Source: Bryobacterales bacterium
Lineage (GTDB): Bacteria; Acidobacteriota; Terriglobia; Bryobacterales; Bryobacteraceae
DNA length: 64,000 nt
NCBI GenBank assembly: GCA_003142185.1
Contig: PLOR01000021.1
Span: 62,001 to 126,000 of the forward strand
Direction: 5' to 3'
Each line of letters starts with the position of its first letter. Within the stretch, counting starts at the first letter, position 1. A program made the position numbers and the translations under genes. Of the stretch, positions 1-64,000 are shown piece by piece. A model generated the notes under the pieces. It was not told where the DNA came from, searched no databases, and worked only from the letters and a program-made list of their open reading frames with translations.

Positions 1-2164
1 TGGCATCGAGCGCGATTGCCGATACGGTTTGGTTCCCTCCGGCCGTCGAGGGCGAGCCATAGAAAGTCGACCACACCAAAGCTCCCGCCGGGCTGAGCTT
101 GGTCACAAAGCCGGTGCCGCACTCACCTGAATTGCTGGCGACCAGGCAGGCCGGCTGCAACACTCCCGGCGTTGTCGGGAAGCCCTCTTGCACGGTGTAG
201 CTGTCTTGTCCACCGGCATACACGTTACCCGAGGCATCGGCCGCAAGCGCATTTACCGATGAAGATTCGGTCCTCTGCGTCGATACCGAACCATTCAAAT
301 AGGTGGAGAAGACCAAGGACGCCGCGCCGGACTTAGTAGGATCGAACTCGGCGACATAACCGTTCGGGCTGTTATCTACACAATCGGTATCGGGACCCGC
401 CGCGGTTGGACTGCCTTGGCAGGTACTCGATATGGCGCCCGGGGTTGTGGGGAGGTGCGGGTCCTGGGTGAAACCGCCGATAAAGATTTTCCCCGCTCCA
501 ACCGCTAGAGCGTTGTTATATGTGTTTTCGTTAGGACCGCCGAACATGGTGGAATAGAGGATGGTTTGCCCGCCCGGAGCGAACTCGGTGACGAACGCCG
601 AGTACGCGCCGCCGGTCAGTGCTTGGGTTTGAAACGCGGATGGCGTGGTTGGATAGTTATAGTAACTCGTCTGCGCGAACGTTCCGGGGACGTTGGTGTA
701 GGCCGATCCCGCGACATAGATGTCGCCCGCGGCATCGAGAGCGATCTGTGCCGCAAGCTCGCCGTTAGTGCCGCCTAGAAACGTTCCGTACAGCATATTC
801 GTCCCTGTCGGGTTGAGTTGGACGAGGAACAAAGAATAGGTGCCGTTGTAGAAGTATCCCGAGGCGTTCGGCCCGCCGCAACTGTTGGCTTTGGTCGAAA
901 TTATGTAAGCGCCAGAGGCTATCTCCGCCGGCTCGCAGTTGAGGCTGTAAGCATTGGCCGTAATGGGGAAGTTGTTCGAGTTGGTTTGGCCCACAACCCA
1001 GGCATTGTCATTGGCATCCACCGCGATTCCAGTGCCCAGGTCGTTTCCGCTGCCTCCTGCGCCGGCGGCCGATCCGCCCACCCCGTACCCGCCGCCGCTT
1101 CCACCCAGATAGGTGGAGTAGATGAGGGACTGGCCGTCAGCGCTGATTTTGGAGACAAAGGCTGCCGATGACGATGACGGACCGCACTTGGTGTCATAGG
1201 CTCCATTGCTAGCCGGGCAGTTTGCTTGGATGACGCCTGGTGTGGTCGGGTAATCGAGTGCGTTGGTGACTCCAGTGACGTACATCTGGCCGGCGGCGTT
1301 GATCGCCATCCCGTAGATGACCGACTGCTGCGAGGAGCCGCCGAGGTAGCTGGAGTACACGAGTTCGGGATCGATCACCAGTTCGCGGCTGTGGTCGTAC
1401 GCGCCGACTTGGAAGCCAACATCATGATTGGCGGCGACGGTGAACTTGCCGTTCACGGGCCGGCGGATTCCCTGCACCTGCTGATAGAGGACCGGCTTGT
1501 GGAAGCGGATGTCGTTTTGGCCGTCATCGGTGGCGAGCGCCAGAACCAGGTCGCCGGACCCATCGGCCACCGGCGTGGCGCCTGAAAATCGCAAACGAAT
1601 GCTGGCCGGATCGGCCAGTGGAGTTAGGACGAAGTCATATTCGAGCTGACCTTGGGTGCCGTAATAGATGAGGTCGATCCCTGGATACACATTTGGCGAG
1701 CGGGTCTTCGCGTAGGTGGGAAGGTTGGTGGGCCATTTGGCGCGGGTGCTCGCGGCCAGGTAGTTGGCGATGCCGGGCAGCTTGTCTTGCGGCTCGATCG
1801 CGATGTCCGGGTTGGCTCCCAGCAAGTCCATGCGCACGACTGCGGACTCCGCCGCGGAGGGCGGCTGGCCGGATACGGTTGGCCGGCCTGTCCCGGCACC
1901 GCGCTGGAGGGCGAATGTCGCTGAGGTGGGGCTGAGGAAGATGGTGTAGCCGGCTCCGCGGGAGACGAACTGCACCCGCGGGTCGGTTTGGCCCCGATTG
2001 GGTTCGAAGCTGAGCGGTAACTTGCCATACCTTGCGGCAACCTGCCGCGAGGCGGCCGTGCGCTCAGGCGAAGGCAAGGGTGAGGGGGCCTGCGCACCGG
2101 CAGCAATGCCGATCAGGAAAACAGGAACGACCGACAGCACACTGGTGACGATTCTGGTTTTCAT
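1..2164 (-). CDS. SBBP-repeat secreted beta-propeller protein (3' end outside window)
   Basis: The reading frame is open from an ATG at 2164 to the window edge, so about 721 codons are visible and the C-terminus is missing. An AGAGGA ribosome site precedes the ATG. The start gives a signal peptide (MKTRIVTSVLSVVPVFLIG...). Residues about 40-200 match the N-terminal module usually found before SBBP repeats (FEPNRGQTDPRVQFVSRGAG, then VYPGIDLIYYG). After it come repeated units of the form YSTYLGG...IAVDANDNAWVVGQT...FPTT, which is the SBBP (seven-bladed beta-propeller) repeat. The protein is probably secreted or surface-attached; its ligand is unknown. It lies 78 bp downstream of another propeller gene on the same strand and may be co-transcribed. 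Confidence 0.88.
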   Translation of the reverse strand, partial: MKTRIVTSVLSVVPVFLIGIAAGAQAPSPLPSPERTAASRQVAARYGKLPLSFEPNRGQTDPRVQFVSRGAGYTIFLSPTSATFALQRGAGTGRPTVSGQPPSAAESAVVRMDLLGANPDIAIEPQDKLPGIANYLAASTRAKWPTNLPTYAKTRSPNVYPGIDLIYYGTQGQLEYDFVLTPLADPASIRLRFSGATPVADGSGDLVLALATDDGQNDIRFHKPVLYQQVQGIRRPVNGKFTVAANHDVGFQVGAYDHSRELVIDPELVYSSYLGGSSQQSVIYGMAINAAGQMYVTGVTNALDYPTTPGVIQANCPASNGAYDTKCGPSSSSAAFVSKISADGQSLIYSTYLGGSGGGYGVGGSAAGAGGSGNDLGTGIAVDANDNAWVVGQTNSNNFPITANAYSLNCEPAEIASGAYIISTKANSCGGPNASGYFYNGTYSLFLVQLNPTGTNMLYGTFLGGTNGELAAQIALDAAGDIYVAGSAYTNVPGTFAQTSYYNYPTTPSAFQTQALTGGAYSAFVTEFAPGGQTILYSTMFGGPNENTYNNALAVGAGKIFIGGFTQDPHLPTTPGAISSTCQGSPTAAGPDTDCVDNSPNGYVAEFDPTKSGAASLVFSTYLNGSVSTQRTESSSVNALAADASGNVYAGGQDSYTVQEGFPTTPGVLQPACLVASNSGECGTGFVTKLSPAGALVWSTFYGSPSTAGGNQTVSAIALDA

Positions 2165-2242
2165 TGAGTGATTTCCTCTGGGCGGATGTCGATTTGAAAC
2201 AAGGTGACAGCGTGCGGCGCTTGCCTATCCTCTTACTTCCTC

Positions 2243-4963
2243 TTATTGCCCACTTACCGTGACGGTGAGACCCGACGGTGTACTTGCGGTACCGATTGTC
2301 AATTGCAGCGGGACGGTTCCGCTCACGCCGGCTGGAATCTGAATGTCGACCTGCAACACGCCGGCCACAAAATCGGGCGCGGCTCCCGCATAAAGAATTT
2401 GCGCAGGCTGCCCGCCCACCATCGCAGTAACCGACAACACTGGCTTGGGATATACGGAGGTGTTCACGCCACCATCCACTCCCGCCGGTATCGTTTGTCC
2501 CTCACCCGTGCCGTACAACACCAGGATTCCGCCCGATGGGGCCGGATTGGACGGCGTGTTCAGTGAATAGTCCAGATTCGTGATGGCAAACGATCCAGGA
2601 GAGGATGCGACGACGGGCAAAGTGACTGTGTTGGTGGGCTTCCCCTGAAAGGTGACTTGCAATTGCGTGGAGGTTTGCCCGGCGACCTCATACGGCACCA
2701 CGGCGTTAATCTGCCCCGCGCTGACATAGGTCAATGGCGCAGGCGTTCCATCGAACGTCACCACGGTGCCGCCTAGCTGGGTTGCGACGCGGCCCGAAGC
2801 ATCCAACTGAAGGCTCAGCGCGGTGGCCGGACCCAGACTGACTCCGGGCCCTGCAAAGATGGTGACAATCTCTCCCGGCGCCACTCCGCCGGCCTGAAAA
2901 GTCGCACCGTTAGCGACGCCCTCCTTCACGATCTGCACTGGTGTGAGTCGGCGGACTCTCAGATTGGTTTCGTCGGCGAAATAGACATTGCCGGAGGCAT
3001 CCAGGGCGATGCTCTGCGGCCCACTCACCTCGGCCAGTGTGGCCAATCCGCCGTCGCCGCTGAAACCGGCGGCTCCGTCTCCCGCGATGGTGGAGATGAT
3101 TCCCGTGACTGCGTCCACCTTGCGAATCCGCGCGTTGCTGGTGATATACAGATTTCCCGTGGCGTCCACGGCTACGCCACACAAGTTGCCGCCAATGGTG
3201 GCGGCCGTGGCGGGGCCTCCATCGCCCAGGGCCCCGTTGCCGCCGCCGGCGACCGTGGTGATGGTGCCTGCGGGGGTGATTTTGCGGACGCGGCTGTTGC
3301 CCCAGTCGGCGATGTAAAGGTCATCGGCGGTGTCGAGCGCCAGTTGAAAGGGCTGAAACAGTTTCGCCAGCACGGCCGGTCCGCCGTCTCCGCTAAAGCC
3401 GGCGACTCCGGCGCCGGCCGTAATAGTGCCGGCGTAGGTAGTGATGATGCCGGCGGGGTCTACGCGCCGGATCAGGCTATTACCCCGATCTGTAATGTAA
3501 ATGTTCCCCGCCGCGTCCCCCACCGCATCGGTCGCCCCGATCATTGCGGCTGAGGTAGCCGGGCCGCCATCGCCGCCATACCCGACCACGCCGTTGCCCG
3601 CTACGGTCGTGACGATCCCGTTCGTCGCAATTCGCCGGATGTCTCCGGTTCCGAAATATAGATTGCCCACCGGATCAAAGCCCAAATCGGTCGGGCCGCC
3701 GATTTCCGCGTTGGCCGCCAGACCGTTGTCGCCGCTAAAGCCGGGCACGCCGTTACCGATGATGGTGGTGATGGTGCCTGAAGGCGAAACCTTGCGGATC
3801 CGGTAGTCCACGTGATCGGCGATGAGAATGTTGTCGCTGCTGTCCACCGCAACACCGAATGGGTCCAGCAGAGCAGTGGATGTGGCCGGGACATTATCGC
3901 CGGCGCCTTGGACCGGCAGCACTCCCGCGATGGTCGTAATGGCCGATTGCGTCACCTTCCGCACCCGGCGATAGTTGATATCCGCCTCCACGAGGTTCCC
4001 GCTATTGTCGAGCGCGATTCCAGCCGGCGAGAGTCCCGCCGAAAGCGGCGGCACGCCGTCCAGCAGCGAAGCGCCCCCGCCCGCGACGCTCGAGATGATG
4101 CCAGTCGCCAGCTTCACCTCCCGGATGAGGCCATTACTGCTGTCGGAAATGTACAAGTTACCCTTGCCGTCCAACGCCACATCCGCCGGGAACGAGAGCG
4201 ACGTCAAGGTGGCCTGCACTCCATCGCCCTCGTAACCGGGTTGCCCGTTACCGGCGACAGTCGAAATAATGCCTTGCACCGTAATCTCGCGAATCCGGAA
4301 GTTCTCCTGATCGGCCACGTAGACGTTGCCCGAGGCATCCACGCGGAGCCCCCGCGGACCAAAGAGCAGGGCGGCGGTGGCTGGCCCTCCGTCGCCGGAA
4401 AAGCCCGCAGTTGTGAGGTTGCCCGCAAAGGGAGTGACGTTACCGGCGGCATCCACTTTGACGATGACGTATCCGCCGGAAACGTACAGATTGCCCGCCG
4501 CATCGACGGCTACGCAAGCCACGCCACTGCCCACGGCCGCAACCGTGGTGATCACGCCGGCCGGCGTCACCTTGCGCACACGGTAGTTGGAGGAATCGGC
4601 GATGTACAGGTTGCCCGCCGCGTCCACGGCGAGACCCTGCGGATCGAAGAGCTGCGCCGAGGTTGCCGGTCCGCCATCGCCGCTGAAGCCCGCTGTGCCG
4701 TTGCCTGCGTACGCGGTAATCATTCCGCCCGGCGAAATCTGAAATACCTGGTGGAAATACGTGTCGCTGACGTAGGTGTTGCCCGCGGAATCCACGGCAA
4801 CGAAACTCGGTACCACCAGTTTGGCACCAACCGCCGGTCCGCCCGCTCCAAATTGGAGCCGGCCATTGCCGGCGATGGTGGTGATGTTGTAGAACTGCGC
4901 CGAAGCAAGCGCCGACCAAAACAGCAGTAAGGGCAGCAGCCTTCGAGTGGACATCCTCTTCAC
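2243..4963 (-). CDS. Secreted NHL-repeat protein with Solibacter-type (TIGR03437) C-terminal domain
   Basis: 906 residues. A signal peptide (cleavage near ASA-QF, residue 22) is followed by about 12 NHL-type blades, seen as recurrent LAVDAAGNLYIADSSNYRVR-like units separated by GDGGPAT-type loops, up to about residue 680. The last about 220 residues (GVANGATFQAGGVAPGEIVT..., VSAGQINAVVPYEV, ILVLYGTGEGQT) match the TIGR03437 domain common in Solibacter relatives. It probably forms one or two extracellular propellers for protein or carbohydrate binding; no catalytic residues are evident. The start shown is GTG at 4963; an in-frame ATG at 4954 is equally possible because neither has a well-spaced ribosome site. 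Confidence 0.9.
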   Translation of the reverse strand: MKRMSTRRLLPLLLFWSALASAQFYNITTIAGNGRLQFGAGGPAVGAKLVVPSFVAVDSAGNTYVSDTYFHQVFQISPGGMITAYAGNGTAGFSGDGGPATSAQLFDPQGLAVDAAGNLYIADSSNYRVRKVTPAGVITTVAAVGSGVACVAVDAAGNLYVSGGYVIVKVDAAGNVTPFAGNLTTAGFSGDGGPATAALLFGPRGLRVDASGNVYVADQENFRIREITVQGIISTVAGNGQPGYEGDGVQATLTSLSFPADVALDGKGNLYISDSSNGLIREVKLATGIISSVAGGGASLLDGVPPLSAGLSPAGIALDNSGNLVEADINYRRVRKVTQSAITTIAGVLPVQGAGDNVPATSTALLDPFGVAVDSSDNILIADHVDYRIRKVSPSGTITTIIGNGVPGFSGDNGLAANAEIGGPTDLGFDPVGNLYFGTGDIRRIATNGIVTTVAGNGVVGYGGDGGPATSAAMIGATDAVGDAAGNIYITDRGNSLIRRVDPAGIITTYAGTITAGAGVAGFSGDGGPAVLAKLFQPFQLALDTADDLYIADWGNSRVRKITPAGTITTVAGGGNGALGDGGPATAATIGGNLCGVAVDATGNLYITSNARIRKVDAVTGIISTIAGDGAAGFSGDGGLATLAEVSGPQSIALDASGNVYFADETNLRVRRLTPVQIVKEGVANGATFQAGGVAPGEIVTIFAGPGVSLGPATALSLQLDASGRVATQLGGTVVTFDGTPAPLTYVSAGQINAVVPYEVAGQTSTQLQVTFQGKPTNTVTLPVVASSPGSFAITNLDYSLNTPSNPAPSGGILVLYGTGEGQTIPAGVDGGVNTSVYPKPVLSVTAMVGGQPAQILYAGAAPDFVAGVLQVDIQIPAGVSGTVPLQLTIGTASTPSGLTVTVSGQ

Positions 4964-5157
4964 CCCCCGTTTTCTTGTCAGGCCGCGGATGGATGCGAAT
5001 GACGAGCCGCGTTAACCAACGTTAACCGGCACAGCAGAAGAAAAACAAGGAGCAAGGGGTAGTACTACCGTAGCAACGCGTGCGATAAGCCCTGGTATCT
5101 ATAGGAGTTGCATAGGGGAGAAAAAGTGCATATCCTGAAGGTGCGCCGGAGTGGCCT
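4964..5157. promoter_or_regulatory. Divergent intergenic region with paired GTTAAC sites and a 12-bp palindrome
   Basis: This gap separates the minus-strand NHL gene from the plus-strand TPR gene and must hold at least one promoter. GTTAAC occurs at 5011-5016 and again at 5021-5026, exactly one helical turn apart. A perfect palindrome, GGTAGTACTACC, lies at 5058-5069. Both resemble operator sites for dimeric regulators. This is inference; no regulator is identified. Confidence 0.35.
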
Positions 5158-5235
5158 CTGCCCGAAAACACCTGCCAACCAGACCTCGACAAGCAGGCGA
5201 AAGCGGACGCCGCCTGCGAAATCCCGCCGGACGCG

Positions 5236-6744
5236 GTGCTCGCGGCACTCGACACGGTGATCGCGAGCGCGGCGTTTTCCACCGCCAAGCGGCCAGCCCG
5301 ATTCCTGCGGCATCTCGTCGAAACCGCTCTCCGCGGGGAACGCCACCTCCTGAAGGAGAGCGTCCTGGGAACCGACGTGTTTGACCGCCCGGCGTCCTGG
5401 GACCCACGTCTCGATCCGATCGTCAGGCAGGAAGCGTCAAGGCTGCGGAAACGGCTGGCCAGTTACTACGAGACTGGCGGCGCCGAGGCCGAGATCCGAA
5501 TTGAGTTGCCGGTGGGCAGCTATGTGCCGTTGTTTCGCCGCAAAACGGCCGAAACCGGAGCCGCGCCGACGGAGCACCCTCCGATCGAAGTCGCCACCGT
5601 CACCGACCCGGTGCCTGCTACCCGCTCATGGAATCTGGCCAAGCGCTGGATCTTCATCGTCGCTGTGCTTCTGGCAGCGGCAGCGGTGGGTGTCCTGTTT
5701 GTGCGGTTTGTCCGGCCTGACGGAAGCGGCCGTAGGGGGATCCAGAGCCTCGGCGAACGCGGGGGAAACCCCGCCGCGCAAGAGTTGTACCTGAGGGGCA
5801 AGTACTACTGGAACAAGCGCACGCCGGAGAGTCTCAACCAAGCGGTGGATTATTTCACCCAGGCGATTGTGAGGGATCCCGGCTACGCCAAGGCCTACTC
5901 CGGGCTTGCGGATTGCTACAACCTGCTGCGCGAATACGCCGCTATGCCTGCCAGTGAAGCCTGGCCGCGAGCCATCGCCGCAGCGAAGAAGGCGGTGGAA
6001 CTCGACGACTCGTCGGCCGAGGCGCACAGCTCATTAGCGTTCGTGCTCTTCTACGGCGCGCTCGATATCAGGAATGGCGAACGGGAGTTCCAACGCGCGA
6101 TCCAACTGAATCCGGACTATGAGAAGGCGCATCACTGGTATGCCACGTCGCTCATGGTGCAGGGCCGTTATCGGGAAGCTCTCGCCGAAATCGAGCGGGC
6201 CCGCGAGCTGGACCCGGCCTCAACCTCCACCCTGGCCGATAAGGGATACATCCTGTTCTATGGAGGCCAGCCGGATCAAGCCATCGCGCTGCTAAAGCAG
6301 GTCGAGGCGGCCGAGCCCGCCTCCCAGTCCGCTCACATCTACCTGGCGACCATTTATTTGAGTCAAAACGATGCTCCCAACTATCTGCTGGAATCGCGGA
6401 AAGCGGCGGAATTGTCGCAGAATGCGGCGGCGCTGAAGATCTGGGAGGCGGCCCGGAAGGGCTTCGCTGCCGGTGGCACCCACGGCATGCTGGAGAGCAT
6501 GCTGGAGGTTCAGAAGAGCCTCCTGAAGGAGGGGCGAGGCTCGCACTACAATGCCGCTAAGACATGCATGCTGATAGGAAAACGGCAGGAAGCCCTCGAT
6601 CAACTGCAGATCGCTATTGAGAACCGTGAGATGGACATTCTGGCCCTCGGCATCGATCCCGCGTTCGCCAACCTGCGCAGCGAGCCGCGCTTTCAGGAAC
6701 TGCGGAAAAAGTTGGAGCTGGTGCTTCGATCTGGCGTGGGTTGA
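5236..6744 (+). CDS. Membrane TPR-repeat protein with acidobacterial N-terminal module
   Basis: 502 residues from the GTG shown. Residues 1-105 carry the pattern RFLRHLVETAL...LGTDVFDR...WDPRLDPIVRQEASRLRKRL..YY....IRIELPVGSYVPLF, an N-terminal module often found in acidobacterial TPR proteins. Residues about 136-157 form one membrane helix. From about residue 165 there are several tetratricopeptide units (e.g. AQELYLRGKYYW, AIQLNPDYEKAHHWYATSLM). It is likely a membrane-anchored protein-interaction or sensory factor. The conserved helix seems to begin before the GTG, which has no ribosome site. The frame is open back to 5116 with no ATG/GTG/TTG, but a CTG at 5158 has GGAG six bases upstream and is a candidate true start. 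Confidence 0.8.
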   Translation: MLAALDTVIASAAFSTAKRPARFLRHLVETALRGERHLLKESVLGTDVFDRPASWDPRLDPIVRQEASRLRKRLASYYETGGAEAEIRIELPVGSYVPLFRRKTAETGAAPTEHPPIEVATVTDPVPATRSWNLAKRWIFIVAVLLAAAAVGVLFVRFVRPDGSGRRGIQSLGERGGNPAAQELYLRGKYYWNKRTPESLNQAVDYFTQAIVRDPGYAKAYSGLADCYNLLREYAAMPASEAWPRAIAAAKKAVELDDSSAEAHSSLAFVLFYGALDIRNGEREFQRAIQLNPDYEKAHHWYATSLMVQGRYREALAEIERARELDPASTSTLADKGYILFYGGQPDQAIALLKQVEAAEPASQSAHIYLATIYLSQNDAPNYLLESRKAAELSQNAAALKIWEAARKGFAAGGTHGMLESMLEVQKSLLKEGRGSHYNAAKTCMLIGKRQEALDQLQIAIENREMDILALGIDPAFANLRSEPRFQELRKKLELVLRSGVG

Positions 6745-6745
6745 G

Positions 6746-6822
6746 TGGTAGGGACGGGCGGATTCGAACCGCCGACCTGTCGCTTAGGAGGCGACCGCTC
6801 TATCCATCTGAGCTACGTCCCC
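6746..6822 (-). tRNA. tRNA-Arg (anticodon CCU)
   Basis: Read on the minus strand the sequence folds as a complete cloverleaf. The acceptor stem is GGGGACG/CGTCCCT (one G-U pair), the D arm GCTC/GAGC, the anticodon stem GTCGC/GCGAC with loop CTCCTAA, and the T arm GGCGG-TTCGAAT-CCGCC, followed by discriminator A and an encoded CCA. The anticodon CCT reads the rare AGG codon. The CCA end lies one base from the stop codon of the convergent TPR gene. Confidence 0.96.
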
Positions 6823-6835
6823 ACGTTCCCTTCAT

Positions 6836-6931
6836 TGTACCGTTCCAGCCCCTTGCGGCCAATGTCGCGGCGGAAGTGCGCGCCGTCGAAGTGGATCGCT
6901 TCTACTCCCTTGTACGCGCCGCCGATGGCCC
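6836..6931 (-). pseudogene. Orphan C-terminal fragment of purD
   Basis: On the minus strand this reads [30 protein letters not shown] and so on, colinear with the last about 32 residues of the intact PurD encoded at 7740-8984 ([30 protein letters not shown]). By hand count 81 of 91 bases (6840-6930 versus 7764-7854) match, with six of ten differences at third codon positions. It has no upstream purD body, so it is a remnant. It lies between the tRNA-Arg and the toxin-antitoxin pair. Confidence 0.8.
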
Positions 6932-6996
6932 TGATGGTCGCCACGTATTCTAATGTTGAGCGATTGCGCTAACCTGAAGAGGCAAGGGCTGCAATT

Positions 6997-7260
6997 ATGA
7001 CTGTCACACTCAATCTCCCGCCAGAAAAGGAAGCTGCGTTCAAGGCCGAAGCGCAGGCCCGCGGGTTGACTCTTGAGCAGTGGATGTTGGAAGTGGCCGA
7101 TCAGCAGATCCAGCCGGTTTCCATCGCCCACTTGCAGAAGACGAATCCCCAGGAGTGGGCGCGGCAATTTCGCGCCTGGGCTGACAGCCATGACCCCAAC
7201 ACGCCGGTTCTCTCCGACGAAGCCATGAGCCGGGAGAGCATCTACCCGGACCTGATCTAG
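6997..7260 (+). CDS. Putative antitoxin of a VapBC-like pair (ribbon-helix-helix-like)
   Basis: 87 residues. The N-terminus (MTVTLNLPPEKEAAFKAEAQ, then ARGLTLEQWMLEVA) has the short beta-strand plus two-helix layout of ribbon-helix-helix antitoxins. The C-terminal half (NPQEWARQFRAWADSHDPNT...SDEAMSRESIYPD) resembles the toxin-binding tail found next to PIN toxins. The stop at 7258-7260 is 9 bp before the PIN toxin, in the same frame and direction, so the two genes form an operon. Its expected role is to neutralise the toxin and repress the operon. The assignment rests on size, fold pattern and neighbour. Confidence 0.72.
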   Translation: MTVTLNLPPEKEAAFKAEAQARGLTLEQWMLEVADQQIQPVSIAHLQKTNPQEWARQFRAWADSHDPNTPVLSDEAMSRESIYPDLI

Positions 7261-7269
7261 GGCGTCGCT

Positions 7270-7707
7270 TTGCTCGTCGACACCAGCACACTTGTCCGGA
7301 CGTTACAGGTTCGGCACCCGCAATACGAAACGGTGGCGCGCGCCTTTGAAACCCTGATCGCCCGCGGCCGCGAGCTTCACATCGTTCCTCAAAACCTGTT
7401 CGAGTTGTGGGTGGTGGCCACGCGGCCGGCTTCCCAAAACGGCTTGGGGTTGTCGACGACGGAAGCGGCGGCCGAACTGATGCGCCTGAAGAGCATGTTT
7501 CCTCTGTTGCCCGAGCCCCCGGCGATTTATCCGGTCTGGGAGAGCCTTGTCATTCAATATCGGGTTGCCGGGAAGCCTGCACACGATGCACGGCTGGTCG
7601 CCGCCATGCTGGTGCACGGCCTCACCACCATTCTCACCTTCGACAGAACCGGGTTTTCCCGCTACGCCGGCATCGAAGTTCTGCATCCTGCCGACGTCTC
7701 CACCTAA
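7270..7707 (+). CDS. PIN-domain ribonuclease toxin (VapC-like)
   Basis: 145 residues, a normal VapC length. The four acidic positions of PIN nucleases are present: D4 (VDTSTLV), E45 (NLFELWVVATRP), D106 (KPAHDARLVAAM) and D125 (LTFDRTGFSRY). Such toxins cleave tRNA or other RNA when the antitoxin is lost. The only plausible start is TTG at 7270, because an in-frame stop (end of the antitoxin) lies 9 bp upstream; coupled translation is likely. The gene converges on purD, ending 32 bp from its stop. Confidence 0.85.
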   Translation: MLVDTSTLVRTLQVRHPQYETVARAFETLIARGRELHIVPQNLFELWVVATRPASQNGLGLSTTEAAAELMRLKSMFPLLPEPPAIYPVWESLVIQYRVAGKPAHDARLVAAMLVHGLTTILTFDRTGFSRYAGIEVLHPADVST

Positions 7708-7739
7708 GCGAGCGCGGTGGCAAGCCGTGTTTTGGCAGA

Positions 7740-8984
7740 TCAAGACTGTATCGGTTCCTTGTGCCGTTCCAGCCCTTTGCGGCCAATGTCCCCGCGGAAG
7801 TGCGCGCCGTCGAAGTGGATGGCTTCCACTCCCTGGTATGCGTGGCCGATAGCCGCCGCGAGATTGTCTCCGCCGGCGGTGACGCCCAGCACACGCCCGC
7901 CGGCGGTCTCGAGACCGTGCGCGCCCAGGCGCGTTCCGGCGTGGAACACTACGGCGCCAAGCGCCTCTGCGTCTGCGATTCCGCCGATGGCTTTCCCGGT
8001 ATCGTAACTGCCGGGATAGCCGGCCGATGCCATCACCACGCAGACGCTCGGGCCCGTGCGCCATTCGAGACGCGTGCCGCCCAAGCGGCCTTCCGCCGCA
8101 GCCATCAGCGCGGGGAGAAAGTCGCAACTCATGCGGTGCATCAGCGGCTGCGTTTCCGGATCGCCCAAGCGCACGTTGAACTCGAGAACTTTCGGCCCGT
8201 CCACGGTCATCATCATGCCGGCGTAGAGAAACCCGGTGAAGCCGGTGGCTTCCACGGTCGGATAAATCACGTGGTTGAGAATATCCTCCGCCTGGCGGTC
8301 GCTGAGAATGGCGGCGTCGCAATACGCGCCCATTCCGCCTGTGTTCGGTCCGCGGTCGCCATCGAACACCGCTTTGTGGTCCTGCGTGGCGGCCAGCGGC
8401 ACCACGTCGCGCCCGTCGCACAGGGCGATGAAACTCACTTCCTCGCCGCGCAGGAATTCTTCGATCACCATGCGGCCGCGCAGCCTGCCGAGCGCCTCTT
8501 CGGCCTGCGCGCGGTCCTCGGCCACCACCACGCCTTTACCCGCCGCCAGGCCATCGGCCTTCAACACCACCGGGAATCCGAAGCGGCCAATCGCTTTGCG
8601 CGCATCCGTTTCGTTTTCGACGGTCACGAACGCGGCCGTGGGGATGTTTCGTTGCACAAGGAAGTTCTTGGAGAAGACCTTGCTGCCTTCCAGTTGCGCC
8701 GCTTCCCGGTTCGGTCCCACGATGCGCCGGCCGGCCGCGCGGAACGCATCCACCACACCGGCCACCAGCGGAACTTCCGGTCCGACCACCGTTAAATCCG
8801 CATCAATCGTTTCCGCCGCCGCGAGCAACTGCGCTACGCCGGCGCCTTTCAGTTGCAGACACGTGGCGATGCCTGCCATGCCCGGATTGCCCGGCGCCGC
8901 GAACACGTCGGTCCCCGGCGATTGCGCCAGCTTCCACACCAGCGCATGCTCCCTGCCTCCACTGCCGATCACGAGAACTCTCAT
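7740..8984 (-). CDS. purD: Phosphoribosylamine-glycine ligase (GARS)
   Basis: 414 residues, typical for PurD. It joins glycine to 5-phosphoribosylamine using ATP, the second step of de novo purine synthesis, in the cytoplasm. The N-terminal [20 protein letters not shown] is diagnostic. The ATP-grasp region ([20 protein letters not shown]) and metal/ADP-binding stretch ([17 protein letters not shown]) are intact, as is the C-terminal domain ending [14 protein letters not shown]. The ATG is 18 bp from the divergent mnmG ATG, so promoters must overlap the opposite coding region. The 3' end has a diverged second copy at 6836-6931. Confidence 0.97.
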
Positions 8985-9002
8985 CTTGGCTGCACCATTA
9001 GA

Positions 9003-10811
9003 ATGGTATCAATGCGCGAACGCTACGACGTCGTTGTCATCGGCGCCGGTCACGCCGGGTGTGAAGCCGCCCGCGCCGCCGCGCGAATGGGTCTGAAGAC
9101 GGCCATCGTCACCATGAACCTGGACCTGATCGCGCAGATGTCCTGCAACCCCGCCATCGGCGGCATTGCCAAGGGTCACCTCGTGCGCGAGGTGGACGCG
9201 TTGGGTGGGGTGATGGGGGAAGTGGCCGACGCGGTGGGCATCCAGTTCCGGCTGCTCAACACCAGCCGCGGACCCGCCGTTTGGTCGCCGCGCGCTCAAA
9301 TGGACAAGAAGTTGTATCGAGCTCGCATGCGCGAGGTCCTCGAGCAGGAACCGAATATCCGCATCAAACAAGCCGAAGTGGCCGCTCTGAATATCGAGGC
9401 GGGCCGCGCCACCGGCGTCACGTTGCGCGATGGCCGCACGCTCGAATGCGGTGCCGTGGTCGTCACCACCGGGACATTTCTGAATGGCCTGGCGCACGTG
9501 GGCGAAGCGCGTTACAGTTGCGGACGCAACGGCGAAGCGCCCTCGCAATTGTTGGGCGAACAGTTGCGCACGCTGGGCCTGAGCTGGACTCGCCTCAAGA
9601 CCGGCACTCCGCCCCGCCTGGATGGCCGCACCATCGACTGGTCGCAGTTCGAGCCCCAGCCGGGCGATACCGAGCCCACGCCATTTTCGTTTATGACCGG
9701 GCGCATCGACCGCGCGCAGATCCAGTGCCACATCGGCTACACCAACGAAGAGACGCACCGCATTCTCCGCGAGGCCATTCCGCGCTCTCCGCTCTACAGC
9801 GGCCAGATTGAGGGAGTCGGTCCGCGTTACTGCCCTTCCATTGAAGATAAGATCGTCAAATTCCCCGACAAGCTGCGGCACCAGATTTTTCTCGAGCCGG
9901 AGGGCCTCGACACCAACGAGGTCTACGTGAATGGCATGTCCACCAGCATGCCCATCGACGTGCAGGTTGCCATGGTCGCATCGATTCCCGGCTTGGAGCG
10001 CGCGGAAATGATCCGGCCCGGCTACGCAATCGAATATGACGCCATCGACCCGCGCCAGTTGGCGCACACGCTCGAAGTGAAATCCATCGCCGGCCTTTAC
10101 CTGGCGGGCCAGATCAACGGAACGTCGGGCTACGAGGAGGCGGCATGCCAGGGCATCATCGCCGGCATAAACGCGGCGTCGAAACTCAGCGGGCGCGAAC
10201 CGGTGATTGTCGGCCGCTCCGAAGGCTATACCGGAATTCTCATCGACGACCTCATCACCAAGGGCGCCGACGAGCCGTACCGCATGTTCACCTCACGCGC
10301 CGAGTTTCGCCTTCACCTTCGCATCGACAACGCCGACGCGCGCCTGACGCCGATGGGCCGTCGCGCGGGGCTGGTGACGGATGCGCGCTGGGACGCCTTT
10401 GAGCGCAAACAGCGGCAGTACGAGCTGCTGAAAAAGGCGCTGGAGAGCCACCGCAACGGGCAGTGGCTGAAGCGCCCCGAAGCGCGGATTGCGGAAATCT
10501 CAAGCTGGATTCGCGAGGTGCTGGGAGAGGAACCCATACCCGCGATGCTGACCACCGTCGAAACCGAAACCAAGTACAGCGGCTACATCGGTCAGCAGGA
10601 ACGCCAGATGGAGCGCCTGAAGGCCGCCGAGCGCCGCCCCATCCCGCCTGACTTCACCTTCGATGGCATCCCGGGTTTGTCCCGCGAGGTTCGCGACAAG
10701 CTCAACCGGGTCCGTCCCGCCACCCTCGGTCAGGCCGCTCGCATCCCCGGCGTCACGCCCGCCGCGGTGGCCGTCCTCGATGTCTATCTGGGTCTCAGCC
10801 GTGTTTCGTGA
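9003..10811 (+). CDS. mnmG: tRNA uridine-5-carboxymethylaminomethyl modification enzyme MnmG
   Basis: 602 residues. Works with MnmE to make the cmnm5 modification at U34 of certain tRNAs, using FAD and methylene-THF. The FAD fold ([14 protein letters not shown]), the conserved [20 protein letters not shown] stretch, [24 protein letters not shown] and the second FAD motif ([18 protein letters not shown]) are all present, along with the C-terminal domain ending near [11 protein letters not shown]. Two ATGs compete: 9003 (MVSMRERYD) and 9012 (MRERYD); neither has a strong ribosome site. The stop overlaps the start of rsmG, the usual mnmG-rsmG pairing. Confidence 0.97.
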
Positions 10812-11400
10812 CCTGCTCCGCGACCGCCTGCGCGGAATCGCGGAGCTGACAGACGAGCAGGCCGCGGCGCTGGAATCCCATTACAACCTGCTGGTTCTCT
10901 GGAACCGCACGCTTAATCTCACCACCATCCGAGACCTGCCTGAGGTCATCGAACGTCACTATGGCGAGTCACTCTTCCTGGCGGCGCGCCTGCCCGCCGG
11001 TCCGCTACGAATCGTCGATGTGGGCTCGGGCGCGGGGTTTCCAGGTTTGCCGGTCGCGGTCTATCGACCGGATTGCGCAGTCACGCTGATTGAATCGCAC
11101 CAACGCAAGGCAGTGTTCTTGAAGGAAGCAGCGCGCGATCTCACGAACATGCGCGTGCTGGCGCGGCGTGCCGAGCAGGTGGCCGGGCAGGTAAATGAAA
11201 AGAATGACGAGTTCGATCTGGCCGTCTCACGCGCCGTAAGCTATAGCGATCTCTCGCCCAGCCTGAAGGCGCTGGCGCCTGCGGCCTATCTCTTGGGTGG
11301 AGCGGAGAGCGCACCCGATGATATGGGCTTCGTGTGGGAATCGCCCGTCCCATTGCCTTGGGGAAAGCAGCGATTTCTGCGAATGGGACGCCGGAGTTAA
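10801..11400 (+). CDS. rsmG: 16S rRNA (guanine-N7) methyltransferase RsmG
   Basis: 199 residues. Methylates N7 of G527 (E. coli numbering) in 16S rRNA with SAM. The N-terminal helices ([18 protein letters not shown]) and SAM motif ([17 protein letters not shown]) are typical, followed by [15 protein letters not shown] and the SRAV motif ([14 protein letters not shown]). The start is taken as GTG 10801 ([20 protein letters not shown]), overlapping the mnmG stop by 11 bp. The frame stays open upstream inside mnmG, but that part is not RsmG-like. The tail after [11 protein letters not shown] is short and divergent. Confidence 0.93.
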
Positions 11401-11404
11401 GGTC

Positions 11405-11455
11405 GTGGCGCAGACTGTCGAGTCTGCAGAGCCGAGAGTCGTCTCGGCTTTTCTT
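11405..11455 (+). repeat. Twin-hairpin dispersed repeat, copy 1 (after rsmG)
   Basis: Two adjacent perfect stems share the loop GTCG: GCAGACT/AGTCTGC (11410-11427) and GCCGAGA/TCTCGGC (11431-11448), the second followed by TTTTCTT. The same unit recurs three times at 41995-42441. It starts 4 bp after the rsmG stop, so the second stem may also serve as an intrinsic terminator. Confidence 0.75.
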
Positions 11456-11509
11456 GGCGCGCATGAAGTGAATAGTGCCGCCCTCTCGTGAAACCGGATA
11501 GACTGGGCG

Positions 11510-11539
11510 GTGAGCCGCGGCGAGCCACTCGCGGCTCAC
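11510..11539 (+). promoter_or_regulatory. Hairpin in the 5' leader of the fucosidase gene
   Basis: GTGAGCCGCG (11510-11519) pairs perfectly with CGCGGCTCAC (11530-11539) across a 10-base loop. It sits just ahead of the ribosome site (AAAGGAAG) and the ATG at 11553. It has no T-run, so it is more likely a leader structure affecting mRNA stability or translation than a terminator. Confidence 0.45.
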
Positions 11540-11552
11540 CCGAAAGGAAGCC

Positions 11553-13091
11553 ATGAAGCTAACCAGACGAAATGCGCTTGGCCTGATTGCGGCTGCGCCC
11601 CTTGCCCGCCTTCGCGCCGACGCGCCAGCCGCTCTCGAGATCGCCAAAGGTCCATTCGCGGGAACGCGCGAATCGCTCGCGGCCTACCGCGTGCCGGAAT
11701 GGTTCCGCGACGCCAAGTTCGGAATCTGGGCGCATTGGGGGCCGCAATCGGCTGCCGAGGATGGGGATTGGTATGCCCGCGGTATGTACATCGAAGGCAG
11801 CCCGCAGTACAAATACCACCTGGAGCATTATGGGCATCCCAGCAAGTTCGGCTTCAAGGATGTCATTCCGACCTGGAAGGGCGATCGGTTCGACCCCGAT
11901 CGTCTGGTGGAGCTTTATAAGAAAGCCGGCGCCAAGTATTTCGTCAGCATGGGCGTACACCATGACAACTTCGACCTCTGGAACTCGAAGCATACCCGCT
12001 GGAACTCGGTGAACATGGGACCCAAGAAGGACATCGTGGGGCTTTTCCGGCAGGCCGCACTCAAGCAAGGCCTCAAGTTCGGCGTGAGCGACCACCTGTG
12101 GATCAGCTACAAGTGGTGGGCGGTGAGCCATGCCAGCGACAAGCAGGGCCCGCTGGCGGGTGTCCCGTACGATGGCGCCGATCCACTGAATGCCGATCTG
12201 TACCATGATGCCGCCAGCGCGCGATTCGCGGGACCGAACGTCGAGTGGAACGACAATGGCATCCCGGATTCCTGGAAGCACCACTGGTTTGACCGCATCA
12301 AGGACCTGGTCGACCAATATCAGCCCGACCTGTTGTACACCGATGGCCTGCTGCCGTTCGAAGACTACGGACTGAGCCAGGTGGCCAACCTCTATAACCT
12401 CAGCGCCGCACGGCACGGCGGCGTCGCGGAGGCGGTCTACACCAGCAAGCGGCCGGAGGACTGCGAGACCGGAACCTGCCTGCTCGATGTGGAGCGCGGC
12501 GTGCCCGACCACATTTTGCCCAACCCGTGGCAGACCGATACCTGCGTCGGCAACTGGCACTACCAGCGCGGCGCAACGTACAAGACGCCCAAGACGGTAA
12601 TCGATCTGCTGGTGGATATCGTGAGCCGCAACGGCAATCTGCTGCTGAACTTTCCGCTTCCCAACAGCGGTGCGCCGGACGCGGAAGAGCTGAAGATCGT
12701 CGCCGGGATCACCGATTGGATGGCGGTGAACAGCGAGGGCATTTACGGTACGCGCCCCTGGAAGATCTTCGGCGAAGGGCCGGGGACGCAAGTGGAAAAG
12801 AAAGGCGCCTTCAACGAATCGGCGCGCAAAGCCCTCACCGCCGAGGACGTGCGCTTCACCACCAAGCGAAACACACTTTACGCATTTCTGATGGGCTGGC
12901 CGGCGGGAACCGCTCTCATCAAGCCGCTCGGCTCCGCCAGCCCGCAGGCACCGGGGAGGATCGCGAACGTGGAGCTGCTGGGCTACAACGGCAAGCTCGA
13001 ATGGTCGCAGACCGAAGCCGGCCTGCGCGTGACCCTGCCGTCCGAGCCGCCGTCGCAGCACGCGGTGACGCTGAAGGCGGCGCTGGGCTGA
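11553..13091 (+). CDS. GH29 alpha-L-fucosidase, exported
   Basis: 512 residues. Hydrolyses terminal alpha-L-fucose by a retaining mechanism. The start (MKLTRRNALGLIAAAPLARL) resembles a Tat-type signal, so the enzyme is probably periplasmic or secreted. GH29 landmarks include WFRDAKFGIWAHWGPQS, the substrate-pocket HHDNFDLWNSKHTRWN region, SDHLWISYKWW and the nucleophile motif PDLLYTDGLLPF with D264. The C-terminal about 120 residues form a beta-domain. A good AAGGAAG ribosome site precedes the ATG. Upstream lie a leader hairpin and the twin-hairpin repeat. It is the only plus-strand gene in its block; a role in scavenging plant or microbial fucosides is inferred. Confidence 0.93.
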   Translation: MKLTRRNALGLIAAAPLARLRADAPAALEIAKGPFAGTRESLAAYRVPEWFRDAKFGIWAHWGPQSAAEDGDWYARGMYIEGSPQYKYHLEHYGHPSKFGFKDVIPTWKGDRFDPDRLVELYKKAGAKYFVSMGVHHDNFDLWNSKHTRWNSVNMGPKKDIVGLFRQAALKQGLKFGVSDHLWISYKWWAVSHASDKQGPLAGVPYDGADPLNADLYHDAASARFAGPNVEWNDNGIPDSWKHHWFDRIKDLVDQYQPDLLYTDGLLPFEDYGLSQVANLYNLSAARHGGVAEAVYTSKRPEDCETGTCLLDVERGVPDHILPNPWQTDTCVGNWHYQRGATYKTPKTVIDLLVDIVSRNGNLLLNFPLPNSGAPDAEELKIVAGITDWMAVNSEGIYGTRPWKIFGEGPGTQVEKKGAFNESARKALTAEDVRFTTKRNTLYAFLMGWPAGTALIKPLGSASPQAPGRIANVELLGYNGKLEWSQTEAGLRVTLPSEPPSQHAVTLKAALG

Positions 13092-13146
13092 CGGAACCGG
13101 CCAGAACGGAACATATTCAAGGCCAAGTGGCCGCGGCGCGTGAGGT

Positions 13147-13506
13147 TTATTCAGGCTGCTGCTCGCGCAAATGCCTCAGCGCGCTCTCACAGGCGCTCGC
13201 AAGCACCGGAAGATCAATCCGCACGATATCCCAGAGCCGGTCCGCCCGGATCGCGTCGTATTCATGGCGCAAGCGGTTGCCGAGCCCTCGGATCTGCTGC
13301 CATGGCTGATCTGGCATGAGGGTTGGCGCGATGTTTCCAAGCTTCGCCGCGGCTTCGCTGATTCGCTCCAGGCAGCGCTCCACGGCGTCGTTGGTGCGCG
13401 CGTCCTCTTCAAACGAGGCCAACTCCATGCCCGCGATGTAGCGCTGGATGGCCTGCACGTTGTCGACGATGTCCTGCAAACGTCGCAGAGGTTTTTCAGA
13501 AGGCAA
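13147..13506 (-). CDS. HepT-like HEPN ribonuclease toxin (DUF86)
   Basis: 119 residues, all-helical, with the DUF86/HepT layout (MPSEKPLRRLQDIVDNVQAI...ERCLERISEAAAKLG). HepT proteins cleave RNA and are inactivated by the partner MNT enzyme, which adenylylates a tyrosine in the motif R-x4-H-x-Y. Here the C-terminal motif reads GLGNRLRHEYDAI: H81 and Y83 are kept, but the arginine expected four residues before the histidine is glycine (G76), with R78 and R80 nearby. Catalysis may therefore be altered. It starts 11 bp inside the end of the upstream MNT gene, the standard order for this toxin-antitoxin class. Confidence 0.88.
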   Translation of the reverse strand: MPSEKPLRRLQDIVDNVQAIQRYIAGMELASFEEDARTNDAVERCLERISEAAAKLGNIAPTLMPDQPWQQIRGLGNRLRHEYDAIRADRLWDIVRIDLPVLASACESALRHLREQQPE

Positions 13507-13801
13507 GAGCGCGATCCCTGTCGATCTCTTTTTGCAGGCGCTCTTTGCGCACCGGCTCTTCGACTACATCCACCTTGCAGGCGAGGATTGCCGACAGCCG
13601 GTGCTCGAGGTCCTCTATGCGGCGGAAGTAGTCGAGGCCGGGCTGGGAGAAGCTCTCGCCCAAGCGCACAGCCACATCGACATCGTGAGCTGGATTCTCG
13701 CGCCGCGCCACCGAGCCAAACAGGGAGACGCCCATCACACCCGCCGCGCGCAATTCCGCTTCATGCGCCTTCAGAGCGGCGATGACCCGGTCGCGTTCCA
13801 T
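13496..13801 (-). CDS. MNT-type nucleotidyltransferase antitoxin (MntA-like)
   Basis: 101 residues from the ATG at 13801, where family members usually begin (MERDRVIAALKAHEAELRAA). The minimal nucleotidyltransferase signature is present: LFGSVARRENPAHDVDVAV, that is G-S-x9-D-x-D. The enzyme would adenylylate and silence the adjacent HepT. A GTG at 13855 would add 18 N-terminal residues, but they look unlike the family. The gene follows the sulfatase-like gene on the same strand by about 55 bp and overlaps HepT. Confidence 0.87.
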   Translation of the reverse strand: MERDRVIAALKAHEAELRAAGVMGVSLFGSVARRENPAHDVDVAVRLGESFSQPGLDYFRRIEDLEHRLSAILACKVDVVEEPVRKERLQKEIDRDRALAF

Positions 13802-13855
13802 GATCTTATTCTGCCGGTCGCGGTTTCGCGCCGTCAAGCACATCTTTTGGGACAC

Positions 13856-15034
13856 CTACTTAGCGTATTTCTGCTTCCACTGGGCGAGCTCGCCGGTGAG
13901 CGTGGTCTTCACGCTGATGTATTGCTCGTTGTCCGCCTGGTTGGCGCGCTCGGCGGGATCGGCGGGCAGGTCGTACAGCTCGCTCGCGCCCTTGCCGTCA
14001 TCGCGCAGAACCAGCTTGTACCGCTGCGTGCGCGCCATCGCGGTATTGCGATACTGGCCGAATACAGTATCGCGCCAGGGCTGCTTTTTGGGCAGGTGTC
14101 TGCCGGTGGCGAGCGGCAGGTAGCTGCGGCCGCATAGGTTGCGGCTGGGAACCGCGGCCGAAACCAAATCGCAGAGGGTGGGCAGCAAGTCATAGGTGCT
14201 CACCGGCTCCATCCGCACTTCCTGCGCCGGCACGCGGCCCGGCCAGCACCAAAGCATCGGCACGGCGACTGATTCGTCGTACATGTTGACCGGCTCGGAA
14301 GCGTCGCCGGCGGCCCATAAGCCGTGGCGGCCGAGCAGCGCGCCGCAGGTAGCGGTGAACACAACCAGCGTACGATCCAGCAATTGCTTCTGAGAGATCC
14401 TGGTGGTCAGCGCGCCCACGTTGTCATCCATCATGGAGATGGCGGCTGCCACTTTTCGCAGGTTTGCCACGCGATTCGACAAAAGTTCCTTGCCGCTGCG
14501 CGCATTGGCGGCGGCAAGCTCCACGCTGTAATTCTCGAACTTCTCGGTGCCGTATAAATCCAGATACTTCGATGGAATGTTTCCGTACGGAAGCTCGAGA
14601 GCGGAATAGCGAACGGTGAGAAAGAACGGTGCGCCATCTTTCGCCTGATCGATCAGCGCCGGCGCGCCCTCCGGTTCGACAGTGTGGCATGCGTAGCCGG
14701 CCGTGGCCAGCACCTTTTCGATCGTGATATCGGCGGCGGAAATCGCACCCGCATCCCCGACTTGCATCGGCGTGCGTCCCGTCATCAGAGTGGCGAAACC
14801 GGGTGCGGCGGCGGGCACTGGGGTGAAGTGGTTCAGGAAATGGGTTCCCATTTGTCCCAGCCGGTTCAGGTTCAGCGTCTTCACTTCCTTGTTGCCGTAC
14901 GCGCCCACCATCCAGGAGGGCAGGTCATCCGCTACCAACAGCAGGATGTTGGGTGGCGCCTCGACGACCTTTTTGGCGGCGAAGGCGGGCAGCGCGAGGC
15001 TGCCGCAAAGAAAATGGCGGCGGGAAATGGGCAT
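13856..15034 (-). CDS. Sulfatase-fold protein lacking the formylglycine and metal-site residues
   Basis: 392 residues with a Tat-like leader (MPISRRHFLCGSLALPAFAA). The alkaline-phosphatase/sulfatase fold is clear: PPNILLLVADDLPSWMVGAYG with D36-D37, LMTGRTPMQVGDAG, DESVAVPMLWCWPGRVPAQE, STYDLLPTLCDLV and RTQRYKLVLRDDG. The catalytic C-x-P-x-R motif is replaced by A76-A-P-G-F80 before the conserved TGR. The usual D-H of the second metal site (TSDHG-like) reads TATCGALLGRHG. It is shorter than most sulfatases (450-550). It is therefore probably not an active sulfatase; a binding role or decay is possible. It lies about 50 bp after a GT2-methyltransferase gene. Confidence 0.85.
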   Translation of the reverse strand: MPISRRHFLCGSLALPAFAAKKVVEAPPNILLLVADDLPSWMVGAYGNKEVKTLNLNRLGQMGTHFLNHFTPVPAAAPGFATLMTGRTPMQVGDAGAISAADITIEKVLATAGYACHTVEPEGAPALIDQAKDGAPFFLTVRYSALELPYGNIPSKYLDLYGTEKFENYSVELAAANARSGKELLSNRVANLRKVAAAISMMDDNVGALTTRISQKQLLDRTLVVFTATCGALLGRHGLWAAGDASEPVNMYDESVAVPMLWCWPGRVPAQEVRMEPVSTYDLLPTLCDLVSAAVPSRNLCGRSYLPLATGRHLPKKQPWRDTVFGQYRNTAMARTQRYKLVLRDDGKGASELYDLPADPAERANQADNEQYISVKTTLTGELAQWKQKYAK

Positions 15035-15084
15035 GGCTCACTAACAGTATAGATGGCTGACAGAGCGGTCTGTCCCGCCCTTCC

Positions 15085-16503
15085 TCAGCCAGCGGAATCC
15101 CGTTTGCGTGCCACCGCGATGAGGGACAATCCCGGCCAGGGCATGAAAGCATCCAACCGGCTCCAGACCCAGACGGTCTTGTCGAAAACCTTAAGCACCA
15201 GTTTGCTGATTCTCTGTGCGCCCAGGATGCGGCTGTAGATCCACCACGGCAGCGTGCCGGCCTTGTTGAGCTGATACGCCCGGTCCAGCGAAAAGCCGTG
15301 GGCTTCAAGCAGGCGCGCCAACTCCGCCTTGTTATAGCGGCGCCGATGTCCAAGCCTGACGTCCAGGCTTCCAAACAGGCTCGAAACATTGGGCACCAGC
15401 ACCAGCAGTGTGCCACCGTCCTTAAGCAGGCCGCGCAGGAAGTCGAGCAACACACCGGGATGCTCCAGGTATTCGAGCACGTTGAGACACAGAACCGTAT
15501 CGAAACTGGTATCCAGGTTGGCGAGCGAGTCCGGCTGCTCCGGATCGAAACGCCGCACCATCACGTGCGGCGTACGCAAGAACCGGTTATTGAGTGCGTG
15601 CAGATGCAAGGCGTCTTTTTCGGCAGCCACGTAAAGCGTGCGGCGTCCCATCAAACGGCCCGTGATATTGCCGATGCCAGCGCCGATTTCGAGCACCGTA
15701 TCGCCCACGTGCGGCCGCAATTTGCGCGCCAGCCAGGCGAGATATTGCGGCGTGCCGGTGAGATTGTTGAGCACGCCCCGCCCGTAAGGCGCCGCATACA
15801 GGTCGTCGATCAACCAGAATCTCAGGATCACGCCCAGCGCTTTGAGGCCGTCTTTCCAGCCGATCTTCTTGCCTTCCTCGTAAGTCCGGCCGTGATAGCT
15901 GATTGGGACTTCATAAATGCGCAGCTTTCGCTTGGCGCACTTCATTACGATTTCCGGCTCAAAACCGAAGCGGTCCGAGCGGATGGGAATGCTCTTCAGC
16001 AGATCGGTGCGAAAGACTTTGTAGCAGGTCTCCATGTCCGTCAGGTTCAAATTGCAGAACATGTTGGAAATCAGCGTGAGTCCCTGGTTGATCATCGAGT
16101 GCCAGAACGGCAAGACCCGGCTCTGCTCGCCGGCCATGTAACGCGAGCCAAAAACCGCGTCGGCGCGGCCGTCCAGCAGCGGACGCAGCAGGCGCGGATA
16201 TTCGGACGGATCGTATTCCAGGTCCGCATCCTGAATGATGGCAAAGTCTCCGCTGGCTTTCCCGATCGCCGTGCGCACGGCCGCGCCTTTGCCGCCATTG
16301 CGCTCGTGCCGGTAGAGCTGGATCTGGGGGAACTCGCCGGCCAACCGCTCCAGGATGGCGTAGGTGCCGTCGGTCGAACAGTCGTCCACAATCACCAACT
16401 CGCGCTCCATGTTCTCCGGGATCGGCGCAGCCAGCACTTGGGAAACGCAGCGTTCCACCATGGTGCGCTCGTTGTAGACCGGCATCAGGATCGAGAGCTT
16501 CAT
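15085..16503 (-). CDS. Bifunctional GT2 glycosyltransferase / SAM methyltransferase fusion
   Basis: 472 residues. Residues 1-235 are a GT2 of the dolichyl/polyprenyl-phosphate-sugar synthase type: MKLSILMPVYNERTMVERCV, VIVDDCSTDGTYAIL, GGKGAAVRTAI and the metal site IIQDADLEYDP. Residues about 255-430 form a class I methyltransferase with VLEIGAGIGNITGRL and the post-motif VLCLNVLEYLEHP. No membrane helices are obvious. A plausible role is making or modifying a lipid-linked sugar, with the acceptor methylated by the same chain. The ATG at 16503 is 51 bp from divergent nadE. A second, independent fusion of the same two domains lies at 21256-22755. Confidence 0.88.
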   Translation of the reverse strand: MKLSILMPVYNERTMVERCVSQVLAAPIPENMERELVIVDDCSTDGTYAILERLAGEFPQIQLYRHERNGGKGAAVRTAIGKASGDFAIIQDADLEYDPSEYPRLLRPLLDGRADAVFGSRYMAGEQSRVLPFWHSMINQGLTLISNMFCNLNLTDMETCYKVFRTDLLKSIPIRSDRFGFEPEIVMKCAKRKLRIYEVPISYHGRTYEEGKKIGWKDGLKALGVILRFWLIDDLYAAPYGRGVLNNLTGTPQYLAWLARKLRPHVGDTVLEIGAGIGNITGRLMGRRTLYVAAEKDALHLHALNNRFLRTPHVMVRRFDPEQPDSLANLDTSFDTVLCLNVLEYLEHPGVLLDFLRGLLKDGGTLLVLVPNVSSLFGSLDVRLGHRRRYNKAELARLLEAHGFSLDRAYQLNKAGTLPWWIYSRILGAQRISKLVLKVFDKTVWVWSRLDAFMPWPGLSLIAVARKRDSAG

Positions 16504-16554
16504 CGAGAATACAGAGTCTAGCAAAGGTTGGGGCGCTACCTGCGATAATCGGAA

Positions 16555-18207
16555 TTGGCGGTTGTCCCCTTGCGAATTGCGCTGCTCCAGATCAACACAA
16601 CCCCCGGTGACCTGGCCGGCAATGCCCAGCGCATTATCGAAGGCGCTACCCGCGCCCGGAAGCTGAACGCCGACCTGGTGGTTTCGACCGAGCTGGCGCT
16701 GATGGGATACCTGCCGCGCGACTTGCTGTTGAGCGCCGGTTTCGTGCGCCACGGCCGCGAGATGCTGGCTCAAATAGCCGGCGCCACGGCCGGCGGCCCA
16801 GCCGTGCTGGTGGGAGTTGCCACGCCCAACGACGCCGATAGCGGCCGCCCGCTGTTCAACAGCGCGGTGCTGCTGGAGGACGGCCGGGTCGGGCCGGCCT
16901 TCCACAAGACCTTGCTGCCCACTTACGACGTCTTTGACGAAGACCGGTACTTCGAACCGGCGGCCGGCCCGCAGGTTCTCGATTGGCATGGCCGCCGCCT
17001 CGGCATCAGCATCTGTGAAGACGTTTGGAACGATCGCAATTTCTGGCAGCGCCGCCGCTATCAGCGGGACCCCATCGAGACGCTGGTAGCTGCGGGCGCG
17101 CAAGCCATCCTGAATCTTTCGGCCTCGCCGTTCTGGGTGGGTAAGCAACTCCTCCGCGAGGACATGCTCAGCCACATGGCGCGGCGGCACAGCCTGCCGC
17201 TGGTAGCGGTAAACCAGGTTGGTGGCAACGACGACCTCCTCTTCGACGGCCGCAGTTGCGCTTTCGATGGCGCCGGCCGCATGTTCGCGCGCGCCAGAGG
17301 ATTCGAAGAGGATCTGGTGGTGGTGGATCTGGACCTCGGCGCGGGCTCCATCGCCGAAGACGATTTCACCACCGAGGCGGAGATCTGGAATGCGCTGGTA
17401 ATGGGCGTGCGAGATTACGCCCGCAAAACCCATTTCGCTCGCGCGCTGGTCGGCCTGTCCGGCGGCATCGATTCCGCTCTCACGGCGGCGATCGCGAGCC
17501 AAGCCCTCGGGCCGGCGAACGTGCTCGGCGTGCTGATGCCATCCGTCTACTCGAGCCGGGGCAGTGTCGACGACTCGCTCGAACTGGCGGGTAACCTGGG
17601 CATTCGCACCATGACATTGCCGATCACCGGCATCATGCAAACCTACGATGCCGTGCTCGCCGAGCCCTTTTGCGGTCTGCCCCGCGACGTCACCGAGGAG
17701 AACATTCAATCGCGCATCCGCGGCAACCTGCTGATGGCGCTCTCCAATAAGTTCGGATCCCTGCTGCTCACCACCGGCAATAAATCGGAATTGGCGGTAG
17801 GCTACTGCACGCTGTACGGCGACATGGATGGCGGCTTGGCCGTGATCGCGGATCTTCCCAAAATGATGGTCTATCGTGTCGCACGCTGGCGCAATCAGCG
17901 CCAACACGACATTCCCGACAATATTCTCACCAAGCCGCCCTCGGCCGAGTTGCGGCCCGATCAAACCGACCAGGACTCGCTGCCGCCCTACGAGCTGCTC
18001 GATCAGATCCTCGAGCTGCATGTCGAGCAATCGCAGTCCGCGGAAGAAATCGTGGCCACAGGTTTTGCGGAAGCCGACGTCGAGCGCGTCCTGCGGCTGG
18101 TGCGCAACGCCGAGTTTAAGCGGAAACAGGCTGCGCCCGTGCTGAAGGTAACTTCGCGGGCTTTCGGAACCGGCTGGCGCATGCCGATCGCGCGCGGCGA
18201 CGGTTGA
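16555..18207 (+). CDS. nadE: Glutamine-dependent NAD+ synthetase
   Basis: 550 residues. Converts nicotinate adenine dinucleotide to NAD using ATP and ammonia released from glutamine. The N-terminal nitrilase-type glutaminase domain has its triad: E46 (STELALMGY), K118 (FHKTLLPTYDVFDE) and C154 (ISICEDVWND). The synthetase domain has the P-loop LVGLSGGIDSALTAAI and later GNKSELAVGYCTLYGDMDGG and KPPSAELRPDQTDQDSLPPY. The start is TTG at 16555; another TTG at 16570 is possible. A GATAAT hexamer just upstream could be a -10 element. Downstream lies a single-hairpin repeat. Confidence 0.96.
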   Translation: MAVVPLRIALLQINTTPGDLAGNAQRIIEGATRARKLNADLVVSTELALMGYLPRDLLLSAGFVRHGREMLAQIAGATAGGPAVLVGVATPNDADSGRPLFNSAVLLEDGRVGPAFHKTLLPTYDVFDEDRYFEPAAGPQVLDWHGRRLGISICEDVWNDRNFWQRRRYQRDPIETLVAAGAQAILNLSASPFWVGKQLLREDMLSHMARRHSLPLVAVNQVGGNDDLLFDGRSCAFDGAGRMFARARGFEEDLVVVDLDLGAGSIAEDDFTTEAEIWNALVMGVRDYARKTHFARALVGLSGGIDSALTAAIASQALGPANVLGVLMPSVYSSRGSVDDSLELAGNLGIRTMTLPITGIMQTYDAVLAEPFCGLPRDVTEENIQSRIRGNLLMALSNKFGSLLLTTGNKSELAVGYCTLYGDMDGGLAVIADLPKMMVYRVARWRNQRQHDIPDNILTKPPSAELRPDQTDQDSLPPYELLDQILELHVEQSQSAEEIVATGFAEADVERVLRLVRNAEFKRKQAAPVLKVTSRAFGTGWRMPIARGDG

Positions 18208-18210
18208 TCA

Positions 18211-18233
18211 GTGGCGCAGGCCCCCGGCCTGCG
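18211..18233 (+). repeat. Half copy of the twin-hairpin repeat (after nadE)
   Basis: The GTGGCGCAG leader of the twin-hairpin family is followed by GCAGGCC (18216-18222), loop CCC and GGCCTGC (18226-18232). Only the first hairpin is present. As at rsmG, it begins 4 bp after a stop codon. The stem sequence differs from the other copies on both arms yet still pairs. Confidence 0.55.
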
Positions 18234-18295
18234 AACCGGCAAGCCGCCACCAACTTCTCCAGCCACTGTCCGCCTCACTGCTATCATGTGTTTTC

Positions 18296-19453
18296 ATGCG
18301 CGTACCGTTGCTCGATGTGCGGCGCCAAAACCTGCCGCTGGAGGCTGAGTTATCCGCGGCTTTCGAGCGCGTCCTGCGCTCCGGCCAGTTCATTCTCGGT
18401 CCCGAAGTGGAGCAGTTCGAAACCGCGGCCGCGGCGGTGACGGGCGCGCGGTTCGGCATTGGCGTATCCTCCGGCACCGACGCAATCCTGGTCGCCCTGA
18501 TGGCGCTCGGCATAGGGCCGGGCGACGAGGTGATCTGCCCGGCGTTCACATTTTTCGCCACGGCCGGCTGCGTGGCGCGGGTGGGCGCGGCTCCCGTATT
18601 CGTGGATTCGTGCGCCGAGTGTTTCAATCTGGATCCGGCCGGAATCGAGCGCCGCATCACGCCGCGCACCAAGGCGATTATTCCCGTGCACCTGTTCGGG
18701 CAACCGGCGGATCTGGATGACATTCTGGAAGTAGCCCGGCGGCACAATTTAGCCGTCATCGAAGATGCGGCGCAAGCGTTTGGCGCCGAATACCGCGGCC
18801 GGCCGGTGGGCTCCATCGGTGAATTCGGCGCCGTCAGCTTCTTCCCTTCGAAAAACCTGGGCGCGCTCGGCGATGCCGGGCTGGTGGTGACGAACAACCC
18901 GTCGCTGGCCGAGAAAGCGCGGCGGCTGCGCAATCACGGGCAGCATCCGAAGTACATGCACGGGGTAGTGGGCGGCAACTTCCGGTTGGACGCGCTACAG
19001 GCCGCGCTGCTGGCAGTCAAGCTTCCCCATCTGCCGGACTACACCGCGCGACGCCAGCAGCACGCGTCCGAATACACGCTGGCGTTGGCCGGAATGGCAG
19101 CCGGCGCCGCCATCGCGATTTCGCTTCCGGTGACTCATCCGGATCGCACCCACATTGCGAACCAGTACACGATACGCGTACGGCGCGGGCCCGCCTGGCG
19201 TCACCGGGAATCGCCGCGCGACGCTCTACGCCGTCGCCTCGCGGAACGCGGGATTGCTTCCGAGATCTATTACCCGGTTCCGTTGCACGCGCAGGAATGC
19301 TTCCGCCAGTTCGGACCCCATCCGGGACTACCGGTGGCCGAGGAGGCCGCCGGAGATATTCTGAGCCTGCCGGTCTTCCCGGAGCTGACGGAGGAGGAAA
19401 CCGCATCGGTAGCTGCGGAGATTCGGCAGTTTGCGAGTGAGGCCAATGGATAA
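18296..19453 (+). CDS. DegT/DnrJ/EryC1 sugar aminotransferase
   Basis: 385 residues. PLP enzyme that transaminates a keto group on a nucleotide sugar. Seen: LLDVRRQNLPLEAELSAAFE, SSGTDAILVALMALGIGPGD, CPAFTFFATAG, the VIEDAAQAFGAEY motif and the PLP lysine K186 in FFPSKNLGALGDAG, followed by RLRNHGQHPKY and NFRLDALQAALLAVKL. The exact substrate cannot be read from the sequence. The stop overlaps the start of the heptose-kinase-like gene by 8 bp, so the three genes 18296-20980 form one operon that probably makes an amino- or heptose-type sugar donor. Confidence 0.93.
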   Translation: MRVPLLDVRRQNLPLEAELSAAFERVLRSGQFILGPEVEQFETAAAAVTGARFGIGVSSGTDAILVALMALGIGPGDEVICPAFTFFATAGCVARVGAAPVFVDSCAECFNLDPAGIERRITPRTKAIIPVHLFGQPADLDDILEVARRHNLAVIEDAAQAFGAEYRGRPVGSIGEFGAVSFFPSKNLGALGDAGLVVTNNPSLAEKARRLRNHGQHPKYMHGVVGGNFRLDALQAALLAVKLPHLPDYTARRQQHASEYTLALAGMAAGAAIAISLPVTHPDRTHIANQYTIRVRRGPAWRHRESPRDALRRRLAERGIASEIYYPVPLHAQECFRQFGPHPGLPVAEEAAGDILSLPVFPELTEEETASVAAEIRQFASEANG

Positions 19454-20447
19454 CCCGCGACTGAACCAGCTCATCGAACGTTTTGGCGCCGGCCGCATTC
19501 TGGTAGCCGGCGACCTCATGCTGGACGAATTCATCTGGGGCAGAGTGTCGCGCATTTCGCCCGAGGCGCCGGTGCCGGTGGTCGAGGTGACCTCCGAATC
19601 GTATTATCCGGGCGGCGCCGCCAATGCCGCGCGCAACGTCCGCGAGCTCGGCGCGGCGGTGCGGGTGGCGGGAATCGCCGGCGCCGATCCGCAGGGCGCC
19701 CGGCTGATCGAGTTGCTCGGTGCCGCGGGCATCGATACCACCGGTGTGCTGTGCGACCCATCGTTTTCCACCACGGTGAAGACGCGTATCATCGCCCGCC
19801 ATCAGCAGGTGGTGCGCGTGGACCGTGAGCGGCATGCGACGCTCACCGAAACGCAGACCGAATTCGTCTTTGCACTGCTGGAGCAGGCGATCGACGCCGT
19901 GGATGCCGTCATCGTGGCGGATTATGGCAAGGGCTTCCTGACGCAGCCGCTCGCCGACCGCATCGGCCGCAAGGTGCGCGCGGCGGGCAAAATCCTGGCG
20001 GTCGATCCGCATCCCCACACCTCGCTCGTCTGGCGGGATGCCACCGTCATCAAACCCAACCGCCGGGAAGCGTTTCTGGAAGCTGGTATTGCGCCCAGCG
20101 CGCCGGTCGACCCGCCGCTCGAGGATCGACCGTTGCTCGAGGCCGCGCGGCGTCTGTATGCGCTGTGGCGGCCCAAGAGCCTGCTGATCACGCTGGGCGC
20201 GCAGGGAATGCTGCTGCTCGAAGACCAGGCGCCGCTGCGTCACCTTCCGGCCTACGCCAAGGATGTCTTTGACGTTTCCGGCGCTGGCGACACGGCGATT
20301 TCCGTGCTGGCGCTGGCGCTGGCCGCTGGCGCCACGCCCGGCGAAGCGGCCGAGCTGGCCAATCACGCCAGTGCAATCGTCGTGGGCAAACTGGGAACCG
20401 CGACCGTAACCGCGGCCGAACTGGCGGCCAGCATCGCCCGATCATGA
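19446..20447 (+). CDS. HldA/RfaE1-type D-glycero-beta-D-manno-heptose-7-phosphate kinase
   Basis: 333 residues, PfkB/ribokinase fold. Expected to phosphorylate heptose-7-phosphate at C1. Family marks: ILVAGDLMLDEFIWGRVSRI, PEAPVPVVEV, YYPGGAANAARNVRELGA, and the C-terminal anion-hole/catalytic motif FDVSGAGDTAISVLALAL. Bifunctional HldE carries an extra cytidylyl/adenylyltransferase domain; this protein stops after the kinase domain, so it is the HldA type. The ATG at 19446 overlaps the upstream aminotransferase, and its stop overlaps gmhB by 4 bp. Confidence 0.88.
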   Translation: MDNPRLNQLIERFGAGRILVAGDLMLDEFIWGRVSRISPEAPVPVVEVTSESYYPGGAANAARNVRELGAAVRVAGIAGADPQGARLIELLGAAGIDTTGVLCDPSFSTTVKTRIIARHQQVVRVDRERHATLTETQTEFVFALLEQAIDAVDAVIVADYGKGFLTQPLADRIGRKVRAAGKILAVDPHPHTSLVWRDATVIKPNRREAFLEAGIAPSAPVDPPLEDRPLLEAARRLYALWRPKSLLITLGAQGMLLLEDQAPLRHLPAYAKDVFDVSGAGDTAISVLALALAAGATPGEAAELANHASAIVVGKLGTATVTAAELAASIARS

Positions 20448-20980
20448 GCCGGCGCAGGGCGGTGTTCTTCGATCGCGACGGGACGCTGATGGAGGAAGTG
20501 GAATACTGCTGCGATCCCGCCAAGGTAAAGGTCATTTCCGGCGTGCCGGAAGCGATCGGGGAACTGAAGAGCGCCGGGTACCTCGCAATCATCGTCAGCA
20601 ATCAAAGCGGCATCGGTAGAGGCCTGTTTACCGAGGCACAGTACGCCGCCGTGCAACAGGAGCTTCTGCGCCAGATCGGCGCGCATCGGATCGACGCATC
20701 TTACTTCTGCCCCGACGCGCCCGGCGTTCCATCGCTCCGCCGAAAGCCGGAACCCGGAATGGTGCTTGAAGCGGCGGCCGAGTTCCAGATCGACCTGGCG
20801 GCGTCCTTCCTGGTGGGGGACAAGGCGTCCGATATCGAATGCGGCCGGCGGGCCGGCACACACACCATCCTCGTGCGGACAGGCTATGGAGCCGCACTGG
20901 AGCGCGATCCGGCTTTTGTCGCCCCCGATTATGTTGCCGACGATGTCCCCAAGGCCGTCCGCTGGTTGCTGCGGCGATAA
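20444..20980 (+). CDS. gmhB: D-glycero-D-manno-heptose-1,7-bisphosphate phosphatase-like HAD protein
   Basis: 178 residues. HAD phosphatase expected to remove the C7 phosphate made available by the preceding kinase. Motif I is VFFDRDGTLMEEVEYC, motif II IIVSNQSGIGRG, and motifs III/IV RKPEPGM and VGDKASDIECGRRAG. The zinc-binding loop common in GmhB is reduced to one cysteine (YFCPDAPGVPSLRRKPEPG), so this copy probably lacks zinc. The start overlaps the kinase stop (ATGA), implying coupled translation. No GmhA isomerase or nucleotidyltransferase is encoded in this operon. Confidence 0.88.
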   Translation: MSRRRAVFFDRDGTLMEEVEYCCDPAKVKVISGVPEAIGELKSAGYLAIIVSNQSGIGRGLFTEAQYAAVQQELLRQIGAHRIDASYFCPDAPGVPSLRRKPEPGMVLEAAAEFQIDLAASFLVGDKASDIECGRRAGTHTILVRTGYGAALERDPAFVAPDYVADDVPKAVRWLLRR

Positions 20981-21225
20981 CCTGGCCCGCCCGGGCCCTG
21001 ATCGGGACCACCCGAGTCATCACCAACACCTTTCACACTGGACGTTCAACGTGACCGCGGCAAAGCGGGTTAGCCTGCCTGCTGAGCAAATGTGAGAGCC
21101 GGAAATCGCGCAATTCGCGCTATTCATCAGCCTGACCCGTCTCTCCCAATGCCAGGATGCTGACAAGGCCATCCGGACTGCACAGCGCGGTGCGTCGGTG
21201 CCGCTCCGAGTGGAGGTGTCTCGGC

Positions 21226-21252
21226 TATACTGAGGCTGTCGGTAAGCCTCAG
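21226..21252 (+). promoter_or_regulatory. Candidate -10 element and start-proximal hairpin
   Basis: TATACT at 21226-21231 resembles a -10 box. It runs into a hairpin, CTGAGGC (21230-21236) paired with GCCTCAG (21246-21252), that ends three bases before the ATG at 21256. No ribosome site is visible between them. If transcribed, the hairpin would occlude or define ribosome entry. Confidence 0.3.
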
Positions 21253-21255
21253 ACC

Positions 21256-22755
21256 ATGCAAAACAGGACGGAGAAGAAGCGGGTACTCATTTTTATCGTC
21301 GCTTATAATGCGGAGCGAACGATAGAACAGGTGCTTCGGCGCATTCCATCGGCATTGCTGGAGCACGACACAGAGGTTCTGATCATAGACGATTCTTCCC
21401 ATGACCAGACCTTTGAGAAGGCGCGTGGGTGCAAGCACTCGCCGTTCCCCGTAACCGTACTCCACAATCCGGTGAGCCAGGGGTACGGTGGGAACCAGAA
21501 AATTGGATTTCACTATGCAATCCGGCGAGACTTCGATGTGGTTGCGCTGGTCCACGGCGATGGCAAATATGAACCCGAAGTTCTGCCACGATTGCTGCTG
21601 CCTCTGCTGAACGGTGAAGCCGACGCTGTGTTTGGTTCCCGGATGATGCGTCGCTTCGACGCGCTCAAAGGCGGAATGCCGCTGTACAAGTACGTGGGGA
21701 ACAAGATTCTTACCGCGATCCAGAACCGTCTACTGGGCACGGCCTATTCGGAGTTTCACTCGGGCTACCGGTTGTACTCTGTGGAGGCGTTGAAGGGTCT
21801 GCCCTTTGACCGAAACACGAATGATTTTCACTTCGATACTGAGATCGCCATCCAATTGGTCCGTGCGAAGCTTCGCATCAAGGAACAGCCTATTCCTACC
21901 TACTACGGCGATGAGATTCGTCGGGTGAACGGGGTGCAGTACGCTTTCCATGTGGTGAAGACCACGTGGCTCGCGTGGGCGCAGGATCTCGGTATTCTAT
22001 ATCAACGGAAATTCGATCTTACACCGCCTTGGGAGCTTGCGAATTATCAGCCAAAACTTACTTACATGAGCCCTCACACTCTTGCCTTACGGCGCGTTCC
22101 CGCAGGCGCCTCGGTGGTGGATATCGGTTGTGCTTCGGGCTATATGAGCCATGAACTAGGGAAGAAGGGCTGTAAGATCACCGGCGTCGATCAGTATGCC
22201 CCGCCAGGCGACCCGCGGGTGGATACCTTCATCAAGCACGACTTGAACACTTCGGGATTCCCCGTGGATTTGGGATCGTTCGAGTACGTCTTGCTGCTGG
22301 ACGTCATCGAGCATCTCCATTCCCCCGAGTCTTTTGTCGACGCGCTCCGGGCCTGCCGGAAACAGGCCGTGGAGACGCGGGTGATTGTCAGTACGGGGAA
22401 TGTCGCGTTTTTCGCCACCCGCCTCATGCTGCTCGCGGGGGCGTTCCATTATGGCCGCCGGGGTATTCTCGACCTCACGCATACACGGCTCTTCACATTC
22501 TCGACCTTTCGCGAGTTGTTTGAACAAGCGGGGTACGAGATCGAGGAAGTGCGCGGCGTTCCCGCACCGTATCCACTGGCACTGGGCGATAATGCCGTGT
22601 CACGGCTTCTTCTCTGGATCAATGGCCTGCTGATTCGAATATCGAAATCGATGTTTTCCTACCAGATATTCATGGTGGTCCGGCCGCTTCCATCGTGCGA
22701 ATGGCTATTGCAGCGGGCTATCGAGTCCAGTCATGAAAGAGCGTCTCACTCGTAG
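21256..22755 (+). CDS. Bifunctional GT2 glycosyltransferase / SAM methyltransferase fusion
   Basis: 499 residues. The N-terminal GT2 domain (about 1-235) has VLIFIVAYNAERTIEQVL, VLIIDDSSHDQTFE, a YGGNQKIGFHYAI motif and the metal-binding VALVHGDGKYEPE, as in undecaprenyl-phosphate glycosyltransferases. Residues about 265-440 form a class I methyltransferase with SVVDIGCASGYMSHEL and VLLLDVIEHLHSPESF. No multi-pass membrane region is evident. It is not a close copy of the fusion at 15085-16503. The stop directly abuts the stop of a convergent GT-C gene (22755/22756). The role is inferred to be in surface-glycan assembly. Confidence 0.88.
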   Translation: MQNRTEKKRVLIFIVAYNAERTIEQVLRRIPSALLEHDTEVLIIDDSSHDQTFEKARGCKHSPFPVTVLHNPVSQGYGGNQKIGFHYAIRRDFDVVALVHGDGKYEPEVLPRLLLPLLNGEADAVFGSRMMRRFDALKGGMPLYKYVGNKILTAIQNRLLGTAYSEFHSGYRLYSVEALKGLPFDRNTNDFHFDTEIAIQLVRAKLRIKEQPIPTYYGDEIRRVNGVQYAFHVVKTTWLAWAQDLGILYQRKFDLTPPWELANYQPKLTYMSPHTLALRRVPAGASVVDIGCASGYMSHELGKKGCKITGVDQYAPPGDPRVDTFIKHDLNTSGFPVDLGSFEYVLLLDVIEHLHSPESFVDALRACRKQAVETRVIVSTGNVAFFATRLMLLAGAFHYGRRGILDLTHTRLFTFSTFRELFEQAGYEIEEVRGVPAPYPLALGDNAVSRLLLWINGLLIRISKSMFSYQIFMVVRPLPSCEWLLQRAIESSHERASHS

Positions 22756-24549
22756 TTACTCACCAGCTGTTGGCTGCTCCAATCGAGTGAAGCGAAACAC
22801 CCGGAATCTCTTGTCGAGTGCCGCGGGTTCCAATCCCGCGGGATCGGCTTTCTGGAGTATGAGCAAGCGTTCCTCCTGCGTCGGGACGAACCAACTGTCG
22901 TCAAGAACAACCAGGTATTGCACTCGGTACTTGCGAGCCACGTCCAGGATAACGCCCGGCCGGGCCGTAGGCGGAAAGGCGACCACGCGCCGGCCGGTCA
23001 TGGCGAAAAGTATCCACGGGTTAAAAGACATCACCACGGCATCCTTCGGCGTGTGCTGATTCAGCCATCGCGCCGCTTCGGCCGTCGGGTGATGGAGCAG
23101 CTCAGGCTCGGTAATCCTCAGGTTGGATCGAGCACTGGCGGGCTGAATCGAAATCCCCAGTCCACACATGACGATGATAAGCGCCAGGCCGCACACTCTC
23201 CAGAATGGCGATGGCGTCGGAATCACTCGAGATGCCGCCGGCTGACTCAGGCGTGGCCTTAATCCAAGCCACAGCGTGAAGACCGCGCACACAGCCCAGA
23301 ACGCAGTAGCGAAACGCGGCTGAATCCCGGCATCATGGTGTGCCGCCCAGCCATAAAGCGACATCGCCAACAGCACTACGGATCCCGCCGCTAACCCCAA
23401 GAAGGCCGTGCGGGGGGATGACTGAGATACTTCGAGAGATTTGCGCCAGCCCCGGCGAAGATAAGTGAAACATAGGGGCGAGACGGGAAATAGATACCTT
23501 GGCCCGACATCATAAGGCCACACAAGGAGAATGATGACGTATAACGGGAAATAACACTCGCAAAGGCCAACCTCGCGCCGCCTGAGCGATTGTAACAACC
23601 CTAGCAACATCAAAAATGCCGGCACGGCAACCAGTGGCGAGTAAAGAACTGGGTTGACCCACCGGTTGGCTGCGAAGAACTCCGTGACGTGGGCCGTCTC
23701 CTCTCCCAGCCGCCACACCGGCCGTCTTGCCAGATCCCAGAGACCGGCTTGTCCGAGATCCGGCCGGTGGGGATCGATTCTCCTGAAATCGTCGCTGTAA
23801 TCGTAGGTGTTCTCTCCCGGCGCGGGCCGCACGTAATTCGCCTTCGTCCAGGCGAACCATGCCCCTTGTTCCAGCAATCCGCACAGCAGAATAACGATCA
23901 AGGCGCCCTGCGGCGGTTTTCGAGAGCGGAGCCAGGACACCGCGATCCAGATAGATAAGCCAAGAAACAACGACACGCCGATTGTCCGCGTGGTCAGAGC
24001 GGCAAGAAACGATGCGCCGAATACGACGCTCCAGATTCGGACCCGCGTGGGGCCGGCCGCCGTAAATCGCTCGAATGCGAGCAGCGCGGCCAGACTGAAG
24101 AGGCAGTAAGGGATGTCAGAACCGATCCTGCGAGTCGCAAACTCGAATGCGAACGGCGACGAAGCAATGAGCAGTACATAGATCAGAGCCCAGAGCCTCG
24201 AATTGTGCCGCCGGATCAACCAGTAACTGAGAAGAAGCACGAGTCCGCTTGCGGCCGCGATCGCCATCATAAAGACCGGATAGCTGTCAGCGGGCTGATG
24301 GCCATAAAGGTGAGATAAGAGGAGCAGAACAGCGGGAAACCCGGGCGGATAATTGACGTGATTGACATAGTTGAAGTTGTAGTGTAGGTGGCTCAACGAC
24401 ACGGCCAAGCCCGTATAGCACGACGCGTCTTCATTGATTTCCGGAACGCGCTGATAGGAGACCATCCAGAATACGGTCATCACCGAAATCAAGGCATACG
24501 CCAGCAGGTCGATGCGGCGATCCCGGCTGGTCAGCGCTTCCATGCTCAT
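22756..24549 (-). CDS. GT-C type multi-pass membrane glycosyltransferase (PMT/ArnT-like)
   Basis: About 597 residues with roughly ten or more hydrophobic helices. The first periplasmic loop has the acidic pair expected in this superfamily (PEINEDASCYTGLAVSL), followed by NYPPGFPAVLLLLSHLYG, typical of glycosyltransferases using polyprenyl-phosphate sugars. The C-terminal soluble part (residues about 500-597) is short. It would transfer a sugar from a lipid carrier on the outer face of the inner membrane. The ATG at 24549 has GAGG upstream; an ATG at 24543 and GTG at 24552 are alternatives. A related membrane protein is encoded at 27402-28877. Confidence 0.82.
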   Translation of the reverse strand: MSMEALTSRDRRIDLLAYALISVMTVFWMVSYQRVPEINEDASCYTGLAVSLSHLHYNFNYVNHVNYPPGFPAVLLLLSHLYGHQPADSYPVFMMAIAAASGLVLLLSYWLIRRHNSRLWALIYVLLIASSPFAFEFATRRIGSDIPYCLFSLAALLAFERFTAAGPTRVRIWSVVFGASFLAALTTRTIGVSLFLGLSIWIAVSWLRSRKPPQGALIVILLCGLLEQGAWFAWTKANYVRPAPGENTYDYSDDFRRIDPHRPDLGQAGLWDLARRPVWRLGEETAHVTEFFAANRWVNPVLYSPLVAVPAFLMLLGLLQSLRRREVGLCECYFPLYVIILLVWPYDVGPRYLFPVSPLCFTYLRRGWRKSLEVSQSSPRTAFLGLAAGSVVLLAMSLYGWAAHHDAGIQPRFATAFWAVCAVFTLWLGLRPRLSQPAASRVIPTPSPFWRVCGLALIIVMCGLGISIQPASARSNLRITEPELLHHPTAEAARWLNQHTPKDAVVMSFNPWILFAMTGRRVVAFPPTARPGVILDVARKYRVQYLVVLDDSWFVPTQEERLLILQKADPAGLEPAALDKRFRVFRFTRLEQPTAGE

Positions 24550-25061
24550 CACACCTCACGTTTACAGCGGCTCCAGGGTAGCAGGAGGCGGCACAGCACG
24601 GAGACGTTCGAGGCAGTGGTCATGAGGTATATCGCAAAGTATAACATCTGAAGAGCGCACCTCTGCCCGTAGAGTGGGAGAAGACCTGAACGTCTCCGCA
24701 AACGGTTGTTCTGAGCTTCCGGCATCGCCTGATCTCCCGCGGTGGCGGCCCGCGGGCCTGCTAATGCGCCATTCCCGCGCGCGTGAAACTGATCCACGAT
24801 GGAATTCACGGTTTTGCCACCGGGTGATACGATGAACAGGGCGTCGGTAAAGCCCTCCTTGGAGTGTTCGGCGGTCCGGAGTTGAGGAAGATGGGGCGAG
24901 CAGCGTGCACGCGGGTAGCGGAAGGCTACTCGACAGATCGAGTCCTTGCATTCGGTCACAACCACAAGTAGCAGCCTCCATGCTTGCGCGCCAGGCGCCG
25001 AAGCGATCTTTGCCGCGCCACAAAGCGGCGATCCGGCAATAACATTAGGGGAATTAACGAA
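24550..25061. other. Intergenic stretch without a convincing gene
   Basis: About 510 bp between the divergent GT-C gene and a methyltransferase gene. Minus-strand frames of 139-153 codons exist but have compositions typical of chance frames and no recognisable domain. The last 40 bp hold the methyltransferase ribosome site. The stretch should hold two divergent promoters; a decayed gene cannot be excluded. Confidence 0.5.
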
Positions 25062-25934
25062 ATGTCGAACGGTACTGCCGCTTGTGTTATCTGTTCAGCA
25101 GCCGCCGAGAGTTGTTGGGCAAAGTCTGGCTATATGTACTACCGCTGCCGATCCTGCCGCCATCTCTTCGTTTGGCCGATGCCTGAGGGCGCTCGCCAGA
25201 TTTATTCCAGGATCTACTTCGAGGGGGGCGGGCATGGCTTTGGTTATCCGGATTACGATCGCGATAAACAGGCGATGGCGCCCACATTCACAGCCTATCT
25301 CGATCGGATTGGCCGGGTCTCCGGACGAACGGGCACACTGTTGGATATTGGAGCGGCCACCGGTTTCTTTATGGGAATGGCCCGCGCTCGGGGCTGGAGC
25401 GTATCGGGCGTCGAAGTGAGCGACCATGCCAGCCAGACGGCCAGGAGCAGAGGATTCGACGTTCGGACGGGAGTGCTGGCGGAACAAGACTTCGAAGACT
25501 CAAGCTTCGATGCCATCACGATGTGGGATGTAATCGAACACATGGAGAACCCAGCGCGGGATGTGACAAAAAGTGCCGCCTTGTTGAAGAGCGGCGGCGT
25601 GCTGGCAATCAACACACCCGACTCCGGCAGTTTGGTTTCGAAGGTGGCCGGCGTGAGATGGCACTTGGTCATTCCACCAGAGCACCTGAACCTCTTTTCA
25701 GCCCAGTCGCTGCGCATCGTGCTGGAATCCTGCGGTTTTGAGATATTGGAGGCCACAACCCTTGGAAAAGGGTTCACCGTTCAGTACGTAGCGGAAACGC
25801 TTAGCCATGTCATCAGCCCACTGAAGGGGACCGCCGCTCGAATAGCAGGCACACGACTTGGACGCGCCAACGTTTCTATCAATCTGCATGACAACGTCTT
25901 TTTGCTGGCACGCAAGAAAGCAGACGTGCCCTGA
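25062..25934 (+). CDS. Class I SAM methyltransferase with N-terminal zinc ribbon
   Basis: 290 residues. The N-terminus carries CVIC (residues 8-11) and CRSC, a small zinc-ribbon, followed by the methyltransferase fold: LLDIGAATGFFMGMARARGW, SGVEVSDHASQTARSRGFDV, ITMWDVIEHMENPARD and LAINTPDSGSLVSK. This architecture is common among methyltransferases in polysaccharide clusters. The ATG at 25062 has AGGGGA nine bases upstream. It is one of five methyltransferases with this general look in the window; the target (sugar or lipid) is unknown. Confidence 0.86.
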   Translation: MSNGTAACVICSAAAESCWAKSGYMYYRCRSCRHLFVWPMPEGARQIYSRIYFEGGGHGFGYPDYDRDKQAMAPTFTAYLDRIGRVSGRTGTLLDIGAATGFFMGMARARGWSVSGVEVSDHASQTARSRGFDVRTGVLAEQDFEDSSFDAITMWDVIEHMENPARDVTKSAALLKSGGVLAINTPDSGSLVSKVAGVRWHLVIPPEHLNLFSAQSLRIVLESCGFEILEATTLGKGFTVQYVAETLSHVISPLKGTAARIAGTRLGRANVSINLHDNVFLLARKKADVP

Positions 25935-26232
25935 TTTGGTACAGTCCGGGATGCGCCCCGGGTTGATCGCTATGAAGTAGCGCCCATCAATCGCTCCGAG
26001 TGCGGTGCCTCGGTCCACTGGGCGAATAGCAGGTTTTTAGCACAGTGTAAATTGCATCGAGAAGCGCACATCGAATCACGAGCGTGTAAAATAGAGGCGA
26101 TGCGCGGGGTGGCAGTCCCGGGAGCCGTGACGATAAGAGCTATCGTGTTCTACCTGGACGGAGTACTCATCCGGTCCAGAATGGTTCCGGTGAACACGTG
26201 ATACCCGATTGCGTTCCGGCACTGGTGACAAG
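25935..26232. other. Intergenic stretch, no gene seen
   Basis: About 300 bp between two plus-strand genes. A TAAAAT hexamer at 26087-26092 could be a -10 box for the heptosyltransferase operon, but I see no matching -35. No hairpin or repeat stands out. Confidence 0.35.
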
Positions 26233-27405
26233 ATGAACCTCCGCTCCAAGCTTTTCCTCGATTATTATTTCGGAGGTTTTCTTCACGCCGTCCTGAGAAT
26301 CCCCACGATTCTTCTGGGAAAGCTGCTGCGCCGCGATCACGATCTCTCGAAGTGCCGCGAAATAGCCATTCTGAAACTGATGGGGGGTGGCAGTCTGGTG
26401 ATCGCTTATCCAGCCCTGCTGGCTCTTCGGCGTCTCCCGGGTCTCCAAAAGCTGACGCTGATTACCACCCCGGCCATAGCGCCGTTTGGGGCGCTGCTGG
26501 GTATATTCGACGAGATCGTGATCATCCGCGACGATCGTGGGCTGCTGACGCTGGCCACCGATTCGGTGCGAACATTCCGGAAATTCTTCCGCCATGACGC
26601 TCTGATCGACCTGGAGATTCACAGCCGGCTTACGACCGTATTCGCCCTGCTGACCGCCGCGCGAAACCGCATAGGGTTTTTCACCAACATCTCCTTTTGG
26701 CGGCGCTATCTCAACACTCACTTGCTGTTCTGCAACATCACCAACGGTATCTACGATTTCTACGATCAGTTGGCCGCGCTATTCGGCGCGTCACCGGTGG
26801 AGGCTGGAGTTTGTGAGCGGGAGTTCCGGAGCCTGCTGGGTGAGTGCGGATTAGAAGGGGATCTGCTCCGTTTGGCGATTGCGCCGGCTTGTTCCGGGTT
26901 GAGCCTGGAACGGATGCTGCGCCGTGAAGAGTGGGTAGAGATAGTTGCGCGGCGGATTGCGCAATGCGGGCCGGCCAAGGTGGAATTGCATCTGTTGGGA
27001 GCCCCTGCCGACCGTGCGGAACTCGAACAGATAACGATCCTGTTGGAGGCGCGGTTTCGAGGGCGCGCGGTGGTTCGCAACCATGCCGGAAAGACGAGCT
27101 TGCGGGAATCGGTGCGGATCATCGCCGCCATGGACGAGGTGCTTTGCATCGATTCGGCACTGCTGCACTTCAGCCGGCTGCTGGGGCGCCGGACGGTCTC
27201 GTTCTGGGGGCCGACCGATCCGCGCACGCTGCTGCGCCCGAACTCGAGCGGTCTCGATGATATTCACTACGTGAAAATACCCTGTTCGCCCTGTGTCCAC
27301 ATGTCACATCAGCCGCCCTGCAAAGGGCAAAACATATGCATGCGCCTCGCCGTCGATCCGGCCGCGCCGGTGCCACGCAACCAACCCTGGGTACTCAAAG
27401 GATGA
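26233..27405 (+). CDS. GT9-family heptosyltransferase-like protein
   Basis: 390 residues from the ATG at 26233 (a start at 26209 would add eight residues). Two Rossmann domains: EIAILKLMGGGSLVIAYPAL and later VEIVARRIAQCG...ELHLLGAPADRAEL. The GT9 C-terminal signature is present: VLCIDSALLHFSRLLGRRTV, SFWGPTDPRTLLRP and a cysteine cluster (PCSPCVHMSHQPPCKGQNIC) of the type seen at the end of heptosyltransferases. It would transfer heptose or a related sugar from an ADP donor, consistent with the heptose-type genes at 19446-20980. The stop overlaps the next gene (ATGA). Confidence 0.88.
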   Translation: MNLRSKLFLDYYFGGFLHAVLRIPTILLGKLLRRDHDLSKCREIAILKLMGGGSLVIAYPALLALRRLPGLQKLTLITTPAIAPFGALLGIFDEIVIIRDDRGLLTLATDSVRTFRKFFRHDALIDLEIHSRLTTVFALLTAARNRIGFFTNISFWRRYLNTHLLFCNITNGIYDFYDQLAALFGASPVEAGVCEREFRSLLGECGLEGDLLRLAIAPACSGLSLERMLRREEWVEIVARRIAQCGPAKVELHLLGAPADRAELEQITILLEARFRGRAVVRNHAGKTSLRESVRIIAAMDEVLCIDSALLHFSRLLGRRTVSFWGPTDPRTLLRPNSSGLDDIHYVKIPCSPCVHMSHQPPCKGQNICMRLAVDPAAPVPRNQPWVLKG

Positions 27406-28877
27406 GAACGCGGCTGGCGATTCCTATATTAGCGGCGGCGTTTGTGGTCGTCCTTTACGCCTTCATGGCCGCTGAGTTATCCCCTGGCATGCATGCCGAG
27501 GGAACCGATTGGGCGATGTATGTGATGCATGCCCGCAATATCGTGAGAGGGTTGCCCTATACGCAGACCGGCTATGTCTTTCAGCCCGAATCCACAACCG
27601 AAATTGGCGCTAATTCGTATCCTTCCGGATACCCACTGCTGCTCGTGCCATTCTATGCCGTATTCGGGCTCAATATCACGTTATTCAAGTTGCTGAATTT
27701 GGCTTCCCTTGTGCTTTCGTTGTGGCCAGTCTATCTGTATGCCCGGAGAACGCTGCCGCCGGTCTACTCCTTGCTTCTGATCGTGGCGCTGGGCTTCTCC
27801 ACGCTGTTTCTTGCGAACTTCGATGGATTCGGCTCCGACGCGCCGTACCAGCTTGTGTCCTTTCTCGTGCTGCTTCTGCTTCTGCACATTTACGACCGGC
27901 GTCTGAATGAAACGCATCCATGGAAATGGGGATTGCTGGCTGGTTTCGGTATTGCGGGGGCATATCTCATCCGCCCATTCGGGCTGGCGCTCCTGCTGGC
28001 GGCTGCCGGGACCGAACTTTTGCGAAGACGCCGGCTGACCACATTTCTTGTCGCGATCGCAACGGCGTTCATCCCGCTGATGCTGCTGAATAACTTCCTG
28101 CTGCATAGGGACAGCAGTTATGCCCATCAGTTCGCCCTGTCGATCCCTCACATCTTCCGCCATGCGGCGGCGTATGTCGGGTTCCTTTCCTATGTCTTCG
28201 CCAACCCATTGAGCCAATATTTCCGCTATTTCCTCTGGGCAGCTACTCTCTTACTGGCGCTCCTCGCGGTCTCGAAGCGAGTTCGCGCGGGCTTGGGCGT
28301 CACTGAACTTTATTTGTTGGCGATCCTTGCCGTAATCAGCGCGTACTGGGCGCCTAGTCCCAGGTACCTGCTCTGCGTCATACCCATCTACATGGTTTAT
28401 ATGTTCGAAGGCTTCCGGACGCTGGTTGCCCGCGTGCCACAGCGTTTCGTGCGGCCCCTGCAGGTTGCCGCTGCTGCGCTGATGCTGTTGGCTCCGGCTG
28501 CAAACGCCATTTTGGTCCGCCCCGATGCGAACGACACGCTGGTAACAGCGCCGAATTACGAACAACTCTGCGCCGCGGTGCGCCGTCAGACCGCGCCGGA
28601 CGCATTTGTGATTTTCTGGAACCCTCGCGTCTTCGCTCTTTCGACCGGGAGGAGTTCGAGCGGGTGGCCGGCCGAAGGGCCGCCGGAACGGATTACTAAC
28701 TATCTGCGCCGGGTACACCCGGACTATATCGTGGCCGATAAGAGCCGGCCGGATGACCGCCGGTTTCTACTTCCGGCTCTCGCCGCCGCACCGTTGCGAT
28801 TGGCTACCGTCTACGAGAACGGCCAGTTCAGTTTGACAAGAGTGCTCGAGGCCCCTAATGGAAAAAGCCCGGAGTAA
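27402..28877 (+). CDS. GT-C type multi-pass membrane glycosyltransferase
   Basis: 491 residues. A short cytoplasmic start and first helix (RTRLAIPILAAAFVVVLYAF) are followed by a loop with HAEGTDWAMYVMHARNIVRG and NSYPSGYPLLLVPFYAVFGL, the same acidic-then-PPG/PSGYP layout as the GT-C protein at 22756-24549. About nine to eleven helices follow, then a soluble tail. Likely substrate: a polyprenyl-linked sugar on the periplasmic side. The ATG overlaps the heptosyltransferase stop, so both are translated from one message. Confidence 0.82.
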   Translation: MRTRLAIPILAAAFVVVLYAFMAAELSPGMHAEGTDWAMYVMHARNIVRGLPYTQTGYVFQPESTTEIGANSYPSGYPLLLVPFYAVFGLNITLFKLLNLASLVLSLWPVYLYARRTLPPVYSLLLIVALGFSTLFLANFDGFGSDAPYQLVSFLVLLLLLHIYDRRLNETHPWKWGLLAGFGIAGAYLIRPFGLALLLAAAGTELLRRRRLTTFLVAIATAFIPLMLLNNFLLHRDSSYAHQFALSIPHIFRHAAAYVGFLSYVFANPLSQYFRYFLWAATLLLALLAVSKRVRAGLGVTELYLLAILAVISAYWAPSPRYLLCVIPIYMVYMFEGFRTLVARVPQRFVRPLQVAAAALMLLAPAANAILVRPDANDTLVTAPNYEQLCAAVRRQTAPDAFVIFWNPRVFALSTGRSSSGWPAEGPPERITNYLRRVHPDYIVADKSRPDDRRFLLPALAAAPLRLATVYENGQFSLTRVLEAPNGKSPE

Positions 28878-28958
28878 GGCGCCCGCTAGTGTTTGGCCTG
28901 GCGGTTGGAAGAGGCTCTGGTGCCGGCAGAACCGGCCATGGTTGGGCGGAGGTGAGTA

Positions 28959-29843
28959 ATGGAAAACTCCTTTATTTGTGTTGTGTGCGGAAACGCGGGA
29001 TGTAGACCGCTGTTCCGGAACCTTCGGCAGTCCCGGTTCAGCGTCGCCCGGTGCCCGGAATGCGGCTTGGAGTTTCTCGCACCGCAGCCGGACTGGGAAG
29101 AGATCGCGAAGATCTATTCCGCGGACTATTACACACCGTGGGACATGAAGCGGAGTGAGAACCAGATCACCGCCAGGATGAAGCGGCTGACCTTTGCGCG
29201 GCGCCTCCGCGAATTGCGGCGGTTTGTCAGTTCCGGGCCGATTCTGGATGTCGGAACGGCGACGGGTTTTTTCCTCGATGAAGTCATTGCCGAGGGGAGC
29301 TTCGTGCCATATGGTATCGAGCTTTCCGAGTACGCGGGAGGCATTGCGCGAGACAAGTTCGGAGCGCAGCGGATACATATCGGCACCATCGAAACCGCGC
29401 CTTTCCCGCCGGGCTTTTTCAGCGCTGTCGCCATGAGCGATCTGATCGAGCACGTTTGCGACCCCGCCGCCGTCTTGCGAAGAGTTCATGAACTCTTGAA
29501 GCCTGGCGGTATCGCGATGATCATGACGCCCGACACCACCAGCATCAGCCGCCGCCTGATGGGAAGCCGCTGGACGCAATTCAAACTCGAGCACTTGTTC
29601 TACTTCAGTCCGGCCAACCTCGGGCGGATGGCAGCAGGTTGTGGCTTCCATGTTCTATCGGTACAGCGTGCCCGGAAAGTGATGACCTTGAAGTATCTGC
29701 GGGATCAGTTCCAGGTATATCGTCATCCCGTGCTGACGCCCTTGAGCCGTGGCCTGGGATGGATCCTGAAACCTTGGGAGGATCGGCCTTTCCCGATCAC
29801 GATGGGCGAAATGCTGGTTTTCTTGCAAAAGAGCGCCAGCTAG
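28959..29843 (+). CDS. Class I SAM methyltransferase with N-terminal zinc ribbon
   Basis: 294 residues. A ribosome site of near-consensus form (GGAGGTGA) precedes the ATG. The N-terminus has two CxxC-type pairs (CVVC, CPEC), then ILDVGTATGFFLDEVIAEG, YGIELSEYAGGIARDKFGA, AVAMSDLIEHVCDPAAVL and MIMTPDTTSISRRLMGSRW. It is homologous in layout to the product of 25062-25934 and to that of 62356-63300. It follows the GT9/GT-C pair by 81 bp in the same direction and may belong to that operon. It probably methylates a sugar residue. Confidence 0.86.
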   Translation: MENSFICVVCGNAGCRPLFRNLRQSRFSVARCPECGLEFLAPQPDWEEIAKIYSADYYTPWDMKRSENQITARMKRLTFARRLRELRRFVSSGPILDVGTATGFFLDEVIAEGSFVPYGIELSEYAGGIARDKFGAQRIHIGTIETAPFPPGFFSAVAMSDLIEHVCDPAAVLRRVHELLKPGGIAMIMTPDTTSISRRLMGSRWTQFKLEHLFYFSPANLGRMAAGCGFHVLSVQRARKVMTLKYLRDQFQVYRHPVLTPLSRGLGWILKPWEDRPFPITMGEMLVFLQKSAS

Positions 29844-29861
29844 CGGCCGCCACAACTCCCA

Positions 29862-30497
29862 CTATAGCTTCACGATGGCAACCTGGGTGCCCGAAAGCTC
29901 AAGGAAGCACTCTGGCTTATCCGCCAGGTATTCGTGCAGGGCTTTGCCGGCGCCGTCGGCGGAGCCGTAATAGTCATGTGAAATGAGAATTCCCCCGCGG
30001 TTCAGACGCGGATAGAACCATTGGATCCCCGCCAGCGTACTCGCGTAGAGATCGGCGTCCAGGTGGACGAAGGAGAACCGCAAATCATCTAGGCCCGCGG
30101 CGGAAGCGGGAAAAAGCCCGACATGAAAGTGGACGTTTGGGAAGTGATTGAGGTACGACCTGACTGGATCGAGGGACGAAGCGAAGGATCCGCCCTGAAA
30201 CCGCGTATCGGAATCGCCCGAGCTGGGTAGACCGGCGAATGTGTCGAAGAGATGCAGCGCCCGGTCGCCTTTGACTTCGCAGATCAGGCGCGCGGAGCCG
30301 CCCCGGAAAACGCCGAGTTCCGCTATGTCGCCAGGAACCCTCGCCGTCCGTTTCGCGGAAGCGTAGATGCCCCAAGCCTCGGTATCCGTCAACAGCATGG
30401 CGGTCCGTTCGCGGACATCGCGGAAGAGCCGGTAGGCGCCGGAGCGATGTGGCAGGTCCCCGAGCGGCACCAGCGCCATGTCTTTATGGGCCAGCAT
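29862..30497 (-). CDS. TylF/MycF-like SAM-dependent O-methyltransferase
   Basis: About 211 residues from the ATG at 30497. Typical elements of macrocin/mycinamicin O-methyltransferases: GDIAELGVFRGGSARLICEV, HLFDTFAGLPSSGD and the metal-binding region FVHLDADLYASTLAGIQWFY, then GGILISHDYYGSADGAGKAL. These enzymes methylate sugar hydroxyls. The start is uncertain: the frame is open up to 30725 with further ATG/TTG codons, but the extra 77 residues look low-quality and no ribosome site marks either start. It converges on the zinc-ribbon methyltransferase, 18 bp apart. Confidence 0.8.
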   Translation of the reverse strand: MLAHKDMALVPLGDLPHRSGAYRLFRDVRERTAMLLTDTEAWGIYASAKRTARVPGDIAELGVFRGGSARLICEVKGDRALHLFDTFAGLPSSGDSDTRFQGGSFASSLDPVRSYLNHFPNVHFHVGLFPASAAGLDDLRFSFVHLDADLYASTLAGIQWFYPRLNRGGILISHDYYGSADGAGKALHEYLADKPECFLELSGTQVAIVKL

Positions 30498-30731
30498 TTT
30501 CGTAATGACGGTCCAACCCAACGTGCGCGAACCCGAGCACGCAGCGCTGTCCAGGAAGTAATCGAGGGGCGTTCGCAAGGTATCGTCCCAACAGGAGCCC
30601 CTCAGGGCTCCCGCCTCAGAAGTGTAACCAGCGCGCGGCTCCTCTCCGAAAAATGTAGTGTCAGTTGAAGGTGTTTGAGCGCCGTGGGCTGACCGGGAAG
30701 CGGAACGCAAGCGCCGGGCCGCCATCAAGGT

Positions 30732-31883
30732 CTATTTCAGCGAGCAAAGCGGATCGCCCAGCACCACGCCCTGCCAACTGAGGAATGGCATCCCCAGGTA
30801 ATAGCTCTCCGCCAGGTTGCGGCCGTGGGCATAGGCCGGCAGCATGTACTCGGGACGAACGCATCCGGACAGGTAGGGTTCGTAGACGTTGCCGGAAGCG
30901 CCGGTGGCGCCTTCGTGGATGTAATCCGCGCTGAGCGTTTGTGGCGAGCCCGCGAACCAGTGCACCCGGTCGGTGTAGGTGGTGAGGTTCCAGTCCGGCG
31001 GCGGCGGCTTCAACGTCCGGGCGTTGGTCGACACGAATTCGGTCACGATCGCTCCCGGCAGCCATTCGAACCCCAACCAGCGGTGTTTGCGCCCAACGTC
31101 ATTCGATCCCCAGGATGCATAGCCGATCACGTTGCGCTGGTTATAGAGAACGTTGGACGTGTCGTCCAGCACAACCCTGCCGGCAGGCAACAGCAAGGCC
31201 GCCGATCGTAGCCAGTTGTCGCCGTCGCCATTCGCCGGAGAACTGGTGTCGATGACGAACGTGCCGCGATTCCGGGCGGACAACGAGCGGTCTATCATCG
31301 CTTTCACGTCCCCCAAATCGTTCGCCGCCAGGCGCGTCACAAGGTAAATCGGAAACTGTGGATGCACAAAAGGGCTGTCGCGCTTGCCGAAGAAGGGATT
31401 GCGAACCGCGCCGGCGCGGTCGAAATGACTTCCGTGAAGCTTCCCGTAGAGCAGAGTAAGTTCGGAGTCCACCGAAGACTGCTCGGAGTTTTGAATCGAT
31501 CCGCTCATACCGTCTATCCGTAGCGGGACACCCATGGTCGTCACGATGTACAGCACTTCTTCTTCCAGATGCTCCCGCTTCAGGCAGCCTCCGACGGGCG
31601 TCTCAATTTGCGAAATGTAAGTCTGCCAGTCGATGGTTTCCTCGGAGGTCGTTTCGAGCAAGCAGACTTGGCGCGCGGGGACCGGGCGGCGTTTTGCATA
31701 ATAGTCCGCGACCGCTTGGGAGACCGGATCTGTGCGGTTCACCACCAGCAACACGTTGCTGGCGCTCTGGCCTTCGAGCCTGGGGACGCACGCGGCGATC
31801 GGAACCATCCAAAGCGCCGACAGCACGGCGGCGGGCAGCCGGCGGAAAGGCAGCCAAGCGGGCGGGGAAATGGATTGACTCAT
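30732..31883 (-). CDS. TIGR03790-family exported protein
   Basis: 383 residues with an N-terminal hydrophobic segment (VLSALWMVPIAACVPRLEG) that could be a signal peptide. The body begins NVLLVVNRTDPVSQAVADYY, then IVTTMGVPLRIDG, SVDSELTLLYGKLHG, NVIGYASWGSNDVGRK and ends LGMPFLSWQGVVLGDPLCS, a combination characteristic of the TIGR03790 family described mainly in acidobacteria and some other soil groups. The function is unknown. Its place between a TylF-like methyltransferase and a sugar transferase suggests a periplasmic role in surface-glycan processing; that is inference. Confidence 0.82.
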   Translation of the reverse strand: MSQSISPPAWLPFRRLPAAVLSALWMVPIAACVPRLEGQSASNVLLVVNRTDPVSQAVADYYAKRRPVPARQVCLLETTSEETIDWQTYISQIETPVGGCLKREHLEEEVLYIVTTMGVPLRIDGMSGSIQNSEQSSVDSELTLLYGKLHGSHFDRAGAVRNPFFGKRDSPFVHPQFPIYLVTRLAANDLGDVKAMIDRSLSARNRGTFVIDTSSPANGDGDNWLRSAALLLPAGRVVLDDTSNVLYNQRNVIGYASWGSNDVGRKHRWLGFEWLPGAIVTEFVSTNARTLKPPPPDWNLTTYTDRVHWFAGSPQTLSADYIHEGATGASGNVYEPYLSGCVRPEYMLPAYAHGRNLAESYYLGMPFLSWQGVVLGDPLCSLK

Positions 31884-31910
31884 GGGATTTCCGTCGGTGC
31901 GCTTTGTGCC

Positions 31911-33248
31911 TTATGGTTGCCCGCCCCAGAGCAGCAGGCCCTTGAGGGCCTGCGAGATGACAAAAATGTCCACCATCGGCGAGAGGTACTTGATGTAGTA
32001 CAGATCATACTCCAGCTCCACCATCGAATCCCGCGGAGCCGCGAAATGCCTCATGTGAATCTGGCTCCAGCCTGTGATGCCGGGCCTCACGTTGAGCCGG
32101 TGTGGATAGAACGGGATGTGGCGCGATAACTCGCGCCCGAACTCCGGCCGCTCCGGTCTTGGCCCCACGATCGACATCTGCCCGCGCAGCACATGGATAA
32201 ACTGCGGCAGAGCATACAGGCCGGTGCGGGAGAGTATCCGGCCGATGCGAGTCCTTCCGGCGGCAACCCGGAAGCGGTAGAGGGTGAATGGCCCGTTGCA
32301 GCCTTCCCGCAACTGCCGCTCGAGCACGCCCTCGCGAGACGACACCCGCACCAGCGCCGCGATCAGCGCCAGCAAAGGTGACAGCAGCATGAGGACTGCG
32401 GCGGCAATCAGGCGGTTAACGATTGCCTGGAAAAATAAAGTTCGCGTGCCAGGCTCGAATTCCCTCGAATACAGCAGGCGCGTCGCGTTCAATCCACTCA
32501 ATCCCTCACGATTGCAAATCTTCTCGTACGTTCCGGCGGCGTCTTCAATGGCGTGGCCCGAGAACCGCAACTCCAGCAACTCATGTGCCAGACGCGAACT
32601 CAGGCCGCTCTCGAAGCCCACCACGACGCGGCTCGGGTGGATCGCCTGGATCGAGTCTTCCAAACTGCCGGCCCGGCCGTCGCCGGCTGGCTCGGAACTG
32701 CCGGCCTCTTCGGATGCAGGCCCTCCGATGGACCCGGCGATCTGAATCCCCGATTGCGGGTTCCGCGCCAGATGACTGGCGAGGTCCTCGAGCAAGGGAC
32801 TATTCCCGATCAGCAGCAGCCGCTCGCCGGCAACCCGCGGGAGCACATACGCACTGAACAGCAGACGGCCGGCCAAAATGCCCGCGATCGAGAGCAGGCT
32901 GCCCAGAAGCATCACCCGAATTGGTATCTGCAGGTCCGAAGCGATGGCGCTGATCAGCGCCTGGAGAAGAAACGCAACACCCGCGACCATCAGGAGCTGC
33001 TGCAACAGCAGCAGGCGCGACCGAACGCGGATCTGCGAGTAGAGACTCTGAAAATAGATCCCGAAGAGAATGCTGAGCCAGACCAGCGCGACACTCGCCA
33101 ATCCCGGGAGGCTCGAAAAATAATCCGTGGGATCCACTTCGAGAAGCAGGTAGGCGGAAAAAACGAACGACGAAAGGATCAGCAGAGCTTCGAATAGAAA
33201 CAGCCCAATCGTGCTGGCGGGAACAAATACGCGAAATAGCCGGATCAT
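31911..33248 (-). CDS. Polyprenyl-phosphate sugar phosphotransferase (WcaJ/PHPT type)
   Basis: 445 residues. The N-terminal half has four to five helices and a CoA-binding-like region (AGERLLLIGNSPLLEDLASH). The C-terminal bacterial sugar transferase domain has FTLYRFRVAAGRTRIGRIL, YALPQFIHVLRGQMSIVGPR, PERPEFGRELSRHIPFYPHR and RPGITGWSQI. Such enzymes transfer a hexose-1-phosphate to undecaprenyl phosphate and so start repeat-unit assembly. It lies 27 bp upstream of the TIGR03790 gene in the same direction. A second enzyme of this type is encoded at 45964-47286. Confidence 0.9.
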   Translation of the reverse strand: MIRLFRVFVPASTIGLFLFEALLILSSFVFSAYLLLEVDPTDYFSSLPGLASVALVWLSILFGIYFQSLYSQIRVRSRLLLLQQLLMVAGVAFLLQALISAIASDLQIPIRVMLLGSLLSIAGILAGRLLFSAYVLPRVAGERLLLIGNSPLLEDLASHLARNPQSGIQIAGSIGGPASEEAGSSEPAGDGRAGSLEDSIQAIHPSRVVVGFESGLSSRLAHELLELRFSGHAIEDAAGTYEKICNREGLSGLNATRLLYSREFEPGTRTLFFQAIVNRLIAAAVLMLLSPLLALIAALVRVSSREGVLERQLREGCNGPFTLYRFRVAAGRTRIGRILSRTGLYALPQFIHVLRGQMSIVGPRPERPEFGRELSRHIPFYPHRLNVRPGITGWSQIHMRHFAAPRDSMVELEYDLYYIKYLSPMVDIFVISQALKGLLLWGGQP

Positions 33249-33343
33249 GCGGGGCGAGCCACCACACTATATTCCTACCATGCAGCGTAGTGTTGCGCCC
33301 ACGCTTTGGCCCGGATGCCCGCCGTCTTCGAGGATCGGCCGCC

Positions 33344-34654
33344 CTACCAGATCCGCAGCGGTATGTCCCTTGGCGAGAATGAGAGCCCCACTCGGGCATC
33401 CCAAATCACCCGGTTGTAGCCGGTAAAGCTGGCGCTTTGATACTTGCGCGCGGTGACGCCGGCCACCATGTGCACCATGTGGCTGATCTGCCGGCTGGTC
33501 TGCAAGCCGGCGCTCGCGTCCCCGTATTCGCCCAGAATGTTGCCGATGGACTGCGCCCGGTCGTAGCCGGCCGAAAAATTGAAGGCCCACCGGCGGATTC
33601 CCGTATATGTGTAACCTGCCGCGGCAGTATAGGTTTTGGAGGTCAAAAAGAGACCGTTGCCTGGGGTCATGAGGTGGCCGCCGGAAATATAAGCAACCCC
33701 TTGGGTAAATGTTTTCGACAAGCGCCCGCTATAACTCGGAACCCAGTTCAAGTCGTAGGAAACGACATATCCTTGCGTGATTCCCAGCAGAGCGGCGATC
33801 ACCGGGTCCAGCGTGATCAACTGCGGGAACTTGCTTTCCACTCGGGTCACGCCTCCAAAGCCGCTGAACTCCCAGCTTCGGGAGAGTTGCACGGCGTATG
33901 TGGCGCTAAATCGATGGAAGTCCGATCCGCTGAACACACCGTTGTAACTGAAGTGCGTAAACATATAGTTGGCGCCAATCGTCGACCGCCTGGAAGTGCG
34001 GTACTGCACGTCCATGCGCGCGTCCTCGCCCGTTACGCCGTATAGAGCGCTCGACCGGCGCCTGGTCAGATTCCAGTCGCCGCCGAAAGCAAAGGAAAGC
34101 CGGGCGGTTCTCTGGTAGGTCAGCAAGGCCTGTGTACTTGCGTAGATCGTTCGATTATCGAAGAAATCGGTAGTGGGAGTGTAAGTGGTAGTGGGGTCAA
34201 ACGGCACGGTTGGGGAAAGACCCTGTAAGCCAAAAGTTTGAGCGAATATGCCGGCGGATTCGTTCACTTGCAACGAGACATGCCTTGAGACTTGCTGCGT
34301 GATGCCGAGCATTAACGACTGATCGACGCCCGAGTAATAAGTGGCATTCGTGTATTCGCGGGCCGCGCCCCCATAATTCAGGGAAATCTTGGTGTGCTTC
34401 CAACTGTGAACGCCGCTGATGCCAAAGTCCAACTCCACCCCTTCGGAGCTTGCATTCGCCAGTTCGCCCTGCGAATTCAAGGACACGCCGGCCAGCCCGG
34501 TATCGTACACGCCAACCACCGACAGGAAGGGAATAAAATCGATCTGGGGCGCAATCATGGCCGCGGGGGCGTCGCCGCGAGAAAGAATTGCGGGGCCGGC
34601 ATACTGGGCAAAGGCCGGTGCCGCCAGAAAAACAAGTGCCGCCAAACGCTGCAT
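33344..34654 (-). CDS. Outer-membrane beta-barrel protein of the exopolysaccharide locus
   Basis: 436 residues from the ATG at 34654 (a TTG at 34669 would add five). A clear signal peptide (MQRLAALVFLAAPAFAQ) precedes alternating hydrophobic/polar stretches typical of amphipathic beta-strands (e.g. HTKISLNYGGAAREYTNATY, RSTIGANYMFTHFSYNG). The chain ends on an aromatic residue (…DIPLRIW), as outer-membrane barrels do. No porin or secretin motif is recognised. It lies 95 bp upstream of a sugar transferase gene on the same strand; an export or surface-attachment role is inferred. Confidence 0.75.
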   Translation of the reverse strand: MQRLAALVFLAAPAFAQYAGPAILSRGDAPAAMIAPQIDFIPFLSVVGVYDTGLAGVSLNSQGELANASSEGVELDFGISGVHSWKHTKISLNYGGAAREYTNATYYSGVDQSLMLGITQQVSRHVSLQVNESAGIFAQTFGLQGLSPTVPFDPTTTYTPTTDFFDNRTIYASTQALLTYQRTARLSFAFGGDWNLTRRRSSALYGVTGEDARMDVQYRTSRRSTIGANYMFTHFSYNGVFSGSDFHRFSATYAVQLSRSWEFSGFGGVTRVESKFPQLITLDPVIAALLGITQGYVVSYDLNWVPSYSGRLSKTFTQGVAYISGGHLMTPGNGLFLTSKTYTAAAGYTYTGIRRWAFNFSAGYDRAQSIGNILGEYGDASAGLQTSRQISHMVHMVAGVTARKYQSASFTGYNRVIWDARVGLSFSPRDIPLRIW

Positions 34655-34840
34655 TTTCACGGCAAACAACTGTTCACGCTCCTGTCGGCCATTCTTTCGG
34701 CCATAGTTCGCAACCTAAAGTCTGACGCGACGTTCCCAGACCTGTCAAGTCAAGCGCTACCGGGTACCATCCAGTAGTACATCATAGTACGCGAAGGCAG
34801 GGAACGACTAAGAAAGGCATGGGAGCTCGACCTTGGTTTC

Positions 34841-34892
34841 GCCTCGGCTTGGCCCGAGGCCGCCCGCATGAGGTTTCGGGCGGTCTGCTTTT
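34841..34892 (+). terminator. Tandem hairpins with T-run upstream of a GT4 gene (attenuator candidate)
   Basis: GCCTCGG/CCGAGGC forms a stem at 34841-34860, directly followed by CCGCCCG (34860-34866) and CGGGCGG (34877-34883) and then TCTGCTTTT. The T-run orients the terminator to the plus strand. No plus-strand gene lies upstream for several kb, and the GT4 start codon is 18 bp downstream. It therefore looks like a leader terminator controlling that gene. Confidence 0.5.
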
Positions 34893-34910
34893 GGTAAACT
34901 CGGCGTGCGG

Positions 34911-36083
34911 ATGAAATCCATCAAACTGCTGGCCATCGTCGAGGCCACCAGCGTCACCGGACCGGCCAAGGGGCTATTGCAGTTTGCCCGCATGGCCCGT
35001 TCGGGCGAAGTGGGGCCGGCCGTCGAGGTGTCCATCGCCGTCTTCCAGCGCCCGGACGAGCCCGATCTTTTCATTCAGGCGGCTAGCCAGATGTCGATTC
35101 CTGTCTATCCGATTGCCGAAAGAGGCCGTTTTGACCGGAGAGTGATTGCCGGACTTGCGGCCCTCGGCCAAAGTCTCCAGCCGGACCTGGTGGAAAGCCA
35201 CGCAGTGAAGTCCCATTTTCTGGTCCGCCAGTCCGGCCTGAACCGGCTCGCGCCCTGGGTAGCGTTTCATCATGGATACACGTGGCCGGACCTGCGGGCG
35301 CGCCTATACAATCAACTGGACCGGTGGTCGTTGCGGGCGGCGTCGCGGGTGGTGACCGTCAGCCAGCCGTTTCGGCGGGAGTTGATCCGCCATGGGGTCC
35401 CGCCTGCGCGCATCGATATTGTCCACAATGCCATAGAGCCCGGCTGGGGAACCGCTTCGGCGGCGCCGGCGCGGGCGGAACTGCGTGCCCGACTGGGAAT
35501 CGATCCGGCGCGAAAAGTGATTTTGATCGTTGGCCGGCTCTCCCGCGAAAAGGACCACTTTTCGTTGCTGCGGGCTTTTGGCCAATTGGCGGGCGCGCAC
35601 GGCGGCGAAGGCGCCGCAAACGCGCATCTGCTCATCGTCGGCGAGGGACCCGAGCGCGCCAGAATCGAGGCTGCGATTCAGCACCTCGGTCTCCGCGGAC
35701 TGGTCACCTTAACCGGACAGGTCCCGTCGGCCGAACCCTACTACGGGATCGCCGATCTGGCGGTCCTTTCCTCGTTGTCGGAGGGTTCGCCCAACGCGCT
35801 GCTGGAAGCCATGTCGGCTCGAGTGCCAGTAGTGGCGACGGCGGTTGGAGGCATCCCGGAGATCGTTTCCGACCGCGAAAGCGCGCTCCTGGTCCCGCCG
35901 CGGAACCCCGAAGCTCTATGCCAGGCGATGCGGGAGTTGCTGGCAAACGAAGCTCTGGCGCGCGGTCTGGCTGCGCACGCCGGTGAACTGCTTCTGCCCC
36001 GGCACACGCTCGAAGCCCGTACCAGGAGCTTGGTCGGGATCTACACCGCCGCACTCACCAGCCAGGCACGATACTCTTCGTAA
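34911..36083 (+). CDS. GT4-family glycosyltransferase
   Basis: 390 residues from ATG 34911 (GTG 34905 adds two). GT-B fold with [20 protein letters not shown] at the N-terminus, [44 protein letters not shown], the donor-domain [18 protein letters not shown] and the conserved [20 protein letters not shown] followed by [11 protein letters not shown] retaining transferase acting on a nucleotide sugar at the cytoplasmic membrane face. Its last 43 bp overlap the 3' end of the convergent GT4 gene 36041-37249. Upstream is an attenuator-like structure. Confidence 0.92.
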
Positions 36084-37249
36084 AGCCACTCGCCCAGCAG
36101 CCGCCAGTCGTAGTGCGCGCGCACCAAGGCCAGGCCGGCCAGAGACCGGGCGTGCCAAAGGCCGGGCTCGGTCGCGATTGCCGTCAACGCCGGCAGCCAG
36201 CCGCTGTCGTCGTCGAGCACCTCTATGTCTTGGCCGGGCGAAACGGCCAGACCTTCGGCCCCCTGCCGGCTGGAAACCACCGGTACGCCGGCCGCCATCG
36301 CCTCAAGGATTTTCAAACGCGTTCCGCCGCCCGTGCGCAGCGGCACGATCGCCGCCAGCGCGTCGCGATAGTACGGAACCACGTCGGGAACCGTCCCGGT
36401 GACCTCGACGTTCGGCTCGCGCGCAAGCTCCCGGACGGAGGCAGCCGGATTGGAGCCAATCAAAGTCAGCCGCCATTCCGGAAAACGCTGGTGGATCGCC
36501 GGCCAGGCGTGGCGCGTGAACCAGCAGGCCGCGTCGATGTTGGCATGGAAGTCCATCGCTCCCACGTACACCAGGCGCTGGCGTGGAACGGCCTCGGCCG
36601 TGGGCGCGAATCTCTCCGTGTCCACACCGTTTTCGATCACCGTGATGCGCGCCCTGGGAGCGATTGCGAGCAGTTTCTCTTTCTCCCGCGCGCTGCAAAC
36701 CACATGCCCAAAGCCGCTGCCGAGGATCTGCTTTTCCAGGCTGGCGAGCCGTTTTGCCGTGAGATTGGCATACACTTTCTTGGGAAGAGAATTCACGTTG
36801 GCTGCGTAGCGCCGCATCAGCTCGGATTCGATATTGTGCCAGTCGTAGACCGTGCGCGCCGGGCTTTGCCACAGCGTCTCGATCAGCGGCACGTATTCGA
36901 CCATGTGGCAGCTATCCAGGTGAACCAGGTCGAAGCGGTTGCGCGCCGCAATCGCGGTGATCACGGATGTCATTTCATCGGTCGTATAGTTGAGCACGCT
37001 CAAAGGTTGGCGGCCCGTCAGCCCGCGCACGATTTTCTTCAGCCCGTATCGTCCGAGCAGAGGCACCAGGAACACTTCGCTAAAGAATCCGAGCTCGGTC
37101 GCGTCCGGCTCCGGAAAACCCGGCTGAATGAAGCTCACGTAGGTGACGTCGGCGTGCTGCGCCAGCGCGCGGGCGAGATAATACTCGCGGATCCTTGCCC
37201 CGGTCAGCAGCGGCAGGCACAGGCGCGGCGAGAGAAAGAGTATTCGCAT
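36041..37249 (-). CDS. GT4-family glycosyltransferase (EpsF/stp1-like)
   Basis: 402 residues. N-terminus MRILFLSPRLCLPLLTGARI, acceptor-domain DLVHLDSCHMVEYVPLIETL, VYDWHNIESELMRRYAA, then HVVCSAREKEKL, VIENGVDTERF, RLVYVGAMDFHANIDAACWF and the donor site LRTGGGTRLKILEAMAAGVP, followed by VVSSRQGAEGL. This layout matches sugar transferases of the PEP-CTERM/exosortase-associated kind, though no exosortase is in the window. It converges on and overlaps the GT4 gene 34911-36083 by 43 bp. Confidence 0.92.
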   Translation of the reverse strand: MRILFLSPRLCLPLLTGARIREYYLARALAQHADVTYVSFIQPGFPEPDATELGFFSEVFLVPLLGRYGLKKIVRGLTGRQPLSVLNYTTDEMTSVITAIAARNRFDLVHLDSCHMVEYVPLIETLWQSPARTVYDWHNIESELMRRYAANVNSLPKKVYANLTAKRLASLEKQILGSGFGHVVCSAREKEKLLAIAPRARITVIENGVDTERFAPTAEAVPRQRLVYVGAMDFHANIDAACWFTRHAWPAIHQRFPEWRLTLIGSNPAASVRELAREPNVEVTGTVPDVVPYYRDALAAIVPLRTGGGTRLKILEAMAAGVPVVSSRQGAEGLAVSPGQDIEVLDDDSGWLPALTAIATEPGLWHARSLAGLALVRAHYDWRLLGEWLYEEYRAWLVSAAV

Positions 37250-37634
37250 CCGAACAGGTCCGTGGTTCCTGACCAGTATCGCCTAGCTGGCGAACAGCGG
37301 CAATCGCCGAGCCGGCGCTGGGTGTGCGACACGATGTGGGAACCGGGCTGGCATTGTATCAGGGCACGGCTTCAGCCGTGCCGCAACGCATCGATAGCCA
37401 AAGGCTTTAGCCACTGGGACTTTCCTGCGTCCCCAGGGGCTGAAGCCTAGACCCTTCACGCGATCCCCCGCCCCGGCTGAAGCCGCGTGCCCCGATACAC
37501 CGCCTCTCGAAAGAGCACCGCGTTTTCTGCGTCGCACACCCGCCGGCGCTCGGCGGTCCCCCCAAGCCCGAGCAGCCACCTCATTTGGAACATAAAAGGT
37601 CCGTTTTTCGTAAAGGGCTACAGGAGTTCTGCGA
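37250..37634. other. Divergent gap holding a 145-bp inverted-repeat element
   Basis: 385 bp between the minus-strand GT4 gene and the plus-strand TlpA-like gene. Positions 37355-37499 are a MITE-like repeat described separately. The TlpA ribosome site (CAGGAG) lies at about 37620-37625. Nothing else is recognised. Confidence 0.6.
37355..37499. repeat. MITE-like 145-bp element, copy 1
   Basis: Starts TGTATCAGGGCACGGCTTCA and ends with the inverted counterpart (CGTGCCCCGATACA). Each end carries its own small palindrome (GGCACGGCTT-CA-GCCGTGCC). The interior (AGCCAAAGGCTTTAGCCACT) matches the reverse complement of the element at 58243-58385, so the two copies lie in opposite orientations. No transposase is encoded. 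Confidence 0.75.
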
Positions 37635-38522
37635 ATGAGAAGCATCCTCACATCGGGCGCAGCCGATATCTTGACCGGGTTGGCGGCCCTTGTGCTGTTT
37701 GTCGTTGGCGACAACTATCTTCATCTAGGCGCGGACCTGCGCACTACGGTTATTGTCCTTGCACTTCTGTACCTGTGCGCGGGGCTCGTCCGCGGGCACA
37801 CCCGTCCCGAAAACGCGTGGCTGAAAGGGCTCCTGGTAAGCTCGGGAGCTTCTGTCGTACTGCTCATTTTGGGATGGGACTCACTGCACCATCCCGTCCT
37901 CGCTTTGCTTTTGCTGATTGCGAATGTGTTCGCCGTGTGCGGCGTGCGCGTCCGTCACTTCTTGGCGGCGCGGTCCGCGATGAGGGGAGGCGTGATGGCT
38001 CTTGCGTCCCTGGCCGCGCTCGTCGTGCTGGCGGTGACTGCGATTCCTGCGCTCGCGACGCGCGTCGCCACCCGCAGGATGAGCGCGCCTGCCCCCACGT
38101 TCTCCATCAGCAGACTCGACGGCACGGCGGTCAGCTCCTCCAGCCTTCGCGGGCGCGTCGTCGTCCTCGATTTCTGGGCGACTTGGTGTCCTGCCTGCCG
38201 CAGGGAACTGCCGGAGTTGGAAAAGGTCTACCGGCGGCATCAAGGAAACTCGATGGTCGCATTTTGGGCTGTCGACGTACAGAAAGACGGCGAGACGCCG
38301 GAAAAAGCGCGGGATTTCATGAAGCAAGCCGGTTACACCTTGCCGGTTGCCTGCGGCAGCGAGAAGTCCCTCGGAGGCCTGCATCTGGAAGGCTTCCCTT
38401 CGCTGATCGTCATCGACAAATCCGGCAGAGTGCGCCTGGTCCACACCGGCTACGACGGTTCGGAACAGCTCCAGGCCAATCTCTCAGGAGAAATTCAGAC
38501 CCTGCTAGCCGAGCGCCCTTAG
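37635..38522 (+). CDS. Membrane-anchored TlpA/ResA-like thioredoxin
   Basis: 295 residues. Four to five hydrophobic segments fill residues 1-145; the rest is a thioredoxin domain facing the periplasm, with FSISRLDGTAVSSSSLRGRV, then VVLDFWATWCPACRRELPEL and GFPSLIVIDKSGRVRLVH. Catalytic cysteines are C185 and C188 (WCPAC). TlpA/ResA-type proteins reduce disulfides, for example during cytochrome c maturation; an N-terminal multi-helix membrane domain is less usual than a single anchor. Strong ribosome site AGGAG eight bases before the ATG. An apparent terminator follows. Confidence 0.88.
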   Translation: MRSILTSGAADILTGLAALVLFVVGDNYLHLGADLRTTVIVLALLYLCAGLVRGHTRPENAWLKGLLVSSGASVVLLILGWDSLHHPVLALLLLIANVFAVCGVRVRHFLAARSAMRGGVMALASLAALVVLAVTAIPALATRVATRRMSAPAPTFSISRLDGTAVSSSSLRGRVVVLDFWATWCPACRRELPELEKVYRRHQGNSMVAFWAVDVQKDGETPEKARDFMKQAGYTLPVACGSEKSLGGLHLEGFPSLIVIDKSGRVRLVHTGYDGSEQLQANLSGEIQTLLAERP

Positions 38523-38530
38523 CAATGGTA

Positions 38531-38565
38531 GGGCACGCTTTAGCTTGCCCGTTTATTGTTTTTCT
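38531..38565 (+). terminator. Intrinsic terminator after the thioredoxin gene
   Basis: GGGCACGC and GCTTGCCC pair around TTTA (one mismatch), followed by a T-rich run (TTTATTGTTTTTCTT). It begins 9 bp after the stop codon. Confidence 0.65.
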
Positions 38566-38566
38566 T

Positions 38567-38616
38567 GGCAAGCTTTAAAGCTTGCCCGCACCCGCTGTTC
38601 AGTTCGCTGTTCAGTT
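38567..38616. repeat. 20-bp perfect palindrome plus 12-bp tandem direct repeat
   Basis: GGCAAGCTTTAAAGCTTGCC is a perfect palindrome at 38567-38586, similar in sequence to the terminator stem just upstream. CGCTGTTCAGTT is then repeated twice head-to-tail at 38593-38604 and 38605-38616. Together they form a small repeat island before the restriction-modification gene. Confidence 0.7.
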
Positions 38617-38674
38617 TGCTACACCCGAACCCTCCCCGCGCCGCCCAACGCCTGATACGATGCAGTAGGCGCCA

Positions 38675-41563
38675 ATGCTCGAGCTCGCCCCAACCGATCC
38701 GCTGATCAAGACGTATCTCAAGGACCTCCAGCATCTGAAGGGTCAGGACGTGATACACGAGCTGGGGCTGAAGGGACCGTTCCAGAACCTGCTCGATAAG
38801 GCCGCCAAAAAGCGCGGCTGGACGCTGGTTCCGGAGCTTTCGACTTACTCCGGCGGCAAGCGCGTGGTCCCCGACGGCACCGTGCGCGACGAATTCCGCC
38901 TGGCGCGCGGCTGGTGGGAAGCCAAGGACACCTCCGACAAACTCGCCTCCGAAATTCAGAAGAAGATCAAGGCCGGCTACCCGACCCGCAACACCATCTT
39001 CGAGGACACGCAAACCGCCGTCCTCTACCAGGACCGCGGCGAAGCTGGCGAATACGCGCTCGGCGAGCCATTGAAGATAGCGGAGCTGATGAACCGCTTC
39101 TTCTCCCACAATGAATCCGATGAGCGTGAGTTCCAGCGCGCCATGGACGAGTTCAAGCTGCGCATTCCGGACCTGGCGCAATCGCTCCGCGACCACATCG
39201 ACGAAGCGCACAAGAAGAACCGGAAGTTCCGCGAAGCTTTCGCCGCATTTATGACCTTGTGCCGCGCGTCGCTGAACCCGGAATTGACCGACGGCCACGT
39301 GGACGAGATGCTGATCCAGCACCTGCTCACCGAGCGGCTGATGCGCAACCTGTTCCAGAACCCCGAGTTCACCACGCGGAACGTGATTGCGGCGCAAGTG
39401 GAGAACGTGATCGAAGCGCTGGCTTCGGCCAGTTTTTCCAAGCAGGATTTCCTCAAGAACCTGGACCCGTACTACACGGCCATCGAGCGCGCCGGAGCCA
39501 ACCTCAGCCACTTCACCGAGAAGCAGGATTTTCTCAACTCCGTATACGAGCAGTTCTTCCAGCGCTTCTCGCCGGATGTGGCCGATACCCACGGCATCGT
39601 CTACACGCCGCGCGAGATTGTCGACTACATGTGCAAGTCGGTCGAGGAAGCGCTGAAAGAGGAATTCGGATACACGTTGGCATCGCCCGAAGTGGTGATT
39701 CTCGATCCTTGCACCGGGACTGGGAATTTCATCGTCAACCTGATCGACCGTATGCCGGGTAAAGCGCTGGCGGAAGCCTATCAGCACCGCCTTTTCGCCA
39801 ACGAAGTGATGCTGCTGCCGTATTATGTCGCCAGCCTGAACATCGAGCACGCCTACTATGAGCGGATGCAGCAATACGAGCCGTTCCCCGGCCTGTGTTT
39901 CGTGGACACGCTCGACATGGCGCGGCAGGGCGCCATGTTCACCGCCGCCAACACCGAACGCGTGGAGCGGGAGAAAGAAGCCGCCATCACGGTGATTATC
40001 GGCAACCCGCCGTACAACGTGGGGCAAAAGAGCGAGAACGATAACAACCAGAACCGGAAGTACAAAGGGATTGACGAGCGGGTGCGGGAGACCTACACCA
40101 AAGGTTCCAAGGCGACGAACAAGAACTCGCTGTCGGACATGTATGTGAAGTTCTTCCGCTGGGCCACAGACCGGCTCCAGGGCCGCGACGGGATCGTGTG
40201 CTTCGTGTCGAACAACAGCTTTGTGGACCAGCTTGCGTTCGACGGCATGCGCAAGCACCTCTTGCAGGACTTTGATCGGGTGGATCACATCGACCTGCAC
40301 GGGAACGTGCGCCGCAATTCGAAGCTTTCCGGGACCACGCACAACGTGTTCGGCATTCAAGTCGGCGTGGGTATTACGCTCGCGGTGAAGAAGAAGGACG
40401 CAGCGAAACAGTTGCGCTATCATCGCGTGCCGGAGATGTGGCGGAAGGGCGAGAAACTCCAGTTCCTGGCGGGTGGTGAGATTCGGTGGCAGCCGCTGGA
40501 GCCAGATGCAGAGCACACTTGGCTCGTGCCGGGGCACGCCGACGAGTACCGTGGGTTCCTCGGGCTTGACGCCGTGTTTAGCCTGCGCAGCCGGGGGCTT
40601 CAGACGACGCGAGATGGCGTTGTCTACGACTGGAATCGGGTGGCGCTGGAGAAACGGATGAAGGAATTCATCGCCTCCTATAACGCCGAGGTGCATCGCC
40701 ATCATGCGGAGCCCGAGGCTGGCTGGCCGGACCGCCTCAAGTGGTCGGAGGGGCTAAAGCTCAGCGTCTCGCGCGGCAAGCTGGCCAAGTTCGGCCGAGA
40801 AAGAATTGTGTGGGCGTTGTACAGACCGTTCTGTAAGCAGTGGCTTTACTTCGACCAGATCGTAAATGAGCGGGTATATCAGTGGCCGAAGATATCAGGC
40901 CTCGTCATCTGGATGAAGGCCGGAGCGGACTGGCCATTCTTCGCCTTGATGTCGAATCTGGTCTGCGACCTCCTGCCGCAGGGCGGATCGCAGTGCTTCC
41001 CCCTTTCCCACCTGAAAGACTCCGCTGTCGCGCAGTTCCGCCAGCACTATTCCAACGACTCCATCGCGAAGGAAGACGTCTTCCACTACGTCTACGCGCT
41101 GCTCCATCATCCGGGGTATCGCGAGCGGTACGCAGCTAATCTCAAGCGCGAGCTGCCGCGGATTCCGTTTGCGCCCGATTTCGCCGCCTTCGCATCGGCC
41201 GGAAAAGAACTGGCGCGGCTGCATGTCGAATATGAATCGCTCGAACCGTGGCCGCTCCCGGAAATCGAAACCGAGGGTGTTCCATACTCGCAGCGCGTCG
41301 AGAAGATGAAGCTGAGCGCGGATAAGCAGTCGCTTCGTGTGAACGAGTCGCTCACGCTGGGTGGCATTCCGGCAGAGGCGTTCGAGTACCGGCTGGGCTC
41401 GCGGTCGGCGCTGGAATGGGTGATCGATCAGTACCAGGTGAAGGGCGAGTCCGACCCGAATCGCGAGGACGATCCTGGCTACATCATGCGCCTGGTAGGC
41501 CAGGTGGTGCGGGTGAGCGTAGCGACGGTCCGGATCGTGAAGGTTCTTCCGGTCTATCGGTAA
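38675..41563 (+). CDS. Single-chain restriction-modification enzyme (type ISP/IIG-like, helicase-less)
   Basis: 962 residues. Residues 1-150 contain a PD-(D/E)xK nuclease site: P66-D67, E82 and K84 (VPDGTVRDEF…WWEAKD). Residues about 300-600 form an adenine-N6 methyltransferase with motif I D344PCTGTGNF352 and motif IV N444PPY447 (IIGNPPYNVGQKSE). The C-terminal about 300 residues resemble the target-recognition part of type ISP enzymes (REDDPGYIMRLVGQVVRVSV near the end). Classical type ISP enzymes are about 1,600 residues with a helicase; none is present, so this resembles type IIG. It is a solitary defence gene flanked by repeats on both sides. Confidence 0.9.
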   Translation: MLELAPTDPLIKTYLKDLQHLKGQDVIHELGLKGPFQNLLDKAAKKRGWTLVPELSTYSGGKRVVPDGTVRDEFRLARGWWEAKDTSDKLASEIQKKIKAGYPTRNTIFEDTQTAVLYQDRGEAGEYALGEPLKIAELMNRFFSHNESDEREFQRAMDEFKLRIPDLAQSLRDHIDEAHKKNRKFREAFAAFMTLCRASLNPELTDGHVDEMLIQHLLTERLMRNLFQNPEFTTRNVIAAQVENVIEALASASFSKQDFLKNLDPYYTAIERAGANLSHFTEKQDFLNSVYEQFFQRFSPDVADTHGIVYTPREIVDYMCKSVEEALKEEFGYTLASPEVVILDPCTGTGNFIVNLIDRMPGKALAEAYQHRLFANEVMLLPYYVASLNIEHAYYERMQQYEPFPGLCFVDTLDMARQGAMFTAANTERVEREKEAAITVIIGNPPYNVGQKSENDNNQNRKYKGIDERVRETYTKGSKATNKNSLSDMYVKFFRWATDRLQGRDGIVCFVSNNSFVDQLAFDGMRKHLLQDFDRVDHIDLHGNVRRNSKLSGTTHNVFGIQVGVGITLAVKKKDAAKQLRYHRVPEMWRKGEKLQFLAGGEIRWQPLEPDAEHTWLVPGHADEYRGFLGLDAVFSLRSRGLQTTRDGVVYDWNRVALEKRMKEFIASYNAEVHRHHAEPEAGWPDRLKWSEGLKLSVSRGKLAKFGRERIVWALYRPFCKQWLYFDQIVNERVYQWPKISGLVIWMKAGADWPFFALMSNLVCDLLPQGGSQCFPLSHLKDSAVAQFRQHYSNDSIAKEDVFHYVYALLHHPGYRERYAANLKRELPRIPFAPDFAAFASAGKELARLHVEYESLEPWPLPEIETEGVPYSQRVEKMKLSADKQSLRVNESLTLGGIPAEAFEYRLGSRSALEWVIDQYQVKGESDPNREDDPGYIMRLVGQVVRVSVATVRIVKVLPVYR

Positions 41564-41887
41564 GGCCCCACCCCCGAGCGCGCATCCGAGCCGCGGCCAG
41601 AGGAAGCGGTTGGCCCAGTCGTTTCAGACCCCTACTACCCCAAGGGGCACGCGCGGGGCCAGTTCCCCGCCTGCGTTCACCAATCCCGCAAATTTCCCCA
41701 AGCCACTGTCCCCACAGGCGTTACGCCCTCTTCCACGCGCTCCGGACGCCGTGCCCCGCCACCCTCTTGTGCCAAAGTGAGATTAGGTAGGGCCGGGCAT
41801 GCCCGGCCCGGCTTCCCGCGAGGCGCCCTGCCGCCCAGGGAGCCGCCACGGGTAAGGAGACCGCATTCATGAATTCAACCGCTGAGC
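41564..41887. other. Intergenic stretch with a GC-rich palindrome
   Basis: Between the restriction-modification stop and the tandem array. The only notable element is a perfect 16-bp palindrome, GCCGGGCATGCCCGGC, at 41792-41807. No credible reading frame or RNA gene is seen. Confidence 0.5.
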
Positions 41888-42470
41888 CAACCGCCCCCGT
41901 GGGCACGATTGGCCCACTTTTTCGGTACTGTTTTTATTGTTTTCAATAACTTAACCATCCGCTCGTGGGACCGATCTGTCCCACGCGCAGACCCGTGGCG
42001 CAGATTGTCAAACCTGCTGAGCCGAGAGTCGTCTCGGCTTCTCTTCCTGGAAGGCCATTCCCTCGATCATGCTCTTAATTAACCGCCCCGTGGGAATGAT
42101 CGGGCCCACTTTTTAGGTACTGTTTTTATTGTTCTCAATAACTTAACCCTCCGCGCGTGGGACCGATCAGTCCCACGCGCAGACCCGTGGCGCAGGTTGT
42201 CAAACCTGCTGAGCCGAGAGTCGTCTCGGCTTTTCTTCCTGGAAGGCCATTCCCTCGATCATGCTCTTAATTAACCGCCCCGCGTGGGAATGATCGGGTC
42301 CACTTTTTAGGTACTGTTTTTACTGTTTTCAACAACTTAACCATTCGCGCGTGGGACCGCTCGTTCCCACGCGCAGCCCCGTGGCGCAGGTTGTCAAACC
42401 TGCTGAGCCGAGAGTAGAGTAGAGCCGTCTCGGCTTTTCTTCCTGGAAGGCCATTCGCTCGATCGAGCTC
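41888..42470. repeat. Tandem array of three hairpin-rich units of about 192 bp
   Basis: Three head-to-tail copies with a period of 191-194 bp (GTGGG landmarks at 41899, 42090, 42284; GTGGCGCAG landmarks at 41995, 42187, 42381). Each unit holds, in order: a GTGGGC/GCCCAC stem followed by TTTTT; a TTATTG/CAATAA stem (lost in copy 3); a long GCGCGTGGGAC/GTCCCACGCGC stem; and the twin hairpins GCAGGTT-GTCA-AACCTGC and GCCGAGA-GTCG-TCTCGGC followed by a T-rich tail. Copy 3 has about ten extra bases (TAGAGTAGAG) in the last loop. There are no spacers between units, so it is not a CRISPR array. Confidence 0.85.
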
Positions 42471-42490
42471 TTAACTTCTAGCGCACTCGC

Positions 42491-43556
42491 CTACAACGGC
42501 ACGTGCAGGGTTCCCACCATCCCGGAACCAACGTCCCGGAAACCCAGGCTGAACCCGGTTGGCCCCGGCGGCGTCTTCACTCGCGCACCCAGGACGAGAC
42601 CCTGGTCCTGAATCTGGCGAAGCGCACCTTCGGTGAAACTCAACGGAATCGTCGTAAGCTGCTCGACCTTCCCCACCGGAAGGACGCGCGTTGGGGTTGC
42701 TTTGCGGCATGCTGTCCGTGCCGTTGCGCAAGCCCAGTTGAATCGGGAATCCGCCCGAAATCCAAACCAGCGTCTTCCGGCCGGGAATGCCCTGCAAATG
42801 TCCGGCGATGGTTTCGAGAGCCGCCGCCGTGCGAGTCGCGCGCACCGTCTCGGCATAATCGACATAGGGCTGGTTGGAAGCCTTCATGAAGCTATCCCAC
42901 TGTGCGGTGGTCGCCTGATCGCCCGTAAGCGAATGGGCCGAGGCAGGCGGCGCCGTGGAAGCATCCACTTCCGGATTCACGCGATTCGAGTGCTTCGCGA
43001 CAGCCTCCAGCAGCGAAGCCATATCCTGCGAAAAATCGTGCAGCAGCGAGAGCGAGTCGCCCAGCACGAAAACGGCGACCCGGCTGGCCGCCGGCACCCC
43101 CCGTAAGTATCGGAGAAAGTCTTTCTTGGCCAGCTCCTGATCGGAGAGTTGTGTATTCAGTTCATCGAACAGGAACACGGTCACGGCCGCGATATTCGCT
43201 CCCGGCCTGTTGGTGAACGTCGACGCAGCCGGCGAACTCGAAACCGCCGTTGCCGCCCTGCTGGCTTCTTCCAACGCAAACAGCCCGATCTTTTGCTCCT
43301 GGCCGTTGTCGCGCAGCTCGAAATCGGCGCGCCTCAGGTCGTCGACCGGCTTTCCGCTCTTGTCCTTCACCACCACGTTCACCAGGACGACGTGCGTCCC
43401 CGCGTGAATCACGACCTGATCCGGCGTGGCTTGTGGGACCGCCGGAGACGGCAGCCCCAGCAGCAGCGTCATCAGCAAACCATAAGGCCAGACCGCAAGC
43501 GGGCGGTTGGCGGGGAACGCCTTCGAAACGGATCGGCGGAAGCGGCGAATCTGCAT
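42491..43556 (-). pseudogene. Broken VWFA-related protein gene (TIGR03436 type)
   Basis: From an ATG at 43556 with GGAGG five bases upstream, the frame encodes a signal/anchor and a VWFA-related domain: VVLVNVVVKDKSGKPVDDL, FELRDNGQEQKIGLFAL, TVFLFDELNTQLSDQELA, VFVLGDSLSLLHDFSQ and RKTLVWISGGFPIQLG. Near 42690 the sense passes to another frame, which encodes VLPVGKVEQLTTIPLSF and the family-like C-terminus DVGSGMVGTLHVPL, ending at 42491. The part normally between these is missing, so an internal deletion with frameshift is likely. In the original frame translation runs on to 42471 as nonsense. Confidence 0.78.
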
Positions 43557-43668
43557 ACGGGCCTCCGGAACAGAGCTCATTTCGAAGTCTATATCATTCC
43601 CGCCGGAACCGAGCCGCGACCACAGGGAGCGGTCGTTTCGACTAGCACCGAATCTGCCCATCGAAGAC

Positions 43669-44802
43669 CTAGCCGCCGGAAGGTGGCAATCGCAGCGCCG
43701 TCGCCAGCACCTGGGCGATCCGCTCGCACGCGCGCCCGTCGCCGTAGGGGTTGTGGACACGGGTCATGCGGGTGTATTCTCGTTCGTCGTCCAGCAATCG
43801 CGCTGCCTCGGCGACGATCTGCCGCTCGTCGGTTCCCACCAGCTTCACCGTTCCGGCTTCCACCGCTTCCGGCCGCTCGGTTTTCTCGCGCAGCACCAGC
43901 ACCGGCTTGCCGAGCGACGGTGCTTCCTCCTGAATGCCGCCCGAATCCGTAATGATCATCCAGCACCGGCGCATGAGGTCCACAAAAGCCACGTAAGGCA
44001 ACGGATCGAGCAGGACGATATTGGCGTGTCCGGAGAGCTGGCTGTAGGCGGGGCCCAGCACGTTGGGATTGCGGTGCACCGGGTAAACCACCTGAACGTC
44101 GGGCCGCTCCGCCACCAGCGCGAGCGCCCGCATGGCGCGGTCGAAGCCGGGCCCGAAGTTTTCGCGGCGGTGGCAGGTAACCAGCACCAGCCGCCTGGCC
44201 GGATCGAGCCAGGGCCAGACCGGCGCATGGAGTTCGCCCTGTTCCAGCGCATGGCGCACCCAAAGCACCGCATCGATGCCGGTATTGCCCGTGACGAAGA
44301 TCCTTTCGGGCGCCACGCCCTCCTGCAAAAGGGCGGCTTCGGCGCCGCGCGTGGGGGCGAAATGATATTCCGCGATGCGCGACGTGAGTACGCGGTTCAT
44401 TTCCTCCGGGAACGGCTGCCGCAGGTCGCCCGTGCGCAGCCCAGCTTCAACGTGCGCGACCGGCACGCCGCGATAAAACGCGCCCAGCGCCGCGGCGAAG
44501 GTGGTGTTCGTGTCGCCCTGCACCACAACCAGGTGCGGCCGCTCGGAGTTCAAAACCGTTTCGATGCCGCCCAGAATCCGCGCCGTGATGCCGCACAGCG
44601 TCTGGCCCGGCTGCATCAGGTCGAGATCGAAATCCGGACGGACTCCGAAGGCTTCCAGCACCGGGTCCAACATGTCGCGGTGCTGGGCCGTGACACAGAC
44701 TCTCACCTCGAAGTCGTCCGGCTGCGAGCCCAGCCGTTTGATCAGCGGGCAGAGCTTGATGGCCTCCGGCCGCGTCCCGAGAACAAAAAGAATCCGGCTC
44801 AA
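43669..44802 (-). CDS. wecB: UDP-N-acetylglucosamine 2-epimerase
   Basis: 377 residues, typical length. Non-hydrolysing epimerase making UDP-ManNAc for surface polysaccharides. Motifs: ILFVLGTRPEAIKLCPLIKR, HLVVVQGDTNTTFAAALGAF, VAHVEAGLRTGDLRQPFPEE, MNRVLTSRIAEYHFAPT, VTGNTGIDAVL and ITDSGGIQEEAPSLGKPVLV. The start is TTG at 44802, 19 bp after the GT2 stop. It is the last intact gene of the minus-strand operon that begins near 49230. Confidence 0.95.
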   Translation of the reverse strand: MSRILFVLGTRPEAIKLCPLIKRLGSQPDDFEVRVCVTAQHRDMLDPVLEAFGVRPDFDLDLMQPGQTLCGITARILGGIETVLNSERPHLVVVQGDTNTTFAAALGAFYRGVPVAHVEAGLRTGDLRQPFPEEMNRVLTSRIAEYHFAPTRGAEAALLQEGVAPERIFVTGNTGIDAVLWVRHALEQGELHAPVWPWLDPARRLVLVTCHRRENFGPGFDRAMRALALVAERPDVQVVYPVHRNPNVLGPAYSQLSGHANIVLLDPLPYVAFVDLMRRCWMIITDSGGIQEEAPSLGKPVLVLREKTERPEAVEAGTVKLVGTDERQIVAEAARLLDDEREYTRMTRVHNPYGDGRACERIAQVLATALRLPPSGG

Positions 44803-44821
44803 AGATCGAGTATAGCCGCGA

Positions 44822-45964
44822 TTAATGGCGCACTTCGATGCGGGTCGGCCGCCAGAGCGTTTCCGCCGGAACGAAAAACACCAGCACGGCCAGCAGCGCC
44901 GCGGCGTTCATGGCCATAAAAGTTCGCGCCGGCGAGGAGATCCGTTTCAAGAAAAAGGCGCGGGGCACGAATCGATCCAGCACTGCCAGGGCCACCAGCG
45001 TCAGCTCGTCGATCAGCAGGAAGTCGCGCCACCGGGAATCGGTCAGCGCGAGCGTCGAGCCCCAGATCAGCAGAATCGCCCAGGGCAGCACGAGGCGTCC
45101 GAATTTGTAAGAAAGAAAGTGAAAACGCATCCGGTCGGCGCTGGTGAACAACTGCGGCAGGCGAGCGAAGAGTTGCCAGAGACCGGCCAACGTGCGCAAC
45201 CGGCGGCGAAACTCGCCGCCCTCGGCCGCCGGATAGTCGAAGGCGAGGGCCTCCGGATCGAAAATCACCCGGTAGCCGCGAAAGAAGGCCCGCAACGAGA
45301 ATGTGCCGTCGTCGGCAATCGTGTCCGGCGGCAACGGGGTAGCCAGGCTGCGCCGGAGCGCGTAGATGCAGCCTGTGGTGCTGAAGATGGAATCGATCCG
45401 CGAATGGTGGCTGCGCGTCCAGATCTCGAAACGCCAGTACAACTCCATGTCTGCCTGCTCGCCGACCTCGGCGGGATTGAGCAGGCGCAACTCTCCGGTA
45501 ACCGCCCCCACCGTTGGATCCGCAAAATTCGCCGCCAGGTGGGAAAGCGCGTGTGCATCCAACATCTGCCGGACGTCGGTGAAGAACAGAATGTCCCCCG
45601 ACGCCTGCGCCAAGCCCGCGTTCAGCGCAGCCGCTTTGCCGCCGCGGGGAACGCATAGTAACCGCACACCTCGATTGGCAAACGAGATGGCGATGGCCTC
45701 CGTGGCATCCGTGGAACCGTCCGAAATCACCAGAATCTCGCGGAGGTGCGCCGGGTAATCCAACGCCAGCAGAGACTCCAGCTTTCGTCGCAGGAATTCC
45801 TCGCCGTTATGGACCGCGACCAAAACCGAAAGTGTCGGCCGAAACGCCGGATCTTTGCGAACCGCCGGTGCCGCACGCCGCGAAATCGCCAACAAGATCG
45901 GGTAGCCGATGAGGAAATAGAAGACCACGGCCGATGCAACCGCCAGCAGCACCCCAGCCAGCAT
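44822..45964 (-). CDS. Membrane GT2 glycosyltransferase
   Basis: 380 residues. One N-terminal helix (VLLAVASAVVFYFLIGYPIL), a GT2 catalytic domain with LSVLVAVHNGEEFLRRKLES, ILVISDGSTDATEAIAI, GGKAAALNAGLAQASGDI and FFTDVRQML as the metal motif, ADDGTFSLRAFFRG as the acceptor-side motif, and three to four C-terminal helices. The layout resembles processive or polymerising GT2 enzymes, but the QxxRW-type motif is not obvious (TLAGLWQLFARLP occupies that place). The ATG overlaps the stop of the upstream sugar transferase by one base. Confidence 0.88.
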   Translation of the reverse strand: MLAGVLLAVASAVVFYFLIGYPILLAISRRAAPAVRKDPAFRPTLSVLVAVHNGEEFLRRKLESLLALDYPAHLREILVISDGSTDATEAIAISFANRGVRLLCVPRGGKAAALNAGLAQASGDILFFTDVRQMLDAHALSHLAANFADPTVGAVTGELRLLNPAEVGEQADMELYWRFEIWTRSHHSRIDSIFSTTGCIYALRRSLATPLPPDTIADDGTFSLRAFFRGYRVIFDPEALAFDYPAAEGGEFRRRLRTLAGLWQLFARLPQLFTSADRMRFHFLSYKFGRLVLPWAILLIWGSTLALTDSRWRDFLLIDELTLVALAVLDRFVPRAFFLKRISSPARTFMAMNAAALLAVLVFFVPAETLWRPTRIEVRH

Positions 45965-47286
45965 TACGAGCCACTCGCCGTGCCCGTCGCCGCCGCCCTC
46001 TTTCGCGCGGCCTTGGAGCGCCGGAACAGCGTTCGAAGTAGAATGTCCAGATCGAGAGACGGGCTTTCCTGTCTGATGTAATAAAAATCGTACTCCAGAC
46101 TGAGCGCCTCTTCCGGCACGCCGCCGGTTTCCGCAAAGTGGGCCTGGGACCAGCCGATGATGCCCGGTTTCACCGTGAAGCGATACACGTATGCCGGCAT
46201 GAGATGGAGCAGCCGTTCCGCAAAAACGCTGCGCGCCGGCCGCGGGCCGAACAGCGCCATCTCTCCGCGGAATACGTTGACCAACTGCGGCAGGTTGGTC
46301 AGATGCAGGCGCTTAATCAGATTCCCGATCCAGGAAGGTCCGCCATCTCGCCGGACGGTGCGAAAGCGAAACATCTGAAAAGGAATGCGCTGAAGTCCCG
46401 AACATTCGATTTGCTCCATGGCTGCTCCGCCAGTGGAAATCGCGATCAGCAACGAAACCAGAATCAACACCGGAGAGAAAACGATCAGCAGCCCCAGACC
46501 AATCAGGTTCTTGTAAACCGCCTGGAAGGCCAGCATGGCGCGGCTGGTGACGGGGGTCACGGAAAAGAGCAGGTCGGATGGCGAGAGATGCTGCCACGCC
46601 ACGCGCCGTAAGACGCTTTCGCACAGAAACGGAGCGCCCTCCACTCCGATGCCCGCGTAATGCAACTGGAGCAGGCGCGCCAATGAGATTCCGGCTGGCA
46701 TGCCGCTCATCACAACCGCCCGCGGGTGTTTGGTCTCGCACACTTCACCCAACCGATCCGGCGGGCCTAAAAAAGGCAGGTTCCCAGAGATGGGCGCCGG
46801 CCCGTTTTCGAGCACGCCCACCGTGTCTTCCTCGAGCGCGGCTGCCAATGATGCGGTGGAAGAATCGAAGCCAACCAGCAGGATCCCGTGGCGCCGGTCG
46901 CCGGCTGCAACAGGAATGGCCTGCCGCAGCAGGCCTGCCGCGGTCAAGCTCAACGCGCTGCCGAGGACGATGAGGAACCACGGAGCGGCCGGAATTCCAA
47001 ACAGATAGGTCAGTCCGTATTGCACCAGCAGGTTAGACCCGGTGGCGGTGAAAAACCCGTCGACCCATCGCGGTACCCCGCCGCGCAACGAACTCTCCGG
47101 GAAGACGATGGCCAGCCAAGCGATGGCGGCCGAAAAAGCCCATTGAAACGCCCACGGCGACGCGAACGCCGTCTGACCCAACCACGCCCCGGCCGCCCAG
47201 GTGGCGACGCCAAAACCGGCCATGCAGGCGAACAGGTCCGAGAACGCGGCGGAGTATTCGTTTCCTTGGTGAAGCGATGGCTTCAT
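45964..47286 (-). CDS. Polyprenyl-phosphate sugar phosphotransferase (second WcaJ/PHPT type)
   Basis: 440 residues from the ATG at 47286. Helices at the N-terminus (about five), a nucleotide-binding-like region (RHGILLVGFDSSTASLAAAL), then the sugar transferase domain: FQMFRFRTVRRDGGPSWIGN, LTNLPQLVNVFRGEMALFGP, RPARSVFAERLLHLMPAYVY and KPGIIGWSQAHFAE. It transfers a sugar-1-phosphate to undecaprenyl phosphate. It overlaps the WecA-like stop (ATGA), so two kinds of initiating enzyme are translationally coupled. Confidence 0.9.
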   Translation of the reverse strand: MKPSLHQGNEYSAAFSDLFACMAGFGVATWAAGAWLGQTAFASPWAFQWAFSAAIAWLAIVFPESSLRGGVPRWVDGFFTATGSNLLVQYGLTYLFGIPAAPWFLIVLGSALSLTAAGLLRQAIPVAAGDRRHGILLVGFDSSTASLAAALEEDTVGVLENGPAPISGNLPFLGPPDRLGEVCETKHPRAVVMSGMPAGISLARLLQLHYAGIGVEGAPFLCESVLRRVAWQHLSPSDLLFSVTPVTSRAMLAFQAVYKNLIGLGLLIVFSPVLILVSLLIAISTGGAAMEQIECSGLQRIPFQMFRFRTVRRDGGPSWIGNLIKRLHLTNLPQLVNVFRGEMALFGPRPARSVFAERLLHLMPAYVYRFTVKPGIIGWSQAHFAETGGVPEEALSLEYDFYYIRQESPSLDLDILLRTLFRRSKAARKRAAATGTASGS

Positions 47287-48683
47287 GATTTGGCGGTCAC
47301 CGCGATCTCGGGTTGCGCCGCGGCGCGGCGGGCTTGAAATGTCCGGCGTGCGTTTTCCGCGAATCCCATGAGATCGAATGAGGACGAGGCGTCGCGGACA
47401 GCGCCGCTGACCTCGATGGACTCGACGTCGGTGAGCGATACCCGGAAGGTCCACGCCGGCGCCGTTAGCGGCGCCAGCGTTTCCGCACGCTCGCCATCCA
47501 GCCCGATCCAGCGGATTTCCGACATACCCAAGCCGCGTGCGCCCTCGACGAGGGTGGCCCACCAGTTCCTTTCGTCGCTGGCCCGCTCCAGTTCCCAGGT
47601 GAGGCGCTCCAGGCGCAACCGCCCGTCCAGAGCGCGTTTGAGCCCGCCGCCAAACAGGAACTGGCCGGCTATGTCGAATTCCCAATAGCGCAGTTGGCGT
47701 ATGCCGATCCCCGCGGCCACACAGAACACAACAATCGCCACAATCTGCGATTTGCCGCCCAAACGGGAACTGGCCAACAGGGCCAGGGCGGCGGCCAGCG
47801 TGGCGAACAGGTAGAGGACCCATACGGCCTGCCGCGCCGAGAAACCCCGGTCCAACAAACGGTGGTGGATGTGCCGCCGATCCGCCGTGAAAATCGGCTG
47901 ATTGCGCAAAAGACGCCGCAAAACCGAGAGCGAAACGTCGAGCAGTGGGATCGATAGCGCCAGCAGCGGCACCAGCATGCTCAGCAATGTCGACGCCTTC
48001 TGGGTCCAGATCATGCCGTAGCAGCCCAGCAGGAAACCGATCAGCAAGGCGCCCGAATCGCCCAGGAAAACGGTGGCAGGATTGATGTTGTAAATCAGAA
48101 ATCCCAGCAACGCGCCGACCAGCGGAAAAGTGGCGTGCGCCAGCGGGAGGTTATGCCGTAACATCGCGGCCGCGAACAGCGTGAGAGTGGCCACCAGTCC
48201 CATCCCCGCGCAAAGCCCATCCAGCCCGTCGATCAAGTTCAGAGCGTTGGCGGTCAGCAGCAGCCAGAAAACCGTGAGCGGATAGTCCAGCCACACCGCC
48301 ACCGGCTGACCCGCAAGGTCGCCGATGTGCAGGCCACTGAAAAACACCAGGGACGCCGCCACCACCACGCCGGCGATTTTAAACACCGGCTTCAGAGTAA
48401 AAAAGTCGTCCAGTAGCCCGGTCAGAAAAACCAACGTGGCTCCCGGAAGCAGCTTCCAGACCGAGGGAGCAGCCGCGGCTCCGCCGGAAGGCGCAGTGAG
48501 CAAGGCAACGCCGTAGGCGATGGCGATCGCAATTCCTCCCACCCGCGGTATGGGGTAGGCGTGGATCTTGCGCTTCCCCGGCCGATCCACCATGTTGTAC
48601 GAACGAAAAATGTCGCGGACGATCGGCGTCAGGACGATGGCGATCAAGAAAGCCTTGCCGGCCATCCATAGCAGTTCACCCAT
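47283..48683 (-). CDS. WecA/TagO-like undecaprenyl-phosphate GlcNAc-1-phosphate transferase with C-terminal extension
   Basis: 466 residues. The first about 345 residues are a polytopic PNPT transferase: MVDRPGKRKIHAYPIPRVGG, the metal pair D92-D93 (LTGLLDDFF), NALNLIDGLDGLCAG with D151/D154, VFLGDSGALLIGF with D208, and DRRHIHHRLLDRG. Such enzymes attach GlcNAc-1-P to undecaprenyl phosphate. About 120 further residues (RLERLTWELERASDERNWWA…) form a soluble cytoplasmic tail absent from ordinary WecA. It lies 21 bp after the PilZ-like gene. Confidence 0.92.
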   Translation of the reverse strand: MGELLWMAGKAFLIAIVLTPIVRDIFRSYNMVDRPGKRKIHAYPIPRVGGIAIAIAYGVALLTAPSGGAAAAPSVWKLLPGATLVFLTGLLDDFFTLKPVFKIAGVVVAASLVFFSGLHIGDLAGQPVAVWLDYPLTVFWLLLTANALNLIDGLDGLCAGMGLVATLTLFAAAMLRHNLPLAHATFPLVGALLGFLIYNINPATVFLGDSGALLIGFLLGCYGMIWTQKASTLLSMLVPLLALSIPLLDVSLSVLRRLLRNQPIFTADRRHIHHRLLDRGFSARQAVWVLYLFATLAAALALLASSRLGGKSQIVAIVVFCVAAGIGIRQLRYWEFDIAGQFLFGGGLKRALDGRLRLERLTWELERASDERNWWATLVEGARGLGMSEIRWIGLDGERAETLAPLTAPAWTFRVSLTDVESIEVSGAVRDASSSFDLMGFAENARRTFQARRAAAQPEIAVTAKS

Positions 48684-48704
48684 GACGGAGCCTTCTAAAA
48701 AAAG

Positions 48705-48974
48705 CTACCCCCAAGTATTCTGAATGGAAGCCAACTTGTGGCGATCCAGTGATTGTTCCACTCGGGCCGTAACACCGGACTCGGAGCACTGCTGCACCTC
48801 GCCCAGGTACAGCATGGAACCACACTCAATTTCAACCAGCACACCTCGGGAAAAGCCATCTTTTGGTCCCGGCAGATCCACGCGAAGCAAAGTATTCTCC
48901 CAGCCGGCTTCCCGTCCTTCCAGGAAGCCGCCATCCGGCAGATACCGCACCTTCACGGTGTTCCGTTCGGGCAT
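48705..48974 (-). CDS. Small PilZ-like protein upstream of the WecA-like gene
   Basis: 89 residues from the ATG at 48974 (MPERNTVKVRYLPDGGFLEG). The stretch LLRVDLPGPKDGFSRGVLVE followed by MLYLGEVQQCSESGVTARVE has the beta-barrel rhythm of PilZ domains, but the RxxxR c-di-GMP motif is not clear, so binding of c-di-GMP is uncertain. An ATG at 48992 would add six residues and overlap the upstream small gene. It probably shares a message with the WecA-like gene 21 bp downstream, which would make it a regulator of glycan initiation; that is inference. Confidence 0.6.
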   Translation of the reverse strand: MPERNTVKVRYLPDGGFLEGREAGWENTLLRVDLPGPKDGFSRGVLVEIECGSMLYLGEVQQCSESGVTARVEQSLDRHKLASIQNTWG

Positions 48975-48981
48975 GGAAGTA

Positions 48982-49230
48982 TCATACTCCATCCATCGGC
49001 GGACCGTGTACCTGGGGAACCTGTTCGACACCGGGAACTTCGCCTCGTCCTTGCGCCTCCAGCGCTTGTCCGAGGGCCAGCAGGCCGGGCATCGAGGTCG
49101 CGACCGGCGTCGGGTCCTGTGTGATTGCGGTGCTACCGGCAGCTTTCGGGTTGTCATCCGGTTTCTTGCGCGGCTTGCGGACGAGGTATTCCATCACGGC
49201 CAGGGAAGCCAGGAAAAGCAGAAACGTCAC
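48982..49230 (-). CDS. Small single-pass membrane protein (82 aa), unknown
   Basis: A GTG at 49230 has AAGGGAG nine bases upstream. The product begins with a short hydrophobic helix (MTFLLFLASLAVMEYLV) followed by a basic patch (RKPRKKPDD) and a Pro/Ala/Gly-rich tail ending GPPMDGV. The stop lies 7 bp before the ATG of the PilZ-like gene. It could be a membrane tether or bitopic partner for that protein. It has no recognised family; coding status rests on the ribosome site, hydrophobic pattern and gene spacing. Confidence 0.5.
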   Translation of the reverse strand: MTFLLFLASLAVMEYLVRKPRKKPDDNPKAAGSTAITQDPTPVATSMPGLLALGQALEAQGRGEVPGVEQVPQVHGPPMDGV

Positions 49231-49651
49231 TGATTCATACTCCCTTCCCCTCTTCTATCGACACGGACTCGGGCGGCCTTTAGCCAACCAAGGCGGATTC
49301 GAAGGGGGTGCAGCCGGCAATTTTGGGGTGAATCGCCTAGGTTTTTTCCAGAAACAAAGGGCTTAAGGCTGGGCGAGTCGTCCCCAAAGAAGTGATCGAG
49401 GTCTGGCGGCCTGCGTGAAGCTGCTGACGGGAGCTAAGCTGGTCACCGAGTCGATTGGTGGGAGGTCAACCGTGCCCGCGCGAGCACCGGCGGTCCGGTC
49501 TTTTTCTGGGCAGCCTACCGGAGAAGGCAGGGTTTCGAGCATACACACGCTTTCGACGGACTCGTGATTTCGCCGCGGCAAGAGAACCCACGCGAACCGC
49601 GCCATCGGGTACCCTGAGAGGGAATGCGCCAAGTCTAACCAAACCGGCTCA
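49231..49651. other. Divergent gap with a GT4 gene fragment
   Basis: 420 bp between the minus-strand glycan operon and the plus-strand GT4-flippase pair. It must contain both promoters. The only recognised element is a 48-bp fragment of the downstream GT4 gene at 49404-49450. Confidence 0.5.
49404..49450 (+). pseudogene. Short duplicated fragment of the downstream GT4 gene
   Basis: Bases 49404-49450 (encoding LAACVKLLTGAKLVTE) match 49989-50035 in the intact GT4 gene (LAACVKLLTGAKLIIE): the first 28 bases are identical and four of the next 19 differ. No other GT4 sequence surrounds it. It is a relic of a tandem duplication or of an earlier gene copy. Confidence 0.65.
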
Positions 49652-50821
49652 ATGCGAATCCTTTACATTCACTCTACGCAAGTGCCGCCTCCGGTGGACA
49701 CGCGCACCGACCGTTTTTTTTTGCTTTCGGAAACGCTGGAAGGCGATGTTTTGCAGCCGGTCTGGTTCGGAACGCCGGAAGAAGTTGAAGCGGAGTTCGG
49801 CCCCGGTTCCTTCCCGGTTTATGTGGCGGGGCGATTTCGCTATCACTGGTTTCTGGGGTTGCTCCCCAACGGGCGCCACCGGTCGCGCCTGGCTCAGTTC
49901 GCGTTCTATATTCGCAAGGGCGTGGAACTCCACCGGGAGCGGGCCTTTGACTGCGTAATCGCCTATTCCCACATGACGACGGGGCTGTTGGCGGCCTGCG
50001 TGAAGCTGCTGACGGGTGCGAAGCTGATCATCGAGCTGGCCACCGACCCGCGATTGGCTTACCTGACCCAGCGCGCCCGGCCGACGATGCGCGACCGCTT
50101 GATGAAGCTCTATTCCGATGCTTGCCTCTATCTGTCGCTCTGGGCGGCCGACCGGGTACATCTTCTCAACACGGCGCAACTGGCGGCCTATCCGCTGCTC
50201 CGCAACGTCAAGACCTCGGTGTTCCACGAATTTGTTCCGGTGTCGACGATTCAGGCTCATATCGAAGACGAAGAGCGGTACGTGCTGATGGTGGGCTCGC
50301 CATGGTACCTGAAGGGGGCGGACCGATTGATCGAGGCATTCAAGCGGCTGGCTGCCGATTTTCCGGATGTCAAACTCAAGATGGTTGGCTGGTACCTGAA
50401 GACGGAACGCGAGCAGTTGGAGGCGCTGGCCGGCGACTCGAAGCAGATCGAACTGGTGCGAGCGACGACGAATCCGATCACCCTGCAAATCATCAGCCGC
50501 TGCCTGGTGTTGGTGCACCCGTCGCGTTGTGAAGGCGGCCCCAGGACCGTGATTGAGGGATTGGCGGCGGGCGTTCCGGTAGTCGGTTCCGACGTAGGCT
50601 TGATCCCCGAGCTGATCCATCAAGGGGAAAACGGATTTGTGGTGCCGGGAGGCAACGTCCGGGAGTTGGAAGCACGCATCCGCGAGTTGCTGGCCGATCC
50701 CGAGCTTCGGCGGCGAATGGGTGCGAACGGTTACGAACTGGCGCACACCCAATTGACCGAGCAGGTTTACGTGGAAAGGTTCACCGCGATGGTTGCGGCC
50801 ACGGTGCGAGGCGGCCCATGA
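49652..50821 (+). CDS. GT4-family glycosyltransferase
   Basis: 389 residues. MRILYIHSTQVPPPVDTRTD start, CVIAYSHMTTGLLAACVKLL, AADRVHLLNTAQLAAYPLL, then the donor domain YVLMVGSPWYLKGADRLIEA, LVHPSRCEGGPRTVIEGLAA and GVPVVGSDVGLIPELI. A retaining GT-B enzyme acting on a membrane-lipid glycan. Its stop overlaps the flippase start (ATGA), so glycan extension and export are coupled. A stray 48-bp fragment of this gene lies about 585 bp upstream. Confidence 0.92.
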   Translation: MRILYIHSTQVPPPVDTRTDRFFLLSETLEGDVLQPVWFGTPEEVEAEFGPGSFPVYVAGRFRYHWFLGLLPNGRHRSRLAQFAFYIRKGVELHRERAFDCVIAYSHMTTGLLAACVKLLTGAKLIIELATDPRLAYLTQRARPTMRDRLMKLYSDACLYLSLWAADRVHLLNTAQLAAYPLLRNVKTSVFHEFVPVSTIQAHIEDEERYVLMVGSPWYLKGADRLIEAFKRLAADFPDVKLKMVGWYLKTEREQLEALAGDSKQIELVRATTNPITLQIISRCLVLVHPSRCEGGPRTVIEGLAAGVPVVGSDVGLIPELIHQGENGFVVPGGNVRELEARIRELLADPELRRRMGANGYELAHTQLTEQVYVERFTAMVAATVRGGP

Positions 50822-52317
50822 GCCCGGAAGGGCCGCACTCGGTTCGCAGCCTGGACAGAACGGTGGCGGGAGGCCTGGCTTGGGCCGCGGGCGCCAAGTT
50901 CGCGACCCAGTTCTTCGCCTGGACATTCACGGTAATTACGGCGCGTCTTCTTTCGCCGGCCGAATTCGGCCTGGTCAACATGGCCGGTTTCATCAATGTT
51001 CTGACGAGCACGCTGGCCGAGTTCGGCATGGGGCAAGCCGTGTTGCAGATGCCCGAGTTGGAGGCCGGCACGGTGGCGCAATTGAATACGGCCTGCCTGG
51101 CGATCTGCGCAGCCGCGTACGGCCTGCTGGTTTTGGCGGCGCCGCTGGTTGCGGCGTTCTTCAAGTCCGACCAACTCAGGCTGCTGGTGGTGGTCAACAG
51201 TCTCGGCCTCATCATTACGGGGTTTCAGTCGGTGCCGTACGGGTTGCTGGAAAAAGATCTCGACTACCGGCGGCTGTCCCTGTGCGAGTCGATCGCCGTT
51301 CTGCTGCAGGCCGTGATCACGGTGGGATGCGCGCTGAGCGGATTCGCGTACTGGTCGCTGGTGGTGGGCGCGCTGGCCGGCAGAACCGCTGGGGCCGCAC
51401 TGACGTACTACTGGAAGCCGGTGCCGTTCGCGCTGCCGCGGTGGAACGAGATCCGGGCGCCGATGCGACTGGGGGCGCACATCGCAATCGGCAGAATCGC
51501 GGCCACGGCGTACGCAATGTCGGACGGAGTGATCGTCGGGCGAATGTTGGGCGGAGCTGCGCTCGGCGCGTATCAGATGGCGATGTCGCTGGCCAATGCG
51601 CCAGCCGAGAAGATCGGGCTGCTGGTGATGCGGGTGACCGGGCCGTTGTTTGCGAAAGTACAGAAGGACCAGGAACTGGTGCGGCGCTATTTTCGGATCG
51701 TCAGCGAGTCCCTGTCGCTGGCCGTCTTCCCGCTGCTGATCGGCCTGGCGCTGGTCGGGCCGGAAGCGTTGGGGGTGTTGCTGGGGTCGAAATGGAGCGC
51801 AGCCGCGGGGCCGATCCGGTGGCTGGCTGTTTTCATGTGTGCGCGAACGCTATCCGTGCTGTTCAGCCAGGTGCTCGTCTCGCTAAGATGGACCCGTTTC
51901 AACATGTTCGTTTCGCTGGTCAGCTTCGTCGTGATGCCGTCGGCGTTCTTCGTCGCAACCCGCTGGGGCACCAATGCGGTGGCCGCCAGTTGGTTGATTT
52001 TGTCCCCGGTCACGGTTCTTCCGCTTGCGGTGAAACTGCTCCACGCCACCCAATTGCGATATCGAGATTTCTTAGGGATGCTGATGCCGGCGCTGGCCGG
52101 ATGCGCGATGATGGTGGCCGCGGTTATGGCAGTCCGCCTCTGGACCGGGAACGGTCACATACCGGCCGTCGCTGCTGTGGCCGTTCAGGTGGCCGTAGGA
52201 GGAGCGGCTTATCTCGGATTCCTGTGGGTCTTTTATCGCAACAAGCTGACCCGTTATATCGATTTTCTCCTCGGACTGCGCCGGGGAGATGCGGTATTGA
52301 GTAAAGCCGAATCGTGA
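50818..52317 (+). CDS. Wzx-like polysaccharide flippase (MOP superfamily)
   Basis: 499 residues, about 12-14 predicted helices. N-terminus RTVAGGLAWAAGAKFATQFF, VITARLLSPAEFGLVNMAGF and VPYGLLEKDLDYRRLSLCES are typical of WzxC/lipopolysaccharide exporters of the MOP superfamily. It would flip lipid-linked oligosaccharide across the inner membrane. Translated from an ATG overlapping the GT4 stop. It is the only flippase in the window; no Wzy polymerase is confidently recognised, although one of the multi-pass proteins could play that part. Confidence 0.9.
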   Translation: MSPEGPHSVRSLDRTVAGGLAWAAGAKFATQFFAWTFTVITARLLSPAEFGLVNMAGFINVLTSTLAEFGMGQAVLQMPELEAGTVAQLNTACLAICAAAYGLLVLAAPLVAAFFKSDQLRLLVVVNSLGLIITGFQSVPYGLLEKDLDYRRLSLCESIAVLLQAVITVGCALSGFAYWSLVVGALAGRTAGAALTYYWKPVPFALPRWNEIRAPMRLGAHIAIGRIAATAYAMSDGVIVGRMLGGAALGAYQMAMSLANAPAEKIGLLVMRVTGPLFAKVQKDQELVRRYFRIVSESLSLAVFPLLIGLALVGPEALGVLLGSKWSAAAGPIRWLAVFMCARTLSVLFSQVLVSLRWTRFNMFVSLVSFVVMPSAFFVATRWGTNAVAASWLILSPVTVLPLAVKLLHATQLRYRDFLGMLMPALAGCAMMVAAVMAVRLWTGNGHIPAVAAVAVQVAVGGAAYLGFLWVFYRNKLTRYIDFLLGLRRGDAVLSKAES

Positions 52318-52373
52318 AATCGAGGCCGGCTGAAAAACCGCCGATCGGAGCCCGCCGGTCGCGGTTCTTCCGC

Positions 52374-53096
52374 TTACGCCGCCACTCTCTCCGCCGGCAG
52401 CGGTTTCACCCGCGCCAGGTGCAGCGTTTCGAGCGCGCGAATCACCGGCCATGCCGGGTCGATCTCATGCCCGCGCCAGGCGAACCGCGCCGACGTCGGA
52501 AACTCGTGGTGGTTGTTGTGCAGCCCTTCGCCCGCCGTCAGCATGGCGATCGATTTCAGATTGGTGGCTTTATTGTCGAAGTTGCGATAGCCCACCCAGT
52601 GGCAGACGCTGTTGACGGAGGAATTCAGCAGCACGTACAGCACCGCGTGCGTGGCCCAGGCCGCCAGGCCCCACCATACGCCGAACATCAGCATGAAAAT
52701 GGCGATCCCGCCCAGCGCCGCGTAATGCATGAAGGGCAGCTTATCGATGGCGTCGTCCTTCCAATCCGGCGTGTACTTGCGCACCACCGCCGCGTCCTTG
52801 GTCACCTTGCGATACAGAAAATAGTTGCCGAATAGCACCGTCCACAATCCGTAAATATACGGGCTGTGCGGATCGCCCTCCACGTCGGAAAAATGATGAT
52901 GCTTGCGGTGCACGGCGGCCCACTCACGCGGCACCATGCCGGTGAACAAGCTCAGTTCCAGGTGCATCAGCAGGCCCACCACCGGATGGAGTTCCAACCC
53001 GCGATGGGTTTTCGTCCGGTGCAGGTAGATCGTCGTGCAGAAAACAGACACTTGCAGGATCACCAAAGTGATCGCCAACATCCACAGAATGCTCAT
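52374..53096 (-). CDS. Fatty-acid (acyl-CoA delta-9 type) desaturase
   Basis: 240 residues, short for the family. Four hydrophobic helices and the three histidine boxes of membrane di-iron desaturases: HRTKTH (26-31), HRKHHH (63-68) and HNNHH (193-197). It introduces a cis double bond into acyl chains, likely for membrane fluidity. It converges on the flippase gene and is divergent from the FAH-family gene across 151 bp. Confidence 0.94.
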   Translation of the reverse strand: MSILWMLAITLVILQVSVFCTTIYLHRTKTHRGLELHPVVGLLMHLELSLFTGMVPREWAAVHRKHHHFSDVEGDPHSPYIYGLWTVLFGNYFLYRKVTKDAAVVRKYTPDWKDDAIDKLPFMHYAALGGIAIFMLMFGVWWGLAAWATHAVLYVLLNSSVNSVCHWVGYRNFDNKATNLKSIAMLTAGEGLHNNHHEFPTSARFAWRGHEIDPAWPVIRALETLHLARVKPLPAERVAA

Positions 53097-53247
53097 TGCC
53101 CCAGTACCCCTCGGTCGTGCGGGAATTCGATTCTCTTGCAGGCGCGGCGGGCAAACTCCCGGCCGGGCTCAAGATCTTCGGTTGTCTCAATCATAGCAGA
53201 CCGAACGCGCGCGCAAATGCTACAATTCCAGCGGAGAACCAGAAAAA

Positions 53248-54102
53248 TTGCGCTTCGTAACGATTCAACGGGACGGCGATACGGAGCCGGGCGTCCTTTT
53301 CGACGGCCGGGTGATTCCAATTCAAGGCGCTGGCTTCGCCAGCCTGCTCGAGGTGATTGCAGGAGGCGCCGATGCCCTGGACCGGGTGCGGCGCTGGATC
53401 GGCGGCCCTCCTTCAAGTCACAGCCTGGACCCGGCCGGCCTCACCTTCGCCGCGCCCATTCCGCGCCCGCCCAAGCTGATCTGTATCGGCCTCAATTACC
53501 GCGACCATGCCGCGGAATCCAAGCTAGCCATCCCGGAAGTGCCTACCATGTTCGCCAAGTTTCCGACCGCGGTCATCGGCCCCGGCCATCCCATCGTGCT
53601 GCCCAAAAACTCAATCAAACCGGATTACGAGGCTGAGTTCGCCGTAGTGATCGGCCGCCGCGGGCGTCACGTCGCGGAAGATCACTGGCGCGACTACGTC
53701 TTCGGCTACACCGTCCTCAACGACGTCAGCGCCCGCGATTTTCAGATGGCTACGTCGCAGTGGATGATCGGCAAAACCTTCGACACGTTCGCTCCCATCG
53801 GACCCGCCATCGTCACCGCCGACGAGATCGCCGACCCGCACAAGCTCCGCATTTCGCTCACCCTCAACGGCGAAACCATGCAGGATTCGAACACCAGCAA
53901 CCTGATCTTCAAGGTGCCCCAACTCATCGCGTATCTATCGAGCGTGTTCACTCTGGAGCCGGGCGATATTATCGCCACCGGCACTCCCGCCGGCGTAGGC
54001 TTCGCCCGCAAGCCGCCGCGCTGGCTCCGGCCCGGCGATGAGGTGCGTATTCAGATCGAAGGCCTCGGCGAACTCGTCAACCCCGTCGTCGCCGAGCAGT
54101 AA
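53248..54102 (+). CDS. Fumarylacetoacetate hydrolase (FAH) family protein
   Basis: 284 residues. The FAH fold is clear: [67 protein letters not shown] and [19 protein letters not shown]. The metal-binding acidic residues and the catalytic histidine of the YRDHAAE motif are present. Members act as acylpyruvases, hydratases or decarboxylases in aromatic or sugar-acid catabolism; the substrate cannot be fixed. The start is TTG at 53248. Confidence 0.92.
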
Positions 54103-54159
54103 CCTCAGTAACCCGTGAGGCAGGATTGCGTCCCACGCCCCTGCTAGAATTGCGGTAGT

Positions 54160-54236
54160 GCGCCCGTAGCTCAGTTGGATAGAGCGGCTGGCTTCGAACC
54201 AGTAGGCCGGGGGTTCGAGTCCCTCCGGGCGCACCA
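54160..54236 (+). tRNA. tRNA-Arg (anticodon UCG)
   Basis: Acceptor stem GCGCCCG/CGGGCGC, D arm GCTC/GAGC, anticodon stem GCTGG/CCAGT with loop CTTCGAA, T arm GGGGG-TTCGAGT-CCCTC, discriminator A and encoded CCA. Anticodon TCG reads CGN (CGA) arginine codons. It lies 57 bp after the FAH-family gene and converges on the HEAT-repeat operon. Confidence 0.96.
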
Positions 54237-54289
54237 GATTCCAAGTAACCTACTGTTTGCCGGCACACGCTTGCGTGAGCCTCCAAAGC

Positions 54290-55180
54290 CTACTGGAGCA
54301 CCTGCTCGAAAAAGCCCAGGGCGCGGGGATCGTGGGTCTGCTGGAGCGCGTTCATCGCATGTTTGCGCATATCCACGCTCTTGCTGGTTTGGGCGATTTC
54401 GATCAGCACCGGGACGCCCTTGCCCGCAGGCAGATTCCCCAACGCCGAGATGGCCCGGCGCTGGACCTGCGGATCCCGGTCGTTGCGCGCGGTGGCGATC
54501 AAGAGATTGAGCGCATCCGGCTGCCTGCTGTTGGCGATAGCGCCGATGGTTCGCACGCGCAGGGCAGGGCTCGCGTCGCCGGACAGCAGGCTGCGGAGGG
54601 TTTCGAGGCCGTGCGAGCCGCGCGCCGAACCCAGCCAGCCGATGGCGCGCCGGCGGATTTCCTCGGGCTGGCCGGCGGCGGCAAAACGATCCAGCGCATC
54701 ATCGGCAGCGGCGTCATCGTGCATGGCAATGGCGCCCAGCGCGCCATTGCCGGCGATCTCGGCATCGGCGGCCAGGCCGGCCAATAAGGCGACGCTTTCC
54801 GGGGGCTTCACATCGTTCAACCAATGTACCGGCACGCCACCGGCATCGATTTCGCAATCGGGTGAAAGCGCGCGAATCCGTTCCAGGCTTCGATTGACGA
54901 CGCGGAACAGGATCACAGCGCGATCCGGCGGCTCCAGGTGAATGACCCCCGGCGCGGCCCAGCCATCGTGGCTGACGTATTCGCAGCCCAGGCTATATGA
55001 GCGGACCGAAGGGACAGACCAACCGATCCACGCCGGCTGCGGCTCCGCGGCCAGGAGCGCGCGAAACTCGCGCTCGAGACCAAGCGCCGCGGAACGCGTC
55101 TCCAGCTTGGCATTGGTGAGCAGCCGGGGCTGGGCCGCCAGGGTCAGCGCGGCGAGAAGCAGGGCTGCGCCCGCTTTCAT
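54290..55180 (-). CDS. Exported HEAT-repeat protein
   Basis: 296 residues with a signal peptide (MKAGAALLLAALTLAAQPRL). The middle part contains SYSLGCEYVSHDGWAAPGVI; the second half has HEAT-type helical pairs (EEIRRRAIGWLGSARGSHGL, ALRVRTIGAIANSRQPDALN, PQVQRRAISALGNLPAGKGV, VDMRKHAMNALQQTHDPRAL). It is the last gene of the sigma-factor operon; its start overlaps the stop of the larger HEAT protein. Probably a periplasmic scaffold; its partner is unknown. Confidence 0.82.
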   Translation of the reverse strand: MKAGAALLLAALTLAAQPRLLTNAKLETRSAALGLEREFRALLAAEPQPAWIGWSVPSVRSYSLGCEYVSHDGWAAPGVIHLEPPDRAVILFRVVNRSLERIRALSPDCEIDAGGVPVHWLNDVKPPESVALLAGLAADAEIAGNGALGAIAMHDDAAADDALDRFAAAGQPEEIRRRAIGWLGSARGSHGLETLRSLLSGDASPALRVRTIGAIANSRQPDALNLLIATARNDRDPQVQRRAISALGNLPAGKGVPVLIEIAQTSKSVDMRKHAMNALQQTHDPRALGFFEQVLQ

Positions 55181-56748
55181 TTGAGGATCTCCTCCAGAAA
55201 CGCGGTGGCTTCAGGCGACTTCAATTCCACCAGGAGCTGGACGATGTGCCGCTTCATTTCGGGATCGGTCTCCTTGCGGCCCAGTTCGACCAAAGCCTTT
55301 ACATTCTTCTGGGCGAACAGGGAGGAAACGATGGTGCGCTTGACGTCCTTGTCCTGTTCGGTCGAGTAAAGCGCCGCCAGCGCGTCGCTGGTGTTGGGCG
55401 CTTTGATCCCTGCCAGGCTCTGGACGGCGCTGCGGCGGAGTCCGGAGTCCTTTTCGGTGCGCGCCACTTCCAGCAGTTTTTCGCTGTTGCCGGCGCCGGC
55501 CAGCGCCCAGAGGATCTGCTTTTTGACGTCGGGCGATGTCTCGGCCTGGTAGAGTTGCCAGATTTCGGGCTGAGCCGCGGTGGCCCCAAGCATGTGGATG
55601 GCCTGAATTCGCAGCTCGGGGTTCTTTTCGTTTCTGGCGATCTGCATCAGGCGGTCTTTATCCTGGCTGGCAACGAAGGCGGTCAGCACCGCCCGTTTCA
55701 CCGCGGTGTCGGCGCTCGAATTGTAGATCTCGAACAGCACCTGCCCGTTGCTCGTCTGCTTGCGGTTCATCACGCTCATGTAGTCGATGGCTTGCAACTG
55801 GAGATCGGGGTTGGCGTTGCCACGCGCGATGCGCTCCAGAAGCTGCTGCGCGCGCGGCGAGCCGTTCTCCGCGAGCACGAACAAAGTCCGCTTCTTGAGC
55901 CGGGGCGCCTGCGCGCTTTTGAGCAGGTTCTCGAGGATGGGGAAAGCGCGGTCGGGATCGGACTGCATCAAGCCGTTGAGCGCCAGTAATTTGATTTCGT
56001 CGTCGCTCTCCGTCTCGGGCGCCGCCGGCTTACCCGAGGCTTGGCGCACCTCCACTTCGAGCGCCTTGGCGTCATCCAGCCAGCGGCTGTTGGGGAAGGC
56101 CTTGCGCAACTCGGCGATGGTGGCGAGCGCTTCATCGCGGCGCGCCAGGCGGTCGAGCGAATAGGCCTTCCAATAGAGCGCGCCATCGGCCTCGGCGCCA
56201 CCGCGTGTGGCCACTTCGGAAAAGCGGTCGAGCGCCTGGTCCCAGCGGTGTTCGTCGAGCGCGCGCTTGCCGCTGCTATAAAGAGAGTCGTCGCTGCCGC
56301 CCCGCCGCCCGTACAACTTGCTGTCCTGCGAATAGGCTTGCGCCAGCGCCATGGGCGCCGTCAAATCCTTCTTGAAGTCAAATTTGAAATCCAGGTCCAT
56401 GCCGGCGACCCTTTCCTCGGCTTCCTGGGCCTTTTCCATAGCCCGTTCGATCTGGTCGTTCATCGCCATCTGCTGTTCCGGCGGGAACTCAAACTCGAAT
56501 GGCTCAATATTCACGTCTATGTCGCCGAAGGGCTTGGGGGCGATCATCGGCTCCGGCGGTTCGGGTGGTTCCGGCGGCAGTGGAGCAACCACGGGCGCCA
56601 TCGGCATTGGCACCGGTGATACTGGTGCCACCCGCGGCGGCGGCGGGGGTGCTGGTGAGGGTGCGGGCTGGGCGTACCCATGCGACAGCGTCAGCGCGCC
56701 GGCGGCCAACAGCATACCCAGGGCGGTCAACTTCGAAAACAACTTCAT
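55177..56748 (-). CDS. Large exported HEAT/TPR-repeat protein with proline-rich N-terminus
   Basis: 523 residues from the ATG at 56748, chosen because AGGTGAG lies upstream; an ATG at 56766 overlapping the anti-sigma stop is possible. Signal peptide (MKLFSKLTALGMLLAAGALT), a Pro-rich stretch (PPEPPEPPEPM), a charged segment with coiled-coil look (NDQIERAMEKAQEAEERVAG), a TPR-like unit (RALDEHRWDQALDRFSEVAT) and at least eight HEAT-type units (AVLTAFVASQDKDRLMQIAR, LRIQAIHMLGATAAQPEI…). Encoded between the anti-sigma factor and a second HEAT protein. Confidence 0.82.
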   Translation of the reverse strand: MKLFSKLTALGMLLAAGALTLSHGYAQPAPSPAPPPPPRVAPVSPVPMPMAPVVAPLPPEPPEPPEPMIAPKPFGDIDVNIEPFEFEFPPEQQMAMNDQIERAMEKAQEAEERVAGMDLDFKFDFKKDLTAPMALAQAYSQDSKLYGRRGGSDDSLYSSGKRALDEHRWDQALDRFSEVATRGGAEADGALYWKAYSLDRLARRDEALATIAELRKAFPNSRWLDDAKALEVEVRQASGKPAAPETESDDEIKLLALNGLMQSDPDRAFPILENLLKSAQAPRLKKRTLFVLAENGSPRAQQLLERIARGNANPDLQLQAIDYMSVMNRKQTSNGQVLFEIYNSSADTAVKRAVLTAFVASQDKDRLMQIARNEKNPELRIQAIHMLGATAAQPEIWQLYQAETSPDVKKQILWALAGAGNSEKLLEVARTEKDSGLRRSAVQSLAGIKAPNTSDALAALYSTEQDKDVKRTIVSSLFAQKNVKALVELGRKETDPEMKRHIVQLLVELKSPEATAFLEEILK

Positions 56749-56762
56749 ATGCGTCTCACCTT

Positions 56763-57506
56763 TCATGATTTTCTTTCGGCACCGGAAGCTCGGGCGGCTG
56801 CCGCTTGTTCGGCCCGCACGTTGGCTCCCAGCACTCGAATCTTGAACAGAATTCCCTCGCTATCCAGCCTGTCGCGCAGCCTCTCCAGCTCGGCCGGCGT
56901 TAGCCGGGCGGGTGAGTGCGTGATATCAAGCATCACCCGATCCAGGTCATCCAGCAGGCCGGCCACCGCCGCGTCTCCGGTGCGCAGTGCGGTCTGGCGG
57001 TACAGGCGGCTTTCCGCCACCAAGTCCGCGGCGCGCTCCTGTTCGAAGGAAATATCCAGTGGCCGGTGCGGATTGGCGTTGGCCACCTCAGCCAGCACCA
57101 TCTGGGAACGCTCCAGGTAATCGCCCACTGCCAGGCGCAGCAACCGTTCCCCGGCTTGCGGATCGGCCACAGCGACGGTTCGCACGGGCTGCTGCTTAGG
57201 GTAGAACTGCCCGGCCAGCAACGCGGCCAGCAGCACACCGGCCGCGGCTGCCCAGCGCCATACCGGCGCCGCCACGAAGGCGCGCCGCGCCGGCAGGCGT
57301 GGCGCGATGCGCTCCCAAATGCGCGAGCCGAAATCTTCCGCCGGCTGCGGCGCGGAAAAACCGTCGGCAGCATCGAGCACGCGTTCGAGCGAAGCGTATG
57401 CCTCGCGGCACACGCCGCACGATTCCAGATGGGCGGCCGCACCGGGCACGCCGTTCTCTTCGCCGTAATAGTGAAGGACGAGCCGCTCTTCGTTCAGATG
57501 GTTCAT
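56763..57506 (-). CDS. Anti-sigma factor with zinc-finger (zf-HC2-like)
   Basis: 247 residues. N-terminal HxxxCxxC zinc motif, H26-x3-C30-x2-C33 (HLESCGVC), typical of anti-ECF factors; one membrane helix at about 84-102 (WRWAAAAGVLLAALLAG); periplasmic helical region with a long charged tail (ELERLRDRLDSEGILFK). It should hold the adjacent sigma factor at the membrane. Start overlaps the sigma stop by 4 bp, and its stop abuts the HEAT gene. Confidence 0.92.
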   Translation of the reverse strand: MNHLNEERLVLHYYGEENGVPGAAAHLESCGVCREAYASLERVLDAADGFSAPQPAEDFGSRIWERIAPRLPARRAFVAAPVWRWAAAAGVLLAALLAGQFYPKQQPVRTVAVADPQAGERLLRLAVGDYLERSQMVLAEVANANPHRPLDISFEQERAADLVAESRLYRQTALRTGDAAVAGLLDDLDRVMLDITHSPARLTPAELERLRDRLDSEGILFKIRVLGANVRAEQAAAARASGAERKS

Positions 57507-58072
57507 CGGACCGGACTCACAATCGGTTCCAGCGCCCGGCGGAGTTTCTGCACCGCGCGAAAGACGCTATGTTTGGCGGCGCCAGGTTGGCACTCCAGCA
57601 CCTCGCCGATCTCTTCCAGACGCAGGCCTTCAAAGTGGCGGAGCACGAAAGCAACGCGTTCCGTCTCGCTCAATTCGTTCATCGCCGCCGCCAGCCTCTC
57701 GCGGACCTCACCGCTCAGTGCGATGCGCTCCGGCGAAGGAGCGAGCGACGGCAGCTCCGGTACGCTCTCGTCCGGCCCTTCCGCCACGACCGGCGCCTGG
57801 TTGCGCCGCTTGCGTAAGCGCACCAGATCCAGCGAGCAATTGGCCGCAATGCGATACATCCAGGTGCCAAAACTGGCCCGCTCATCGAACTTGTCAAGTT
57901 GGCGGTAGGCTCGGAGGAAACTCTCCTGCACCACGTCTTCGGCGTCCTCTGCGTTTCCCGTCATACGAAATGCCAGCCGGAACAGAACGCGACTATGGCG
58001 CTCCACGAGCGCTCGGAAAGCGTCCGTGTCACCCGACCGTGCCTTGGCTACGAACGCTCGGTCGTTCTCCAT
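57503..58072 (-). CDS. ECF RNA polymerase sigma factor (RpoE-like)
   Basis: 189 residues from the ATG at 58072 (MENDRAFVAKARSGDTDAFR). Region 2: LVERHSRVLFRLAFRMTGNA, EDAEDVVQESFLRAYRQLDK, SFGTWMYRIAANCSLDLVRL. Region 4: LSETERVAFVLRHFEGLRLE and EIGEVLECQPGAAKHSVFRA. It directs transcription of an envelope or stress regulon, probably including this operon. Frames upstream to 58159 add poor sequence. First gene of sigma/anti-sigma/HEAT/HEAT. Confidence 0.94.
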   Translation of the reverse strand: MENDRAFVAKARSGDTDAFRALVERHSRVLFRLAFRMTGNAEDAEDVVQESFLRAYRQLDKFDERASFGTWMYRIAANCSLDLVRLRKRRNQAPVVAEGPDESVPELPSLAPSPERIALSGEVRERLAAAMNELSETERVAFVLRHFEGLRLEEIGEVLECQPGAAKHSVFRAVQKLRRALEPIVSPVR

Positions 58073-58581
58073 CCGGCTGTTGGTTAGACTACCGGTTTCG
58101 CCAGCGGTTAGCAAAAACCGGCGGCGGTCCGAACGCGGCGTCGCCCGGGCGCCCGACACAGAAATGGCGAAACTCTCCTTTCCTAGCGAGTTCGCATGAA
58201 TTGGAACGTAGGAATACGCAAGGCTTTGGTCTCTGGAGGCTTTGTATCAGGGCACGGCTTGAGCCGTGCCGAAGGCTCGGGAGAAAGGTTTGGGCTTCAG
58301 CTCCAGCGGACTCAGGAAAGCCCCAGTGCCTAAAGCCTTTGGCTACCGATACGTTGCGGCACGACTCAAGCCGTGCCCTGATACGAAGGCCGCCGCCGGG
58401 TTTTCACTTCCATGTCGCACACCTGCATCGCCCCGGCGCGTCCCAGACGGGCTTGCATTTGGGATACACTGACGCAAGAGGCAGAGGCGCGGCTTTCGCC
58501 GTGCCGGCATGCCCATCGGCCTTCGGCGACGGCGGACAAGATGTCCGCCACACCGGTTGCCAGACTTAAGGAAAACTACGA
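58073..58581. other. Divergent gap holding the second MITE-like element
   Basis: About 510 bp between the sigma operon and the NYN-LOTUS gene. It must contain the sigma operon promoter. The MITE-like element fills 58243-58385. Short frames through it encode a KGLGFS…AKAFGYR-type string that is only the repeat translated. Confidence 0.55.
58243..58385. repeat. MITE-like 143-bp element, copy 2 (inverted)
   Basis: Ends are about 28-bp inverted repeats with one mismatch (TGTATCAGGGCACGGCTTGA at the left, TCAAGCCGTGCCCTGATAC at the right). Each end also folds on itself. The interior is homologous to the reverse complement of 37355-37499. No coding capacity is evident. Confidence 0.8.
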
Positions 58582-59940
58582 ATGGAACAAAAACTAAAGA
58601 TCGCCGTGTTTATCGATTTCGATAACATCGAGATCGGCGTCAAGTCCACACTGCACCGCGAGTTCGACGTGGAGGCGGTGTTGGACGCGCTCAAGGAACG
58701 CGGCGAAATCGTCACCAAGTTTGCGTACGCAAACTGGGGCAGACAGGAAGCGGCCACGCGGCCACTCTCCGAACACGCCGTGCAAATGGTGCAGCGCGAT
58801 CCTTCGCCGCGCGGCGACAAGAACGGCGCCGATATCAACCTGGCGCTCGACGCGCTGGAAATGGCCTTCACGCACGACCACATCAACGCTTTCGCCATCG
58901 TCAGCGGCGACAGCGATTTCATCGCCCTGGTGAACAAGCTCAAACAATACGACAAGCGCATCTTCGTCGTCGGCGGACGCGCCTTCACCAGCACAATTTT
59001 GCAAAAGAACTGCCACGAATTCATCGCCTACGAAGCCATCATCGACGATGCCCCGCGCTCGCGCTCGCACGATCGGCCACCGGCCGAGAGGCAGCAGCAC
59101 CAGCCACAGCAACAGCAGCCACAGCAACAGCAACCACAGCAGCAGCAACCACAGCAGCAGCCGCAGGGGCCGCCGCAGCAGCGCTCGCAGCACAAGCGCG
59201 TGGCGCTCGATCTCACGCAGTCCATGCCGCTGGTGGAACGCGCCTTGGGCGTGCTCGAGCGGCGCGAAGTGCGGCCGCAGCTCGGCCTGCTCAAGTCCAC
59301 TATGCTGCAGCTCGATTCCACGTTCAATGAGAAGGCCTACGGCGCCAGCTCCTTCACCGATTTCGTGGAAAAACTCCAGAAGGCCGATTTCGTCGATGTG
59401 TCGGGCGGCGAGGGCCGCTACATGATTCGCCTCAAAGGCAGCGTCGCGGCCGATAAGCCCGGCGCCAAGCCGGAGCAGGCCATCCCGCTGCTGCGCGACG
59501 TGCTGGAAACGCACCGCCTGGCGGTGGACAGCGGCGCCCTGGCCGACGATCTGGCCGAGTGGGTCAAGGCCGACCACCCCGCCTTCGATTGGCGCCAATA
59601 CGGGTTCCAGGAATTCAGCGAGCTGCTCAACTATGCGCAGGACAAGAGCCTGGTGCGCATTCAAGCCGATGAAGAGCGCGGCCTGATCGTATTCCTCGGC
59701 GCCGAGTTCCATCCGCCCGCCGCACCGCCTGAGCCCGAACCTACTCCGCAGCAGATCGAGGAAGAAGAAGACGAACCGCAGCCCCTGGTGCCCGGCCAAC
59801 CTACCGCCACCGGCGAGATCCCCATACCCGAGCCGCCGCCCAAGGTGATGCGCCGCCCGCGCGCCCCACGCAAGACCGGGGGCGATGGTACGCAGAAGAA
59901 GCGCGTTTCGCGCCCCCGCAAAAAGCCCCCGGTGGGGTAG
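58582..59940 (+). CDS. NYN-domain ribonuclease-like protein with two LOTUS/OST-HTH domains
   Basis: 452 residues. Residues 1-155 form a NYN (PIN-like, LabA/DUF88) domain with acidic residues D12 and D14 (VFIDFDNIEIG), D84 (DKNGADINLALD) and D110/D112 (IVSGDSDFIALV). A Gln/Pro-rich linker (about 171-200) leads to two OST-HTH/LOTUS modules, about 211-290 (MPLVERALGVLERREVRPQL) and 300-375 (AIPLLRDVLETHRLAVDSGA). The tail is acidic, then strongly basic (KKRVSRPRKKPPVG), suiting nucleic-acid binding. Likely an RNA-processing or RNA-binding factor; substrate unknown. Confidence 0.9.
   Translation: MEQKLKIAVFIDFDNIEIGVKSTLHREFDVEAVLDALKERGEIVTKFAYANWGRQEAATRPLSEHAVQMVQRDPSPRGDKNGADINLALDALEMAFTHDHINAFAIVSGDSDFIALVNKLKQYDKRIFVVGGRAFTSTILQKNCHEFIAYEAIIDDAPRSRSHDRPPAERQQHQPQQQQPQQQQPQQQQPQQQPQGPPQQRSQHKRVALDLTQSMPLVERALGVLERREVRPQLGLLKSTMLQLDSTFNEKAYGASSFTDFVEKLQKADFVDVSGGEGRYMIRLKGSVAADKPGAKPEQAIPLLRDVLETHRLAVDSGALADDLAEWVKADHPAFDWRQYGFQEFSELLNYAQDKSLVRIQADEERGLIVFLGAEFHPPAAPPEPEPTPQQIEEEEDEPQPLVPGQPTATGEIPIPEPPPKVMRRPRAPRKTGGDGTQKKRVSRPRKKPPVG
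59092..59181 (+). repeat. In-frame CAG/CAA-rich tandem tract (Gln/Pro linker)
   Basis: About six imperfect 15-bp units (CCACAGCAACAGCAG-like) encode PQQQQ repeats within the NYN-LOTUS gene. CAA and CAG codons are mixed. It is likely to vary in length between strains. Confidence 0.8.
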
Positions 59941-60007
59941 GCTATTATTCCGGTCGAGTCAGAAGCAGGACGAAGATCGGTCTTTGTCGTCTCCAGACGT
60001 AGCCGGA

Positions 60008-61258
60008 TCAGGCGACGGCGGCGAGGGCCTGCTCGAAATCGGCGAGCAGGTCGCGCCAGTCTTCGATGCCGGCGGAGAGTCGCACCAGGCCATCCGTAAC
60101 GCCGGATTCCGCGAGCTCCTGCTGGCTCATGCCGGAATGAGTGGTGGATTTGGGATGGCAGGTGAGCGTTTCGACGCCGCCCAGCGACACGGCGCTTCGG
60201 GCGATGTGCAGGTGGCGCAGGAACTCGAACGCGGCGGGTTTGCCGCCAGCAAATTCGATCGAAAAAATGCCGCCGGGATAGTCGCACTGTTTGGCGTAAA
60301 TGCGTTTCTGTTCAGGGTCGGTGAACAGCGTCGGATACAGGACGCGGGTGAGTTTGGGATGGCCGTTGAGAGCCTCGGCCAGGCGTTGCGCGTTCTTGCT
60401 CTGGCGGTTCATGCGGAGAGCCACGGTGGGCAGGCGGCCAACCAACATCCAGCACTCGTCGGGCTGCAGGATGTTGCCGAACATGCTGCGCCGGCTGCGG
60501 AGTTTCTGGATCATCTCCGGGCTCTTGGTGAGGGCCACTCCGCCTAGCATGTCGCTGAAGCCGGAAAGATATTTGGTGGCGGAATAGAGCACGATATCGG
60601 CGCCCCACAGCATGGGGTGCTGAAAAGTGGGTCCGAGGAAGGTGTTGTCGACCATCACGACGGGGTGGTCGGGATGAGCGGCCGCGGCGGCGGAAGCGCG
60701 CTCCAGATCGGTCATGGTCATGGTGGGATTGGCCGGCGTTTCCAGGTAAACGATGCAACAATTGCGCGCGGCGCGGATGGCGGCGTCAATGCCTTCGGTA
60801 TCGCCCGCGCGTACGGGAATGCCGCGCACGCCGAATGGTTCGAGGAAGGTGTGGATGAGGCCGGTGGTGCCGCCGTAGAGCGGCGTGGTGTAAACGATGG
60901 TGGCGTCGGGGCGGGCGTAGGCGAAGAACGCGGTCATAATGGCCGCCATGCCCGAGTTGAAGACCGCCGCGTGGCGAGCGCCGGCTTCGAGCGGCACAAT
61001 CTGGTCCTCCAGAATCTCGGCGTTGGGGTGGGAGAAACGGGAGTAGGTGAGGTCGGCGCGCTCGCCATCCGCCGGCTTGATCTTGCCGGTGGTGATGGCG
61101 AAGGCGCGCTCGGCGGCCTCCGGGCTTGCGAAAACGTAGGTGGAACTGCGAAACACCGCGGGCCGCGCCGATCCTAATGACAGGTGGGGGTCGAAGCCCC
61201 TGGTTAACACCGCGGTGCGTGGGCGCACGTGGCCCGGTTCTTGATCTTGATCCGCCAT
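60008..61258 (-). CDS. Cys/Met-metabolism PLP enzyme (cystathionine gamma-synthase/methionine gamma-lyase type)
   Basis: 416 residues. Fold-type I PLP enzyme: YSRFSHPNAEILEDQIVPLE, AVFNSGMAAIMTAFFAY, PLYGGTTGLIHTFLEPFGV, YLETPANPTM, MVDNTFLGPTFQHPMLWGAD and PLP lysine K229 in YSATKYLSGFSDMLGG. The C-terminal SLGGVETLTCHPKSTTHSGM is typical. Sequence alone does not separate synthase from lyase activity. It is divergent from the GT2 gene 61361-62359. No SAM riboswitch is seen in the 100-bp leader. Confidence 0.92.
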   Translation of the reverse strand: MADQDQEPGHVRPRTAVLTRGFDPHLSLGSARPAVFRSSTYVFASPEAAERAFAITTGKIKPADGERADLTYSRFSHPNAEILEDQIVPLEAGARHAAVFNSGMAAIMTAFFAYARPDATIVYTTPLYGGTTGLIHTFLEPFGVRGIPVRAGDTEGIDAAIRAARNCCIVYLETPANPTMTMTDLERASAAAAAHPDHPVVMVDNTFLGPTFQHPMLWGADIVLYSATKYLSGFSDMLGGVALTKSPEMIQKLRSRRSMFGNILQPDECWMLVGRLPTVALRMNRQSKNAQRLAEALNGHPKLTRVLYPTLFTDPEQKRIYAKQCDYPGGIFSIEFAGGKPAAFEFLRHLHIARSAVSLGGVETLTCHPKSTTHSGMSQQELAESGVTDGLVRLSAGIEDWRDLLADFEQALAAVA

Positions 61259-61360
61259 AAATACTCCTGAAGCCGAGTGTAGCGGCTCTCACGGGCAGGT
61301 GGGCTTTGCCGGGCGGCTGTCATCGAATCGGCTTCGCGCGGCGCCTGCTAGCATAGTCGC

Positions 61361-62359
61361 TTGATCTCCGTCGTGGTGGTGAACTGGAACCGTAAGGAGC
61401 TGCTGCGCGCCTGTCTGGGCTCGATCGAGCGGCAGGGCGAGGTGGCATTTGAGGTCATCGTGGTGGACAACGGCTCGGCGGACGGTTCGGCCGAGATGGC
61501 GGAGGCGGAGTTCGGCGTTCGGGTGATCCGCAACCGCGAAAACCGGGGCTTCTGCGCCGCCAACAATCAGGGCATCGCAGCCGCGCAGGGCGACTTCGTG
61601 GCGCTGATCAATAACGATGCCGAAGCCGCCCAGGGGTGGCTGGCCGCGCTCCAGCGGGCCTGCTCCGGCGCGCCGGATATTGGCATGGCCGCCAGCAAGG
61701 TGCTGGTTTGGGAAGATCCCAGCCGCATCGACAAATCCGGCCACCTGATGTTCCCCGACGGCCAGAATCGCGGACGCGGCAGCGGCGCGGCCGATCGCGG
61801 CCAGTACGACCGCGAAGAGGAAGTGCTCTGGCCGGATGGATGCGCGGCGCTATACCGCAAAGCCATGCTGGACGAGATTGGCGGCTTCGACGAGGACTTC
61901 TTCGCTTATGGCGACGATGCCGAGCTCGGCTTGCGCGCGCGCATCGCCGGCTGGAGATGCGTCTACACGCCGCAGGCGGTGGTGCGCCACCACCGCGGCT
62001 CCACGTTGGGCAAGGACTCGGTGCGGCGCCTCGAGCTGATCGAAAGAAACCGCCTGCTGCTGGCCGTGAAGCTTTTCCCGTGGAGTCTGCTGCTGCTCAA
62101 TCCGCTTTTCTTCGCGGCGCGTCTCGCCGCCGGCGCGCTAGCTGCGTGCCGCGGCGCGGGCGACACCGCTTACTTCCCCGGACTGGCCGGGAAATGGCGG
62201 CTGGTGCGGGGACTGGTGGCCGGCCAACTCCAAGCTTTACGCCTGGCGCCGCGCATGCTCCGCAAACGCGCTGGCATTCGCCGCATTCGCCGTCTCACCC
62301 CTGGTCAGGTGCGGCGTCTGATCTGGAGCCACCGGCTGCGACTGAGGGACGTGGCATGA
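61361..62359 (+). CDS. GT2 glycosyltransferase (rhamnosyltransferase-like)
   Basis: 332 residues from a TTG start. MISVVVVNWNRKELLRACLG, VIVVDNGSADGSAEMAEAEF, the metal motif FVALINNDAEAAQGWL, WPDGCAALYRKAMLDEIGGF and DDAELGLRARIAGWRCVYTP match the WbbL/rhamnosyltransferase branch of GT2. The C-terminus has one or two hydrophobic helices and a basic tail. Its stop overlaps the following methyltransferase start (ATGA), the first of two such overlaps in a three-gene operon. Confidence 0.9.
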   Translation: MISVVVVNWNRKELLRACLGSIERQGEVAFEVIVVDNGSADGSAEMAEAEFGVRVIRNRENRGFCAANNQGIAAAQGDFVALINNDAEAAQGWLAALQRACSGAPDIGMAASKVLVWEDPSRIDKSGHLMFPDGQNRGRGSGAADRGQYDREEEVLWPDGCAALYRKAMLDEIGGFDEDFFAYGDDAELGLRARIAGWRCVYTPQAVVRHHRGSTLGKDSVRRLELIERNRLLLAVKLFPWSLLLLNPLFFAARLAAGALAACRGAGDTAYFPGLAGKWRLVRGLVAGQLQALRLAPRMLRKRAGIRRIRRLTPGQVRRLIWSHRLRLRDVA

Positions 62360-63300
62360 GCGCCTGCCTGCTGTGCGGCTCCGAAAGCGCCGCCGCGTTG
62401 TTCCCCGCCACCGACCGCCTGCATCGAACCACTGCGCGCAGCTTCACCATCCTCCGCTGCGGCCAGTGCGGGTTGATGCGTCTGGACCCGCAGCCGACGC
62501 CCGCCGAATCGCGCCAATATCATCCTGAAAACTACTGGTTCGCGCCCGACCAAACCAGCGCCGGCCGTCTGGAAGAAGCTTACCGCCGCCTGGTGTTGCG
62601 CGATCACGCGCGTTTCGTCGAGCGCGCCCTGAGCGATTGCAGCGCGCGCGGCCCCTTGCTCGACGTGGGTTGCGGCGGCGGCCTGTTCTTGGGAATGATG
62701 CGGGAGCGCGGTTTCCGCGTGGTGGGCCTGGACAATTCCGCCGCCGCTGCCGCCATCGCCTGGAGCCGCCAGCGCGTGCCCGCGGTTTGCGGCGAGCTGG
62801 AGCACGCCCCAGTGCGCGCCGGTGGCTTTGCCGCCATCACCATGTTTCACGTGCTCGAGCACGTCCACGATCCGCGCGCCTACATCGCCGCGGCGCATCA
62901 CCTGCTGGCGCCGGGCGGGCGGTTGATTGTGCAGACGCCCAACGCCGCCTGCTGGCAGTTCCGCTTGCTCGGCCGCGCCTGGAGCGGGCTCGACGTGCCG
63001 CGCCATCTCTATGATTTCCGCTCGAGCGACCTGGAACGGCTGCTCGAATCCTGCGGCTTCACCGTTCTGCGCCGCAAATATTTCTCCTGGCGCGACAATC
63101 CGGCGAGCCTGGCCAGCAGCGTGGCGCCCGGCCTGGACCCGATGGGGCGCCGCACCCGCCGGGTGCACGAAAACTCCGCCGCGCGCATCGCCAAGGACCT
63201 GGCGTATTTCGCGCTGATAGCGGCATCCGTGCCGTTCACACTTTTGGAAGCCGCCGCTGGGGCTGGCGCGACGGTCATGATCGAGGCCCGCAAGCCATGA
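62356..63300 (+). CDS. Class I SAM methyltransferase with N-terminal zinc ribbon
   Basis: 314 residues. The N-terminus CLLCGSES…CGQCGLMRLDPQPTPAE is a zinc ribbon. Methyltransferase motif I is LLDVGCGGGLFLGMM, followed by VVGLDNSAAAAAIAWSRQ, MFHVLEHVHDPRAYIAAA and LIVQTPNAACWQF. A C-terminal hydrophobic region (LAYFALIAASVPFTLLEAAA) may anchor it to the membrane. Same architecture as the methyltransferases at 25062 and 28959. Coupled by overlapping codons to genes on both sides; probably modifies a sugar added by the upstream GT2. Confidence 0.88.
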   Translation: MSACLLCGSESAAALFPATDRLHRTTARSFTILRCGQCGLMRLDPQPTPAESRQYHPENYWFAPDQTSAGRLEEAYRRLVLRDHARFVERALSDCSARGPLLDVGCGGGLFLGMMRERGFRVVGLDNSAAAAAIAWSRQRVPAVCGELEHAPVRAGGFAAITMFHVLEHVHDPRAYIAAAHHLLAPGGRLIVQTPNAACWQFRLLGRAWSGLDVPRHLYDFRSSDLERLLESCGFTVLRRKYFSWRDNPASLASSVAPGLDPMGRRTRRVHENSAARIAKDLAYFALIAASVPFTLLEAAAGAGATVMIEARKP

Positions 63301-63995
63301 GATACCAGGACATCGCTTACCGGCTGCCGCGCCCGTTTCGGCGGCACGTGCTGATCGTCGAAGCCGAAATTGAAGACGCCGTGGCGGCGCTGGCGCGCAG
63401 CCTTCCCTCTGGAGTGCGCGTCCTCGACGCGGGCGCCGGAGAGAACCGCTATAAGCATCACTTCGCGCAGCAGCGGTATTGCGGCGTGGACCTGGCGGTG
63501 GGCGATGCCAACTGGGACTACAGCCGCCTCGACGCGCTCGCCGACCTGGCGGCGCTGCCTTTTCGCGAAGGCACGTTCGACGCCGTGCTGAACATCGTCA
63601 CCCTAGAGCACCTGGCCGAACCCGCGCGCGCGCTGGCCGAAATCGGACGCGTGCTGGCTCGCGGCGCGCCGCTGCTGGTGGCTGCGCCGCAGGACTGGGA
63701 AACCCATCAGGCGCCGCATGACTACTTCCGCTACACGCGCTATGGTTTGCGTTGGCTGCTGGAGCAGGCCGGTTTCGAAGTCGTCGAGATGCGCGCCCAC
63801 GGCGGCTACTTCCGGCTGCTCGCGCGGCGACTGCTCAACGGCTTACAATTCTTTACAGGCGGCATTCGCTGGCTGGGCTTCATTCCGGCAGCGATCCTGG
63901 CGGTCCCGCCTGCGCTGATCCTGCCGTTTCTGGACGGTCTCGACCGCGACCGCAATTTTACGCTCGGGCATGTGTGCCTGGCGCGCAAGCGCTAG
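63297..63995 (+). CDS. Class I SAM methyltransferase
   Basis: 232 residues, complete (TAG at 63993). Lacks the zinc ribbon. Motif I VRVLDAGAGENRYKHHF, YCGVDLAVGDANWDYSRLD, ADLAALPFREGTFDAVLNIV and TLEHLAEPARALAEIGRVL are those of the UbiE/type-11 group. Residues about 178-215 contain a hydrophobic stretch (RWLGFIPAAILAVPPALILP) that could associate with the membrane. The ATG overlaps the preceding stop. Last gene of the GT2-methyltransferase-methyltransferase operon. Confidence 0.87.
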   Translation: MRYQDIAYRLPRPFRRHVLIVEAEIEDAVAALARSLPSGVRVLDAGAGENRYKHHFAQQRYCGVDLAVGDANWDYSRLDALADLAALPFREGTFDAVLNIVTLEHLAEPARALAEIGRVLARGAPLLVAAPQDWETHQAPHDYFRYTRYGLRWLLEQAGFEVVEMRAHGGYFRLLARRLLNGLQFFTGGIRWLGFIPAAILAVPPALILPFLDGLDRDRNFTLGHVCLARKR

Positions 63996-64000
63996 TGGGA

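Follow-up and report, generated by a model that had tools for sequence, protein, structure and literature searches.

A three-unit hairpin array in a Bryobacterales genome read as a tandem composite of two dispersed repeat families

Organisation of the array

Does a dense cluster of hairpins, repeated three times beside a restriction-modification gene, represent a structured RNA, a functional DNA site or a composite of repeats? The cluster lies in a 64-kb window (the whole stretch of DNA analysed here; G000:C109:62001-126000) from a Bryobacterales genome, G000, which comprises 5.8 Mb in 119 contigs. An earlier note, made from the sequence alone, had described three units of about 192 bp and had proposed a structured non-coding RNA, a phage-defence decoy, a replication or partition site or a composite of repeat elements. 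Tandem Repeats Finder confirmed a head-to-tail array of three such units at 41889-42474 (period 192, 3.0 copies, 90% matches, score 912). Its neighbours are those given in the note, with the restriction-modification gene on one side and an interrupted gene on the other.

The stems listed in the note are present in the sequence, and the twin hairpins and the 11-bp GC stem are strong in unit 2. Folded as RNA, unit 2 showed z = -5.6, and none of 200 shuffles was equally stable; folded as DNA, its twin hairpins reached z = -5.0 and its 11-bp GC stem (42153-42180) z = -5.8. The stem preceding TTTTT, which the note had called terminator-like (GTGGG/CCCAC in unit 2), was found as well, but its strength is not above that of shuffles (-3.5 kcal/mol as DNA, z = -0.5, 55/200 shuffles as good). 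The single mismatch noted in the long stem of copy 1 was recovered, together with a further mismatch, missed by the note, in the first twin hairpin (twin hairpins of this copy, z = -2.7). In copy 3 the long stem is indeed shorter, by one pair on inspection, and the second twin hairpin carries an insertion of 10 nt in its loop, with the stem unbroken. The frame of the note proved too narrow: unit 1 is part of an element that starts at about 41676, and each unit consists of two unrelated dispersed repeats, here called A and B, and a 40-bp linker. The parts of the array and its neighbours are:

41676-41790, + strand: U, the 5' half of the dispersed element UA, leading into unit 1; aligns with 11 other copies, model match 94.2 bits
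41787-41808, + strand: element C, a short GC-rich REP-like hairpin with a GTAG foot and an 8-bp stem, at the end of U
41894-41987, + strand: A copy 1, with palindrome P1, A/T-rich core and palindrome P2; model R2, 102.6 bits
41994-42045, + strand: B copy 1, a GTGG-footed bipartite REP with one mismatch in hairpin 1; model R1, 74 bits
42046-42084, + strand: linker 1
42085-42179, + strand: A copy 2, with the 11-bp GC stem at 42153-42180; model R2, 100.4 bits
42186-42237, + strand: B copy 2; model R1, 82.9 bits
42238-42278, + strand: linker 2
42279-42373, + strand: A copy 3; model R2, 91.1 bits
42380-42441, + strand: B copy 3, hairpin 2 with a 10-nt loop insertion; model R1, 69.5 bits
42442-42474, + strand: linker 3, its end partly diverged
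11398-11463, + strand: lone B copy elsewhere in the window; model R1, 82.9 bits
38675-41563, + strand: ORF, type ISP restriction-modification enzyme gene; Pfam Type_ISP_C, ISP_coupler, N6_Mtase and Eco57I
42471-43760, - strand: interrupted ORF with an acidobacterial VWFA domain; NCBIfam TIGR03436

The VWFA-family ORF is interrupted in its 3' part, the TIGR03436 match covering positions 2-191 of the 324 of the profile. In G001, the one other genome of this genus among the relatives searched (the sister genome), the DNA match beside an epimerase (wecB-like) gene stops at window position 43703, and at that place neither the array nor the VWFA ORF nor the type ISP gene has a match.

Comparison of the units with each other showed unequal conservation of their parts. 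Between copies 1 and 2, B with the junction and the linker differs at 2/97 positions and A at 9/94 plus one indel; between copies 2 and 3, the only change in B is the 10-nt insertion, and A differs at 11/95 positions. Such unequal change may reflect selection or conversion more than simple decay.

Each unit joins two dispersed repeats

A search of G000 with one unit revealed at least 47 matches (best 40 of 143 candidates), of which the full-length ones lie at the array only. The remaining matches cover mostly either positions ~5-105 of the unit, corresponding to A, or positions ~105-160, corresponding to B. Both parts occur many times elsewhere without the other, which bears out the composite among the readings proposed before; the check suggested with it, a search for the GCGTGGGAC stem without the twin hairpins, found this stem elsewhere in just that state. 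A model search detected no B within 600 bp of A at the 16 other A-bearing loci of G000. Since B stands beside A only at the array among the 17 A sites of this genome, we read the array as a local tandem duplication of the junction.

B is a two-hairpin REP family

B, the twin hairpins of the note, is 52 nt long and consists of a GTGG-footed REP and a second, terminator-like hairpin. Its layout is GTGG, C, hairpin 1 (7 bp, 4-nt loop), a short spacer, hairpin 2 (9 bp with G-T) and TTCTT; the stretch after hairpin 2 reads TTTTCTT. Searches with a model of 66 columns (R1) revealed at least 150 matches in G000 (150/150 scored candidates, from a first look that listed 4818), the weakest few of which may belong to a sister family, and at least 110 in G001 (110 of 127 candidates scored). 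Across 41 genomes, nine besides G000 and G001 contained 1 to 35 matches and 30 contained none; these searches of relatives used stricter filters and scored a limited number of best-ranked candidates, and may miss weak or far-diverged copies. An exact-pattern scan of genomes for B gave 14 stretches, all in three Bryobacterales MAGs.

Alignments of B showed that its hairpins covary. Within the genus (alignment A2, which took in 32/37 B copies) 98.4% of cells are paired and 5/16 pairs have changed on both sides, which none of 500 shuffles reproduced. Across genera, and including the sister families of G000, 98.8% of cells are paired and 12/16 pairs are double-changed, a number reached by 1/500 shuffles; this alignment was fitted to the model and leans towards it. 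The tetranucleotide GTAG or GTGG precedes the hairpin by 0-2 nt in 37/37 copies, a count that is partly built in because the selection of copies allowed no more than one mismatch in CGTGGCGC. At least seven basal pairs and a loop of 2-5, the stem rule for REPs, were found in only 19/37 copies with Watson-Crick pairs and in 31/37 allowing G-T.

B copies are intergenic in 16/25 cases, compared with 135/1000 random positions at the same loci (own ORF heuristic). Among the at least 150 matches in G000, neighbouring pairs within 320 bp are inverted in 13 cases and direct in three, two of the direct pairs being those of the window array. All but one of the 13 inverted pairs show + then - order with their feet outward, as in REPINs. 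A terminator-like site was called on B of unit 2; in that kilobase there are 2 such sites versus 1.3 expected by chance, so we can only infer termination at B. Where B lies at the end of a gene, its role probably does not go beyond that of a transcription terminator or a stabiliser of the mRNA 3' end.

A RAYT gene is bracketed by B copies

Two inverted B copies bracket a 207-aa ORF at positions 2839-3462 of locus L090 (G000:C51), one lying upstream at 2733 (+) and the other at 3375 (-) over the RAYT 3' end; a third copy follows 700 bp further on. The encoded protein has a Y1_Tnp domain (PF01797) with HUH, a WQ..(E/D)H..R block and Y..NP, and its score is barely above that required by the NCBIfam RAYT (REP-associated tyrosine transposase) model NF047646 (80.2 bits, cut-off 80). 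A match to E. coli TnpAREP (4er8, E 1.1e-4) aligns the WQ...(E/D)H..R and Y..NP blocks of the two proteins; PMC6006769 describes what W94, Q95 and R104 do in TnpAREP. By this bracketing, read from the sequence, B is a RAYT-linked REP, and we infer its mobilisation by the C51 RAYT.

Among the seven Y1_Tnp genes of G000, those on C51 and C97 are the only ones bracketed by two-hairpin REPs, model hits showing no bracketing of the remaining five. The gene on C97 (L093:2635-3323) is a second RAYT of this genome and is bracketed inversely by a sister two-hairpin REP family (GTGGCGCACGCACTCATGCGTGC...). At L090:4171-4290 a solo B is followed by ~55 bp that on inspection are nearly identical to the upstream flank of the RAYT, which looks like a copied piece of the RAYT cassette.

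Matches to the C51 RAYT were detected in 34/61 genomes, G000 included. G001, whose assembly is 91% complete, has none despite its more than 100 B matches; its RAYT may have been lost, may be missing from the assembly or may have been replaced by one of the two other Y1_Tnp matches that G001 carries. In other genera, all 18 B-model hits (E up to 0.01) around RAYT homologues lie within 400 bp of the gene, a zone that makes up 16.8 of the 53.4 kb examined around 13 homologues. B-like hits accompany the gene at 8/13 of these loci, on both sides in four, and 5/13 have no such hit even at E up to 1. No cognate RAYT was identified for element C, the hairpin at 41787-41808, which corresponds to at least 15 matches in G000 starting at query positions 224-228 (best 40 of 123 candidates).

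RAYT-linked GTAG/GTGG repeats are well described (PMC2817692, PMC3733652, PMC6006769). B resembles the REP/RAYT REPtrons presented there (Nunvar 2010, PMC2817692; Quentin 2018, PMC6006769) in its GTGG foot one base from the hairpin, its 7-bp hairpin with a 4-base loop, its more than 100 mostly intergenic copies, the inverted copies around a RAYT gene and the close inverted pairs. Unlike the REPtrons as these sources describe them, B includes a second constant hairpin with a T-rich tail, and both of its stems change between genera while the layout is kept. Acidobacteria contain TIR-flanked Y1 transposases (Di Nocera 2013, PMC3733652), Solibacter usitatus contains about 600 copies of class 3 elements (PMC6006769), and REPs joined to a second stem-loop occur in P. 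putida and P. fluorescens (PMC3733652). Since RAYT-linked, TIR-flanked, class 3 and stem-loop-joined REPs are already in print, B is a new family but a variant within the known RAYT-linked REP type. The literature searched gave no description of the B family or of UA, which does not prove that none exists. A RAYT/REP family whose repeat has two hairpins is now documented in Bryobacterales; from genus to genus both stems change and the layout stays.

A is the 3' half of a second dispersed element

The second component of the unit, A, has two palindromes (P1 and P2) around an A/T-rich core and forms the 3' half of UA, a dispersed element of 250-310 nt with 15 copies in G000. Window positions 41564-41990 match further sites of the genome, and an alignment of 12 copies revealed a single element that extends from TTCACC (window 41676) up to P2 (41984). 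G000 has 15 U copies, all with an A 41-104 nt further on; G001 has five weak matches, and 59 other genomes have none under strict filters and among the limited number of candidates scored per genome. Two further A sites in G000 lack a U match. The ORFs around the copies are mostly unrelated, an all-against-all comparison having given, outside the element itself, two weak pairs (36% and 43%). Terminal inverted repeats as in a MITE were on inspection not seen at the ends of the alignment (TTCACC... and ...CCCACGG). An empty site was sought in G001, where one locus was unmatched and hence uninformative and another had its flanks on two contigs, so that no target duplication can be read. The copies at L079 and L084 have in common an insert of ~50-60 nt between U and A with a hairpin of its own (GGCACGAA...TTCGTGCC).

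UA fits none of the families tested. A link to RAYTs was rejected, as the A model gave no hit around the seven Y1_Tnp genes of G000 (4.7-6.3-kb stretches) or the two of G001; the UA copy nearest to such a gene, on C88, is ~3.5 kb away. On inspection P1 and P2 have no GTRG foot in G001, and in G000 GTGG occurs only inside the stem. As a coding remnant UA was discarded as well: its copies match in several frames and carry single-base indels, so that no frame is favoured. The gap of 41-104 nt between U and A in all 15 copies is too close for a transposase gene in between, which removes the ends of an insertion sequence from consideration. Orthologous, vertically kept sites were rejected since the ORFs flanking the five G001 U loci showed no convincing agreement with G000 (one 38% hit). 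Two stretches with the exact core string in viral contigs lack adjacent palindromes and were taken as chance. Consensus folds of the whole element on both strands showed little covariation, with 2/19 and 3/23 pairs changed on both sides.

A palindrome, an IHF site and a second palindrome are the layout of the E. coli RIB/RIP elements. Like these and the 155-bp Correia/NEMIS element of Neisseria, whose IHF site is reported to bind in vitro (PMC2229807), A is dispersed and carries two palindromes around an A/T-rich, IHF-like core. In contrast to these elements as commonly described, the A core agrees with the IHF consensus in part only, UA has the conserved 115-nt half U and no terminal inverted repeats were seen, and the palindromes differ between two genomes of one genus. 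The TIRYT/TIR repeats of Acidobacteria (PMC3733652) are, like UA, moderately abundant palindromic families, in the same phylum; they are tied to Y1 transposases there, in contrast to A with its lack of matches around the seven Y1_Tnp genes of G000.

The UA palindromes differ between two genomes of one genus

Searches with R2, likewise with stricter filters and a limited number of candidates scored, gave at least 14 rows in G001. Two of these did not enter the palindrome statistics, L125 because it has no palindromes and L133 because a contig end truncates it. The 12 usable A copies are L115, L117, L119, L121, L123, L127, L129, L131, L134, L135, L210 and L211, and 11 of them have a recognisable U motif upstream on inspection. 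Both palindromes are GTGGGaaCGATCGttCCCAC-like in G000 and AAACGGGGcGAATTCgCCCCGTTT-like in G001, whereas core and layout are alike. Over 18 G000 rows (without L140, which has a longer spacer) and the 12 G001 rows, P1 and P2 have a mean identity of 0.82-0.85 among copies of one genome, against 0.48-0.49 when the two genomes are compared. For the core the corresponding values are 0.76-0.79 and 0.74, for U they are 0.62 and 0.54 within the genomes against 0.47 between them, and for the spacers 0.39-0.43 and 0.33-0.34. Inside one element P1 and P2 have an identity of 0.80 and 0.82. Of the palindrome cells, 86.1% keep their pairing and 72 are double-changed (0/500 shuffles), while the numbers of double-changed pairs and of pair types are not beyond shuffles (98 and 301 of 500).

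In a tree calculated without the palindrome columns (L210, whose U was not recognised, left out), the G001 copy L134 grouped with 11 G000 copies (support 97/96), and the remaining 10 G001 rows came together on one side with weak support (79/74). G001 appeared as one clade in 0/200 bootstrap trees, and the AU test did not reject such a clade (p = 0.0725). The palindromes of L134 are of the G001 type. As its body is G000-like, this one copy suggests, without proving it, a genome-wide palindrome change across older UA subfamilies. The sequences suggest that the palindromes co-change with a putative partner.

We tentatively consider, without thinking it probable, that UA is an undescribed dispersed non-coding class whose palindromes are rewritten jointly per genome around an unchanged core, with a putative fast-evolving partner separate from the RAYT/REP system. 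Such a partner would be a sequence-specific nuclease, a transposase or a regulator that keeps the palindromes of a genome in step. The plain alternative is master-copy expansion of UA in each lineage. If recent, this expansion sits badly with a core divergence that is near-equal within and between the genomes; the core may, in favour of expansion, simply be constrained. Either way UA offers a natural comparison, with two genomes of one genus that have a common core and different paired palindromes. This comparison could reveal a palindrome-reading protein and why dispersed bacterial repeats stay uniform per genome, and a concerted palindrome change, if confirmed, would surprise specialists. 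The right arm of the second palindrome of L131 resembles the G000 type, and this copy is possibly a hybrid.

Origin of the array

Very probably, a junction formed by chance between two dispersed, mostly intergenic repeat families was triplicated locally, in tandem, to give the array. The C51 RAYT, an HUH protein, would recognise the GTGG foot and the first hairpin of B as single-stranded DNA and would have spread B to about 150 sites, one of them 6 nt after the A of one UA copy. A and B with ~40 bp of flank would then have been duplicated in tandem, perhaps by slippage, by unequal recombination or by RAYT action on direct repeats. Unit 1 runs upstream into a complete UA, whereas units 2 and 3 contain nothing but A, B and linker, which makes it likely that UA came first, B second and the duplication of A and B last. 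The array is thus ordinary in kind, a composite of mobile repeats amplified in tandem, and the striking hairpin cluster is explained without a new RNA or defence system.

A reading that we regard as unlikely takes the array for a functional multi-site locus, in which P1-core-P2 modules would be bound by a nucleoid or regulatory protein at an IHF-like core and their amplification would have been selected. The P1-core-P2 layout is present in 30 aligned A copies, 23 of which contain [AT][AT]TCAANNNNTT[AG], a relaxed IHF consensus; on both strands of the window this pattern has two hits, which are array copies 1 and 3. The paired state of the palindromes, unmatched by any shuffle, agrees with such a locus, but two of the five palindrome measures were matched by shuffles. 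The core resembles the IHF consensus, being one base short in all but one matching copy; the full consensus occurs in only 1/30 A copies. A copies elsewhere are single, and the equivalent place in G001 gave no DNA match. The A core as a putative IHF-like binding site is a lead only.

Three readings of the earlier note found no support: the parts are dispersed separately over many contigs, and where G001 should carry the array locus it has no DNA match to it. A structured non-coding RNA transcribed across the three units is improbable. The strong fold of the unit and the paired substitutions in B and in the palindromes would suit an RNA, but both palindromes are equally palindromic as DNA. Rfam at gathering threshold gave two tRNAs only in the window and no match at the array; a permissive search (E up to 5) of eight UA loci (L077-L084) gave three weak matches, scoring far below their gathering scores and none of them at UA. 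Against an RNA, too, a single promoter-like site was seen (9/12 matches, 0.2 expected). The remaining two readings are highly improbable: a defence-related decoy or part of a restriction-modification island would fit the adjoining type ISP gene in a stretch without a DNA match in G001, but B and UA copies lie on many contigs and plasmid and phage records (two collections) gave no match to 41676-42474; an iteron-like replication or partition site would fit direct repeats with A/T-rich segments, but there are three units only, the scanned neighbours are the type ISP gene, the VWFA-family ORF and the epimerase gene, and the plasmid records are likewise unmatched.

Tandem amplification of REPs has precedents. 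Tandem arrays in which REPs of two groups stand 112 and 72 bp apart give a 184-bp peak in P. fluorescens SBW25 (PMC3116915), and tandem REPINs including their flanks are described (Bertels and Rainey 2011, PMC3116915). Our array resembles these in its ordered two-group tandem repeats with a spacing of 192 bp compared with 184 bp; it differs from the arrays reported there in its partner A, which has no GTRG foot outside the stem and no known transposase. Another genome (L197:1416-1814, G009) has four direct B-like two-hairpin copies in a row, repeated every 112-113 bp and situated at the 3' end of its RAYT gene, which make up an independent tandem array of the same kind as that in the window.
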